NCBI GenBank assembly: GCA_028282325.1
Contig: JANQID010000047.1
Coordinates: 1-49,211 of the forward strand
Direction: 5' to 3'
Source of the DNA: Chloroflexaceae bacterium
GTDB taxonomy: Bacteria > Chloroflexota > Chloroflexia > Chloroflexales > Chloroflexaceae
Length of the DNA stretch: 49,211 nucleotides
The first letter of the stretch is position 1, and each line of letters opens with the position of its first letter. The notes under the pieces are model-generated. The model ran no database searches. It was not told the DNA's origin and saw nothing but the letters and a program-made list of their open reading frames with translations. Below, one piece after another: positions 1-49,211 of this stretch. The position numbers and the translations under genes are program-made.

Positions 1-77
1 CAAATTGTATGTCAACCACCGCCCGGCGCCGATCTGCCGTCACCCCGAGTCGATCTCCCGTCGCTGACCGACATCGA

Positions 78-262
78 TCTTATGTTTAGCGCGCCCCTCC
101 TGATGGGGTTTGAAACCAATTTCCGGTGTTGCCACCGGGGTGGGGGTTTCGACTATCGAGGAATGCCCCGCTCTGATGGGGGTTGAAACAAACACCCCGC
201 TCCTTCAAAATCAAACCCCTCCGGACTATCGAGGAATGCCCCGCTCTGATGGGGGTTGAAAC
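78..262 (+). CRISPR. Three-repeat CRISPR relic
   Basis: Two identical 39-base repeats lie at 151-189 and 224-262. Both begin gactatcgaggaatgcc and end ctgatgggggttgaaac. A degenerate third copy at 78-116 keeps the 3' half (tgatggggtttgaaac). Both spacers, 117-150 and 190-223, are exactly 34 bases, which argues for a true array rather than chance repeats. The repeat contains a CCCC/GGGG hairpin and ends in GTTGAAAC, like the 8-base crRNA 5' handle of type I and III systems, so transcription to the right is inferred. The degenerate repeat is then at the left end, which is unusual because decayed repeats are normally leader-distal. No cas gene and no clear leader is in the window. It is probably an orphan or decayed array. 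Confidence 0.8.
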
Positions 263-318
263 GAAATTTTGCCAAACGTTCCTCCTTTGCCCGCCAACTG
301 CGCGATGAAGCCCAATGA
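262..318 (+). pseudogene. Possible C-terminal remnant of an antitoxin gene
   Basis: Directly after the last CRISPR repeat, an open frame without a start codon reads RNFAKRSSFARQLRDEAQ and stops at 316-318, 16 bases before the VapC-type toxin start. A short charged C-terminus just upstream of a vapC is what the end of a vapB antitoxin would look like, so this may be a truncated partner cut off by the CRISPR boundary. The match is too short to assign a family, and chance is possible. Confidence 0.25.
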
Positions 319-334
319 CGCAACCGAGGCAGCG

Positions 335-675
335 ATGCTCCTGCTTGATACGGACATTATGATCGATGTGCTACGCAGATTCCCGCCGGCATCGCATGGA
401 TCGAGTTGCTCAGCTCGACAGAGTTGCGCTTGCCTGGATTGGTGGTGATGGAATTGATCCAGGGCTGCCGCAACAAGGCAGAGCAAGACCAGGTATTCCG
501 CGACCTGGGCGGCTATCGTACTGCCTGGCCCTCAGCCAGTGCCTGTGACAACGCCCTGCGGGACTTCGTCCGCTTCAAGCTCAGCTATAACCTGGGGCTC
601 CTCGATGTGCTCACCGCGCACACGGCGATTGAATTGGATGCTCCCCTGCATACCTTCAACCAGAAACACTATTAG
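335..675 (+). pseudogene. vapC: VapC-type PIN-domain toxin, frameshifted
   Basis: Intact VapC toxins are small PIN-domain endoribonucleases of about 130 residues. The ATG at 335, after GAGG, opens MLLLDTDIMIDVLRR, the usual PIN N-terminus with the first metal-binding Asp. The frame then shifts near 375-395, and the rest continues in another frame from about 390: IAWIELLSSTEL, VVMELIQGC with the conserved Glu, LGLLDVLTAHTAIELDAP with the second conserved Asp, and LHTFNQKHY. The original frame runs into a stop at 446. The reading also ends just where the IS element begins (674), so the last residues expected after the KHY motif are missing. It has therefore been hit twice, by a frameshift and by an insertion. 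The nuclease is very likely inactive. Confidence 0.75.
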
Positions 676-697
676 ATCCTGTCTCATATTCAGACCA

Positions 698-1457
698 TCA
701 TACGGTGTGCTCAATGGACGATGGTATGGTCAGTCGCCGCGTGAGTAAACGGATCGAGGCGAGAGAGAGCCAGCCTTCGGAGGAGCGCGGATTGTGGTCA
801 TACTCCTTACGCAACTGCCGGTTGCGGCCCATCCAGGCGTGGGTGCGTTCGACGACCCAGCGTTTGGGCGGGACGGCAAACCCACGTTGCCCCGGTAGCC
901 GTTCCACAATCGACAACGCGCCAAGGTCGCGCTGGTGCATCCAGGTCGCAAGTGCCCCACGATAGGTTTGGTCGGCCCAGATTGTCATCAACCGAATACC
1001 GCGCTGGCGGGACGAGCAGGCGGCGCTTGCGCCCGGTCATCCGCTTGCCGCCATCATCGCCGCGTTCCGGCCCACCGACCTCGGTGCTCTTCACGCTGTG
1101 CGTATCCAGCACGCCCGCCGTGGCCTCTGTATGCGACCGTCCGTCCGCCGCCGTGCGCACCTATCGACGCAGGAGGTCGTTGATGCGCATCAGGACGCCT
1201 TTCCGTGTCCAGTGCTGGAAGTACTAGCTCACCGTACTCCGCGGTGGAAAGCCCTTGGGCAGCAAGCGCCATTGGCAAATCGTGCGCAGTTTGTAGCGCA
1301 GGGCGTTGAAGACCTGTCGCGGATCCCCCCACCGTGGCGGCCCGGTTTTCGCTCGTACGTCCAGGTGCGGACGCAGCAGCACCCACTCGACATCGGTCAC
1401 GTCGGTCTCGCACGACTCCGCCTCCGGTTGGATAGGCACGGCCGTTGGTGCTGCCAT
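698..1457 (-). pseudogene. IS5-family (ISL2/IS1031-like) DDE transposase, frameshifted
   Basis: Three successive minus-strand frames together make one transposase. The N-terminal piece starts at MAAPTAVPIQPE (1457) and contains TDVEWVLLRPHL and NALRYKLRTICQWRLLP, typical of the DUF4096-like N-terminus. The middle piece contains VLDTHSVKSTEVGG and GRKRRLLV, the region of the first catalytic Asp. The C-terminal piece contains TIWADQTYRG, then WVVERTHAWMGRNRQLRKEY with the catalytic Glu, and ASIRLLTRRL. At least two frameshifts separate them, so no functional enzyme is made. It belongs to the surrounding inverted-repeat element. Confidence 0.8.
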
Positions 1458-1530
1458 CTGCGTACCCCTGCTGGTCTGACTGTTTGGCTTGAGCACCCAC
1501 AGTCTCCCCCAGCAGGGGTTTCGTGTTGCC

Positions 1531-1673
1531 GCTACCAAACGATCAAAGTCATGCCGCATGTCACCCTGAACGGAGCCGCCGGCAGCGTGAAGGGTCTCGG
1601 CGTTGGGGGGATCTGAGATTCTTCGCTGCGCTCAGAATGACACCATGCAGTGTCTCCCATATTGTTTGGTAGC
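1531..1673. repeat. MITE-like inverted-repeat element, copy 1
   Basis: The element starts gctaccaaacgat and ends attgtttggtagc, near-complementary termini, and is 143 bases long. Inside are gaagggtctcggcgttg and gattcttcgctgcgctcag, the core shared with the other copies in this window. It is nested in the IS between transposase and right end, so it arrived after the IS did. It contains no open reading frame of its own. Confidence 0.8.
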
Positions 1674-1772
1674 ACAGCCATTCTGAGGTAGGGTCTCGGC
1701 GTTGGGGGGATCTGAGATTCTTCGCTGCGCTCAGAATGATTGCATGCGGTACATCCAATATTGTTTGGTAGC
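1674..1772. repeat. MITE-like element, copy 2, 5'-truncated
   Basis: Directly abutting copy 1, this copy repeats gggtctcggcgttggggg, the gattcttcgctgcgctcag core and the terminal ttgtttggtagc, but lacks the gctaccaaac left end. It is probably a partial tandem duplication of the neighbouring element. Confidence 0.7.
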
Positions 1773-1950
1773 GTCCCATCACCCGTTCGAAATGCAGATT
1801 ACATCGTGATCACCATAGTTTGAATATTGGACAGGTTCTGAAAGGCAGAGAAACCAGAAAGATCACTCACAATAACCGAATATTATACGATATTCATAAT
1901 CCGGAATGAGCGACACGCCACACCTTAAACGATTGTAATACCCCAAACCA

Positions 1951-2010
1951 TTGACTTCAGACACAAGAAAAGGTATAAATCATCTAGTCATGTGGAATTC
2001 AATCCACATG
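1951..2010 (+). promoter_or_regulatory. Sigma70-type promoter of the exopolysaccharide locus with downstream inverted repeat
   Basis: TTGACT at 1951-1956 and TATAAA at 1974-1979 are separated by exactly 17 bases, a near-consensus promoter pointing at the first exopolysaccharide gene. The expected transcription start is about 1986. An inverted repeat with perfect 8-base arms, CATGTGGA (1989-1996) and TCCACATG (2003-2010), begins right at that point. It could be a repressor operator or a hairpin at the 5' end of the leader. A second, weaker inverted repeat, GAATAT/ATATTC, lies upstream at 1878-1895. The leader to the first ATG would be about 100 bases. Confidence 0.7.
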
Positions 2011-2086
2011 CATTGCGAATTCATATTATAGGAATGGTCATAGCAACGTCTGGCCATGCCCGAATTCTTTACATTTGGGCGAAATT

Positions 2087-3379
2087 ATGGATCTGATGGA
2101 TCTGATGTCCTATCTAAGAATATTTTTGCGGCGAAAAGGATTGATCGCAACAACAATCATCGTTGCTCTCGTTGTTGTGTTCCTCGGTGTGCTACAGATT
2201 ACACCATCTTACCGTGCATCGGCAACCGTTCGCGTCCTGACCAGCCGCGATGGGGATGTCGACTACGGGAAGCTGCAGTATGTGGATCGGCTGATGAATA
2301 CCTACGCCGGGATTCTGAAGAGCGGACCAGTAATGGCTCAGCTTCAAGAGCAACTCGACATCACATCTTCTCCAGACATCGACGTGGAATTTCCCGCAAG
2401 CACGGAACTCATGCGGATTGACGTTACTGATCCGGATCCCGTCCTGGCAGCGGAAGCCGCCAACTTACTCGCATCAATCCTGATCGCAGAAAGCCGCAGC
2501 AGCCAGCTCGGTCGGGAGTATGCTGTGTCGCTGGTGGATCCAGCTGTACCTTCACAGTCGCCAGACTCACCCAATACGGCTCAGATGCTTGGCCTAACAG
2601 CGGTCCTTGGTCTATTCGGCGGACTAGCACTGTCGATCCTGTTGGAGTACTTCGACTCGACATTGTACTCAACTGATCACATCCAAAAGGCGACATCGCT
2701 TGAGATCGTAGGGCAGATCCCTCGCCTTGATCGTCAACAGCGCAACACATTCCTCAACGGCCAATCAGCGCCAGGAGAAGCGATTCGCTGGTTACGCATC
2801 AACACGTTGAATGCAGTAAAAAACCTATCGATCAAGACCCTGCTAGTGACGAGCGCCGAACCCGGTGAGGGTAAGTCAACGATTGTGGTAAATCTGGCCT
2901 ATATGATTGCGAAGACCGGACGAACGGTCATCATCGTTGACACAGACTTGCGGCGTCCAGTCATCCATGAGCGATTCAATCTGCCGAACAATGTCGGCCT
3001 GAGCAGTGTATTGAGCCGTGAGGCAACTCTGGAAGATGCGCTACAGGAAACGAGCATTTCCGGACTTCAAGTGTTATCGAGTGGGCCAAAGCCGCCTGAT
3101 CCGGCTGAGTTGCTGGAATCGCCCAGAATGCCATACCTGTTGGGGCAACTCTCGCAGCAAGCCAGCCTTGTCCTTATCGATGCTCCCGCCTTTCTTTCTG
3201 TTGCCGACTCCGCCATCCTTGCATTGCAGGTCGATGGAGTTCTGTTGGCTATGCGGCGAACGAAGGTACGGCAGGCTCCAGCGCAGGAAACTCATCGCCA
3301 ACTCTTAAACCTCGATTCGAAAATCATTGGAGTTGTTGTGAACGAGGCCGAGTCGAAGCATAGCTATACAAACTCGTAA
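2087..3379 (+). CDS. Chain-length determinant/BY-kinase-like ATPase (Wzz-Wzc type)
   Basis: This 430-residue protein has the architecture of Wzz/Wzc polysaccharide co-polymerases, which set chain length and coordinate polymerisation and export at the membrane. A first membrane helix lies near residues 20-40 (IATTIIVALVVVFLGVLQ). An extracytoplasmic loop follows, then a second helix near 166-185 (MLGLTAVLGLFGGLALSIL). The cytoplasmic P-loop ATPase has Walker A SAEPGEGKST (about 256-265), Walker A' VIIVDTDLRRP and Walker B LVLIDAP. The C-terminus ends HSYTNS with a single Tyr instead of the Tyr cluster that BY-kinases autophosphorylate, so signalling by Tyr phosphorylation is doubtful. ATG at 2087 was preferred to the TTG at 2075, although no strong ribosome site marks either. 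It is the first gene behind the promoter at 1951. Confidence 0.88.
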   Translation: MDLMDLMSYLRIFLRRKGLIATTIIVALVVVFLGVLQITPSYRASATVRVLTSRDGDVDYGKLQYVDRLMNTYAGILKSGPVMAQLQEQLDITSSPDIDVEFPASTELMRIDVTDPDPVLAAEAANLLASILIAESRSSQLGREYAVSLVDPAVPSQSPDSPNTAQMLGLTAVLGLFGGLALSILLEYFDSTLYSTDHIQKATSLEIVGQIPRLDRQQRNTFLNGQSAPGEAIRWLRINTLNAVKNLSIKTLLVTSAEPGEGKSTIVVNLAYMIAKTGRTVIIVDTDLRRPVIHERFNLPNNVGLSSVLSREATLEDALQETSISGLQVLSSGPKPPDPAELLESPRMPYLLGQLSQQASLVLIDAPAFLSVADSAILALQVDGVLLAMRRTKVRQAPAQETHRQLLNLDSKIIGVVVNEAESKHSYTNS

Positions 3380-3487
3380 AGCTCAAGGTTTTTTGGATCA
3401 CATTGTTAGAGGTTAAAGGCATCCCGATACAATCAATGTAAAGACTCACATCGTAATTGGGTCTCAACAGCTTGAAGTAGGTGCAGA

Positions 3488-4213
3488 ATGGCAATAGAAA
3501 ATTTAAATTCGGTTGGTCGACGGATCTCAACCCTGCTTGCAGAACCACGCGACACAAGTCTACGCTTCTACGTCAAACGTTGCTTCGATGTTACGCTAGC
3601 AGTGATATTGCTAATTCTGCTATTACCACTGCTCCTGCTCATTGCGATCCTGATCAAGGTCGACTCTTTAGGTCCAGTCCTGTTCATTCAGGAACGGGTT
3701 GGAGCGCGGCGGGAAAGCAAGGGGCGGCAGGCGGCCTGGAGCATTGTGCCATTCCAGATGTACAAGTTTCGGACAATGTTCCATAACGCTGATCAATCGT
3801 TGCACAAGGCCCATATCAAGGCATTTGCCGAGGGCAAGCTTGATACATCGAAAGGAGGTACGTTCAAACTGATCGATGATCCGCGTATCACAAGGTTTGG
3901 TCGCTTTTTGCGCAAAACAAGCCTCGATGAACTCCCGCAATTGTTGAATGTCATAAAAGGGGAAATGAGTCTCGTCGGGCCGCGACCCGTTCCTGAATAT
4001 GAGGTCAAGGAATACGCCGACTGGCACTTCGAGCGGTTTACGTCGTTGCCGGGAGTTTCCGGACTGTGGCAAGTAGAAGGGCGGTCGCTGGTGACAATGG
4101 ACGAGATGGTCAAACTCGATATTGAGTACAACCGCCAGCGATCGATCCGTCTCGATCTCAAACTCATGTTGATGACCATACCTTCGGTCTTGTTTGAAAA
4201 AGGCGCTGGTTAA
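3488..4213 (+). CDS. Polyprenyl-phosphate sugar-1-phosphate transferase (priming transferase)
   Basis: A 241-residue member of the bacterial sugar transferase family (PF02397, WbaP/PssY/EpsL-like monotopic phosphoglycosyltransferases). It starts the repeat unit by moving a sugar-1-phosphate from a nucleotide sugar to undecaprenyl phosphate. One hydrophobic re-entrant helix spans about residues 35-60, preceded by FYVKRCFD. The catalytic core shows KFRTM, the [20 protein letters not shown] stretch with the Asp-Glu dyad, and [25 protein letters not shown] follows. The long N-terminal membrane region of full WbaP is absent, as in the minimal PglC-like class. The identity of the sugar cannot be read from sequence; given the neighbours it could be a HexNAc. 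It is about 110 bases after the co-polymerase gene. Confidence 0.92.
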
Positions 4214-4256
4214 CATCAACGCAATGCAGCCAGGTCTCCTGGGGAGGGAGACGACA

Positions 4257-5303
4257 ATGAATAATCAAGTTGGTATCGCCGTTATTGGCGCAGGCTATTG
4301 GGGCATTAACTTTGTGCGTGTCTTCAACGAACTACCCGGTTCACGTGTCGTAACAGTATGCGATAAGCGTCCTGAGCGGCTACACGAAATCGGTCAGCGC
4401 TTTCCAGGGATCGTACTGACCACGAGTGCTGAAGAAGCGATTGGCATGAAGGGGGTCGATGCTGTCGTCGTCGCCACACCGGCAACCGGTCACTACCATG
4501 TGGCACGCTATAGTCTGCTTGCTGGTAAGCCGACCCTGGTCGAAAAACCATTGACAAAAACGGTGGTTGAGTCGGAGGAATTACTCTATCTGGCAGACTC
4601 GCACAACGGACTGCTGATGGTCGGGCATACCTTCGTCTACAACCCGGCTGTTCGGAAAGTGAAGGACTATATTCGAGCGGATGAGCTCGGCCAGTTGTAC
4701 TACGTGTACGCCCAACATACCAATCTGGGACCGATCCGCAAAGATGTAAACGCAATCTGGGATCTGGCACCACACGACGTTTCTATCTTCAACTACTGGC
4801 TGGACACCAAACCCGAATGGGTCAGTGCAGTTGGCGCACGGGTGCTGGGAAATGGACGAGAAGACGTTGGTTTCGTGTCACTGGGATACCCGAATGGAGT
4901 CGTTGGACATATTCACGTCAGCTGGGCCGACCCGAACAAAGTGCGTGAGATGGTGGTTGTTGGCAGCAAACAGCGGATCGTGTTCGATGATGTGAACGTT
5001 CAGGAGCGTGTACGGGTCTTCGAGAAGGGAGTGGCTCCGGCAGAGCCGGACACAGCCAATTACGGCGAGCATCAACTGCTGATGCGTGACGGCGATATCA
5101 TCAGCCCGCGCATTGCTGCCAGCGAGCCGCTCAAGAATGAGTGCCTGCACTTCTTGGAGTGTATTGAACAGGGCATCAATCCTATCAGTAGCGGTAGAGA
5201 AGGTACCGACGTGGTGCAGGTGATGGAAGCGATCGATCATTCGATCAGAATGAATGGCGCGCCAGTACAGGTTGAGTTGCTGGAACACGCCGTCGCCGCG
5301 TGA
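4257..5303 (+). CDS. Gfo/Idh/MocA oxidoreductase, WbpB-like
   Basis: A 348-residue NAD(P)-dependent oxidoreductase. The Rossmann motif [11 protein letters not shown] is at residues 5-15, EKPLTKTV carries the conserved EKP, and [14 protein letters not shown] holds the His-containing substrate motif. In WbpB/WlbA enzymes this fold oxidises the C3 hydroxyl of UDP-GlcNAc uronic acid. The very next gene is a DegT aminotransferase and a WbpD-like acetyltransferase closes the locus, so that role is the best inference here. The start was set at the ATG preceded by GGGAGGGAG. An upstream in-frame ATG at 4194 overlaps the transferase gene and lacks such a site. Substrate specificity is unproven, and other Gfo/Idh sugar dehydrogenations remain possible. 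Confidence 0.85.
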
Positions 5304-5325
5304 GACACGGAAGAAGAGGAATATT

Positions 5326-6447
5326 ATGACAATCAAACAACCACCAACCCGTGTCGCGTTTGTCGATCTGGCCGCTCAGTATGCCGCTATCTCCGAAGAA
5401 ATCGACCAGGCCATGGCCCGAGTCTTGCAGAAGTGCGACTTCATTCTAGGCCAGGATGTGCAGCTCTTCGAGGAGGAATTCGCGGCATACTGCGAGACCG
5501 ACTATGCCGTGGGGGTCGACTCTGGCACTTCGGCATTGGAGCTGGCGCTGCGGGCATGTGGAGTCGGACCTGGTGACGAGGTCATCACTGCCGCGAACAC
5601 GTTTATCGCGACAGCACTGGGGATTACTCACGCCGGCGCCACCCTGGTGCCTGTCGATATCGATCCGCAGACCTACAACATCGATGTAGCTGCCGTCGAG
5701 CGAGCAGTAACGCCGCGTACAAAGGCGATCTTGCCGGTGCATCTCTACGGGCAACCAGCCGATATGGATCCGTTGATCGCCCTTGCCCGCAAGCACGATC
5801 TCGTTGTAATCGAAGATGCGGCCCAGGCTCACGGAGCGCGGTATAAAAGCAAGCGGGTCGGGTCGTTCGGGCATGCTGCAGCCTTCAGCTTTTATCCCGG
5901 CAAGAATCTGGGGGCCTATGGTGATGGTGGTGCAGTTGTCACTAGCGATCCGCAAATCGCCGACAACCTACGCATGCTGCGCAACTACGGTCAACGCCGC
6001 AAATACCATCATGAATTGCTGGGATTCAACCGGCGCCTCGATACGTTGCAGGCAGCTGTTCTACGGGTCAAGTTGCGCTATCTCGATGCGTGGAACGCAG
6101 CCCGCCGCGCCCACGCCGAACAGTATTCGCGATTGCTCGCCGATACTTCAGGTGTGATGCCCCCTATCGTGCCCGACTACGCTGAGCCGGTCTGGCACCT
6201 GTATGTCGTACGGGTTGACGATCGGGATGGTTTGATGGCGCATCTGAGCAGCCACAATATAGCGGCCGGTATTCACTACCCGGTGCCGATCCACTTGCAG
6301 CAGGCGTATCATCAACTTGGGTACAGTCGCGGCAGCTTTCCGATTTGCGAGGAGTATGCCGAACACATCGTATCACTGCCAATGTTTGCCGAGCTGGATC
6401 AAGACTCGGTCGAGCATGTCGTCGAGTCTGTACGCAGCTTTGTATGA
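5326..6447 (+). CDS. DegT/DnrJ/EryC1/StrS aminotransferase, WbpE-like
   Basis: A 373-residue PLP-dependent sugar aminotransferase. The glycine-rich PLP pocket [23 protein letters not shown] with the PLP-ring Asp, and [14 protein letters not shown] with the Schiff-base Lys at about 193 are all visible. [21 protein letters not shown] follows, as in the WbpE/PglE family. It would aminate a 3- or 4-keto nucleotide sugar using glutamate. Placed 22 bases after the WbpB-like gene, a 3-amination in a 2,3-diamino uronic acid route is the likeliest job. The ATG after GAAGAGGAA was chosen as the start; the upstream in-frame ATG lies inside the preceding gene. Confidence 0.9.
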
Positions 6448-6512
6448 GTTCCTGCATGTCAGGATGTGCGGTGCAGCACCATACCTCCTGACACGCACAG
6501 GGTCTGGATGAA

Positions 6513-8042
6513 ATGAGGCACGTGTTCACGATGGCAGTCTGGACAACAATTCGTCAACGTGCACAGAGTCTACTGCCGTCGGATCCCAACCGGTGGCTGC
6601 CGTCAGTCGAACCGATCAATCGATCAATTGTCGGTCAGGCAGGCATTGCCGCCGGGGCGGGATTGTTCCTCGGCATCTATGTGTTGGGGGTATCCCGGCT
6701 GTCCAGCCAGATGATGCTGATGGCGCTTGCAGCTGCGCTCGGGCTGTTTGGCGTCATTATCATTGGGCATCTGCGCAAGTTGCTCCTCGCGGTCATAATC
6801 GTGGAAATCACGTTTCCACTCGACATCTATCTGAACTATCAGACCGACCTCGCCGAAATCGGCGCGCTGGGAGGCTTTAATATCTCGGTCACGACCGGCT
6901 GCCTGCTAGCACTGTATACACTCTGGCTGGGCAATGCACTGATCGGTGCCGGTTACGCACCACGACCACGCTGGTTTGCGAATCCGCCGCTGGTGATCTA
7001 CATCGCGCTCGCAACGATTTCAACCATTGTAGCTGTCGACAAGACTCTTTCGAGCTTCGAGATCTTTTTGCTCTTGCAATCATTTCTGCTTTTTACCTAT
7101 ATCGCCAGTACCGTCAAGACCAGGGAAGAAGTCGTCTTCATTGTCACCATTCTCCTGATCACCCTGCTGTTCGAGGCCCTGGTGATGATTGGATTACGGG
7201 GCATTGGTCGCTCGATTGAGATCGGCCCGCTTACCGCCAGGATTGACTCGGGTGGTCGGGTCGGCGGCACGGTCGGGAGTCCCAACGGCGCAGGGGGGTA
7301 CCTCTCGCTGCTGCTTGTCCCTGCACTCAGTCTCCTGATTGCTCGTTGGGGATCCTTGCATAAGCTGCTTGCCATTACCGCCTTTGGATTGGGCACGATC
7401 GCCCTGATCTTGACCCAATCACGTGGGGGATGGCTCGCCTTTGGGGGCTCCCTCACGTTGTTTATGTTCATCACCTGGCGACGAGGCTGGATTTCGCTGA
7501 CAATGCCGACAATCCTGCTACTTGTCAGCGTCGGCGTAGCCATCACTTTTCAAGATGCGATTGTTGCGCGGCTCTTCGGTGACGACGATGGCTCAGCTGC
7601 GTCGCGACTGCCGCTGATCGATTTGGCCTTTCGGATCATCCGTGATCATCCGTTTCTGGGAATCGGCACCAACAATTTTGCGGCGCTGATCCGCAGCTAC
7701 GATACCCCTGATTTCGGCAATGCATGGCTCTATGTTGTTCACAATAAGTACCTCCTCATCTGGGCAGAGATGGGGTTGCTCGGACTTGCCGCGTTTCTAG
7801 GATTTCTGATGCTGATGATCTACCGTGGATGGCGTGCTGCAGTAACGAACGATCACTTCCTGGCACCGCTTGCTATTGCGTTCAGTACCGCAATTGCCGG
7901 CCATATGTTTCATATGCTGTTTGATGTCTTCAATGGACGGACGCAGATTCAGTTGCTGTGGTTATGTGCAGCCATTATCACCGTGATCGATCATAGCCGG
8001 TTGACAGACCCTGATGTTGATGTTTCCATAAGCTCAACCTGA
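6513..8042 (+). CDS. O-antigen ligase/polymerase family membrane protein (Wzy-like)
   Basis: A 509-residue polytopic membrane protein with about 10-12 hydrophobic segments, such as MMLMALAAALGLFGVIIIG and LLLVPALSLLIARW. The Wzy_C/WaaL signature region is present: LTQSRGGWLAFGG in the middle, then a large loop with FLGIGTNNF and VVHNKYLLIWAEMGLLGLAA. Proteins of this family polymerise undecaprenyl-linked repeat units or ligate glycans. Inside a locus with a Wzx flippase and a Wzz-type co-polymerase, polymerase is the more likely function. The start at 6513 has only a weak ribosome site; the ATG at 6531 is an alternative. Confidence 0.87.
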   Translation: MRHVFTMAVWTTIRQRAQSLLPSDPNRWLPSVEPINRSIVGQAGIAAGAGLFLGIYVLGVSRLSSQMMLMALAAALGLFGVIIIGHLRKLLLAVIIVEITFPLDIYLNYQTDLAEIGALGGFNISVTTGCLLALYTLWLGNALIGAGYAPRPRWFANPPLVIYIALATISTIVAVDKTLSSFEIFLLLQSFLLFTYIASTVKTREEVVFIVTILLITLLFEALVMIGLRGIGRSIEIGPLTARIDSGGRVGGTVGSPNGAGGYLSLLLVPALSLLIARWGSLHKLLAITAFGLGTIALILTQSRGGWLAFGGSLTLFMFITWRRGWISLTMPTILLLVSVGVAITFQDAIVARLFGDDDGSAASRLPLIDLAFRIIRDHPFLGIGTNNFAALIRSYDTPDFGNAWLYVVHNKYLLIWAEMGLLGLAAFLGFLMLMIYRGWRAAVTNDHFLAPLAIAFSTAIAGHMFHMLFDVFNGRTQIQLLWLCAAIITVIDHSRLTDPDVDVSISST

Positions 8043-8062
8043 TAAAAGAGCAAAGCATTTTA

Positions 8063-9541
8063 ATGGAACGAACACTGTCAGAGCACAATAAACGAACACA
8101 GAATGCTATCGCTGGACTACGTCGTCTGGCGGGCAATGTACTCTCTATATTCTCAAGTTCGGTTGTCACCCGCGCAACCAGTTATGCGATCTATGTACTG
8201 ATCGCACGCTATTTGAGCGTACGTGAATTCGGGCAGATGTCGCTGGCGCTTACACTCTTCCAGACTTTTCAGTGGTTGGCGATTGTCGGTCTGGAGACAT
8301 ACATCACACGCGAGATCGCACGAGATCGCAGCAAGACCAGCAAGTATCTGATGAACGGCAGTGCGATCGTTGTCGTGTTCTCGCTCATATCTACGCTATG
8401 CATGATCGGTTTCGCCATAATAGCAGGGTATCCTCAGGATACGACTCTGGTTATTGGGATCCTGGCCCTGGGACTGCTCCCATATGCTTTGTCGGTATTG
8501 TGTGATGCCGTCTTCAAGGGTTGGGAGCGGATGCACCATATCATCTCCGCGAATATTCTTGTAAATGCACTCAAAGTCGGCGCCGTGTTCTATGTCTTTG
8601 CTATAGGTCAAGGCCTGATCCAGGTTGCGCTGTTAATTACTATCTCCAACGTGGCAATCTTTCTTGTGAAGTTCCTCCTGCTTGTTCGCTACATCGAAAG
8701 GCCCAGGTTCAATTTCGATCTGCAGCTGGCATTGCAGACGACCAGATCAACCCTGCCGTTCATGGGGATTGATATTCTTGCAGCAGTAATGGCTGGTATC
8801 GGTGTGTTCTGGCTCTCGAAAATCGAGACCGAAGCAGATGTCGGAATATACACTGCCGCTAATCAGCTCATGGTTCCGATCCTGCTCGTGATGAAAAGCA
8901 CTCTCATCGGAGTCTTTCCGATATTGTGTCGGCATTTTGAGCGCGGTGTAGAGAATTTGAGAAGGTTAACAGAGAACCTGTTGGAGATTATCGTCTCATC
9001 TACTATTCCTATGGTAGTGTTCATTTATCTGTTCTCAGATGATCTTCTTCTGCTCCTATATGGAGATGTCGATTTCTTGGAAGCCACTACTGTCTTAAGG
9101 ATAACAGTATGGCTCGTCATAACAGGCTTGATGAATAGTGTGCTCGGAAATGTAATGGCCGCGAGCAAACAAGAGTTGACTAACCTGCGCGTTCTTGCAG
9201 TGAATCTTATCATCGGAATAGTCGTATTTCCGATCATGATTCTTCAGTGGGGCCTCGTTGGTGCCGCCATTGCTCGAGTAGTTGTTTCAGGTGTAAGCCT
9301 CGTTCAGCATATCCTGCCTGTTCTGAGGGTCTTTGAGCACCGTACCCTTTTTCTTGGCGCTATCGGTCGGCCCGTTGTTGCAGGAGTATGTATGATGATC
9401 TATGTGATTTCGGCAGGAGATCAGAACCCGTTTCTCACGCTGGTTATTGCTTCAGTTGTGTACATAGTAATCCTCTCGACTCTAGTATTGTTATCAATTG
9501 GTGGCCCCCAAAGGTTGAGAGAATACTATCTGAATCTATGA
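8063..9541 (+). CDS. Oligosaccharide flippase (Wzx-like, MOP superfamily)
   Basis: A 492-residue protein with 12-14 predicted membrane helices and the N-terminal pattern of polysaccharide flippases: SSSVVTRATSYAIYVLIARYL, then REFGQMSLALTLFQTF and GLETYITREIARDRSK. It would flip undecaprenyl-linked repeat units across the cytoplasmic membrane for the adjacent Wzy-like polymerase. The gene is noticeably richer in A+T than the housekeeping genes further right, common for flippases and for transferred exopolysaccharide loci. It lies 20 bases behind the polymerase gene. Confidence 0.9.
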   Translation: MERTLSEHNKRTQNAIAGLRRLAGNVLSIFSSSVVTRATSYAIYVLIARYLSVREFGQMSLALTLFQTFQWLAIVGLETYITREIARDRSKTSKYLMNGSAIVVVFSLISTLCMIGFAIIAGYPQDTTLVIGILALGLLPYALSVLCDAVFKGWERMHHIISANILVNALKVGAVFYVFAIGQGLIQVALLITISNVAIFLVKFLLLVRYIERPRFNFDLQLALQTTRSTLPFMGIDILAAVMAGIGVFWLSKIETEADVGIYTAANQLMVPILLVMKSTLIGVFPILCRHFERGVENLRRLTENLLEIIVSSTIPMVVFIYLFSDDLLLLLYGDVDFLEATTVLRITVWLVITGLMNSVLGNVMAASKQELTNLRVLAVNLIIGIVVFPIMILQWGLVGAAIARVVVSGVSLVQHILPVLRVFEHRTLFLGAIGRPVVAGVCMMIYVISAGDQNPFLTLVIASVVYIVILSTLVLLSIGGPQRLREYYLNL

Positions 9542-9631
9542 GTTTTATTGGAGAACACGTAACGTATGGCATCCCCAATGGAGTAAATCATTTGAGGTCC
9601 TTCATGTACCAGAAAAGTCGATATTCGTATT

Positions 9632-9772
9632 TACCAAACGATATTGGAGCTACCGCATGTGGTCATGCTGAGCGCAGCGAAGAATCTCCGATCCCAACAA
9701 CGCCGAGACCCTTCCCCTTCGCTTCGCTCAGGGTCAGGGTGACATGCGGCGTGTGTATCATCATTTGGTATC
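9632..9772. repeat. MITE-like inverted-repeat element, copy 3
   Basis: A 141-base copy between flippase and glycosyltransferase genes, starting taccaaacgat and ending atcatttggtat. The core reads ctgagcgcagcgaagaatc, then gatcccaacaacgccgag, the complement of the orientation of copies 1 and 2. It fills most of the 262-base gap in an otherwise tightly packed locus and could fold into a long hairpin in the mRNA. Confidence 0.8.
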
Positions 9773-9803
9773 TTCGCTGAATTAGAAGAAAGAGGGCAGA
9801 TGC

Positions 9804-10793
9804 ATGCACGATATGGCGGTTGTTCTCATTAGCAAGAACCAGGAATGGAATATCCCGCGGCTTATCGAGTCGGTATTAAAGGAGACTGTTGATCAGGGTT
9901 TGGTCGAAGTCATCCTGGTTGACTCAGCCTCAACCGATAAGACGATTGAATTTGCCAAACCCTACCCGATCCAGATCGTACAATTGCACGCCGACCAGCG
10001 ACTAACCGCGGCTGCCGGACGTTATACGGGTATGCGCCATACATCGGCGGAGTTTGTCCTGTTCCTCGACGGCGATATGCAACTCTGTCCAGGATGGTTG
10101 GATCGTGCCTTCACGCTAATGGATACAAGGCCGGAGGTAGCCGTTATCGCTGGACAAGTCATCGACGTACCAAAGAACAGCCACGTGGATATGACCGCAA
10201 TACCAGATTCTGGGGATGACGTTGCAATCACACTGATTCGAAATACCGGTGGCGCAGCCATGTATCGGCGCTCGGTACTCGATCAGGTGGGGGCCTTTAA
10301 TCCTTATCTCTATTCAGATGAAGAGCCGGAATTGTGTATTCGCATCCGACACGCTGGCCATCAGATTGTGCGCATCGAGACTCCGATTGTGTACCACCAT
10401 ACCGATCCGCGAGGCGAAATCCAGACGGTTATCGGTCGCTGGCGGCGCAACCTCTATCTTGGCGCTGGACAGAATCTACGCCACCATCTGAGCAGCGATA
10501 TCCTATGGCCCTACCTGCGTGAACGCGGATACGGCATCATACCTGGTGCAGGGCTCCTCGTTGGCATCATAAGCTTCGTATGGGCGCTTGTCAGCGGCAA
10601 GTGGCTATGGTTTGGTGCCTGGGTATTGTTTTTCGTGAGCACGATCGCTCTGTATGCCGGTCGGGAACGGAGTATCTCACGCGGGATTGCCCGCATCCTC
10701 GAGCGTTTGTTCATCGCCGACGGCACGTTGAGAGGTTTCCTCCTCCGACCACAAACCCAGGAAACGAGTCCCATTCGGTTTGACCGAGTCTGA
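9804..10793 (+). CDS. Family 2 glycosyltransferase with C-terminal membrane helices
   Basis: A 329-residue GT2 enzyme of the GT-A fold. The N-terminal nucleotide-binding part has VVLISKNQEWNIPRLIESV and VEVILVDSASTDKT. The metal-binding DXD-like motif is FLDGDMQL, and YSDEEPELCIRIRHAGHQI carries the acceptor-side ED-type motif. Two hydrophobic segments near the C-terminus (GLLVGIISFVWALVSG and WLWFGAWVLFFVSTIALYA) anchor it at the cytoplasmic membrane. It would add a sugar to the lipid-linked repeat unit; donor and acceptor cannot be read. It follows the repeat element at 9632 and precedes the toroid-fold gene by about 60 bases. Confidence 0.9.
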   Translation: MHDMAVVLISKNQEWNIPRLIESVLKETVDQGLVEVILVDSASTDKTIEFAKPYPIQIVQLHADQRLTAAAGRYTGMRHTSAEFVLFLDGDMQLCPGWLDRAFTLMDTRPEVAVIAGQVIDVPKNSHVDMTAIPDSGDDVAITLIRNTGGAAMYRRSVLDQVGAFNPYLYSDEEPELCIRIRHAGHQIVRIETPIVYHHTDPRGEIQTVIGRWRRNLYLGAGQNLRHHLSSDILWPYLRERGYGIIPGAGLLVGIISFVWALVSGKWLWFGAWVLFFVSTIALYAGRERSISRGIARILERLFIADGTLRGFLLRPQTQETSPIRFDRV

Positions 10794-10854
10794 CATTGCC
10801 CATGGAAACCAGGTCTACGTTATATTCGGAGTCATCACTAGGGGGCAAAAGCTT

Positions 10855-12048
10855 ATGGAACCGCAGCGCACTTCAGCACTCAAACTTTATTGTTATTTGC
10901 TTGATCGTCACTGGAATGGTCACGGCTTGATCGGCCCAGATCCCGGGATCCGGTTCAATTACCGGATCTGGCGGTTCCTCAAGAGCTACTTGCGTTTCAT
11001 TCCCTGGAACGACAACTATTATTATCTGCAAGCTCAGGCGTATTGGGTACTGGCCAACTGGAAGCTTTTCTCGGAGACTAAAGATGAGCGCTATCGCGAT
11101 GTAGCGCTGGCCTCATCCGATTATATGCTTACGCGTCAGCGCACGGATGGAGCCTGGGATTATCCAAACCCGGAATGGAAGGGTCGTGTTGCTACAGTCG
11201 AAGGTGTGTGGGCTTCGATTGGATTGTTGGAAACGTACCGGCAAACAGGCAATCAGGCAGTTCTTGATGGTGTGTTGCGCTGGTATACCTATATGATCGA
11301 TACCGTAGGATTTGAACGCAACGGAGAGGAAGTAGCGGTCAACTACTTCGCAAAACGAAAGAGCGCACGGGTACCGAACAACTCCATCACCGTCTTGCGC
11401 TTCCTGGCCGAACTTGCCGATGCTACCCAGCAAGAGCATTATCTGGAATGGGGCGCCGGGCTGAAGGCGTTTATTCGCAATGTCCAGACAGAGTCTGGTG
11501 AGATCCCCTACGCTGTCGCTCGTTTGACGGCAACCCCTGCGCCGTTGCACTTTCAGTGTTTTCAGTACAACGCCTATCAGTGCCTGAGCCTGATGCGGTA
11601 TTACAAATTGACCGGTGACCCAGAGATGCTGCCGGTGATTGAAAAGGTGCTGGCGTTCCTGAGTGGAGGCCTGGGAAGAGATGGTCATGCGCTGTATGCA
11701 TGTGATAATCAGGTCCGCGCGGTTACGTATCATGCGGCAGCACTTGCGCATACCTTTATTGAAGCTGAGAGCCTGGGAATTCACGGGTACAAATCGCTCG
11801 GAAGCCGAGCCTCAGACTACGTGCTCAGATTGCAGCGCCGGAACGGGGGGGTTATCCATTCACGGGGTGATTACTATCTCTTGAGTGATCGCCGTTCCTA
11901 CCCAAGATACCTGGCAATGATGCTGTATCACTTGCTTCAGATTAGTTCACAGTTGACGGACAAATCGTCGTCCAACGACCTCCATGAGATACCTGGCACG
12001 GACGAAACGGCAGTTATGCATGAACCGCCGTCGCCGATCGATCTGTAA
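10855..12048 (+). CDS. Alpha/alpha-toroid (six-hairpin glycosidase-like) protein
   Basis: A 397-residue soluble protein without a signal peptide. Helical repeats with W, Y and G-rich loops recur every 50-60 residues, for example YYYLQAQAYWVLANWKLF, TRQRTDGAWDYPNPEW, VEGVWASIGLLETYRQTG, FQCFQYNAYQCLSLMRYYK and LQRRNGGVIHSRGDYYLLS. This pattern is that of alpha/alpha toroids such as six-hairpin glycosidases, glycan epimerases or terpene-cyclase-like folds. No catalytic signature could be assigned. Position inside the exopolysaccharide operon suggests a glycan-acting or structural role. The start is the ATG after AGGGGG; the longer frame from 10780 overlaps the glycosyltransferase gene. Confidence 0.7.
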   Translation: MEPQRTSALKLYCYLLDRHWNGHGLIGPDPGIRFNYRIWRFLKSYLRFIPWNDNYYYLQAQAYWVLANWKLFSETKDERYRDVALASSDYMLTRQRTDGAWDYPNPEWKGRVATVEGVWASIGLLETYRQTGNQAVLDGVLRWYTYMIDTVGFERNGEEVAVNYFAKRKSARVPNNSITVLRFLAELADATQQEHYLEWGAGLKAFIRNVQTESGEIPYAVARLTATPAPLHFQCFQYNAYQCLSLMRYYKLTGDPEMLPVIEKVLAFLSGGLGRDGHALYACDNQVRAVTYHAAALAHTFIEAESLGIHGYKSLGSRASDYVLRLQRRNGGVIHSRGDYYLLSDRRSYPRYLAMMLYHLLQISSQLTDKSSSNDLHEIPGTDETAVMHEPPSPIDL

Positions 12049-12119
12049 TACGGTTACTCAAAGATTTTTCTGCGATAGACCAAACGTTGGGAGATGACTC
12101 GAAGGGATAGCATTCCATT

Positions 12120-13097
12120 ATGCGAATTCTAGTTATTTCGGTTGAACTGCCGACAGAAAACCGGCCTCAAACGACTGCACCGCAAGCTCGTCAGATTGAG
12201 TCGTTGCGAAAACTGGGAAACGACATCGACATTCTCGAGCTCAAGGGCGTCCGAAAACTCAAGTACTTGCAGGCTTTGCCCGATCTCTGGAAGAAGCTGC
12301 GTTCGGTTGATCTCATCCATGCCCACTATGGGTATTGTGGCTGGCTGGCACGCGCACAACTGACCAAGCCAACCATTATTTCGCTGATGGGCGGCGATGT
12401 CTACGGTGTTCCTGACTCGCAGGGACGTATCATTCCCTCGACCAGATTGGTCGCGAGAATCAATCAACTGGTTGCGCGCACCATGAACGCCGTGATCGTC
12501 AAGTCTGCAGAGATGGCTGAGCTAATCAAACCTGTCCCGTCACACATTATTCCCAATGGCGTTGATATAAATACATTTCAGCCGATGGATCCACGAGAGG
12601 CACGGGAAATGCTCGGTTGGCCCGAAGGAAAACGCTACATTCTCTTCGCCGGCAATCCAGGCAACTCGCGCAAACGCTTCCCACTAGCTCAAGCGGCTGT
12701 ATCGGAAGCTGCAAAGATAACCCAGGAACCGCTTGAACTCGTGCCGCTGCGCAAGGTTGCACCCTCGCTGGTACCGGTCTATATGAATGCCTGTGATGCG
12801 CTGTTGATGACCTCATACAAGGAAGGCTCACCAAACGTGGTGAAGGAGGCGATGGCCTGCAATACTCCTGTCGTTTCGGTGTCGGTCGGCGACGTTCCCG
12901 ATCTGCTCGATGGCGTGAGCGGATCGATGGTCTGCGACGATACCCCTGAAAACCTTGCCTATGGCCTGCTTCACGCATTTTCAATCGGCAAGCAGGGATC
13001 TGATGGGCGTCTGGCATTGCAGCGGAAGCGTCTCGATCTCGAGAGCGTTGCCAAACAAATAATGGGTGTCTACGCCAAAGTTCTGGATCGATCATAG
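12120..13097 (+). CDS. Family 4 glycosyltransferase (GT-B fold)
   Basis: A 325-residue GT4-type enzyme. The N-terminus MRILVISVELPTENRPQ and VDLIHAHYGYCGWLA are typical of the acceptor domain. HIIPNGVDINTFQP marks the domain linker. The C-terminal donor domain has LLMTSYKEGSPNVVKEAMAC, the EX7E-like nucleotide-sugar binding motif, followed by NTPVVSVSVGDVPDLL. At 325 residues it is a little short for GT4 (usually 350-400) but both halves are present. It probably adds one sugar of the repeat unit from an NDP-sugar. GAAGGGA lies upstream of the ATG. Confidence 0.9.
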   Translation: MRILVISVELPTENRPQTTAPQARQIESLRKLGNDIDILELKGVRKLKYLQALPDLWKKLRSVDLIHAHYGYCGWLARAQLTKPTIISLMGGDVYGVPDSQGRIIPSTRLVARINQLVARTMNAVIVKSAEMAELIKPVPSHIIPNGVDINTFQPMDPREAREMLGWPEGKRYILFAGNPGNSRKRFPLAQAAVSEAAKITQEPLELVPLRKVAPSLVPVYMNACDALLMTSYKEGSPNVVKEAMACNTPVVSVSVGDVPDLLDGVSGSMVCDDTPENLAYGLLHAFSIGKQGSDGRLALQRKRLDLESVAKQIMGVYAKVLDRS

Positions 13098-13141
13098 AGG
13101 CACATCGAATCAGACGATCATAGAAAGAGAAAGAGGAAGCT

Positions 13142-14350
13142 ATGGATCCGGTTCTTGTACTCTCGTGCAGTATGAGTGGTTTGAGTGTTATTCGGGCGTT
13201 GGGTATGAAAGGCATTCCCGTCGTAGCTCTAGCCGACGATGATATATCCGCAGTTGGCCTGGCCTCCAAGTATGTGCGTGAAAAAGTCCGTGTGCCGCAT
13301 CCAGGCAAGCAGGAGGGCGAGCTCATCGATTTCCTCCTACAGAATGCTCATCGCTGGCCCGGTGCACTGATCCTGGATACAACCGATGCAGGCGCCATGG
13401 CGCTTGCGAGGCACAAGCACGAACTGAGTCGCCACTACAAGATTGTGACGGCAGAATGGGACATACTGCGCAAATTCATTGAAAAGAAAGAGACGGCCAT
13501 ACTGGCCGAAAAGACCGGTGTACCTCATCCCAAGACACTCTGGCCAAAAAGCCTGGATGATCTTGGGCCAGACAGTCTTTCGATGAACTATCCCTGTATC
13601 ATCAAGCCGGTTCGTTCCCACGAGTTCTATGCGGCTTTTAAGCGCAAGAATTTCGAGGTTCATAGCTACGACGAACTCATTGAGAGGTTTCAGTTTTGTC
13701 AGAAGCATGATCACGAGGTTGTGATCCAGGAGATTATCCCCGGATCCGACTCGGAGATCTACAAATGTTTCTTCTACATCGACTCGCAGGGGCGTACAAG
13801 TGGAAAGTTCTTCTACAACAAGGTTAGAGCCGATCCGCCCCGATATGGGGTCAACCGGGTGGCCATCAGCGTTCCACGCAACCCCGAAGTCGAACAGCTA
13901 GCAGAGCAGTTGCTCCAGGGTGCGAACTACCGCGGTATCTGTACCGTGGAATTCAAGAAGGATCCGCGTGATGGGAAGCTGAAGTTGATCGAAGTCAACG
14001 CGCGTATGCCGCGAATAAACTGGCTCCCAACCTTTTGTGGGGTCAACTTCCCCTGGTTGGTCTATATGGATCTGGTTCAGGGACAGCCTGTCACATCCGG
14101 AGACTATACGGCGGGGGCATACTGGATCGAGTTGATACCGGATCTGTTCAATAGCCTTTTTGCCCACAAGTTAGAGAAGTACACGCTGGGCGAATACCTA
14201 CGACCATACCTGTTCAAGCATAAGACGTTTCCAGATTTCATGCTCGACGACCTCGAGCCTTCGATAGTGCGCCTGGGCCAGACCCGAAGTGCAAAGCGTA
14301 TTGCGGGGCTTTTCGGGAGTATGTACCGTGCGCTTGCTACGAAACGATAG
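13142..14350 (+). CDS. ATP-grasp ligase-like protein, copy A (COG3919 type)
   Basis: A 402-residue protein resembling predicted carboxylate-amine ligases of the ATP-grasp superfamily, which activate a carboxylate as acyl phosphate and join it to an amine. Residues 1-110 form a Rossmann-like pre-ATP-grasp domain (SMSGLSVIRALG, HRWPGALILDTTDAG). ATP-grasp parts follow: YPCIIKPVRSHEF with the ATP-binding Lys, VVIQEIIPG, and GICTVEFKKD followed by LKLIEVNARMPRINW with metal-binding Glu/Asn. The protein is clearly paralogous to the gene at 14706, identical at more than half of positions by eye. Its last residues and stop codon lie inside a MITE-like repeat, leaving it shorter than its sister. Substrates are unknown. 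Confidence 0.85.
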   Translation: MDPVLVLSCSMSGLSVIRALGMKGIPVVALADDDISAVGLASKYVREKVRVPHPGKQEGELIDFLLQNAHRWPGALILDTTDAGAMALARHKHELSRHYKIVTAEWDILRKFIEKKETAILAEKTGVPHPKTLWPKSLDDLGPDSLSMNYPCIIKPVRSHEFYAAFKRKNFEVHSYDELIERFQFCQKHDHEVVIQEIIPGSDSEIYKCFFYIDSQGRTSGKFFYNKVRADPPRYGVNRVAISVPRNPEVEQLAEQLLQGANYRGICTVEFKKDPRDGKLKLIEVNARMPRINWLPTFCGVNFPWLVYMDLVQGQPVTSGDYTAGAYWIELIPDLFNSLFAHKLEKYTLGEYLRPYLFKHKTFPDFMLDDLEPSIVRLGQTRSAKRIAGLFGSMYRALATKR

Positions 14351-14463
14351 TGTCATTCTGAGCGCAGCGAAGAATCTCAGATCCCAACAACGCCGAGACC
14401 CTTCACGCTGCCGGCGGCTCCGTTCAGGGCGACATGCGGCAGATGCAACATCGTTTGGCAGCT
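14336..14463. repeat. MITE-like inverted-repeat element, copy 4
   Basis: The element begins gctacgaaacgatag inside the last codons of ATP-grasp copy A and ends cgtttggcagc. The core ctgagcgcagcgaagaatc and ccaacaacgccgagaccc matches the other copies. It supplies the TAG stop of the upstream gene. It shares its last bases with the next copy, so the two form a head-to-tail pair. Confidence 0.82.
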
Positions 14464-14603
14464 ACCAAACAATATGGGAGACACCGCATAGTGTCATTCT
14501 GAGCGCAGCGAAGAATCTCAGATCCCAACAACGCTGAGACCCTTCACGCTGCCTGCGGCTCCGTTCAGGGCGGCATGCGGCAGATGCAACATCGTTTGGT
14601 AGC
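14461..14603. repeat. MITE-like inverted-repeat element, copy 5
   Basis: A complete 143-base copy with gctaccaaac at the left and gtttggtagc at the right, nearly identical to copy 4 throughout, including ctgagcgcagcgaagaatc. The high similarity of the two neighbours suggests a recent tandem duplication. The pair occupies most of the gap between the two paralogous ATP-grasp genes. Confidence 0.85.
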
Positions 14604-14705
14604 TTCGTTGCGGCGGCGGAGCGTTGCGCAATAGAGTCGCGCAGACTTGATCAGTCAACGGGCACATTGGCTTAATACCGATGGGCGCCTTGGTAAGGAA
14701 TAACT

Positions 14706-15959
14706 ATGGACATTGTGATTGTGCTTGGCTGTCAGATCAGTGGCCTCGGGGTCATTCGTGCTCTTGGTCGGTCGGGGGTCCGCATCGTCGCAATGGCGTA
14801 CGATCGATCTGACATAGCATTAGCGTCGAAGTATATCCACGAACGTGTCTTTGTCCCACATCCGATCAAGCAAGAGCAGGAGTTTGTTGACTACCTGATC
14901 AACAATGCCTACCGCTGGCCAGGTGCATTGATCATCGACACAGACGATGAAGGAACTGTTCCTTTGGCAGTACACAAGCAGAAGCTAAGCCAGCACTACA
15001 GGATTGTCACTACTGATTGGGAGATTGCACGCAAGTTTATCAATAAGACCGAAACCTATGCGCTTGCCGAAACATGTGGTGTGCCACATCCGAAGTCGTT
15101 CTGGCCACAAACTCTTGAGGATCTCGATTCAGAGTCTATCTCCATAGATTATCCCTGTATCCTCAAACCTGTGCGTTCGCATGAATTTCAGAAGACGTTT
15201 CACCAGAAACTCTTCAAGGTGCATAATCATGCTGAATTGCGCGAAAAGTTTCTTCAGTGCCAAAAGCATGGCCATCAGATGATATTGCAGGAGATCATTC
15301 CGGGCCCAGACTCGGAGGTCTATATCTGTACCTTTTATATTAATACTCAGGGGGAGCTCAGTCAGAAGGTCTTCTATCGGAAGCTTCGAGCCAATCCGCC
15401 CCAATTCGGCGTCAACCGAGTCGCTGTCAGCATACCGGCCCATGCTGAGGTGGAGGCACTGGCTGAGCGCTTAATGCGAAGCGTGGACTATCGAGGCATC
15501 TGTACCGTAGAGTTCAAGCGCGATCCGCGCGACAATCAATTGAAGTTAATCGAAGTCGACGCACGGCAGTCAGGCCCGAACTGGCTTCCAACCTTTTGCG
15601 GAGTGAACTTTCCCTGGATGATCTACTTGGATCTGGTCAAGGGAACACCTGCCAAGGCCACCGCAGGCCGATCAGGCGTCTATTGGATTGATGTACTGCC
15701 CGATATGTTCAATACCCTGCTGCACCGAGGTGAGGAGAATCTGAGATTCAAGGACTACATTCGGCCATACCTGGCCAGACACAAGACGTTCGCTGTCTTT
15801 TCATGGACCGACATCATGCCGTTCTTGAGGCAACTGTACTTCATTCCTGTGAAGCTGGTCAAGCGAACCCTGGCAAGAAGGCGCACTACCACGCTCCACA
15901 GCTACCACGACAAACCGGGAAGCAACCGTACCACCATTCTTTTTAGGAAAGGCAAGTGA
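14706..15959 (+). CDS. ATP-grasp ligase-like protein, copy B (COG3919 type)
   Basis: A 417-residue paralogue of the gene at 13142 with the same order of motifs: CQISGLGVIRALGRSG, YRWPGALIIDTDDEG, YPCILKPVRSHEF, MILQEIIPGPDSE, GICTVEFKRDPRD, and LKLIEVDARQSGPNWLP. The metal-site position reads EVDAR here against EVNAR in copy A, a difference that could matter because that Asn/Asp normally contacts Mg. The C-terminus is about 20 residues longer and basic (RRRTTTLHSYHDKPG). The stop codon overlaps the GTG start of the next gene in GTGA, so the two are translationally coupled. An amide-forming step in exopolysaccharide modification is inferred, not shown. Confidence 0.85.
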   Translation: MDIVIVLGCQISGLGVIRALGRSGVRIVAMAYDRSDIALASKYIHERVFVPHPIKQEQEFVDYLINNAYRWPGALIIDTDDEGTVPLAVHKQKLSQHYRIVTTDWEIARKFINKTETYALAETCGVPHPKSFWPQTLEDLDSESISIDYPCILKPVRSHEFQKTFHQKLFKVHNHAELREKFLQCQKHGHQMILQEIIPGPDSEVYICTFYINTQGELSQKVFYRKLRANPPQFGVNRVAVSIPAHAEVEALAERLMRSVDYRGICTVEFKRDPRDNQLKLIEVDARQSGPNWLPTFCGVNFPWMIYLDLVKGTPAKATAGRSGVYWIDVLPDMFNTLLHRGEENLRFKDYIRPYLARHKTFAVFSWTDIMPFLRQLYFIPVKLVKRTLARRRTTTLHSYHDKPGSNRTTILFRKGK

Positions 15960-18496
15960 ACGTGCCGCAACCCCACATACTTATGCTCCTGGAAAATGCT
16001 GCCTACCCCGCCGATGGCCGGGTGCGCCGTGAAGCGCAAACCCTGATCCGTGCCGGGTATCGGGTCACTGTTATCTGCCGATCGGCTCGCACTCGGAAAC
16101 AACTGGCCAGCGAGATGATCGAAGGTGTGCGGGTTCTTCGCTATCCTTACCCACCGCAAGTCGTCGCCGCCCTGGGGTATGTCGGTGAGTATAGCTACGC
16201 AATGGCTGCAACACTGCTATTGTCAATGTTTGTCCTCTTCAACGATGATTTCGACGCCATCCATGCCCACAATCCGCCTGACACCTTTGTTCTCATCGCT
16301 TTGCTGTATAAGCTGATCGGGAAGCGTTTTGTCTTTGACCATCACGATCTCGCTCCGGAAATGTATCTGGCTCGATTCAACAGCGAAAAGAAGAACCTCA
16401 TCTATCGCATACTCGTGTTCTTTGAAAGATTATCCGCTCGTATTGCCGATCACGTCATCGTCACTAACAGGTCGTCGAGAACGATAGCTATCGAACGCTC
16501 AGGCGTCCCAAGTGAGCGCATCTCGATCGTGCGTAATGGCCCCGATATGCGGCTCATGCATCCAGAAGAGGTCGATCGCAACAAACACCCACCTGATGAG
16601 TGCATCATTATGTATATTGGGGTGATTAACCCACAAGATGGTGTCGACTATTTGCTGCAAGCAATCCGCTATCTCGTGTTCGAAATCGGGCGTACCAATC
16701 TAGCCTGTGTAGTTGTTGGCTCAGGCGATGCGCTACGGAAGCTGAAACAAATGGCTGCGGACATGGATCTGAGCGACTATGTCACCTTCACCGGGTGGGT
16801 CGCCTCCAAGGAGGTTCCCTCTTACCTGTGGCGCTCCGATATCTGTGTGGCGCCTGAACCGTCAAATCCCTACAACGATCGCTCCACGGTGATCAAGCTC
16901 ATGGAATACATGGCGGCGGGCAAGCCCATCGTCGCTTTCGATCTGCCGGAGCATCGCTATACAGCACAGGAAGCTGCTCTGTATGCCCAACCGAATGATG
17001 AGCGCGATTTCGCCCGGAAGATTGCGTTCTTGATGGATCATCCCAATCAGGGTGAAGCAATGGGGCGCATTGGGCGCGAACGTGTCGCCAATCAACTCGC
17101 ATGGAGCCACCAGGAGCAGGCCTTGCTCGATGCGTATCAAGCTGTGCAGAGTCGGGCGAACCGCGAAAAACTCAAACCTCTGCGAGCCGTTGCGCAAAAG
17201 GTGCGGGGGCTCACCTACTGGCTTCAGAAACGCAATCCTCGCTATATTGCCCTACGCTTGCAGGTGCTGTTTAAGCGCTATGGCTTCTTGTCTGGCAAAG
17301 CGGAGCGTCGTACGCGTGACTGTGTTCGACTGCTGGCCCATCATGCGTGTTCGCCGACGTTTCCGACCCCTGGGCGCGTTGTTGAGCAACACTCCGCGTT
17401 TTTCCGTGAGTTGCAGGATCAGGGGTCCGAACTGTCCGTTCATGGGTATGATCACGTCGATTTCAATGGTCTGGGGGTAGCAGAGGCGACCAACCAGTTC
17501 CAACGGGCAATTGAGGCCTACCGGCACGGTGGGATTGCCGGTCACGGATTTCGTTGCCCTTACCTAAGCTATGGCGACAGCGCACGCCTGGCCGTACAGA
17601 GTTTGGGGTTTCGCTATAGCAGCAACAAGGCCATCTGGTGGGACGTAGCTCCAGAGCAATCGGTTCAGCAGGCCACGGCCGTCTTCGATCAATTAAAGCA
17701 GTTCTACAGCGCCGAGACGGCGGCAGATGCTGTGTCGATACCGACGCTCTGTAACGGATTGGTCGAGATTCCGGTTTCGCTGCCGGATGATCTACAGTTG
17801 TATGACGGGCTACAATTAGGGCCACAGGGCCTTGTTGAGGCGTGGCTGAAGCTGTTGAACCAGACCTACCAGCGCGGCGAGATGTTTGTCTTGTTGTTTC
17901 ATCCCGAAGCGTTCTATCAATGCGCTCCGGCGTTTGAGGCAATCTTGAGCGAAGCACGCAGGATCGAGCCGGCTGTCTGGGTCGCGCGTCTGTGCGATAT
18001 TGCTGACTGGTGGTGGGAGAAGTCACGCTTCACCATTGACGTGTTGGACAATTCCGATGGGTTGCAGGTGGTATTCAACTGTTCCGAGCGAGCAACCATC
18101 CTGACCCGCAACCTTGAACTGGATGCGCCGACTAGCGCGTGGGATGACGTATACCAGACGTTGGATAGCCGAACCCTTCGGATCAGTGCTGACGTACACC
18201 CGTTTATCGGAATTGCCCCCGACGTGGGTCAACCCAAGCTTCATTTTTTGCGTGAACAGGGATACATTGTGAAGACCGGCGCCGATGCACAACGGTGCGG
18301 CATCTATCTCGACCGTGCCCTCGTCGATCGGCTATCGACAGATGTCCAACTCATCAAACACATCGAGTCTGCAACTGCTCCAATGGTGCGCTTCTGGCGC
18401 TGGCCGAATGCGTACCGCAGTGTATTGAGTATCACCGGCGATCTGGACGCCTTGAGCCTGCTCGACTACGCTGGTCGGTTGTTGCCTGGTCGCTAA
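15956..18496 (+). CDS. Family 4 glycosyltransferase fused to a NodB-like polysaccharide deacetylase domain
   Basis: An 846-residue two-domain protein. Residues 1 to about 400 are a GT4 glycosyltransferase: LENAAYPADGRVRREAQTL, AIHAHNPPDTF, VRNGPDMRLMHP, VGSGDALRKLKQ and STVIKLMEYMAAGKPIVAFD. From about 410 a polysaccharide deacetylase-like part follows: ELSVHGYDHVDF has the HxxxH metal pair and GHGFRCPYLSYG the RxPY motif. The usual TFDDG motif is missing ahead of these. Instead SITGDLDALSLLD at the extreme C-terminus has two acidic residues that may complete the site, as in a circularly permuted domain. No signal peptide or membrane helix is seen, so any deacetylation would be cytoplasmic, on the lipid-linked intermediate. 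The GTG start overlaps the upstream stop. Confidence 0.85.
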   Translation: MNVPQPHILMLLENAAYPADGRVRREAQTLIRAGYRVTVICRSARTRKQLASEMIEGVRVLRYPYPPQVVAALGYVGEYSYAMAATLLLSMFVLFNDDFDAIHAHNPPDTFVLIALLYKLIGKRFVFDHHDLAPEMYLARFNSEKKNLIYRILVFFERLSARIADHVIVTNRSSRTIAIERSGVPSERISIVRNGPDMRLMHPEEVDRNKHPPDECIIMYIGVINPQDGVDYLLQAIRYLVFEIGRTNLACVVVGSGDALRKLKQMAADMDLSDYVTFTGWVASKEVPSYLWRSDICVAPEPSNPYNDRSTVIKLMEYMAAGKPIVAFDLPEHRYTAQEAALYAQPNDERDFARKIAFLMDHPNQGEAMGRIGRERVANQLAWSHQEQALLDAYQAVQSRANREKLKPLRAVAQKVRGLTYWLQKRNPRYIALRLQVLFKRYGFLSGKAERRTRDCVRLLAHHACSPTFPTPGRVVEQHSAFFRELQDQGSELSVHGYDHVDFNGLGVAEATNQFQRAIEAYRHGGIAGHGFRCPYLSYGDSARLAVQSLGFRYSSNKAIWWDVAPEQSVQQATAVFDQLKQFYSAETAADAVSIPTLCNGLVEIPVSLPDDLQLYDGLQLGPQGLVEAWLKLLNQTYQRGEMFVLLFHPEAFYQCAPAFEAILSEARRIEPAVWVARLCDIADWWWEKSRFTIDVLDNSDGLQVVFNCSERATILTRNLELDAPTSAWDDVYQTLDSRTLRISADVHPFIGIAPDVGQPKLHFLREQGYIVKTGADAQRCGIYLDRALVDRLSTDVQLIKHIESATAPMVRFWRWPNAYRSVLSITGDLDALSLLDYAGRLLPGR

Positions 18497-18528
18497 GGAT
18501 CATATCATTAGAATAAGGAGTGCGGAAC

Positions 18529-19581
18529 GTGAAGCCGTTCGCTATCGTTCAAGATGTTGACCACGCTCTCTGGAATAGTTTCGTCGCGGAACATCCGAAA
18601 GGATGCATATTCCATACTCCGTATATGGTGGAGGTCTTCAGGGCAACCCGGCGACACGAACCGCTGTCGCTCATAGCCCTGGACGCGAAGGGAGAAATCC
18701 TCGCGTTGCTCGTAGCGGTGCGCGTTCAAACACTGCCAGACCCGCTCGGCAGCATCTCCTCACGTTCAATCTGGTATGCCGAGCCGATCTGCCGTGAAGA
18801 CGCCATGGGGATAGAGGCTCTGACCGCCTTGATCAGACTGCATGACAAGAAGATGCGACATCAGGCACTCTTCACCGAGATCCGTCCAATCTGGAACAAT
18901 GGTGTAGAACGATCGGCCCTGGAACGTTGTGGCTATACATACATGGAGTACCTAAACTTCGTGACTGACCTGAGCCAGCCCGCTGATCAGCTTTGGAATA
19001 ACATGATCAAGTCGGTCAGAGCCGATATTCGGCGCAGCAAGAAACGCGGGTTGCAGATCAAGGAGATGACATCGCCGGAAGGTGTGGATCTGCTGTACCA
19101 TTTCTGCAGTCTGAGCTATGATCGTTCAAAAGTACCCCTGGCCGATATAAGCCTTTTCTATGCAGCTCTCGATATTTTACAACCCCACGATATGCTCAAG
19201 ATCTTCGTTGCCTATTATGAAGACAAACCGATTGCCGCCGATGTGATGCTGGTATACAAACAGATGGTCTTTGCCTGGTATGGAGGTCTTGAGCGGATCA
19301 AGGCAGCGTTTCCGGTTGAATGCCTGACCTGGCATGAGATCGAATGGGGCCACCAGAATGGCTACACCCATTACGATTTCGGTGGTGCAGGGTGGCCAGA
19401 TGAACCGTACGGTGTGCGCGATTTCAAGGCCAAGTTCCGCGGTGAGCTTGTGAACTATGGACGCTATCGCAAAGTGTTCGCGCCACGCAAGCTTGCACTG
19501 GCAACACGAGCATATGAGTTGCGCCAGTCCATCATGGAACGATACCGGGCCGCCCGATCCGCTCAGGTGAGCAGTACATAA
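18529..19581 (+). CDS. FemAB-like / GNAT-fold aminoacyl- or acyltransferase
   Basis: A 350-residue protein with a tandem GNAT layout like FemABX and the BioF2-like acetyltransferase family. The N-terminal part has WNSFVAEHPKGCIFHTPYM; the centre has LWNNMIKSVRADIRRSKKRG and FCSLSYDRSKVPLAD. The C-terminal GNAT part has KPIAADVMLVYKQMVFAWYGG, then HEIEWGHQNGYTHYDFGGAG and DFKAKFRGELV. Fem proteins move amino acids from aminoacyl-tRNA to lipid II; relatives in exopolysaccharide loci transfer acyl or aminoacyl groups. GTG at 18529 was chosen because AAGGAG ends 8 bases upstream; GTG at 18520 overlaps that site. It follows the glycosyltransferase-deacetylase gene by about 30 bases. Confidence 0.82.
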   Translation: MKPFAIVQDVDHALWNSFVAEHPKGCIFHTPYMVEVFRATRRHEPLSLIALDAKGEILALLVAVRVQTLPDPLGSISSRSIWYAEPICREDAMGIEALTALIRLHDKKMRHQALFTEIRPIWNNGVERSALERCGYTYMEYLNFVTDLSQPADQLWNNMIKSVRADIRRSKKRGLQIKEMTSPEGVDLLYHFCSLSYDRSKVPLADISLFYAALDILQPHDMLKIFVAYYEDKPIAADVMLVYKQMVFAWYGGLERIKAAFPVECLTWHEIEWGHQNGYTHYDFGGAGWPDEPYGVRDFKAKFRGELVNYGRYRKVFAPRKLALATRAYELRQSIMERYRAARSAQVSST

Positions 19582-19613
19582 CACCATTCTCCGTATTCAC
19601 GGAACATCAATAT

Positions 19614-20222
19614 ATGAGCAACATATTTATTCACCCAACCGCCCTTGTCGAAACAGAGCAAATCGGACCAGGAACACGGGTATGGGCTATGGCCCATATC
19701 ATGAAAGACGCCACGATCGGCGCAAACTGTAACATCGGCGACCACTGTTTCGTTGAGGCAGGTGCGTTGATCGGCAACGATGTGACGGTGAAGAACAGCA
19801 ACATGATCTGGGAGGGAGTCACCATTGCGGACGGCGCATTTATAGGGCCCCATGTGTTCTTCACTAACGACCGCTTCCCTCGTTCGCCACGCTATGCGCG
19901 GGTCAATCGACGCTACAGCGATCGCGAGTGGCTTGTGCCGACATACATTGGTGAAGGTGCGTCGCTTGGCGCCGGTGCAGTTCTGCTCGCCGGCATCAGC
20001 GTTGGCGCATTTGCAATGGTTGGCGCCGGTGCAGTCGTAACGCGCGATGTGCCGGATCACGCGCTCGTCATTGGCAATCCGGCACACCTGCACGGCTGGG
20101 TTTGCTATTGCGGTCTTCCATTGCACTTCGAAGCAAGTCGTGCGACATGCGCCACGTGCAATCTGATGTTTCAGCAAACAAACAACAGCATCCACCGTTC
20201 CGGTACCACCACGATCAGTTGA
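19614..20222 (+). CDS. Left-handed beta-helix N-acetyltransferase, WbpD/WlbB-like
   Basis: A 202-residue hexapeptide-repeat acyltransferase. Repeats such as IGPGTRVWAMAHI, IGANCNIGDHCFVEAG, IGNDVTVKNSN and IGEGASLGAGAVLLAGISVG build the beta-helix. WEGVTIADGAFIGPHVFFTN with DRFPRSPRY is the WbpD/WlbB signature. Those enzymes acetylate the 3-amino group of UDP-2-acetamido-3-amino-glucuronate with acetyl-CoA, the step after the WbpB and WbpE reactions whose likely genes open this locus. The C-terminus carries VCYCGLPL and CATC, two Cys pairs that may bind zinc. It is the last recognisable exopolysaccharide gene in the run. Confidence 0.87.
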   Translation: MSNIFIHPTALVETEQIGPGTRVWAMAHIMKDATIGANCNIGDHCFVEAGALIGNDVTVKNSNMIWEGVTIADGAFIGPHVFFTNDRFPRSPRYARVNRRYSDREWLVPTYIGEGASLGAGAVLLAGISVGAFAMVGAGAVVTRDVPDHALVIGNPAHLHGWVCYCGLPLHFEASRATCATCNLMFQQTNNSIHRSGTTTIS

Positions 20223-20356
20223 GCGCCCCCCTCTGGTTGAGCACTGAAACATATATGGCTGAGATTGCCGTCGCTCTGCCATAGCGGGACAGGCCAAGAT
20301 CCCGCCGGGAGCGCGACGCCGATTGCCAGACGCACCGCACAACGCCCCCTGCAACA

Positions 20357-20398
20357 TGGTACAATATGCGTACCCGATTTCATATCTTGCTAGAGGAG
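20357..20398 (+). promoter_or_regulatory. Extended -10 promoter and ribosome site of the DUF6544-like gene
   Basis: TGG-TACAAT at 20357-20365 is a TGN-extended -10 element without a good -35. The start of transcription would be about 20372. GAGGAG at 20393-20398 sits 8 bases before the ATG at 20407 and decides that start over the longer in-frame reading from 20323. Confidence 0.5.
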
Positions 20399-20406
20399 TA
20401 CCAGAT

Positions 20407-21258
20407 ATGCGGCGTATAGGCATTCTTGTCGTTCTTGCTCTGCCGATTGCCATCCGGGTCGCCTTGCTCTTTGGCGTGAAACGTTGGCAAGCCGAAACGC
20501 GCAACTTGCATACGCGCATGCGAGCCGGCCGCGTCCAGATCACCCTGACGACGTATGATCCGCATACACTGGAAACGCTGCCGCCGCCGGTTCAGCGTTA
20601 CTTCCGCACGGTGTTGCCGGAAGGCCAACCGTTAATCGCAACGGTCGGCGTGGAACACACCGGCGCCTTCAATGTGAGCGAAACCGATGAGCAGTGGAAA
20701 CCATTCACCTCGACCCAGCGCGTCCTCATTCAGCGACCAGGATTTGTCTGGGATGCGCGCATTCGTATAGCACCGGCAACGACTATGTACGTCCACGATG
20801 CATACGCTGCGGGCGAGGGCATTCTGACAGCGAATCTGCTAGGGCTCTTAACTGTGATGGATCAACCGAGCACGCCGGAACTGGCGCAGGGGGAATTGCT
20901 GCGCTTTTTCGCCGAAGCAGCCTGGTACCCCACCGCGCTGTTGCCCGGTCATAGCATAGTCTGGGAAGCTATTGACGACGCTCATGCCCAGGCGACACTG
21001 ACCGACGGAACCAACAAGGTCAAGCTTACCTTTGCATTTGATGATCAGGGGCTTATCAGTTCGGTGCGCACCGATGAGCGTTATCGCCTGGTTGACGGAA
21101 AACTTTTTGCGACGCCCTGGCAGGTCCGGTTTGGGAACTACGAGCGGCGCGATGGTATGCTGATACCGCTTGAGGGCGAAGTGGAATGGCTGTTGCCGGA
21201 AGGCGCGCGACCCTATTGGCGCGGGCGTATCCAACGCATCACCTACGAATACGCCTGA
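20407..21258 (+). CDS. DUF6544/DUF6920-like protein with N-terminal membrane helix
   Basis: A 283-residue protein with an N-terminal hydrophobic helix (IGILVVLALPIAIRVALLFG), then a region starting LPPPVQRYFRTVLPEGQP. That phrase and the downstream FVWDARIRIAPATTMYVHDAY and LLPGHSIVWEAIDD match what is known of the DUF6544 family. Such proteins have no established function; a lipid- or ligand-binding beta barrel exposed outside the membrane is a guess. It has its own promoter, so it is probably outside the exopolysaccharide transcription unit. Confidence 0.75.
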   Translation: MRRIGILVVLALPIAIRVALLFGVKRWQAETRNLHTRMRAGRVQITLTTYDPHTLETLPPPVQRYFRTVLPEGQPLIATVGVEHTGAFNVSETDEQWKPFTSTQRVLIQRPGFVWDARIRIAPATTMYVHDAYAAGEGILTANLLGLLTVMDQPSTPELAQGELLRFFAEAAWYPTALLPGHSIVWEAIDDAHAQATLTDGTNKVKLTFAFDDQGLISSVRTDERYRLVDGKLFATPWQVRFGNYERRDGMLIPLEGEVEWLLPEGARPYWRGRIQRITYEYA

Positions 21259-21420
21259 TAGAACGATCGCCTAGAAACTGGACGCTCTCTGGAGTGCGGG
21301 AGTATGCCCCCCACACTTCCGACATTATGACTGCCGTACTGCATCAATACTCCCAATCGACGGAGAAAGACATTCAATCTTCAGAGTTCCGCGTGAAACG
21401 CCGCCCTCCGTTCGGAAAGG

Positions 21421-22029
21421 ATGCACGCTATAATGATCGCCTGGATCAACTTCGCAGTTCTGGTGTTCGCCTCGTTGTTCTTTCTCTACTTCTACGTGCT
21501 TTCGGTCAGCCCGGCTGCCCGCGAACGGCTGATCGGCCCGGCGGCTTATCAAGCCTGCGCTCGTGATCGCCTGATCGCCGGCGGATTCGAGTTCATAACC
21601 GTGTTCAACTACGTCGCCTACTTTTTCTTCCCGCTTAACACGCCCCTGCCGCAGACCTTCCCCTGGCCATGGTGGGTCTCGGCGTTGCTCGCGGTCGCTC
21701 TGGGCGTCCCCACCGTCTACCTCATGGTACTGGGCATGCGTCACGCTGGTGAGGAGACGATGCGCCCCAAAAAGGAGCACCGCCTGTATTCCGGCATCTA
21801 CGAGAAGATTCGCCACCCGCAAGCCGCCGGCGAAGTTTGGGGCTGGCTGGTGATCGCGCTCTTCCTGCATTCGCCCTTCCTGGCAATCTACTCGCTGGTC
21901 TACTTTCCCATCTTCCTGATTATGAGCTGGGCCGAAGAGCACGACCTGATCCTGCGCTACGGCGAGTCGTACGCCCGCTACCACCGACGTACCGGCGCCT
22001 TCTTCCCCCATTTCCGGATGGAGAACTAG
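21421..22029 (+). CDS. Membrane methyltransferase, isoprenylcysteine carboxyl methyltransferase (ICMT/PEMT) family
   Basis: A 202-residue protein with four or five membrane helices. The C-terminal signature of the ICMT/phospholipid methyltransferase group is clear: LYSGIYEKIRHPQAAGE, then EEHDLILRYGESYARYHRRT. These enzymes use S-adenosylmethionine to methylate lipid or prenyl substrates at the membrane. The substrate here is unknown, since bacteria lack prenylated CaaX proteins. GGAAAGG lies just upstream; the ATG at 21433 (MIAWIN) is spaced better from it than the ATG at 21421, so the true protein may be four residues shorter. Confidence 0.8.
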   Translation: MHAIMIAWINFAVLVFASLFFLYFYVLSVSPAARERLIGPAAYQACARDRLIAGGFEFITVFNYVAYFFFPLNTPLPQTFPWPWWVSALLAVALGVPTVYLMVLGMRHAGEETMRPKKEHRLYSGIYEKIRHPQAAGEVWGWLVIALFLHSPFLAIYSLVYFPIFLIMSWAEEHDLILRYGESYARYHRRTGAFFPHFRMEN

Positions 22030-22031
22030 GC

Positions 22032-22154
22032 ATGCATACACAATCGCTTTCGCTAAACCGTTGGCTGCGAACGGCGGCGATCATCCAGTTGTTCTACAGG
22101 ACGCAATCCGAGCTGATGGCTTTCGGTTCGGCGCGCTCGCGAGGATTACGATGA
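22032..22154 (+). CDS. Small ORF, 40 residues, possible gene remnant
   Basis: This frame runs from an ATG three bases after the methyltransferase stop and ends in an ATGA overlap with the next gene. It reads MHTQSLSLNRWLRTAAIIQL and continues to ARSRGLR. The start resembles the N-terminus of a small membrane protein whose remainder has been lost. The ATGA overlap would couple its translation to the next gene. No good ribosome site is seen, and the frame may be chance. Confidence 0.3.
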   Translation: MHTQSLSLNRWLRTAAIIQLFYRTQSELMAFGSARSRGLR

Positions 22155-22672
22155 ACAAATCCTGTGTACCGTATCCCCGAAAGGCACTGTACCTTTCGTT
22201 GACGATTCCGATGCTGGTGATGTATGTGGCTATCGCTGCACTCCTCTGGCAGATCAGTCCAATCGCTTTCACGATCTACTGCGGACTGTTCGTCATCGTC
22301 GCCTTCGCCCAGAGCTATGTCTGCGTCTACTGGAAGTGCCCCTATGTGGGCAAATTCGGCCCCTGCGTCGGCGGTTTCTGCCTCCCATCGAGCCAGCTCG
22401 CGCGGTTGTTCGCGCATACCCGCAAATCGAAACGCGCTTACGACACCGCCATCAATCTGGCCTTTGCGAGCTTCCTGGGGATTATCGTTCTGCCGATGTA
22501 CTTTCTCTATCTGCTGAGCCTGTCGGCGCTCCTGGGTTATCTCGCGATTGTGCTGGCGTATGCAGCCGGATTTCTCTGGATGATCTGCCCGGTCTGCGCC
22601 ACGCGCCACGTGTGTCCGGGCGGGCAGACGGCAATGAAGCTACACTCGCTGGTCACCGGCAAATTGAGGTGA
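22151..22672 (+). CDS. Cys-rich integral membrane protein, function unknown
   Basis: A 173-residue protein with four hydrophobic segments, among them ALYLSLTIPMLVMYVAIAAL, IVAFAQSYVCVYWKCPYVG and FLGIIVLPMYFLYLLSLSA. Cysteines cluster in CVYWKCPYVGKFGPCVGGFC after the second helix and in CPVCATRHVC near the C-terminus. Two Cys clusters on one face suggest metal or Fe-S binding, or a redox role. I do not recognise the family. The start at 22151 follows GCGAGG; the longer frame from 22061 has no such site. Confidence 0.65.
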   Translation: MNKSCVPYPRKALYLSLTIPMLVMYVAIAALLWQISPIAFTIYCGLFVIVAFAQSYVCVYWKCPYVGKFGPCVGGFCLPSSQLARLFAHTRKSKRAYDTAINLAFASFLGIIVLPMYFLYLLSLSALLGYLAIVLAYAAGFLWMICPVCATRHVCPGGQTAMKLHSLVTGKLR

Positions 22673-22812
22673 TCGTTCAATGCATGCATTCTGTACGCTG
22701 CCTTTACCCGCAGGCAAAACCTGTGGTATGGTATATGTGGCGCATCACTACTCCCCCTAACAAACCCGACGCCGGATATTGGATAATCGGAACGCCATAT
22801 ATCTACTGAGAT

Positions 22813-23073
22813 ATGCCCAGCCCGCCGATCCTGCTCCTGATACTGATCATCAGCATGGTAGTCGCGCGCCGTCGCGTTCGTCGCTTCGTTCAACAACTCT
22901 GGAACGACATCTGGAAATTGCTAGCGTTGTCTCTGAGCGCGCTTGCCGTAACCGCGATGTGGCTGAACAGCCTCGGCTTTCACCCGACATCACTGGTCGG
23001 TTCGATTCCGATCACGCTGGTGATGGGAATTATCGGCGCTGTCTTGCTGCGTTGGGGCGAAACGCGCCATTGA
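22813..23073 (+). CDS. Small membrane protein, 86 residues
   Basis: MPSPPILLLILIISMVVARR opens with a membrane helix followed by a basic stretch (RRRVRRFVQQ). Two more hydrophobic segments follow: LLALSLSALAVTAMWL and LVGSIPITLVMGIIGAVLL. The arginine-rich stop-transfer pattern and composition suggest a real protein. Family unknown. No strong ribosome site precedes it. It sits 140 bases after the Cys-rich membrane protein and before the promoter of the radical SAM gene. Confidence 0.5.
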   Translation: MPSPPILLLILIISMVVARRRVRRFVQQLWNDIWKLLALSLSALAVTAMWLNSLGFHPTSLVGSIPITLVMGIIGAVLLRWGETRH

Positions 23074-23123
23074 TCGCGGTCGCCAGATATAGGCGTCTGG
23101 GTGTACGCTCACCGCAGATGCAA

Positions 23124-23132
23124 TGGTATAAT
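23124..23132 (+). promoter_or_regulatory. Extended -10 promoter of the radical SAM gene
   Basis: TGG-TATAAT is a perfect TGN-extended -10. Six bases separate it from an ATG at 23139, so transcription would begin at or within a base of that start codon. A second start, GTG at 23166, has AGGAG (23154-23158) 7 bases upstream. Leaderless and leadered initiation are therefore both possible. Confidence 0.6.
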
Positions 23133-23138
23133 GGAAAG

Positions 23139-24113
23139 ATGGATGCAATACACAGGAGCCGCTCGGTGACCGAACTGGCGACATATCCGTCCTATGTTGA
23201 ACTCTATGCAAGCGGTGAACTTGAACGGCGCGTCGAAGAAGCGCATCAGAGGCTTGCCGATTGCACGCTCTGCCCGGTTGTGTGCCAAGCAAACCGCCTT
23301 GACGGCGAAGTCGGGGTTTGCGGCGGAGGCCGACTGGCATCGCTGGCATCCTACGGCACGCACTTTGGCGAGGAGCATATCTTACGCGGCTGGAGAGGAT
23401 CGGGCGCCGTCTTTTTCGCCGGCTGCAATATGCATTGCGTCTATTGCCAGAACGCCGATATCAGCCAGGATCGCCAGAGCGCGGAAGTCACGCCCGATAT
23501 GTTGGCCGCAGTCTTTCTCGATCTGCAACAGCAAGGCTGCCACAACCTCAACCTGGTAACTCCCAGCCACGTCATCCCCCAGATCCTCGAGGCATTGCTA
23601 CTCGCAGCAGCGCAAGGGTTGCGTCTGCCGATTGTATACAACTCTTCCGCCTACGACGCACTTCCGGCCCTGCGCCTGCTCGACGGCATCGTGGATATTT
23701 ATATGCCCGACCTCAAATACGCCGATTCTACCATTGCACTACGCTACTCCGGCATCAACGCCTACTGGGAAGTCGCCCGCCGCGCCGTGGCCGAGATGCA
23801 TCGCCAGGTTGGCGACCTGCGTATCGAGGGCGGCATTGCCCGGCGCGGGCTGTTGATTCGACACCTGGTTTTGCCGAACGATCTCGCCGGAACCGCAGCA
23901 GTGATGCAATGGATCGCGACGCTATCTCTGGATTCGTGGGTAAATCTGATGGATCAATACCGGCCGGCTTTTTACGCCAATCGCTTCCCCAAATTACAGC
24001 GTCCGATCACCGGCCAGGAGTATGCCAAAGCTATACAATCAGCCCGAGCGGCCGGCGTTCACCGCGGAATCCCCTTTGAGAGACCCCGACTAACGAACGA
24101 TTTCATCGGCTGA
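23139..24113 (+). CDS. Radical SAM protein of the PflX type (COG1313)
   Basis: A 324-residue radical SAM protein (315 if GTG at 23166 is used). The N-terminal CTLCPVVCQANRLDGEVGVC supplies a Cys cluster typical of COG1313. GCNMHCVYCQN is the CxxxCxxC motif that holds the SAM-binding 4Fe-4S cluster. NLVTPSHVIPQILEAL and YMPDLKYADSTIALRYSG are also family hallmarks. The proteins resemble pyruvate formate-lyase activating enzymes, but no PFL gene is near and the real substrate of PflX-type proteins is unsettled. The frame stays open upstream to 22779, but that part overlaps the small membrane gene. Confidence 0.85.
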   Translation: MDAIHRSRSVTELATYPSYVELYASGELERRVEEAHQRLADCTLCPVVCQANRLDGEVGVCGGGRLASLASYGTHFGEEHILRGWRGSGAVFFAGCNMHCVYCQNADISQDRQSAEVTPDMLAAVFLDLQQQGCHNLNLVTPSHVIPQILEALLLAAAQGLRLPIVYNSSAYDALPALRLLDGIVDIYMPDLKYADSTIALRYSGINAYWEVARRAVAEMHRQVGDLRIEGGIARRGLLIRHLVLPNDLAGTAAVMQWIATLSLDSWVNLMDQYRPAFYANRFPKLQRPITGQEYAKAIQSARAAGVHRGIPFERPRLTNDFIG

Positions 24114-24126
24114 ACCCAAACTGTTC

Positions 24127-24141
24127 CGGTCTTAAAGACCG
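24127..24141. terminator. Short hairpin between convergent genes
   Basis: CGGTCT and AGACCG form a perfect six-base stem with a TAA loop, 13 bases after the radical SAM stop and just before the end of the minus-strand gene. A modest T run (gtttt) follows on the plus strand. It may be a weak terminator for either gene. Confidence 0.4.
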
Positions 24142-24149
24142 AATCGGTT

Positions 24150-24677
24150 TTAGGTTTCAGCGCCCGATTCCTGGATAACCGGCCCAATCAACCAGAATAT
24201 TACCGTGAGATGCAAGCCGGCGAAGATCAATGCCAGGAAGAAAGCCGAACCTGGATGTGCATAGGGTGATCCCACGACGATCGCTTCGTCGGCAAGCTGG
24301 CACACCACATCCTGATCGCTGAAGCATGTTGTTGACGGCCCATTGAAGGGGAGTTGGCGCACCCAAAGCTCGTTGATCACATCCTGTGCGTATGTCGGGG
24401 TATCATAGCGTGTGACGCCGGGCACCGTGCCGAGGGATATATCGAAGTAATACTCGGCGATGTCGTAGTAGAACGCTCCGAGGATCCACATGATGACCTC
24501 GAAGACGAAAAAGAGGTAAAGCAGACCGCTGACGATAGCAACTGTCCAGCGATTGATCTCGTTGCGCCGCGCCAGCGCGCGCAGCGGCGTGAAGCGAGCA
24601 ATCGCGATCAACAACAGCGACGGCAGCGATGCGATGGCGACAAAGATAGCGATCTGGGTCAAGTCTGGCTGATTCAT
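24150..24677 (-). CDS. Four-helix membrane protein, function unknown
   Basis: A 175-residue protein from MNQPDLTQIAIFVAIASLPS, with hydrophobic segments at the N-terminus, in the middle (WTVAIVSGLLYLFFVFEVIMW) and at the C-terminus (FFLALIFAGLHLTVIFWLIG). The loop between has CFSDQDVVCQLAD, a Cys pair that could form a disulfide outside the cell. The longer frame begins with TTG at 24716; the ATG was preferred. I do not recognise the family. It lies downstream of the large secreted nuclease gene, on the same strand, beyond that gene's likely terminator. Confidence 0.6.
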   Translation of the reverse strand: MNQPDLTQIAIFVAIASLPSLLLIAIARFTPLRALARRNEINRWTVAIVSGLLYLFFVFEVIMWILGAFYYDIAEYYFDISLGTVPGVTRYDTPTYAQDVINELWVRQLPFNGPSTTCFSDQDVVCQLADEAIVVGSPYAHPGSAFFLALIFAGLHLTVIFWLIGPVIQESGAET

Positions 24678-24775
24678 ACGCGCATTGGATAGTGAGCGGC
24701 GAGCGATGCGATTCAAGACTACGGATACGGGTCAGTATAGCGTGATTGGCAAAATCGCGCCAATTCCTCCAACAT

Positions 24776-24811
24776 AAAAGACCGCCCCCCGCGCCGGAGC
24801 GCAGAGGGCGG
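24776..24811 (-). terminator. Rho-independent terminator of the large secreted protein gene
   Basis: Read on the minus strand, ccgccc and gggcgg enclose a further GC-rich region (gcgctccggcgc) and are followed by tctttt. The structure begins about 25 bases after the stop of the secreted nuclease gene. Confidence 0.6.
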
Positions 24812-24835
24812 CGAGTCGCCTACGTTGTTCCGATA

Positions 24836-27800
24836 CTACTCCAGGCTGATTGAGGCTTCAGTGACGCCGCGCTCCGGACAGAAGTCCGCGTCCTCGTTCA
24901 GCGGATCGGTGATGCCGACAATCCGGAAGGTGTAATCGCCCGCGGCGCCGTTGGCCGGCCAGGCCAGGAAGGTCGCCCTGCCCTGACCGTTGGTCGGCAT
25001 CGTCTGCTCGAAGGTGCTGCCGTCGGGCAGGGTCCACTCGGCATGAACGTAAGACCAGTCGACCTTCTCGCCGTTAGAGTAGACGGCGATAACCTTCGCT
25101 TCCACACCTTTGCCTTTGCGCTCCTTCAGGTTGATTGACTTGATGTAGGAGCAGCAGTAGGTGTTGGTGATCTGGGCCGTAGTCAGGTTGCGGTTGGAAA
25201 CGCTCACGCGCTGGTTGCGCGGGGTGTAGGTCTGCTTCCAGATCCCGCTGGTGTCAACCTCGCTGATGTTATAGCGTCCGGCTTCGAGATTGGTCCAGGT
25301 GATCGTGGCGATGAAGTCGTCGTCGATCTCCGTCGTTGCCTCGTTGGGCGCGAGATCTTCCGGAGCGACCTGCTTGCAGTCGCCCTGGTAGAAGCTCGGA
25401 CCGCTGATGCAGATCTCGAACGTCTCGTCGATGCTGATGTCGGCGTCGACGAGTTGCACGATCTTGGTGATCTGCAGCGCGCCGACCCGATCGGGCTTGC
25501 TGTAGATCGCAATGCCCTCAGGCCGACCGGTGAACGAGGGCCGATCGTCGTCGCTGGCGTCGGCCTCCAGCACATCGGCGCTGAGGTTGCGCTCGAGGTC
25601 GAGACTGACGATCGCGTTGGGGTTGCTCACGTCGAGCACCAGCGCCGCGCCCGACTCTTCCAGGCCGACGATGACCATCGCCTTGCCATCGATCACTGCC
25701 GATGCGATACCCTCCGGATCAGGCTCGCCGTCGTCGAACGGGAAGTTCGGGTCGTCGGCGGGCAGACCGGTGGTATTGCCCAGGCCGTCGGGCTGGCCGC
25801 TGCTGCTTGGATCGGTGTCGACCGGTACCGGCAGGTACTCTTCGACCCGCACCGTGTTCAGCAGGGTCAGGGTGCCGTCGGCGCCGATCTCCCAGATCGA
25901 AACCGACTGATCCTCTTCGTTGGCGGTCGCGGCGTAGTTCTGGCCATTGAAGGCATAGACCGTCACGCCGTCGGGTTCGGCGTTGGGGTTCTTGCCGCCG
26001 TTGCCCAGCAGGCTGAAGCGCTGCAAGTCGGTGATCTCGCCCGTAGCGAGGTCGATCACCGCCAGGGCCGTGTCGTCTTCGGGATCCTGGATGGTGAAGA
26101 CGCCGAAGCGACCGTCGGGCGTGATGCCGGCGTACTCCGGCTCGACCTGGGTGAAGTCGCCGTAGCCCGCGCCAGCAAGGCTGCTCACCGGCACGATCGT
26201 GACATTCTCGACACCCGAGCGGCCCAGTTGCAGGATGCTGAGCGAACCCTCGGGGCCACCGGCGTCGCCGTCGTCGTCGGCCTCGTTGGTCACGAGCGCA
26301 TAGGCTCCGTTGAGCGCGATGGCAATGCTGTCAGGATGCGGGCCAATCTCGGTACCGGCGTCGAAGGTGCGGTTCCTCAGGTTGAACTTGAAGACCTTGC
26401 CATTGTTCAGATTGTCGTTCGGGTCGATCACCGTCACCAGCGCGTAGTCGCCCTTGGAGCGCACCACCACCGAGGACGGCTCGCCGCCGTTGGGGATGGC
26501 CACGCTCGTCAGCAGGCGTGGGTTCCAGGGGTTTCTGACGTTGATCACCAGCAGCGCCTTGTTCTCGCTGTCGGTGACCAGCAACTGCTTCCCGTTGGGC
26601 GTGAAGGCCAGGATCTCGGCCGCCGGCGCGCCAGTGTCGAACGAGCTGAGCAGCGCCGTCGTGCCGTCTGCACGCACGCCGATGATAGCGACCGTACCAC
26701 GGCTGCCGCGCCCGCCCTCGTTGTCGTCGTTGGGCTCGTTGGCTACTGCCGCCAGCGTGACATAATCCTTGCGCTTGCCGTCACGCAGCACCCGCACCGT
26801 GGCGCTATCGCTGGCCGAGCCGCCGAAGTATTCGCTGACCGTGACCTCATTGGTGTAACGACCAATGTTGAAGGTCTTCACCTGTAGCGAGATCGTGTAC
26901 TCGCCGGCAGCAACCTGACCGAGTTCCCAGGTCAGCTTGCCGTCGGCCTCGACGCTGGTCGGCATCGGGTCGGCGCTGAGCAGCTGCATCGCGTCGGGCA
27001 GTTGGTCGACCACCGTCACCACCGCGTCGCGGTCGACGCTGTAGGTGATAGTAGCGGTCATGGTACCGCCCTGGACGATCCGGTTCGTATCGAGGGTCTT
27101 ATCGACCGTGATCGTGGCCGCCTCACCTGTCAGATCCAGCCCAACGATCACCGGGTCGTGGTCAGAGGCGCGGAAGGCGTTATCCTGGTAGAGCGCGTCG
27201 ATCGGATCGGGTTTGTAGCTCGTGTCGTAGTCGAAGGCGTCGGCCTCGTCGGCGTTGATGTGCCACTCGCTGACGCCAGTGACCTGGCTGACCAGCAGGC
27301 CGTTGGCCAGGGCGTAGTCAAGGTAGCCGAACTCGCCGCTGAAGACGTAGGAATAGGGGAACGACGTGGAGCCCTGGAAGAACTGGGCGATCAGGTTGAT
27401 GTAGTTGGCGCCTTCGAGGGCGGCGATCGGGTCTTCCTTGGCATAGGCGTTCAGGTCGCCGATGATCAGGAAGTCCGGATCGTTGCTACCGGTCGGGTCG
27501 CCGGCGAGCCAGTCGGCCAGAGCCTGGGCCGCCAGGGTGCGGGTACCGTTGCAGTTGCCCTGTAGCGGGTCGTCATCGCCAGCACCGCAGCCCGAACCCT
27601 TCGACTTGAAGTGGTTGACCACGGCGGTGAAGCGGGCGCCAGTGGCGTTCTCAGTGAAGGTCTGGGCCAGGGCCGGGCGGTTCTTCGCGTCGATGAAGCG
27701 CGGATCGACCGACGAGTCGAGGATCTTGAAGAGACCGGTGGGTGTCACCGAACCGGGCTTGTAGATGAAGCCGACGCGGATGGCGTCAGTACCGATCAAG

Positions 27801-29965
27801 TCGGTGTTGATGTAGTCGTAGGCACCTTCGCCCGCCTGCGCGTTCAGCTGGCCGACCAGACGCGCCAGCGGATCGACGCCAGGGGTATTCTCCATCTCGA
27901 TCAGACCGACAACGTCGGCATCGATCGCCAGCAGCGCCTTGACGATCTTGATCTCCTGGCGCTCGAACTCCTCCTGGTTGTCGGCACCGCGGCACTCCAG
28001 ATTCTGATTGGCGCCGCAGATGTCGTTCTGCCCATCGTCGAGGGTCAGGAAGTAGTTGAGGACGTTGAAGCTGGCGACCTTCAGTCGGCCACCAACATCA
28101 GCCGGCTCGTCGGCGCGTGTGTTGACCTCGATGTACTCAGCCGGGCTGGTGGGCTGGATGCGGTAAAGGTCGTAGGCGTAGTTCAGGACGCCGACGGTGT
28201 TCTTCACCTTGTCGCCACCGCGGAAGTAGTTGTTCTGCGCGAAGTCACCACCGTTGGGGTGGCGCAGTACATCCGGGTTCTGGGCGGTCAGGCCGTCGTC
28301 GAGGGTGATCCGGCTCAGGGCGTTGGCATCCTTGCGGGCCTGAGCATTCGCAGGTAGTTCAACCGCAGTTGGGTTGTAGGGCCGATCCTCGTTATTGAGC
28401 GGCTGAGCCAGCACCATCTCGCCGTAGCGGTCGTAGTTGTAGTACTCGCTGATCACCAACTCCTGCGGGAAGATGACCGCCATGCCCTCGAAGGCCTCGA
28501 AGTCGCTGATGTCGCTCACCGGCAGGTTGACGGTCGCAGGGGTGGGCAGGTCGGCGGCGCCGACAATTTCCACCGTGCTGACATCGGTCAGCTCGGTCAG
28601 GTTGTAGTACTCATCAACAACGCCCGTCACCCGCACAACATCGCCCGGGTTGACGGCAACATTGTTGTAGTAGACGAAGATGCCTTCCGAGGTAAGATCA
28701 TCGGCATCAGCATCGGCATCCTCTTCCTGGACGAAGAAGCCGTTGAGATCGCCGCTGTCCGCATCGGCGTCATTCTGGAAGTCGCCGACGACCACGCCCT
28801 CGATGATCACGGTCTGGCCATCGAGCGGGCTGGCCGCGCCGCTGCCCTGGATTTCGTGGATCTTGACGATGTCCGGCTCGCCGGGGCCATCATTCACTTC
28901 GAAGCTAATCCCGTCGATGCGCCAGTTGGCAGCGCTACCGCCAGTGGTTCCAGACGAGGTGTAGTGGAAGGCGAAGTAGACCTTCGAGCCGTTGATGCCC
29001 GACAGGTCGATCGAACCCGAGTCGGTCCAGTCGCCTGAGTCCTCCGGTGAGAAGGTGATGTCGCTCAGCGGGATCCAGGTCGCGCTGGTTGGGTCGCCAG
29101 CGTAGTCGGTGGAGTAAACCACTTCCAGCTGCGGATAGGCCACACCACTATCGGTGTAGTTCGTGTAGCTGCGGAAGTTCAGCATCTCGTCGGCCTGCGC
29201 GTCCATATCCAGAGCCGGAGTGATCAGCCACTCGTCGGACGGGGCGCTGTCGCCGTAGCCGTTGACATCGGCGTTGCTGTACTGTGTGCTGCACGACCAG
29301 GTATTGGCCGTATCGCTATCCACGCTGATGATTTCCCAGCCGGTGAGCGCACAGCTGTCGAAGTCCTCCACCAGCGGGAGGGGCTGGCCGGGCACAGACG
29401 CTACGTTAGCGGCACCGAAGGTGCTGAAGATTGGGCCGGTCCAGACGTCGTTAATCAGCTGCAGCGACTCGCCGACATCGGTGCTGCTGCCCTCAGCCAC
29501 ACCGATGTCGGTGCTGGTCAGGCCGTCGGCCGGGCCGCCCACAGCAGTGAAGCTGCCCTCGTAGCTGAGGAACTCGACCACGTTGCCGTTGTTATCGACC
29601 AGGGCGATGCTGTCGGGGCTGCCGTTCTGGATGCCGCTGATGTTGACGACAACGTAGCCGAAACCGTCACCCGAGTCGTCGACGACGCCAGCCAGATTCT
29701 TCGTGTTGTATCTGGCGCCGCCGTTGCCGTTGTAGAGCACAATGCTCCAGCCGGTCAGGTCGGCGCCGGCCTCGGCGCGGATCTCGATTGCCTCACCCGT
29801 GTCGCTGCCGGCGTTGTCGTAGTGGAACTCGTTGATGAAGACCGACGTAGCAGCGGAAACCGACTGTGTAAACGCCAGGCTCGCGAGCGAAGCCAGCGCC
29901 AATGCCAATGCGAACCACAATGTCAGGCTCATCCTGACAAACGGACGTGAATGGAACGTACTCAC
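24836..29965 (-). CDS. Giant secreted protein: lamin-tail domain, ExeM/NucH-type nuclease and choice-of-anchor-I propeller
   Basis: A 1709-residue exported protein. The signal peptide ends SVSAA at about 39. A lamin-tail-like domain (SVFINEFHYDNAGSDTGEAIEI) spans 40-190. An MAM/jelly-roll-like and OB-like region (VVVGDFQNDADADSG) follows. About 640-1010 is an endonuclease/exonuclease/phosphatase domain with VASFNVLNYF, GLIEMEN, VNHFKSKG, IIGDLNAY and SDHDPVIVG, the ExeM/NucH extracellular nuclease pattern. A DUF11-like Ig domain follows, then a beta-propeller like choice-of-anchor-I proteins (LAFTPNGKQLLVTDSENK, EPEYAGITPDGRF). The C-terminal 200 residues hold Ig-like modules and CPERGV. No LPXTG or membrane anchor is visible. 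It probably degrades extracellular DNA or phosphoesters. GTG start after GAGGAGG. Very acidic, low-complexity loops suggest Ca binding. Confidence 0.85.
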   Translation of the reverse strand: MSTFHSRPFVRMSLTLWFALALALASLASLAFTQSVSAATSVFINEFHYDNAGSDTGEAIEIRAEAGADLTGWSIVLYNGNGGARYNTKNLAGVVDDSGDGFGYVVVNISGIQNGSPDSIALVDNNGNVVEFLSYEGSFTAVGGPADGLTSTDIGVAEGSSTDVGESLQLINDVWTGPIFSTFGAANVASVPGQPLPLVEDFDSCALTGWEIISVDSDTANTWSCSTQYSNADVNGYGDSAPSDEWLITPALDMDAQADEMLNFRSYTNYTDSGVAYPQLEVVYSTDYAGDPTSATWIPLSDITFSPEDSGDWTDSGSIDLSGINGSKVYFAFHYTSSGTTGGSAANWRIDGISFEVNDGPGEPDIVKIHEIQGSGAASPLDGQTVIIEGVVVGDFQNDADADSGDLNGFFVQEEDADADADDLTSEGIFVYYNNVAVNPGDVVRVTGVVDEYYNLTELTDVSTVEIVGAADLPTPATVNLPVSDISDFEAFEGMAVIFPQELVISEYYNYDRYGEMVLAQPLNNEDRPYNPTAVELPANAQARKDANALSRITLDDGLTAQNPDVLRHPNGGDFAQNNYFRGGDKVKNTVGVLNYAYDLYRIQPTSPAEYIEVNTRADEPADVGGRLKVASFNVLNYFLTLDDGQNDICGANQNLECRGADNQEEFERQEIKIVKALLAIDADVVGLIEMENTPGVDPLARLVGQLNAQAGEGAYDYINTDLIGTDAIRVGFIYKPGSVTPTGLFKILDSSVDPRFIDAKNRPALAQTFTENATGARFTAVVNHFKSKGSGCGAGDDDPLQGNCNGTRTLAAQALADWLAGDPTGSNDPDFLIIGDLNAYAKEDPIAALEGANYINLIAQFFQGSTSFPYSYVFSGEFGYLDYALANGLLVSQVTGVSEWHINADEADAFDYDTSYKPDPIDALYQDNAFRASDHDPVIVGLDLTGEAATITVDKTLDTNRIVQGGTMTATITYSVDRDAVVTVVDQLPDAMQLLSADPMPTSVEADGKLTWELGQVAAGEYTISLQVKTFNIGRYTNEVTVSEYFGGSASDSATVRVLRDGKRKDYVTLAAVANEPNDDNEGGRGSRGTVAIIGVRADGTTALLSSFDTGAPAAEILAFTPNGKQLLVTDSENKALLVINVRNPWNPRLLTSVAIPNGGEPSSVVVRSKGDYALVTVIDPNDNLNNGKVFKFNLRNRTFDAGTEIGPHPDSIAIALNGAYALVTNEADDDGDAGGPEGSLSILQLGRSGVENVTIVPVSSLAGAGYGDFTQVEPEYAGITPDGRFGVFTIQDPEDDTALAVIDLATGEITDLQRFSLLGNGGKNPNAEPDGVTVYAFNGQNYAATANEEDQSVSIWEIGADGTLTLLNTVRVEEYLPVPVDTDPSSSGQPDGLGNTTGLPADDPNFPFDDGEPDPEGIASAVIDGKAMVIVGLEESGAALVLDVSNPNAIVSLDLERNLSADVLEADASDDDRPSFTGRPEGIAIYSKPDRVGALQITKIVQLVDADISIDETFEICISGPSFYQGDCKQVAPEDLAPNEATTEIDDDFIATITWTNLEAGRYNISEVDTSGIWKQTYTPRNQRVSVSNRNLTTAQITNTYCCSYIKSINLKERKGKGVEAKVIAVYSNGEKVDWSYVHAEWTLPDGSTFEQTMPTNGQGRATFLAWPANGAAGDYTFRIVGITDPLNEDADFCPERGVTEASISLE

Positions 29966-29991
29966 CGTGTCCTGCCCCTCCTCAAGCTTTT

Positions 29992-30062
29992 TGGTTGCGA
30001 ATTGTTTGAGCTGACGGATGTGTGTGGACCTGGTTGCGAGCTGTTTGAACCGACGGATGTGT
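29992..30062. repeat. Imperfect direct repeat upstream of the nuclease gene
   Basis: Two 32-base units, 29992-30023 and 30031-30062, share tggttgcga, tgtttga and gacggatgtgt, with four mismatches and a period of 39 bases. They lie 27-97 bases upstream of the GTG start, in the expected promoter or leader region. A paired operator is possible. The remaining 250 bases between the neighbouring repeat element (30086-30216) and 30465 hold no gene that I can support. Confidence 0.6.
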
Positions 30063-30085
30063 AGACAATGGACGCCGATACGATT

Positions 30086-30216
30086 GCTACCAAACGATAA
30101 TGAACAGGCCGCATGTCACCCTGAGCGGAGCGAAGGGTCTCAGCGTCCTCGACAGCCGGGATTCTTCGCTTTGCTCAGAATGACCGCTTGCGGTAGATCC
30201 AAATTCGTTTGGTAGC
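30086..30216. repeat. MITE-like inverted-repeat element, copy 6
   Basis: A 131-base copy with gctaccaaacgat on the left and cgtttggtagc on the right. The core caccctgagcggagcgaag, gggtctcagcg and gattcttcgctttgctcag is a diverged version of the others, in the same orientation as copies 1 and 2. It lies upstream of the secreted nuclease gene. Confidence 0.8.
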
Positions 30217-30465
30217 TCTCGGCAGAGTGCGGCGACAATCGAGCAGCATCGCATTGGAGAAGTTGGCGGGCAGACGTTTCCCGACTCCCTGCGCGCAAGC
30301 CCCTCAAAACACACTCAACCTGGCTGGAAAACCCGTTCGTACCTGACGCACGACCTATTATTGATGCTCGTGGGTTAAGTACAGATCAACATTGTGTTAA
30401 GAACGAGCTAAGGAGAGATGACAGTCTTTTCACCGGAGAAATATCAAACGAGCATATCATACGAT

Positions 30466-30500
30466 AAGACCTGGCAAGGTTCATATCCCTGCCAGGTCTT
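30466..30500 (-). terminator. Terminator-like hairpin after the minus-strand membrane gene
   Basis: AAGACCTGGCA (30466-30476) and TGCCAGGTCTT (30490-30500) are perfect 11-base arms around a 13-base loop. It lies 30 bases past the stop of the gene that begins at 31109. The T run is weak (tcttat), so the call rests on the stem and position. Confidence 0.55.
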
Positions 30501-30530
30501 GGCCTTCGTCAAGCGCAACCGCTATACGCG

Positions 30531-31109
30531 TCAATTCCGATTCTGCCCAGGCTGCCGCAGGCTGCGTATAACGATCCAGGCACCAATGCCTACCAGCACC
30601 GCCGGCCAGACGAAGTTCGCCACGCTAAACGTCAACCCCAGCCACATACGCCCAACCTCGCCGCTGACCACCGCGACGCCGATCAGCGCCAGAATGCCCG
30701 CCGGAATGAGCGCCCAGCGCTGCGGGCTGAGGGTGAAGATCCGCGAGAGTGCATAGACCGCGACCCAGCCCAGCGCAAAGCTGAGCAAGAAGAGGCCGCC
30801 TTCGACTTCCGCGTCGCCAAAGTAGGGCGTCAACTCTTCCGCCGCCGCGCCAAGACCGATGCCGCCGAGTATTCCTGCCGGGATGAACCAGCCCGCGCTG
30901 CGCGTTATAATGCCAGCGACGGCAAAGATCATAGCGAGCGCCGGCAACACCAGCAGACCGATCTCGATCCATTGGGCAAGCAAAATCAATGCACCCGCGC
31001 CGATCAAGACGCCGCCCGTCACCAGTTCTCGCTGTCCACCCTGTCGATCCTCAGTCGCATCCTGCATTTCCGCCGTCCGGGCATATTCCGTACGTACATC
31101 CGTTGTCAT
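30531..31109 (-). CDS. Multi-helix membrane protein beside a two-component system
   Basis: A 192-residue protein beginning MTTDVRTEYARTAEMQDATE, a soluble tail, followed by six or so hydrophobic segments: VLIGAGALILLAQWIEIGLLV, LPALAMIFAVAGIIT, GWFIPAGILGGIGLGAAAEEL, FLLSFALGWVAVYALS, ALIPAGILALIGVAVVSG and VWPAVLVGIGAWIVI. The repeated GxxxG/A pattern resembles LiaF/DUF5668-type membrane modules that sense envelope stress, but the resemblance is loose. The start is fixed by AAAGGAG 8 bases upstream of the ATG. It lies 159 bases downstream of the NarL-type regulator gene, on the same strand, and could be its target. Confidence 0.65.
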   Translation of the reverse strand: MTTDVRTEYARTAEMQDATEDRQGGQRELVTGGVLIGAGALILLAQWIEIGLLVLPALAMIFAVAGIITRSAGWFIPAGILGGIGLGAAAEELTPYFGDAEVEGGLFLLSFALGWVAVYALSRIFTLSPQRWALIPAGILALIGVAVVSGEVGRMWLGLTFSVANFVWPAVLVGIGAWIVIRSLRQPGQNRN

Positions 31110-31268
31110 CGTCCTGCTCCTTTCGCATAGCTCAACTGTTGTGTTCTGGCTATAGCATACCCGCCAGGACGATGGGATGGCAGTGAGAAAAGATAGAGCA
31201 GCGGTCATATTCACCGGCAGTCGGCGAGTATGACTTTTGAGGGATCGCGAGCGAGGCGGCGGGTACGG

Positions 31269-31970
31269 CTATGCGATCAGCTTGAGCGCCTGGGCTTTCA
31301 GGACAGCCTGGGTTCGGTCGCGCACATCAAGCTTGGCCAGCAAGTTCGAGACGTGGTTTTTGACCGTGCCTTCGGTGATCACCAGTTGGCGGGCGATTTC
31401 GCGATTCGACAACCCCGCCGCAAGCGAGCGCAACACCTCGTATTCACGCTCGCTCAGCGGGTCATCGAGCGGCTGGAGATCGGGATCCGCCGACGATTCG
31501 GCGTGGTGCGAAGCATGCGGGCGCGGGCCGCCCGCGGCGAGGCGTGAAAATTCGGCGACGACCTTGCGGGCGATGCTGGGCTGGATCAGCGCCTCGCCCA
31601 CCGCTACGGCGCGCACCGCCGCCGCGATGTCATCGCTGCTCACATCCTTCAGCATATAACCCCTGGCCCCGGCTTTTAGCCCCTCGAACACATATTCGTC
31701 GTTGTCGAACGTGGTGAGAATGATCACGCCGGTGTCCGGGAAGCGCTTGGTCAAGATCCGCGTCGCTTCGACGCCATCCATCTCCGGCATGCGCACATCC
31801 ATCAGCACGACATCCGGCATATGGCGTTCAACGGCCTCGATAGCTTCGCGGCCGTTGGCCGCTGCGCCGACCACCTGCATATCCGGTTCGAGATCGAGCA
31901 ATATCTGAATTCCTTGGCGAACCAGGTTCTGGTCATCAACCAGGACAATGCGTATCATCGCGTTCGTCAT
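31269..31970 (-). CDS. NarL/LuxR-family response regulator
   Basis: A 233-residue regulator. The receiver domain has VDDQ acidic residues near 11-13, phosphoacceptor Asp58 in VVLMDVRMPEMDG and the conserved Lys in GYMLKDVS. A linker containing HASHHAESSADPD joins a C-terminal LuxR-type HTH: LSEREYEVLRSLAAGLSNRE and GTVKNHVSNLLAKLDVRDRT. Its ATG overlaps the kinase stop in ATGA, so kinase and regulator are translated together. It would bind DNA when phosphorylated by that kinase. The membrane protein gene following on the same strand is a plausible target. Confidence 0.93.
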   Translation of the reverse strand: MTNAMIRIVLVDDQNLVRQGIQILLDLEPDMQVVGAAANGREAIEAVERHMPDVVLMDVRMPEMDGVEATRILTKRFPDTGVIILTTFDNDEYVFEGLKAGARGYMLKDVSSDDIAAAVRAVAVGEALIQPSIARKVVAEFSRLAAGGPRPHASHHAESSADPDLQPLDDPLSEREYEVLRSLAAGLSNREIARQLVITEGTVKNHVSNLLAKLDVRDRTQAVLKAQALKLIA

Positions 31971-33271
31971 AGAGTAATTCCTTGCGCAGCGTGCGCCGTC
32001 GCCACAGGAAGCGTGATCGCGAGCCGAAACCCGCCCTCCGGTCGCGGACCTGCCGTAAATGCGCCGCCGAGTTGCTCGGCGCGTTCGCGAAGCCCAGCCA
32101 GCCCAAAGCCGTCGCCCGGCGTCGCGCGTTCGCCGATGCCATCGTCTTCAACGCTCAGTTGCACGGTGTCGGGCGTAAACGTAACCCGGATCGTCACCTG
32201 CCGAGCGGCGGCGTATTTGCGCGCGTTGGTCAGACCCTCCTGCGCCGCACGGTAGATCGTCGTCGCCGCAGCCGGCGCAAGCGGCGAAATATCGCCGTGA
32301 ATGTCGCAATGCGCTTCCGGCGCGCCGCTCTGGTTGAAATCGCGCACCAGCGCGTGCAACGCCGCGTCCAGCGACCGCCCATCGAGGGGCGACTGACGCA
32401 TCGAAGCTACGCTGCGCCGCACCTCGCTGAGAGCCGCGTGGGCTTGCTCGCGACACAGCGCGATCGTCGGGGCGACCCGCGCCGGATCGCGGTCGAGCAG
32501 TCGCTCGGCTGCCTGCAATTGAATGTGCAGCGCCGTCAGATGGTGCCCCAGGCCATCGTGAATATCGCGCGCCAGCCGCAGGCGCTCCTCGACCGCAGCC
32601 AGATTGCGTTCGCGTTCGCGCGCGATCTCAAGCTCGGCGTTGGCGACACGCAAACGCTCAGCTAACGCTTCGGCGCGCCGGGTCTGCTCGCTGAAACGCG
32701 CGAGCGTCAGCGACAGCGTGATCGTGAAAACCAGGCCAATCCCGATGCTTGGCGCGCTTTCCAGCGCCTCCGGGAGAGAATACCCGCGCAGCCAGAACAG
32801 CGCAAACCAACCGCCGGTCAGCGCCGCAGTAACCAGCGCGGCATTCAGCAAACGCAGCATCAAGAAGGCCTGCGAAGCCAGAATGAAGAGCAAGAAAGGC
32901 AAGAATGTAAAGCCCCTGCCGAGACCGGCCCAGTTGACCAACAGGAAGATCGCGCCGTTGGCGGCGAAATGCACGCCGGCAGCGATCTGGGACCCAATGC
33001 GCGCTTCAATGTCGGCGAGCACAACGTTCAGCGTGAACATCGTCGCCAGACCGGTCACCACCGTGTAGAAACGCCACGCCGGCATATCGTGATGGTTGAT
33101 CACGAATGAGATCAGCGCCGCCAGGATGACCGTATACGCAGCGATCATCAGCGTGCCCTCGCCTTGCGGCAGGAGGCGCCCCCGCAGCCAATGCGTGACT
33201 TGCGCTACCCGGTCGGAGGAACGCGACAGGTCGCCCGACACGCTGTTCAACTGGTCTTCACCGCTTTGCAT
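31967..33271 (-). CDS. NarL-type sensor histidine kinase (HisKA_3)
   Basis: A 434-residue membrane sensor kinase. Residues 45-200 hold six membrane helices in pairs (TLMIAAYTVILAALISFVIN, GAIFLLVNWAGLGRG and others) with no large external domain, so it likely senses something in or at the membrane. A coiled coil follows (AEALAERLRVANAELEIARE). RLRLARDIHDGLGHHLTAL has the phosphoacceptor His. The ATPase has AAQEGLTNARKYA (N box), VEDDGIGE (G1) and GFGLAGLRERAEQLGG (G2). The ATG at 33271 lies six bases after an extended -10 element, suggesting a leaderless mRNA. The long upstream extension from 33406 crosses the mutS promoter and was rejected. Confidence 0.93.
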   Translation of the reverse strand: MQSGEDQLNSVSGDLSRSSDRVAQVTHWLRGRLLPQGEGTLMIAAYTVILAALISFVINHHDMPAWRFYTVVTGLATMFTLNVVLADIEARIGSQIAAGVHFAANGAIFLLVNWAGLGRGFTFLPFLLFILASQAFLMLRLLNAALVTAALTGGWFALFWLRGYSLPEALESAPSIGIGLVFTITLSLTLARFSEQTRRAEALAERLRVANAELEIARERERNLAAVEERLRLARDIHDGLGHHLTALHIQLQAAERLLDRDPARVAPTIALCREQAHAALSEVRRSVASMRQSPLDGRSLDAALHALVRDFNQSGAPEAHCDIHGDISPLAPAAATTIYRAAQEGLTNARKYAAARQVTIRVTFTPDTVQLSVEDDGIGERATPGDGFGLAGLRERAEQLGGAFTAGPRPEGGFRLAITLPVATAHAAQGITL

Positions 33272-33277
33272 ACGGGT

Positions 33278-33286
33278 ATTATAACA
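33278..33286 (-). promoter_or_regulatory. Extended -10 promoter of the histidine kinase operon
   Basis: On the minus strand TGT-TATAAT is a perfect extended -10. Six bases (acccgt) separate it from the kinase ATG, placing the expected +1 on the start codon. No ribosome site is present between them. Confidence 0.6.
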
Positions 33287-33337
33287 GCCGCCGACAAGAC
33301 GGCGACGATCATACTTCCCGAAAAACATGACCATCTG

Positions 33338-33346
33338 TGCTATAAT
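33338..33346 (+). promoter_or_regulatory. Extended -10 promoter of mutS
   Basis: TGC-TATAAT is a perfect TGN-extended -10 on the plus strand, giving a leader of about 47 bases before the mutS ATG. It is divergent from, and about 55 bases away from, the histidine kinase promoter. Confidence 0.6.
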
Positions 33347-33399
33347 ACCCGCCAATACCCGCGAGACGAAACGCAGCACACAGGACGGAGCGCGACACG

Positions 33400-36300
33400 A
33401 TGGCAAAAGTCGAGCTGCATAATTGGTATCGGCAATACCGCACGCTCAAAGATCAACACCCCGACGCAATCCTCTTTTTTCGCTTCGGCGACTTCTACGA
33501 AACGTTTGACGACGACGCCAAGCTGATCGCCGAACTGCTCGATGTCACGCTCACCCGCAAAGACTACGCCATCGACCGCTCGAAGCCTAAGGATCAGCAG
33601 AAGCTCTTTTCACCGATGGCTGGCATGCCCTATCACGCAGTTGAAAGCTACGTAGCGCGCCTGGTCGGCCAGGGCTACCGCGTCGCCATCGCCGAACAGC
33701 TCAGCGAAACCGAATCCAGTCGCGGCGACACCCGCCCGCGCTCGGTGTTCGCCGCCGGGCTAGAGCAGAGCGAGCGCCAGCGGGGTATGGTGCATCGCGA
33801 AGTGGTGCGCATCGTGACGCCCGGCACGCTAGTCGATCCGGCATTGCTGCCCGCCGCCGCTAACAACTACCTCGCCGCCGTCATCGCCGAGCAGGATCGC
33901 ATCGGCCTAGCCTACGCCGACCTGAGCACCGGCGAATTTGCGGCGGTCGAATTCGGCGACGAGCGTGCCGCCGCACGGTTGGAGGGCGAGCTGAGCCGCC
34001 TGAATGTCGCCGAGACGCTGGTCCCCGATGACGACGCCTTGCGCCTGCCCGGCCTGACTCCGGCGACCGCCGGGTTGACGCAAGATCTCGCGCCGCTGAC
34101 GAAAGATGAGCGCGATGTCCTGCTGCCCCACGAACGCATCGCTCGCCGCGTGGATGGCACAAATAACGCGCGCTGGACCCGCGGCCATATCACCGCGCTG
34201 CCCGTCTGGCGGTGGGATCTGGCCACGGCGCACGAGACGCTGCTACGCCAGTTGCGTGTGGGCGTGCTGTCCGGGTTTGGGCTGGATGATAAACCCCTAG
34301 CGACGCGGGCGGCTGGCGCGTTGTTGCAGTACGTCCACGAGACCCAGCGCCACGACGCCGCCCACATCACCACGATCCGCGTCTATACGACCGGCGCGTT
34401 TATGTTTCTCGACCCGCAAACGCGCCGCAACCTGGAGATCCTGGAGAGCAGCGGCGGCAAAAGCAAGGGCACGCTGGTCCACGTACTCGATCGCACTCGC
34501 ACGCCGATGGGAGCACGACTGTTGCGCGCCTGGCTCACCCAGCCGCTGCTCGATCTGCACGCGCTGCACGCGCGCCAGGAAGCCGTCGCGCGTTGCGTAG
34601 ACGACGCCTTGATGCGCGCGGAACTGCGCCAGGCGCTCGGCGCGATCGGCGATATGGAACGCGCGGTCAACCGCATCGCCCAGGGGCCGACCACGGCGCT
34701 ACCGCGCGACCTGGCCCAACTGCGCCAGTCGTTGCGCGCGCTGCCCGCCGTGATTGCCAGCGCCGGCGCCGTCAGCGCGACATTGCTGGACGAGGGCGCG
34801 CCGGACGTTGCACCCACAACGGCGACCGATACCGACACACCCGGCGCCGATGATGACGATGAGTTGTTCGGCGAGCCCGCCGCCGCGCCGGAGCCCGCAC
34901 AGCGCGACGAACCGCAATCGCCAGCGCCGGTCGCCGCAATGCTGGATAACTGCGCCGACGTATGTGCGCTGCTCGAACAGGCGCTCGACGACGATCCGCC
35001 GGCGCTGCTGGGCGCATCGAACTATTTGCGCTGCGAGGACGGCGGCGAACGCCCACGGCGAATGATTCGCCCCGGCTACGACGCCCAGATGGACACGCTG
35101 GTCAAAGCCAACCGCGACGCGCAAAGCTTCATCGACGGCCTGGAAGCCCGCGAGCGCGCCAGCACGGGCATCAAATCGCTCAAAGTCGATTACAACAAGG
35201 TCTTCGGTTACTACATCGAGATTTCGCGCAACTACGCCGACCAGGCGCCGCCGCACTACGAACGCAAACAGACCCTCGTCGCCGCCGAGCGTTATATCAC
35301 CGCCGAGTTGAAAGAGTACGAGAGCATCGTGCTCAACGCCCAGCAGCGTTTGATTGAACTGGAGCGCGAGGCGTTTCGGCGCATCTGCGAAGCCGTGGCA
35401 GCTCACACCGAGCGGCTGCGCGCAACCGCACGCGGGCTGGCGCGCATCGATGCAATCGCCGCGCTGGCCGAGACGGCGGTACGCGAACGTTATACCCGCC
35501 CCACGCTCGACACAGGCACGCATCTGCGCATTCGCGGCGGACGCCACCCGGTGGTCGAGCAAGCGCTTGACGAAGCGTTCGTGCCTAATGACATCGACCT
35601 CGACGCCGAGCAACAGCAATTGCTGATCATCACTGGGCCAAATATGGCCGGGAAATCCACGGTGTTACGTCAAGTTGCATTGATCGTCCTGCTGGCCCAG
35701 ATCGGCGCATTTGTTCCCGCCGACGAAGCGCAGATCGGCCTGGTCGATCGCATTTTCACCCGCATCGGCGCGCAGGACGACATCGCCACCGGTCAGAGCA
35801 CGTTTATGGTCGAGATGACCGAGACGGCGGCGTTGCTCTCGCAGAGCACACGGCGCAGCCTGATCATTCTCGATGAAGTGGGGCGCGGTACCAGCACCTA
35901 CGACGGCATGGCCATCGCCCGCGCCGTTGTCGAGTATATCCACAACGAGCCGCGCTTGCAGTGTCGCACGCTCTTCGCGACCCACTACCACGAACTGACC
36001 GCCCTGGATACGCTCTTGCCGCGCGTCCGCAACTACCATATGGCTGCGGTCGAACAAGACGGCCACGTGGTTTTTCTGCACGAACTGCGTCCCGGCGGGG
36101 CCGATCGTTCCTATGGCATCCACGTCGCCGAACTGGCCGGCATACCGCGTCCGGTCATTCGCCGCGCCGGCGAGCTGCTGGCCGAGCTAGAAAACCGTGA
36201 ACCGAGATCGACGAGCAGCCCCACGCCCGACCGCGAAACCAAAACGCTGGCCAGCGCCGAACGCACGCCGCCCGGCGTCGGGCAACTCTCGCTGTTTGAC

Positions 36301-36423
36301 ATCGCGCCCAACCCGGTCGTCGAATATCTCAAGCGCCTCAACGTCAACGAACTCACCCCGCTTGAAGCGCTCACCAAGCTCTACGAACTCCAGAAGATTG
36401 CACAAGACACAGTCGATCTCTGA
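33400..36423 (+). CDS. mutS: DNA mismatch repair protein MutS
   Basis: A 1007-residue MutS, longer than the usual 850-900. The mismatch-binding domain has FFRFGDFYETFDDDA with the Phe-x-Glu reading head. The C-terminal ATPase has ITGPNMAGKSTVLRQVALI (Walker A near 745), STFMVEMTETA, LIILDEVGRGTSTYDG (Walker B) and LFATHYHEL. Two insertions explain the length: DRSKPKDQQKLF in domain I, and about 50 residues rich in Asp, Ala and Pro (PGADDDDELFGEPAAAPEP) in the core/lever region near 465-515. A beta-clamp-like motif VGQLSLFDI lies near the C-terminus. MutL is not in the window. It acts on replication errors with MutL and the clamp. Confidence 0.96.
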   Translation: MAKVELHNWYRQYRTLKDQHPDAILFFRFGDFYETFDDDAKLIAELLDVTLTRKDYAIDRSKPKDQQKLFSPMAGMPYHAVESYVARLVGQGYRVAIAEQLSETESSRGDTRPRSVFAAGLEQSERQRGMVHREVVRIVTPGTLVDPALLPAAANNYLAAVIAEQDRIGLAYADLSTGEFAAVEFGDERAAARLEGELSRLNVAETLVPDDDALRLPGLTPATAGLTQDLAPLTKDERDVLLPHERIARRVDGTNNARWTRGHITALPVWRWDLATAHETLLRQLRVGVLSGFGLDDKPLATRAAGALLQYVHETQRHDAAHITTIRVYTTGAFMFLDPQTRRNLEILESSGGKSKGTLVHVLDRTRTPMGARLLRAWLTQPLLDLHALHARQEAVARCVDDALMRAELRQALGAIGDMERAVNRIAQGPTTALPRDLAQLRQSLRALPAVIASAGAVSATLLDEGAPDVAPTTATDTDTPGADDDDELFGEPAAAPEPAQRDEPQSPAPVAAMLDNCADVCALLEQALDDDPPALLGASNYLRCEDGGERPRRMIRPGYDAQMDTLVKANRDAQSFIDGLEARERASTGIKSLKVDYNKVFGYYIEISRNYADQAPPHYERKQTLVAAERYITAELKEYESIVLNAQQRLIELEREAFRRICEAVAAHTERLRATARGLARIDAIAALAETAVRERYTRPTLDTGTHLRIRGGRHPVVEQALDEAFVPNDIDLDAEQQQLLIITGPNMAGKSTVLRQVALIVLLAQIGAFVPADEAQIGLVDRIFTRIGAQDDIATGQSTFMVEMTETAALLSQSTRRSLIILDEVGRGTSTYDGMAIARAVVEYIHNEPRLQCRTLFATHYHELTALDTLLPRVRNYHMAAVEQDGHVVFLHELRPGGADRSYGIHVAELAGIPRPVIRRAGELLAELENREPRSTSSPTPDRETKTLASAERTPPGVGQLSLFDIAPNPVVEYLKRLNVNELTPLEALTKLYELQKIAQDTVDL

Positions 36424-36645
36424 TCGCGAGCGTAGCGAGAAGGCGGACACATTTAGAGAGCGGGCTAAGATATAGATAATCGAGGACTGCCAGTACTACA
36501 GCCATGTTGTACGAATTCCAACTGACTTATCTATAGCTTTGGAACGTGGCATCCGCGCTGCGGCGTTTCAAAGAGCGCAATACAACGACGCCCGATTTTA
36601 CGTTATACTATCTGGTGTGCTGTAGGCTGTGCTGGAAGGAACGCT

Positions 36646-37569
36646 GTGCAAGTCGACTACTCGCTTGATCGCCGTCTCACCGATCGCCCCGCTATCTTGA
36701 CGATCGGCAAGTTTGACGGAGTGCATCTGGGACACCAGGCTCTTATTCGCACCACTGTCGAACGCGCCCAGGAACTCGGTTTCGCCAGCGCGGTGTTGAC
36801 CTGGGAGCCGCATCCGAAAGTTGTCCTCAATCCCGATCAGACATTACAGCTGTTGACCAGCCTCGAAGATCGGATCGAGTTGATCGCCGAGATCGGCCCG
36901 GATATTCTGATCATCGCGCCTTTTACACGCGAGACGATGCAGTCTTCTGCGGATGCATATATGCGCCAGATCTGCCAGGCGTTGCCGCTGCGTGAACTCT
37001 GGGTCGGCGAGGATTTTGCGATGGGGCGCAAGCGCGAGGGAAACATCCCGCGTTTGATGGAAATCGGCGCCGAACTGGGTTTCGCAATCGGCACGGTGAC
37101 GTCGACACTCGAAAGCGATGCTCCGATAAGCGCCTCGCGCGTACGCCAACTCCTACACGCGGGTGCGGTTGAAAGCGCAATTCTGCTACTCGGTCGGCCC
37201 TTCAGTCTGAAAGGCGTCGTTGTCCACGGCCACCAGCGCGGTCGCACGATTGGCTTTCCCACAGCAAATCTTCACATTGGCCCGAAACGCCTGGTTCCCG
37301 CCGACGGGGTCTATGCATGCCGCGCGTACATCCAGGGCACGATCGTTCCCGCCGTGACGAATGTCGGGCTGCGTCCAACCTTCAACGGCGTGCATCGTGT
37401 GATCGAAGCCTATCTGCTCGACTGGGAAAGAGACATCTACGGCGCGGAGTTGCGCCTGGAGTTTCTGCACCGTTTACGCGGCGAGCAAAAATTCGCTACC
37501 GTCGATGAGCTGGCGGCCCAGATCGTTCGCGATGTTGCCCACACACGTCAACTCTTGCACGACGCATAA
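36646..37569 (+). CDS. ribF: Bifunctional riboflavin kinase/FAD synthetase
   Basis: A 307-residue RibF making FMN and FAD from riboflavin and ATP. The N-terminal adenylyltransferase has LTIGKFDGVHLGHQALI (HxGH motif), VLTWEPHPK, and SASRVRQLLHAGAVESA with the ISSTxxR-like motif. The C-terminal kinase domain has GHQRGRTIGFPTANL (the PTAN motif), VYACRAYI, AVTNVGLRPTFNG and LEFLHRLRGEQKF. The GTG start follows GGAAGGA, and TATACT at 36604-36609 may be a -10. The FAD it supplies is the cofactor of MnmG, encoded a few genes on; this is not evidence of an operon, as minus-strand genes lie between. Confidence 0.96.
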   Translation: MQVDYSLDRRLTDRPAILTIGKFDGVHLGHQALIRTTVERAQELGFASAVLTWEPHPKVVLNPDQTLQLLTSLEDRIELIAEIGPDILIIAPFTRETMQSSADAYMRQICQALPLRELWVGEDFAMGRKREGNIPRLMEIGAELGFAIGTVTSTLESDAPISASRVRQLLHAGAVESAILLLGRPFSLKGVVVHGHQRGRTIGFPTANLHIGPKRLVPADGVYACRAYIQGTIVPAVTNVGLRPTFNGVHRVIEAYLLDWERDIYGAELRLEFLHRLRGEQKFATVDELAAQIVRDVAHTRQLLHDA

Positions 37570-37651
37570 TCGCCTATGCGACGCTGCCGGCTCGCGGCTG
37601 AGGCTTGCGAACCGGCGGCTTGCAGAAGAGTACGGCGAGATGAGCTATCAG

Positions 37652-38095
37652 CTATTTCGCCTGTATCGCTTCCAGAATAGTTTTGTTGCGAGGCATACCG
37701 CGTTGTGCGAATGTGATCGCGCCATCCGCGCCGACAACATACACTGTACGGTTGACCATCTTGAACGGGCCAAACCCCATCAACGCATCATACTGCTCCG
37801 CAACCGTTTTGTCGGCGTCAACCAGCAGGCGGAACTGAAAGTTGTGATGTTTCACAAACTTCTGATGGCTTTGTGTGTCGCCGGGATTAACCCCGAACAC
37901 CACCGCGCCGGCATCAGTGAACTCCTTATAGCCATCGCGCACCGCACAGAGTTGCACCGTACAGCCGAGCGTCTCATCGCCGGGATAGAAGATCAACACC
38001 ACCGGATTGGATCCCCGAAAAGCCGACAACGCCACTTCCTCACCCTGTTCGCTCTTAAGCGTGAAATCAGGCGCCATATCACCAACGCTTAGCAT
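37652..38095 (-). CDS. bcp: BCP-type peroxiredoxin
   Basis: A 147-residue thioredoxin-fold peroxidase that reduces hydroperoxides with electrons from thioredoxin. Key parts are [33 protein letters not shown] with the peroxidatic Cys45 and resolving Cys50 five residues on, as in atypical 2-Cys BCP/PrxQ, and [15 protein letters not shown]. The usual motif is PxxxTPGCTxEAC; here TLGCTVQLC replaces the Pro-Gly with Leu-Gly, an unusual change beside the catalytic Cys. The second of two close ATGs was chosen because AAGGAG is six bases upstream of it and abuts the first. It is convergent with ribF. Confidence 0.93.
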
Positions 38096-38165
38096 AGTCA
38101 TCTCCTTATTTTCTTCGCACGCCTGCCCTGATACCTACAACATACTATTGTGCATTGTATCACAA

Positions 38166-39653
38166 TCAGCGCGGAATCAACGGCGAGGACACCGGCAACT
38201 CGGTCGGCGTCGGTGCGACAGTCGACGTGGCGGAAGGCGTCGAGGGTACAGGCGACGGCGCAGCAGTCGGCGCAGGTTCAGACTCAGGCGCCGCAGGCGT
38301 TGAAGCTGGCCAGACCATCAGGCTGCGCACATTATCGACGAACGAAACTGCACCGCTGCGATCCAGCGCATAGATCCCACCGCCGCTTACGCCCAGCGCC
38401 AGAACAATCGCCGCCGCCCAGACCGTCCAGCGCGGAATGCGCCGCGACAACTGCGGTTTGCCGAGCGAAGACAACGGCTCAATCGGCCTGGTATAGTACG
38501 ACTCTTGGAATTCGCGCAACAGGCTATCGGCGTCTAAGCCCAGGTAATTCGCGTACGAACGCAGCATTTGCGCCGCAAGCGGGCCGCGCGGCAGCAGCGT
38601 GAACTTCTCATCCTCCATAGCCTGGAGATAATACATGCGGATCTTGCTCTCGTTCTCGACCTGCACCAACGTCAGACGCCGGCGGCGACGTTCGGCGCGC
38701 AGCATAGCACCCAGTGTCGTCTCGTCGTCGCCCAGAATATCTTCCGCCTTATCATCCGACACAGACGTCGTATCACCACCCATCCGCAGCAGAGCAGCCT
38801 CCTCGGCCTCGGTCATAAAAACCGACTCTTCGTCGGTCGTCTTCTTGGGCAAAGGCCGCTTGCGCTCGGCGGTGACAGGTCCTTCCGGCAGTGATGAGGT
38901 GACAAACGAGTGGTCAGTCTCTTTGACAACATGGACATCTGGCGATAAATCAAAATCCGGCGACGTCGCAGCAGGTTCAGCCATCTCTTCATCTGTCGCT
39001 CGCGTCGTAATCGTTCGTTCACGCTCCGAGAGAATGGCTTGATCCAGCAGCGGCGAAACGCCCAGCAGCGAATCAGTCTCCGCGTCGTTCGGTTTGCGCG
39101 CAGCCGGATGCGCGCCGGTAGAAGGCTGCTTTTTGGCTTTGCCACGCCGAGTACGTCTGGACGATTGCGCGGCGTCGGCGGGTGCGACGGCAGCGCCTGG
39201 CGAGGTCTTCGGCGCAGTTTTATCAGCCAAAGTCGCAGGAGCCGAAGTTGTATCAGCCGAAGTCGCAGGAGCTGAAGTTGTCGCATGCCGATCGTTCCGT
39301 TCGGAAGCCCGCAGGCATACGCGAACACGAGCCAGCAGCTCAGCCGAACGATACGGCTTGGCAATATAGTCGATTGCGCCGGCCTCCAGACCTCGCACAA
39401 TATCTTCTTCTCGGCTCAACGAACTCAGGACAATCGTCGTCGTCTGGTGTGCACTCCACTCAAGCAATGCCCAACCCGCGTCGTTATCGGCATGAACTTC
39501 CAACAACATCAGATCGGGATGCTCCTCAATGAGGATCCGCTTCCCGTACGCAAGCGTGCTTGCTTTACGCACGCGATAGCCAGCCTCTTCAAGCTGCGCG
39601 CCCAGGCCGGAGAGAAATATTACATCATCGTCGACGATGAGAATGGTTGCCAA
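38166..39653 (-). CDS. Receiver domain fused to a RodZ-like HTH membrane protein
   Basis: A 495-residue fusion. Residues 1-120 form a CheY-like receiver (MATILIVDDDVIF, TTTIVLSSL, IDYIAKPYRSAELL with Lys99). The phosphoacceptor position is Glu52 (LMLLEVHAD) instead of Asp. A disordered Ala/Thr/Pro-rich linker with tandem TSAPAT-type repeats follows (120-310). About 320-390 is a RodZ-type HTH_25 (LGAMLRAERRRRRLTLVQVE, KFTLLPRGPLAAQMLRSYAN). A membrane helix near 425 (WTVWAAAIVLALGVSGGGIY) and a Pro/Thr-rich outer tail end the protein. RodZ links MreB to the wall machinery. The start is TTG, with AAGGAG six bases before it. No kinase partner is adjacent. Confidence 0.88.
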   Translation of the reverse strand: MATILIVDDDVIFLSGLGAQLEEAGYRVRKASTLAYGKRILIEEHPDLMLLEVHADNDAGWALLEWSAHQTTTIVLSSLSREEDIVRGLEAGAIDYIAKPYRSAELLARVRVCLRASERNDRHATTSAPATSADTTSAPATLADKTAPKTSPGAAVAPADAAQSSRRTRRGKAKKQPSTGAHPAARKPNDAETDSLLGVSPLLDQAILSERERTITTRATDEEMAEPAATSPDFDLSPDVHVVKETDHSFVTSSLPEGPVTAERKRPLPKKTTDEESVFMTEAEEAALLRMGGDTTSVSDDKAEDILGDDETTLGAMLRAERRRRRLTLVQVENESKIRMYYLQAMEDEKFTLLPRGPLAAQMLRSYANYLGLDADSLLREFQESYYTRPIEPLSSLGKPQLSRRIPRWTVWAAAIVLALGVSGGGIYALDRSGAVSFVDNVRSLMVWPASTPAAPESEPAPTAAPSPVPSTPSATSTVAPTPTELPVSSPLIPR

Positions 39654-39838
39654 TAACGTCTCCTTCCATATCCACAGCCCTGGATTGGCTTCTCATACTC
39701 AGATGGCATATGGGATCCCATCAACAACGCTTTGCGAGAATCGGATCAGCGCCCTGAGCAGCGCAAAGCGCGTATCGAAAGGAGCCTGCGTTCATCTAAC
39801 ATCTGGAAGCTAACGCGACCCTGGACGGCAAATGTGCT

Positions 39839-39867
39839 TTGACACTGCCCAGACGGGGCGGTATTAT
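39839..39867 (+). promoter_or_regulatory. Sigma70-type promoter of mnmG
   Basis: TTGACA at 39839-39844 and TATTAT at 39862-39867 with a 17-base spacer form the strongest promoter in the window. It lies in the 375-base gap between the receiver-RodZ gene and mnmG. The leader to the TTG start is about 155 bases and includes a short open frame from 39871 that I do not consider a gene. Nothing else was recognised in the gap. Confidence 0.75.
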
Positions 39868-40028
39868 AGCATGGATGCAGGAGAAACCCCTAACGATGTC
39901 AGAGATGGTTTGCAACGACAGGGCTCGTCTCGAAACCGGCAGATCGCTCATATCGGGGCGTTTCTGCTCTGGCCCAGTCTGCTCGCTTTGCAGACAGATT
40001 TTCATCCACGCTGTGGAGGCATAGAGAT

Positions 40029-42038
40029 TTGGATACGGTTTACGATGTGTTGGTTATCGGCGCCGGGCATGCTGGCTGCGAAGCTGCGCACGCGGCGGCG
40101 CGAATGGGATGTTCGACATTGTTGCTGACGATCGATCTGGATAAGATCGCGCATATGTCGTGCAATCCCAGCATCGGCGGCCCGGCCAAAGGTCACCTGG
40201 TGCGTGAGATCGACGCCTTGGGCGGGTTGATCGGACGGATCATCGATGCCAGCTTCATTCAGATCCGGATGCTGAATGAAAGCAAAGGTCCGGCGGTTCA
40301 GTCGCTACGGGCTCAGGCCGATAAGCGGCTCTACTCGCAGTTAATGAAAGAGACCCTTGAGTCGACGCCGAATTTAGAGATCCGCCAGGCGATGGTCGAG
40401 CGCATCATACCGCTGACGCCAGACACCGGGCCGGCCCAACCGGCGCGCTTTGCGGCGTTGACCAACACCGGCTGGCGTTATTATGCCCGTACGCTCGTGT
40501 TGACAACCGGCACCTTTTTGCGCGGGCGTGCGATCACCGGCAACTCGGCCTGGGGCGCCGGACGCGCGGGCGAGGCGCCGGCGGTCGCCCTGGGCGAAGA
40601 TCTGGCAGCGCTTGGGTTCCCGCTAGTGCGCCTCAAAACCGGCACCCCGCCGCGCATTCACGCCCGCAGCATCGATTTCAGCCAGACCGACATCCAGCTC
40701 GGCAGATCGACGCCGATGTACTTCGGGCACTACTATGGCGAAGAGCGCCCGGATGCAAACCTGGCAACCCGCGACACGCCGCCGCCGTCGCCGTTTCATC
40801 GCTCGCCCGCCTCAACCTATCCCGCCCCGATGCTGGACGCCTGGCGACCGCAATTGCCTTGCTATCTGATCCACACGACGCCGCGCTTCCACGAACTGAT
40901 CCGCAACAACCTGGATCGCGCCCCGTTGTTTAGCGGCGAAATCGAAGGCGTCGGGCCACGCTACTGTCCAAGCATCGAAGACAAGATCGTGCGCTTCGCC
41001 GACAAAGACCGCCACGGCCTGTTTCTGGAACCGGAAGGATGGAGCACCCAGGAGGTCTATGTGCAAGGGTGCAATACGTCCTTGCCGGAGGATGTGCAGT
41101 GGGAGATGTTGCGTAGCATACCCGCGCTGCGCAACGTTGAATTGATGCGCATCGGTTATGCCATCGAGTATGATGCTATCGCGACTGGCGAGGTCGGCGC
41201 GGATATGGGCGCACGGCGTATGGCAGGGTTGTATCTCGCCGGACAGGTGAACGGCACAACCGGCTATGAAGAAGCGGCGGCACAGGGGATGATGGCCGGG
41301 ATCAACGCCGCGCGGTTTGCACACGATCAACAGCCGATCATCCTGCGCCGCGACGAGGCCTACATCGGCGTTCTCATCGACGATCTGGTGACGAAAGAGA
41401 TTCACGAGCCGTATCGTATGTTTACCAGCCGCGCCGAGTACCGGCTACTGCTGCGCGGCGACAACGCCGACCTGCGACTGACGCCCCTGGCCCGCCAGCT
41501 CGGACTGGTAGACGACACGCGCACGGCGGCGGTCGAACACAAACGCGACCAGAGTGAGCAACTGCGCGAAATGTTGAGCCGACGCAAAGTCTATCCCACA
41601 GCAGCGATGATCGCCCGACTCGCCGCCATTGACATTGAACCGTTCGGCAACCCGACAACCGCCGAGGCGCTACTGAGTCGGCGCAATGTCGGCTATCGCA
41701 AGCTCCAGGCGCTGCTCGATCTACCCGACGCGCCCGACGCAGTTGTTGAGCAAGTCGAAGTCACCGCCAAATACGGCGGCTATATCGATCGCCAACAGCG
41801 TGAAGTGGAACGCTTGCGCAAAATGGAGAGTCGCCGTCTCCCGCCCGATTTCGATTACGGCGCGATCCAGGGGCTGCGCAATGAGGCCCGGCAGGTGCTG
41901 GAGCGCTTTCGCCCGGCGACGCTCGGTCAGGCTGGGCGCCTGGCCGGAATCAACCCGGCGGATGTCGCGATCATTTTGTTCGCGCTTGAACGGCAGAACG
42001 GACGCCAGCGCGACCCGGTCGATTATGGCCTGAAATAA
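40029..42038 (+). CDS. mnmG: tRNA uridine-5-carboxymethylaminomethyl modification enzyme MnmG (GidA)
   Basis: A 669-residue FAD enzyme that, with MnmE, modifies U34 in the anticodon of several tRNAs. DVLVIGAGHAGCEAAHAAAR is the FAD-binding fold. MSCNPSIGGPAKGHLVREID carries the first active Cys. VQGCNTSLPEDVQ holds the second conserved Cys, and EPYRMFTSRAEYRLLLRGDN and YGGYIDRQQREVERL are C-terminal hallmarks. The start is TTG at 40029 with GGAGG nine bases upstream; no better ATG exists because MDTVYDVLVIG begins exactly at the expected N-terminus. MnmE is not in the window. Expected length is about 620-660, so it is complete. Confidence 0.96.
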   Translation: MDTVYDVLVIGAGHAGCEAAHAAARMGCSTLLLTIDLDKIAHMSCNPSIGGPAKGHLVREIDALGGLIGRIIDASFIQIRMLNESKGPAVQSLRAQADKRLYSQLMKETLESTPNLEIRQAMVERIIPLTPDTGPAQPARFAALTNTGWRYYARTLVLTTGTFLRGRAITGNSAWGAGRAGEAPAVALGEDLAALGFPLVRLKTGTPPRIHARSIDFSQTDIQLGRSTPMYFGHYYGEERPDANLATRDTPPPSPFHRSPASTYPAPMLDAWRPQLPCYLIHTTPRFHELIRNNLDRAPLFSGEIEGVGPRYCPSIEDKIVRFADKDRHGLFLEPEGWSTQEVYVQGCNTSLPEDVQWEMLRSIPALRNVELMRIGYAIEYDAIATGEVGADMGARRMAGLYLAGQVNGTTGYEEAAAQGMMAGINAARFAHDQQPIILRRDEAYIGVLIDDLVTKEIHEPYRMFTSRAEYRLLLRGDNADLRLTPLARQLGLVDDTRTAAVEHKRDQSEQLREMLSRRKVYPTAAMIARLAAIDIEPFGNPTTAEALLSRRNVGYRKLQALLDLPDAPDAVVEQVEVTAKYGGYIDRQQREVERLRKMESRRLPPDFDYGAIQGLRNEARQVLERFRPATLGQAGRLAGINPADVAIILFALERQNGRQRDPVDYGLK

Positions 42039-43459
42039 CGATCATACTCCGCACCCCAGTACGCCGCGAGTTTCTCGCCATCGATCAGCACCTCAACTTC
42101 GGCGATCGGGTGAGCGCCTTTGCCATCGGTAATCGACGTCAGCGATAACACCAGTGTATCCAGGGCGGCTTCGGGGTTCGCGGCGGTGGTGAAATCGGCG
42201 GACAGATCGACCGTTGCCCGACCATCGTTAACGTCAATGTCGTTCAACGTCGTGGCCGCCGGAATCGGTCGGGACAACACGCTGCCATACGATCCCGGAC
42301 CGGCCAGCAGCTCTTCCACGGTGCGCCGCGCGACAGAAGCGGTAGGCTCAACAATGCGCGTAATCCGCACATAGTGAGCATCGTTGAGCGGAAAGTACAA
42401 CAAAAGGAATCGGTTGCCGCTGCTGAAGCTCTCGTCCAACCCTTGCGGATTATCGGCGTTCAACACCGGGCGAACGATTGGCCCGCTGATCGGTTGTCCG
42501 TTCACCCGAATGTACACTTGCGACACCGTGGCGAATTCGGTGAGGGTCAGCGCCAACGCTTTGATGCTGAGATCGTTGCTCAACACCTCAGGCGAACGAT
42601 CAAAGTTCACGGTGAGTTCCTGATTGCCGGTAAGCTCGACGCTCAACACGTTTGCATTGTCCCGTATTGAATGCCGCAAACCCGCCGGCGGATCGGCCAG
42701 CAACTCGCGTACGGCTGCGGCGGCGACTTTCTTATTCTCAACCAGCGCGACGCGCTCGACGGGCACCAGCAATATGCCGCCGGGATCGGCAAAGTAGAGT
42801 GTGAGCCGCTGCTGTGATACAGAAACAGCGGTCGGTGTGGCGCTCGGCGGAATGGGCGTGGCACTTGGCGGAGCGGATGTGGATGTGGCGCTCGGTGGAG
42901 CCGACGTTGCACTTGGCTCCGTGGTAGCGCTCGCCGTCGACGATTGCGTCAGCGTCACCTCTGATTCTGGGGAGAGCGTCACACCTGGCGAAGGCGTCAG
43001 CGTGTCGGACGGAAGGATCGCAGAGCTGGTGGAGGAGGGCGACAAGGTCGGCGTCGACAACGAGGCTGAAGGCGCCCCCGGCGTGGGCGTTGGCGGAACA
43101 GGCGACGCAGTTGCGATAGACGTGAGGGCGGGCGAGGATGTTAATCCTGCATCCGGCGTGAGCGTCGATGTTACAAGGGGGATGTCTGTCGCCGGAGCAG
43201 TTGTACTCTCAACGACGACAACCGCAGAAACGCTCGGTATCTCGGTTGGTTCGCTGCCGGCCATCATTCCTTCGGCCAGCAACTGCACACCGGCAAACGC
43301 ATAGATGCCGACGATAACCGCCAGGAGTCCCAGCAATACGCCATAGATCACCCGATCACGCGGCGGCAAACTGGCCAGCCAACCACGCAAGCCGCTTTGA
43401 GGCAAGGCAGCTTGTGATTGTCCAGATGTCGCTCCCATTGAAGGTAAACTCAAACCCAT
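42023..43459 (-). CDS. Membrane-anchored double-GerMN protein with mucin-like linker
   Basis: A 478-residue protein. The N-terminus is cytoplasmic, with one membrane helix near 34-55 (VIYGVLLGLLAVIVGIYAFAG). A low-complexity Ser/Thr/Pro-rich stalk of about 150 residues follows (STPTLSPSSTSSAILPSD, PPSATSTSAPPSATPIPPS). Two GerMN domains end the protein: LTLYFADPGGILLVPVERV to VYIRVNGQPI, and LLLYFPLNDAHYVRITRIV to EVLIDGEKLAAYW. GerMN domains occur in spore germination GerM and in mycobacterial LpqB, generally as envelope-associated domains. Its 3' end overlaps mnmG by 16 bases on the opposite strand. ATG at 43459 was chosen; the ATG at 43438 is possible and the long extension to 43633 was rejected. 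Confidence 0.82.
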   Translation of the reverse strand: MGLSLPSMGATSGQSQAALPQSGLRGWLASLPPRDRVIYGVLLGLLAVIVGIYAFAGVQLLAEGMMAGSEPTEIPSVSAVVVVESTTAPATDIPLVTSTLTPDAGLTSSPALTSIATASPVPPTPTPGAPSASLSTPTLSPSSTSSAILPSDTLTPSPGVTLSPESEVTLTQSSTASATTEPSATSAPPSATSTSAPPSATPIPPSATPTAVSVSQQRLTLYFADPGGILLVPVERVALVENKKVAAAAVRELLADPPAGLRHSIRDNANVLSVELTGNQELTVNFDRSPEVLSNDLSIKALALTLTEFATVSQVYIRVNGQPISGPIVRPVLNADNPQGLDESFSSGNRFLLLYFPLNDAHYVRITRIVEPTASVARRTVEELLAGPGSYGSVLSRPIPAATTLNDIDVNDGRATVDLSADFTTAANPEAALDTLVLSLTSITDGKGAHPIAEVEVLIDGEKLAAYWGAEYDRYFRP

Positions 43460-43821
43460 GTATAATGGGCAGTTGATGTGTCCTGGAGATAGACAATGCG
43501 TGCTCTGATCCACCGGAATGTCCTGAGCTTCGCCGGTAACATAGCAGCGATGCTCAGGCGTTGGCGAATCAAAACGAATGGCGCGGTTTTGCTTCAAGCC
43601 AAGGTGTGGACAGTCTCCCGATGGTTCAACCATAGTGATCGCAGGACTCCTGAGACAAATGAGATGGAGCGAACGAAGAGTATTATAGGCGCCGGGTTCG
43701 CCTCCGTCAATGTGTATATTATGTAAACATTATCACCGGATGTTTGGTTGGATACCTGACATACATTATGCGCGTCCAACAATCTGGTGGCTAAGCCTCC
43801 GACTATCGAAAGTTAATACAT

Positions 43822-44553
43822 ATGCGCATTCTGCTCGTCGCTGATATTCATTCCAACTTTGTTGCCCTTGAAACCGTTCTCGCCGCCGCCGGCACATACG
43901 ATACCATCTGGTGTTTAGGAGATATTATTGGATACGGGCCCGCGCCGAATGAATGCGTAGACACGATCAAGCGCCAGGCGAGCATCTCGATTTGTGGAAA
44001 CCACGACCTGGCCTGCATCGGCAGATTGAACCTCAATGATTTTAATTTCGATGCGCGCCGCGCCAATATCTGGAACAGCGAGCAACTGACGCCCGAAAAT
44101 TACATCTGGATGGAAAATCTCGAACCGATGCACTATGTTGACAGCCGCTTTATGCTTGCCCACGGCAGCCCCCGCGCGCCGGTATGGGAATATCTCTTGA
44201 CCCCGGAACAGGCCAACGAGAATGGAACCTATTTCCGAACCCAGATCTGCTTCATCGGACACTCCCATGTTCAACTCGGCTTCCGCCTCGACCCAAGCGA
44301 ACACTGTGAACGGTTTCTGCCCGATCCGGGGCAAATGTTGAGCATCGAATCGAAGTCGCGCTTTATTATCAACCCGGGCAGCGTCGGTCAGCCGCGCGAT
44401 CAAGATCCACGGTCAGCTTACGCCATCCTTGACACCGATGCCGGCTTTATCCGCTTCGAGCGTGTTGAATACGATATTCGCGCCACGCAACGGCATATGA
44501 GTATTGTCGATTTGCCGCCCGCGCTAATCCGCAGGCTGGAATTTGGTATGTGA
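43822..44553 (+). CDS. Calcineurin-like metallophosphoesterase (YfcE/MJ0936 type)
   Basis: A 243-residue phosphoesterase. Metal-binding motifs appear in order: MRILLVADIHSN (Asp8, His10), WCLGDIIGYGPAPNE, ICGNHDLAC, MLAHGSPR and FIGHSHVQ, and FIINPGSVGQPRDQDPRSAY completes the family signature. Such enzymes hydrolyse phosphodiesters; the physiological substrate is unknown. The start is the ATG at the canonical N-terminus, with a weak ribosome site. It stands alone between the GerMN gene and uppP. Confidence 0.93.
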   Translation: MRILLVADIHSNFVALETVLAAAGTYDTIWCLGDIIGYGPAPNECVDTIKRQASISICGNHDLACIGRLNLNDFNFDARRANIWNSEQLTPENYIWMENLEPMHYVDSRFMLAHGSPRAPVWEYLLTPEQANENGTYFRTQICFIGHSHVQLGFRLDPSEHCERFLPDPGQMLSIESKSRFIINPGSVGQPRDQDPRSAYAILDTDAGFIRFERVEYDIRATQRHMSIVDLPPALIRRLEFGM

Positions 44554-44958
44554 GTTCGGTTCTGCCGATTATGGTGCGTCATACTTCTTGCTTTATCTGA
44601 TCAACGCGCTTCGGGCGCTCCCGCACAAGATACACATGACAATTCGATGATCACTGCGATGATGATAGAAAGATCATATAAATACTGACAAATACTGGCG
44701 TGCAGAAGCACAACTCCCACGTTTGCGTCCGCATACTGCCGCACTCCGTCCAACGTGCGCCTATCTTCGATCCGATCCCTACTATGAAAGAATTCTTAAT
44801 CTGTCGCAGGCATTCGTTCATCCCATATATGGCTCAATATGATTACCATCCATGATGGACAGGTTGTGGTTGCTTGTCCAAAGCTGCCATGGGCAATATG
44901 GTGAATAGCTAAACCACAATACGGACCTCCATAGTAAAGAAAATTTCCGAGCATTTGT
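44554..44958. other. Gene-free stretch upstream of uppP
   Basis: These 405 bases are richer in A+T than the flanks and hold no open frame with coding character. A weak promoter-like pair, TTGTCC (44875) and TATGGT, 17 bases apart, points toward uppP. No hairpin, RNA gene or repeat was recognised. Confidence 0.4.
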
Positions 44959-45933
44959 ATGCAGAAAAACTCTTCGGCCCCGGCTCCAGCCGCTCTTGGA
45001 TCGTCGTTGCGCCTTCCTTTACCTATCCTGATCGTCGTCGGCGCATTGCTGGCGCTCGCGCTCTTCCTAACCGTTTCCTCACATAATGACTGGTGGCAAG
45101 TACTGATCCTCGGCATTGTCCAGGGATTGACCGAGTTCCTGCCGATTTCCTCAACAGCCCACTTGCTGATCACTTCGGATCTGCTCGGCTTCCAGGGCAG
45201 CATCGGCGGTACATTCGAGATCTTCATCCAGTCCGGCACTGTGCTCGCGGTGATCGGTTTCTACATTAGCGATTTGCTGTCGCAGACCCGTGCGGTGCTC
45301 GGCATCGACGCCACGGACGAAGAATCACGCACCGCGCGCCGCTTCTGGCTCGGCGTTCTGATCGCGTTTATACCGGCTGCAATCATCGGCCTCACCTTGC
45401 GCGACTGGATCAAAACCGTGCTCTTCGAATCGCCAATGATCATCGCCTCGTCGTTGATCATTGGCGGCATCGTCTTCATCGTGATCGAGCGCCTGCCGCA
45501 TCGAGAGCATCAGGTCGATGATCTCAAGCGCGTCTCCTGGCGGCAAGCGCTGGGCATTGGCTTTGCCCAGGTGCTGGCGCTCGTGCCCGGCGTCTCTCGC
45601 TCCGGTTCGTCGATCGTCGGCGGTTTGTTCGCTGGTCTAGATCGCCGCACCGCAACCGCTTTCTCGTTCTATCTGGCGATTCCCACACTCGGCGCAGCCA
45701 CAATGGTCGATCTGCTTGGCAGCCTTGATCAGATCACCTCGGATGACATCGGGCGGCTGCTGCTCGGCACGGTGGTGGCGATGATCGTCGGCTGGTTGAG
45801 CATCGGCTGGCTGCTGCGCTACGTTTCCCGACACAGCTTCGTCGCCTTCGGCGTCTACCGCATCGTGATCGGCATCGTGATCCTGGCGCTGGTTGCAATG
45901 GGAGCCTTTGAGGCGAACATACCGGCGACGTAA
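44959..45933 (+). CDS. uppP: Undecaprenyl-diphosphatase (UppP/BacA)
   Basis: A 324-residue membrane phosphatase that recycles undecaprenyl pyrophosphate to the monophosphate carrier used for peptidoglycan and exopolysaccharide units. The catalytic signatures are GIVQGLTEFLPISSTAHLL with its Glu-rich (Q/E)xxE box, and LVPGVSRSGSSIVGGLFAG with the PGxSRSG motif. Eight or so membrane helices are evident. It carries an extra N-terminal part of about 45 residues with one more helix (LPLPILIVVGALLALALFL), so it is longer than the usual 265-280. No ribosome site precedes the ATG at 44959, so a later start could be used. The carrier it regenerates is what the transferase at 3488 consumes. Confidence 0.94.
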   Translation: MQKNSSAPAPAALGSSLRLPLPILIVVGALLALALFLTVSSHNDWWQVLILGIVQGLTEFLPISSTAHLLITSDLLGFQGSIGGTFEIFIQSGTVLAVIGFYISDLLSQTRAVLGIDATDEESRTARRFWLGVLIAFIPAAIIGLTLRDWIKTVLFESPMIIASSLIIGGIVFIVIERLPHREHQVDDLKRVSWRQALGIGFAQVLALVPGVSRSGSSIVGGLFAGLDRRTATAFSFYLAIPTLGAATMVDLLGSLDQITSDDIGRLLLGTVVAMIVGWLSIGWLLRYVSRHSFVAFGVYRIVIGIVILALVAMGAFEANIPAT

Positions 45934-45971
45934 TGTATGCACCAACACCGGCTGATTTGTTAGGGTTTTCG

Positions 45972-46009
45972 ACCTGCCAGATTTCCAAAATCTGGCAGGT
46001 TTTTATTTT
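45972..46009 (+). terminator. Rho-independent terminator after uppP
   Basis: ACCTGCCAGATTT (45972-45984) and AAATCTGGCAGGT (45988-46000) are perfect 13-base arms with a 3-base loop. The T run tttttatttt follows at once. It lies 39 bases past the uppP stop. Confidence 0.88.
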
Positions 46010-46227
46010 GAAGAGGCATTCCTACGCCCGACCTAAGCCGCCGCCCGATCTAAGCCGCAACCTTCGACTATCCACAATCGTCTGATTAACCGAACAGGAC
46101 AGCACGCTCACCCGACGACATCATATGTATAGGCCGTTCCGTTTTACAGGCGGTTGGCTCGCGAATATGCTCACGAAGATTCAGGTATGGAGCGCTTCCT
46201 TTTACGGAAGCAGAAAGGATCACATAT

Positions 46228-47472
46228 ATGCAACGACATATTCGACATCGCTGGTTTTCCGGAGTTTTGCTGGCCGGTCTGATCGGTTTTCTCCTCATAG
46301 GGACGGCGACGGCGGCAGAGTTTGTTGACGGCGGCGATACCTATCGCCTGGAATCCAGTCAGGTCATTGAAGACGATCTCTATATCGGCGGCAATGAAAT
46401 TTACATCGATGGCACAGTTCAGGGCGATCTTATCGCGGCGGGCGGTTATATCGAGATCAACGGCGTCGTGACGGGCGATGTGATCGCCGCCGGTGGCAGT
46501 ATCGTCATCAACGGCGAAGTGCAGGACGATGTGCGCGCAGCCGGATCGGGGATCGACATTGTCGGCACGGTTGGTGACGATGTGATTGTAGCCGGCGGGG
46601 GCGGCCCCGCCGGAAATTTCCCCTTCCAGATCGATGGCCGCACCATTGAGCAGGGTGTGCGGATCGCCGACAGCGCCCGAATCGGCGGCGACGCTGCGAT
46701 CGCGGGCGGCGAAGGCGACGTAAACGGCGTAATCGGCGGCAAGTTGTGGGGCGGTATGGGTATGCTGCGGCTGGCCGCGCAAGTTGGCGGCGAAGCCAAT
46801 GTCGCTGCCGAAACTATCACCGTTTCGCCCGACAGCCGGATCGGCGGAACCCTGTTCTATACCAGCCCGGAGGAAATCTCCGTTCCCGACGGCGTCGCGG
46901 AACGCGTCGTGTATGAGCAGTCGGAAACCAGACCCGATCCCAGCCCGGTCAGCAAGATCGGCGGATGGGTCATCCGCACGGCACTGGTGTTGCTGGGCTT
47001 TGCGTTGGTCGGCTGGCTGCTGTTGCGGTTCGCCCCGCGCGCACTGACGCGACCCGCCAGCGCGATTGCCGCGCGACCGGGACGCGCCGCGCTCTATGGT
47101 CTGCTGCTGGCGATCGGCTTCATCTTCCTCCCGCTGATCTCGGCGCTGCTGGTGTTCCTGATGGTGCTGTTCTGGGGCTGGTTCCCCGGCATCGTGATGT
47201 TCCTCTTCTTGTTTGGAACCCTCGCGTTGCTCTGGTTCCTCAGCCCGCTGGTGACGGGACTGTGGCTCGGCAAGCAGATTAGCACATCGATGGGCCGCGG
47301 CGACGGTTTGCTAGCCGCGTTGTTGATCGGGGCACTGCTGATCGCGTTTATCGGCGGTATTCCGTTCATCGGCTGGATCGCCTACCTGGTCAGCTTCATC
47401 TTCGCCCTTGGCGGATTGGCGACAATGGGCCGCGCCGACTACGACGACACGCTGATGGGCGCCACAGCCTGA
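46228..47472 (+). CDS. Bactofilin-like (polymer-forming) exported protein with membrane domain
   Basis: A 414-residue protein. A signal peptide or first helix ends TATAAE near 29. Residues 40-200 are a right-handed beta-helix of bactofilin type, with short repeats ending in G-D: IYIDGTVQGDLIAAGG, IEINGVVTGDVIAAGG, IVINGEVQDDVRAAGS and IDIVGTVGDDVIVAGG. From 240 there are five or six membrane helices (TALVLLGFALVGWLLLRFA, FLPLISALLVFLMVLFWGW, LIGALLIAFIGGIPFIG). Classic bactofilins are cytoplasmic scaffolds; here the signal sequence places the helix outside, so an envelope-shape or surface role is inferred. GAAAGGA precedes the ATG. It is convergent with the phosphohexomutase gene. Confidence 0.85.
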   Translation: MQRHIRHRWFSGVLLAGLIGFLLIGTATAAEFVDGGDTYRLESSQVIEDDLYIGGNEIYIDGTVQGDLIAAGGYIEINGVVTGDVIAAGGSIVINGEVQDDVRAAGSGIDIVGTVGDDVIVAGGGGPAGNFPFQIDGRTIEQGVRIADSARIGGDAAIAGGEGDVNGVIGGKLWGGMGMLRLAAQVGGEANVAAETITVSPDSRIGGTLFYTSPEEISVPDGVAERVVYEQSETRPDPSPVSKIGGWVIRTALVLLGFALVGWLLLRFAPRALTRPASAIAARPGRAALYGLLLAIGFIFLPLISALLVFLMVLFWGWFPGIVMFLFLFGTLALLWFLSPLVTGLWLGKQISTSMGRGDGLLAALLIGALLIAFIGGIPFIGWIAYLVSFIFALGGLATMGRADYDDTLMGATA

Positions 47473-47510
47473 TCGAGTCCGCTAGGCAGCAGTTCTCGAC
47501 CCGAAATGAC

Positions 47511-47542
47511 AAGGAGGCGAAGCGGCACTGCTTCGCCTCCTT
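47511..47542. terminator. Shared hairpin between convergent genes
   Basis: AAGGAGGCGAAGC (47511-47523) and GCTTCGCCTCCTT (47530-47542) are perfect 13-base arms with a 6-base loop. The hairpin lies 39 bases past the bactofilin-like gene and 30 past the phosphohexomutase gene, so it can end both. The flanking T runs are weak. Confidence 0.7.
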
Positions 47543-47571
47543 CGATGTTGCAATCCCTTGCGGCAACACGA

Positions 47572-48912
47572 CTATCCGCGAATAATCTCCAGCACCTCAT
47601 CGCGGCGCTGCTCCATCTCGGCACGGGTTTTGGCCTCCAGGTTCAGGCGCAGCAGCGGCTCGGTGTTCGACGGGCGCACGTTGAAGTGCCAGGTCGGGTA
47701 CGACACCGACAGGCCGTCCATCACCATTTGCTCGCCGTCGCCGAAGCGCTCGGACAGCGCATTGATCTTCGCCTTCACGTTATCGACCCGCGTATTGATC
47801 TCGCCGGAGATGAAATACTTCGCTTCCAGCTCCTTCAGCAGATCCGACATCTTGACGCCGCGCTTGGAAAGCATCTCCATCAGGTAGAGCGACGGAATAA
47901 TGCCCGAGTCGGCGTAATTGAAGGCGCGGAAGTAGTAATGCCCCGTCACCTCGCCGGCGAAGACCGCATCCTCGGATGCCATACGACGCTTGATGAACGC
48001 GTGGCCGACGCGCTCCATCAGCGGCGTGCCGCCGGATGCCGTAATCAGATCCGGCACAGCCCACGACGCGCGCACATCGTAGAGGATCTTCGCGCCCGGA
48101 TGTTTCTCCAGCAAGTATTGGCCCATCAGAGCCGTCAGGAAATCGCCGGAGATAAACTCGCCGCGGTCGTCGATCGCAAAGAAGCGGTCGCCGTCGCCGT
48201 CGAACGCAAAGCCGATGTCCGCGCCTTCCTCGACCACGCGGCTTTGCAGCTCGGCCCGATTTTCCGGCTGGAGCGGATCGAGGCCGTGGTTCGGCAGCGT
48301 GCCGTCCGGGTCGAGGTACAGGCCGATCAGGGTAATGGGCAGGTATTTGTAGACCTCTTGCAGCATCGGGCCGACCGTGCCGTTGCCGGTATCGACGACC
48401 ACCTTCAGCGGCTTGAGTCCGTCGACATCGATCAGATCGAGCACAGCCCGCACAAATCGATCTTGAAATTCGTACGACGTCATCTCGCCTTTGCGTGTCG
48501 GCGTAGCAAACTCCTCGCTCTCCACAAGCTGCCGCAAATCCTGAATGCCGGCGTCGCCGCTGAGCAACTGCGGCATCTGCTTGACCATTTTGAAGCCGTT
48601 GTACTCTTTGGGGTTGTGCGAGGCTGTCACCATCATGCCGGGCAGCTCCAGTTCAGTACATACGAAGTAGTACTGATCGGTGCTCACCAGGCCGATATTG
48701 ACCACATCGGCGCCCTGATCCATAATGCCGCGCGCGACGGCAGCGAAAATGGACGGCCCCGAAACACGCATATCATGACCGACGATGACCCTCTCGGCGC
48801 CAAGGAAGGTCACGAAAGCGCGCCCGATCAGGTATGCGATGTCTTCGTTCAGATCAGAAGGATAGATGCCGCGGATGTCGTACGCCTTGAAGATCGACGG
48901 GTTCACCTGCAT
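47572..48912 (-). CDS. manB: Phosphomannomutase/phosphoglucomutase
   Basis: A 446-residue alpha-D-phosphohexomutase that interconverts 6- and 1-phosphates of mannose or glucose. The phosphoserine loop is MMVTASHNPKEYNG (Ser98), metal binding is FAFDGDGDRFF (Asp238, 240, 242), sugar recognition is GEVTGHYYFRAF and the phosphate-binding loop is VRPSNTEPLLRLNLEA. GEVTGH replaces the common GEMSGH. It provides sugar-1-phosphates for nucleotide sugars and could supply the exopolysaccharide locus. The ATG at 48912 has GAGGAG about eight bases upstream. Substrate choice cannot be read from sequence. Confidence 0.94.
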   Translation of the reverse strand: MQVNPSIFKAYDIRGIYPSDLNEDIAYLIGRAFVTFLGAERVIVGHDMRVSGPSIFAAVARGIMDQGADVVNIGLVSTDQYYFVCTELELPGMMVTASHNPKEYNGFKMVKQMPQLLSGDAGIQDLRQLVESEEFATPTRKGEMTSYEFQDRFVRAVLDLIDVDGLKPLKVVVDTGNGTVGPMLQEVYKYLPITLIGLYLDPDGTLPNHGLDPLQPENRAELQSRVVEEGADIGFAFDGDGDRFFAIDDRGEFISGDFLTALMGQYLLEKHPGAKILYDVRASWAVPDLITASGGTPLMERVGHAFIKRRMASEDAVFAGEVTGHYYFRAFNYADSGIIPSLYLMEMLSKRGVKMSDLLKELEAKYFISGEINTRVDNVKAKINALSERFGDGEQMVMDGLSVSYPTWHFNVRPSNTEPLLRLNLEAKTRAEMEQRRDEVLEIIRG

Positions 48913-49118
48913 AGAAGCGCTCCTCTATACTGTAGCTGTTTGTCTGTATTCGCACGACGCATCGCACCACGCCTGCGCCGGTCGAATCCCTGGCCTGTCG
49001 TTCGTTGACGGCGAGGGTATAGTACCACACCTGAACCGCGCCGTGTAGCCCCTTTGCTATTCCACCACGAGCAGTTGTTCGAGCCTTTAGGGGCGCTCCC
49101 GCCCGCCATCGCCCGCCC

Positions 49119-49211
49119 TATCGGTTATCGGCTATCGGTTATCGGCTATCGGTTATCGGCTATCGGTTATCGGCTATCGGTTATCGGCTATCGGTTATCG
49201 GCTATCGGTTA
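49119..49211. repeat. 14-bp tandem repeat at the window edge
   Basis: tatcggttatcggc repeats in an unbroken row, 6.6 copies by the window end, so the full length is unknown. Each unit is itself two near-identical 7-base halves (tatcggt/tatcggc). It has no reading frame of its own that I can support. Confidence 0.9.

Follow-up and report, generated by a model that had tools for sequence, protein, structure and literature searches.

Aspartate-less receivers carry Glu more often than any other residue in place of the phosphoacceptor (26%), and Asn, Ser, Ala and Gly together account in general for roughly half of such substitutions (PMC4395418). Pseudo-receivers are marked by loss of the Pro at D+4 and by fewer Ala or Gly residues at T+1, and a 2025 review describes as a mystery how the bacterial ones are switched (PMC12632262). 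Glu is a partial phosphomimic for many response regulators (PMC12632262), and ChxR, a natural Glu receiver, remains active after its Glu is replaced (PMC4395418). Hybrid transmembrane regulators bearing a Response_reg domain also form a known class that is common in Chloroflexota (PMC10269533). RodZ consists of an HTH_25 domain, a membrane helix and RodZ_C; E. coli RodZ requires F60 and Y64 for MreB (PMC4047632, PMC6946637), the F60A change lowering the MreB interaction and aromatic mutants of chlamydial RodZ losing it (PMC6946637, PMC4047632), and the E. coli HTH does not bind DNA (PMC6946637). In the open literature library searched, no paper on a receiver-RodZ fusion was found. Glu-bearing aspartate-less receivers and Response_reg membrane regulators are already known, and the receiver-RodZ-type fusion described here is a novel variant.

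The fusion gene lies in the window, by which we mean the whole stretch of 49,211 nucleotides from a Chloroflexaceae bacterium that was analysed. The minus-strand open reading frame at 38166-39653 and its product of 495 residues were confirmed from the frame and its translation, and a receiver, a RodZ-type HTH and a membrane helix were found on this one chain by Pfam, AlphaFold modelling (AF2) and hydropathy, as the original prediction had it. The gene starts with TTG, and the L(TTG)ATIL start is common to many orthologues.

38166..39653, minus strand: whole gene, 495 aa, in the order receiver, linker, HTH_25, membrane helix and Pro/Thr tail (open reading frame, Pfam, 71 intact orthologues)
39660..39665, minus strand: Shine-Dalgarno-like AAGGAG, six bases 5' of the TTG start
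39303..39647, minus strand: receiver domain, aa 3-117 (PF00072; AF2 pLDDT 93-98)
38523..38705, minus strand: RodZ-type HTH_25 domain, aa 317-377 (PF13413 and PDB profile matches)
38364..38432, minus strand: membrane helix, aa 408-430, N-side positive (AF2 helix and hydropathy)
38169..38315, minus strand: Pro/Thr/Ser-rich tail, presumed extracytoplasmic (sequence; topology from charge)

Both Pfam matches lie above the curated cut-offs (Response_reg, E = 1.7e-16, aa 4-111; HTH_25, E = 1.3e-16, aa 317-377). In Foldseek searches the receiver of the AlphaFold model matched CheY-like and OmpR-type receivers with a target TM of about 0.9, and among its closest folds was VbrR D51E, an engineered phosphomimic receiver. 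The single membrane helix follows the HTH and is flanked by charges of +3 on its N side and 0 on its C side; a hydrophobic helix is present in 71/71 orthologues, and the tail differs in length among them. The pTM was low for both the window protein (0.38) and a Chloroflexus orthologue (0.42), and contacts between domains are not readable from these models.

A whole-genome search of 80 relatives gave a match in 73, and reading of the matched loci left 71 intact orthologues with the receiver and HTH_25 in one frame. Since all 71 retain the architecture in full, the joining of these domains is more than chance. Named members come from Chloroflexus, Candidatus Chloroploca, Candidatus Viridilinea, Oscillochloris, Roseiflexus-assigned MAGs and Herpetosiphon. 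A profile of the HTH and membrane helix gave strong matches in all four Chloroflexales families and only a weak RodZ-like match in other orders of the class, and long RodZ-like frames from another order of the class had no receiver. With the full-length profile, receiver-plus-HTH matches across the phylum were confined to Chloroflexales. A scan of one genome per species (84,980 species) found 47 intact fusions, all on Chloroflexales-type contigs, one of them oddly titled; the matches in Chlamydiae, Alcanivorax and Anaerolineaceae in that scan had no receiver. Almost every searched genome of the filamentous Chloroflexales has the family, which, at the sensitivity used, was not found elsewhere. 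The search across Chloroflexota that had been proposed therefore succeeded within this order and failed outside it, where matches were receiver-only or HTH-only, and a wider spread in the phylum or beyond was ruled out at that sensitivity. Contigs titled Gracilibacteria and Thermoflexus hugenholtzii (L181 and L221) bear members of the family, the frame on L181 being split, and these record titles look wrong because both contigs hold Chloroflexales family members. In Oscillochloris sp. ZM17-4, the HTH-membrane helix half (L065:7743-8186) and the receiver half (G032:C95:97927-98394), which fits the profile of the family, are separated by about 156 kb on a single scaffold; either the gene is genuinely split or the assembly is at fault.

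The receiver carries the following residues of interest.

39498..39500, minus strand: Glu52, phosphoacceptor position, codon GAA, closing strand beta3 in the AlphaFold model
39471..39476, minus strand: Gly60-Trp61 (D+8 and D+9), invariant, with Gly in 71/71 and Trp in 71/71 of the family
39423..39425, minus strand: Ser77, the switch Thr/Ser, which is Ser in 68 and Thr in 2 of 71
39357..39359, minus strand: Lys99, kept in 69/71 orthologues

The acidic pocket consists of D8, D9 and D10, and both Ser77 and Lys99 occupy canonical positions. Since the AlphaFold model ends beta3 (48-52) at Glu52 and beta4 (72-77) at Ser77 and places Lys99 just past beta5 (95-98), the assignment of these three residues is structurally right and a misaligned site 52 is ruled out. 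Sequence and model thus bear out the predicted Glu at position 52 beside a VDDD-type acidic pocket and Lys99. Site 52 is Glu in 45 of the 71 intact orthologues and Asp in the other 26, and never Asn, Ser, Ala, Gly or any other residue. By family group, the Glu/Asp counts are 32/3 (f1), 5/1 (f2), 3/6 (f3) and 5/16 (f4). A tree inferred with that column removed requires at least 8 changes at the site, and the Asp members of genomes G028, G019 and G011 are each placed alone among Glu relatives. Glu is therefore neither fixed nor strain-specific: the 26 Asp members and the repeated changes dispose of the first alternative raised for the orthologue alignment, and the presence of Glu in 45 orthologues rules out the second, as it does a sequencing error. 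A two-state likelihood model favoured a Glu ancestor (0.96, flat prior) and a faster change from Glu to Asp than the reverse, although the long outgroup branch makes the rooting on which this ancestral Glu depends uncertain. Site 52 and the second pocket acid changed 8 times each on the tree, D8, K99 and S77 one to three times, and G60, W61, G92 and P100 not at all.

The 96 other receiver stretches of the window's genome provide a standard for comparison, with Asp at the phosphoacceptor in 92, Glu in 3 and Ser in 1. Pro at D+4, in the beta3-alpha3 loop, is present in 91/96 of these and in 0/71 of the family, including 0/26 of the Asp members, which are thereby ruled out as otherwise canonical receivers; Trp at D+9 is found in 71/71 of the family versus 4/96. 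The three other receivers with a phosphoacceptor Glu (L279, L301 and L300 on contigs 123, 77 and 17) all keep the D+4 Pro, unlike the fusion family. With neither a phosphoacceptor Asp nor a D+4 Pro, the window protein is not a canonical response regulator, and 45/71 members are pseudo-receivers in the sense of a receiver fold without that Asp, which the other 26 retain. Since the D+4 Pro is absent from every member, those with Asp included, and the Trp is invariant, the whole family looks like a pseudo-receiver family for which the acidic charge alone counts. Like ChxR, RitR, FrzS, ShkA, plant PRRs and Rim15p, it has a receiver fold with a replaced phosphoacceptor and a lost D+4 Pro, but it differs from ChxR-type pseudo-receivers in swapping Glu and Asp repeatedly with no third residue, and in having HTH_25 and a membrane helix as effector. 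The repeated swaps around a constant pocket suggest that the receiver works without the usual phosphate switch, and in our reading the family would have departed early from phosphate control, the acidic residue being retained for structure or charge.

We propose, with moderate confidence, that the fusion is a hybrid regulator or adaptor held at the membrane and specific to Chloroflexales, whose pseudo-receiver serves for docking or self-association. The receiver would fold and keep its acidic pocket, switch Ser and Lys, but no dedicated phosphorelay would drive it. The side chain at the former phosphoacceptor would give only a permanent negative charge, for which Glu or Asp suffices, and we propose that the two interchange in evolution because either supplies it. 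The receiver is then most likely a docking or self-association module. More tentatively, the family may represent an order-wide, phosphate-free and membrane-tethered receiver module on a RodZ-derived scaffold, with a natural D/E exchange series that, if this is true, would reveal whether charge rather than phosphate is read by the module.

The original prediction envisaged that Glu52 mimics phospho-Asp and locks the domain in an active-like state or, failing that, that the domain responds to something other than phosphorylation. Of these, independence from phosphorylation gains from the loss of the D+4 Pro throughout the family. The phosphomimic explanation, in which Glu52 contacts Ser77 and Lys99 as phospho-Asp would, the receiver is held in the active, dimeric state and the Asp lineages have regained control by phosphorylation, appears unlikely. 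It draws on the retention of Ser77 and Lys99 in all but a few members, on the likeness to VbrR D51E, on the partial mimicry by Glu in many response regulators (PMC12632262) and on the partly kept alpha4-beta5-alpha5 face (R87 in 63/71, E105 in 68/71 and R109 in 62 of 63, with D95 also kept). Within the fusion family, however, the position that pairs with PhoB R91 is V/I and not Arg, and the Asp members share the other departures of the Glu members, namely the missing D+4 Pro and the invariant Trp. The activity of ChxR despite a change of its Glu (PMC4395418) also argues against locked-on mimicry. Since close orthologues differing in Asp or Glu occur in Chloroflexus, Herpetosiphon, Oscillochloris, Candidatus Chloroploca and Roseiflexus-assigned genomes, this natural series makes the phosphomimic hypothesis directly testable.

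A RodZ-like match for the HTH had been sought and was found. Besides the Pfam match, its profile hits PDB entries 3FYM (4.4e-9), 4GQM (CT009, 8.6e-9) and 2WUS (MreB-RodZ, 8.5e-6), the best PDB matches being RodZ-type. The positions that correspond to the MreB contacts of E. coli RodZ are located as follows.

38553..38567, minus strand: MreB-contact pair, Met363 at the E. coli F60 position and Tyr367 at the Y64 position

The first position is M/I/L/V in 71/71 fusions and the second Tyr in 69/71, versus mostly F/Y at the first and Y at the second in RodZ proteins from other lineages and in the genome's own canonical RodZ. The latter (contig 104, L039:7705-8526) has the F and Y contacts and a RodZ_C match of 2.4e-11, and RodZ_C (PF13464) was absent by Pfam from the window protein and two orthologues. 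The fusion resembles RodZ in its homologous HTH_25, the juxtamembrane stretch and the one membrane helix that follows, but it adds an N-terminal receiver and a long linker so that its HTH is not N-terminal. Since a separate RodZ with F-Y and RodZ_C is encoded in the genome, and the fusion lacks the first of these aromatics and RodZ_C, the fusion is a paralogue that descends from RodZ without being the RodZ of the organism; its RodZ part is genuinely homologous to RodZ yet distinct from it, and the fusion probably lacks RodZ's role. The earlier suggestion of cell-shape or wall control is weakened for the same reasons. That the fusion is a RodZ variant carrying the receiver's signal to MreB and wall synthesis is improbable, as mutants of the RodZ aromatics weaken or lose the MreB interaction (PMC6946637, PMC4047632), even though the topology of HTH_25 and single membrane helix is that of RodZ and two strong MreB homologues are encoded in the genome. 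Since the RodZ-type HTH has here been reused alongside a true RodZ, an HTH_25-membrane helix annotation alone is no warrant for 'cell shape'.

Returning to the membrane regulator or adaptor that we favour, its HTH_25 would be derived from RodZ with part of the MreB contact lost, and because of that loss its putative output is likelier to lie in binding DNA or in contacting a new protein than in the MreB elongation machine. The Tyr retained at the second MreB position speaks against this, and for DNA binding so does the HTH of E. coli RodZ, which does not bind DNA (PMC6946637). With its Response_reg, HTH and membrane helix in one protein the fusion resembles the hybrid transmembrane transcription regulators, from which it differs in that its HTH, a putative DNA binder, is RodZ-type; neither RodZ nor HTH_25 appears in the main text describing that class (PMC10269533). 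The HTH_25-membrane helix part would tether the receiver to the membrane, and the flexible linker would offer a short conserved helix to a partner.

38784..38828, minus strand: conserved linker motif ESVFMTEAEEAALLR, aa 276-290 (column conservation), with a short helix predicted at 282-291

The consensus of this motif is [E/D]-x-V-F-M/I-x3-E-E-x2-L-L-R, and the remainder of the linker is unconserved. The helix has a pLDDT of about 81 in the window protein and is also predicted in the Chloroflexus orthologue; some Roseiflexaceae have a degenerate form of the motif, and Herpetosiphonaceae lack it. As to gene context, the only stable neighbour in 29 f1 loci is a divergent mnmG, and the f4 genes lie some near mnmE and others near PucC/DUF3623 genes. 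Neither a conserved histidine kinase neighbour nor a kinase in a conserved operon was found in the f1 and f4 loci, and the fusion gene is an orphan by context; orphan regulators are normal in this genome since about 96 other receivers are present. The conserved linker helix and the orphan context fit a phosphorylation-independent, membrane-anchored regulator or adaptor.

An ordinary membrane-bound response regulator, driven by a histidine kinase through its Asp and with lost or changed input in the Glu lineages, is a doubtful alternative: it accords with the Asp in 26/71, the kept pocket residues and a short paralogue with a canonical receiver in the same genome, but Glu prevails in the family and is probably the older of the two states, the D+4 Pro is missing throughout and no kinase neighbour is conserved. 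The 26 Asp orthologues may remain substrates of an unlinked kinase, because they keep the Asp, the acidic pocket, the Ser and the Lys. The short paralogue, a second REC(Asp)-HTH_25-TM protein of 276 aa (L038:6806-7633, contig 127), shares with the fusion family the domain order and the GW at D+8/D+9, and differs in its canonical phospho-Asp, its Pro at D+4, a short linker and the lack of a tail. It has relatives in G046 (L113), G019 (L114) and G017 (L112, frame-broken), of which L113 and L114 fall outside the fusion family on the tree with full support.

Elsewhere in the window, a HisKA_3 histidine kinase at 31269-33406 (minus strand) adjoins a response regulator. Together they make up a full two-component pair at this locus, some 5 kb away from the fusion gene, and are not conserved with it. 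Beyond mnmG, 42023-43633 (minus strand) encodes a large Ser/Thr/Pro-rich membrane protein with two Germane (GerMN, spore germination) stretches. In a Roseiflexaceae MAG group (L099:6364-7143 and L103:4957-6387), the photosynthesis genes DUF3623 (PuhE-like) and PucC have the fusion gene directly downstream, and these fusions have the most degenerate receiver of the whole family.
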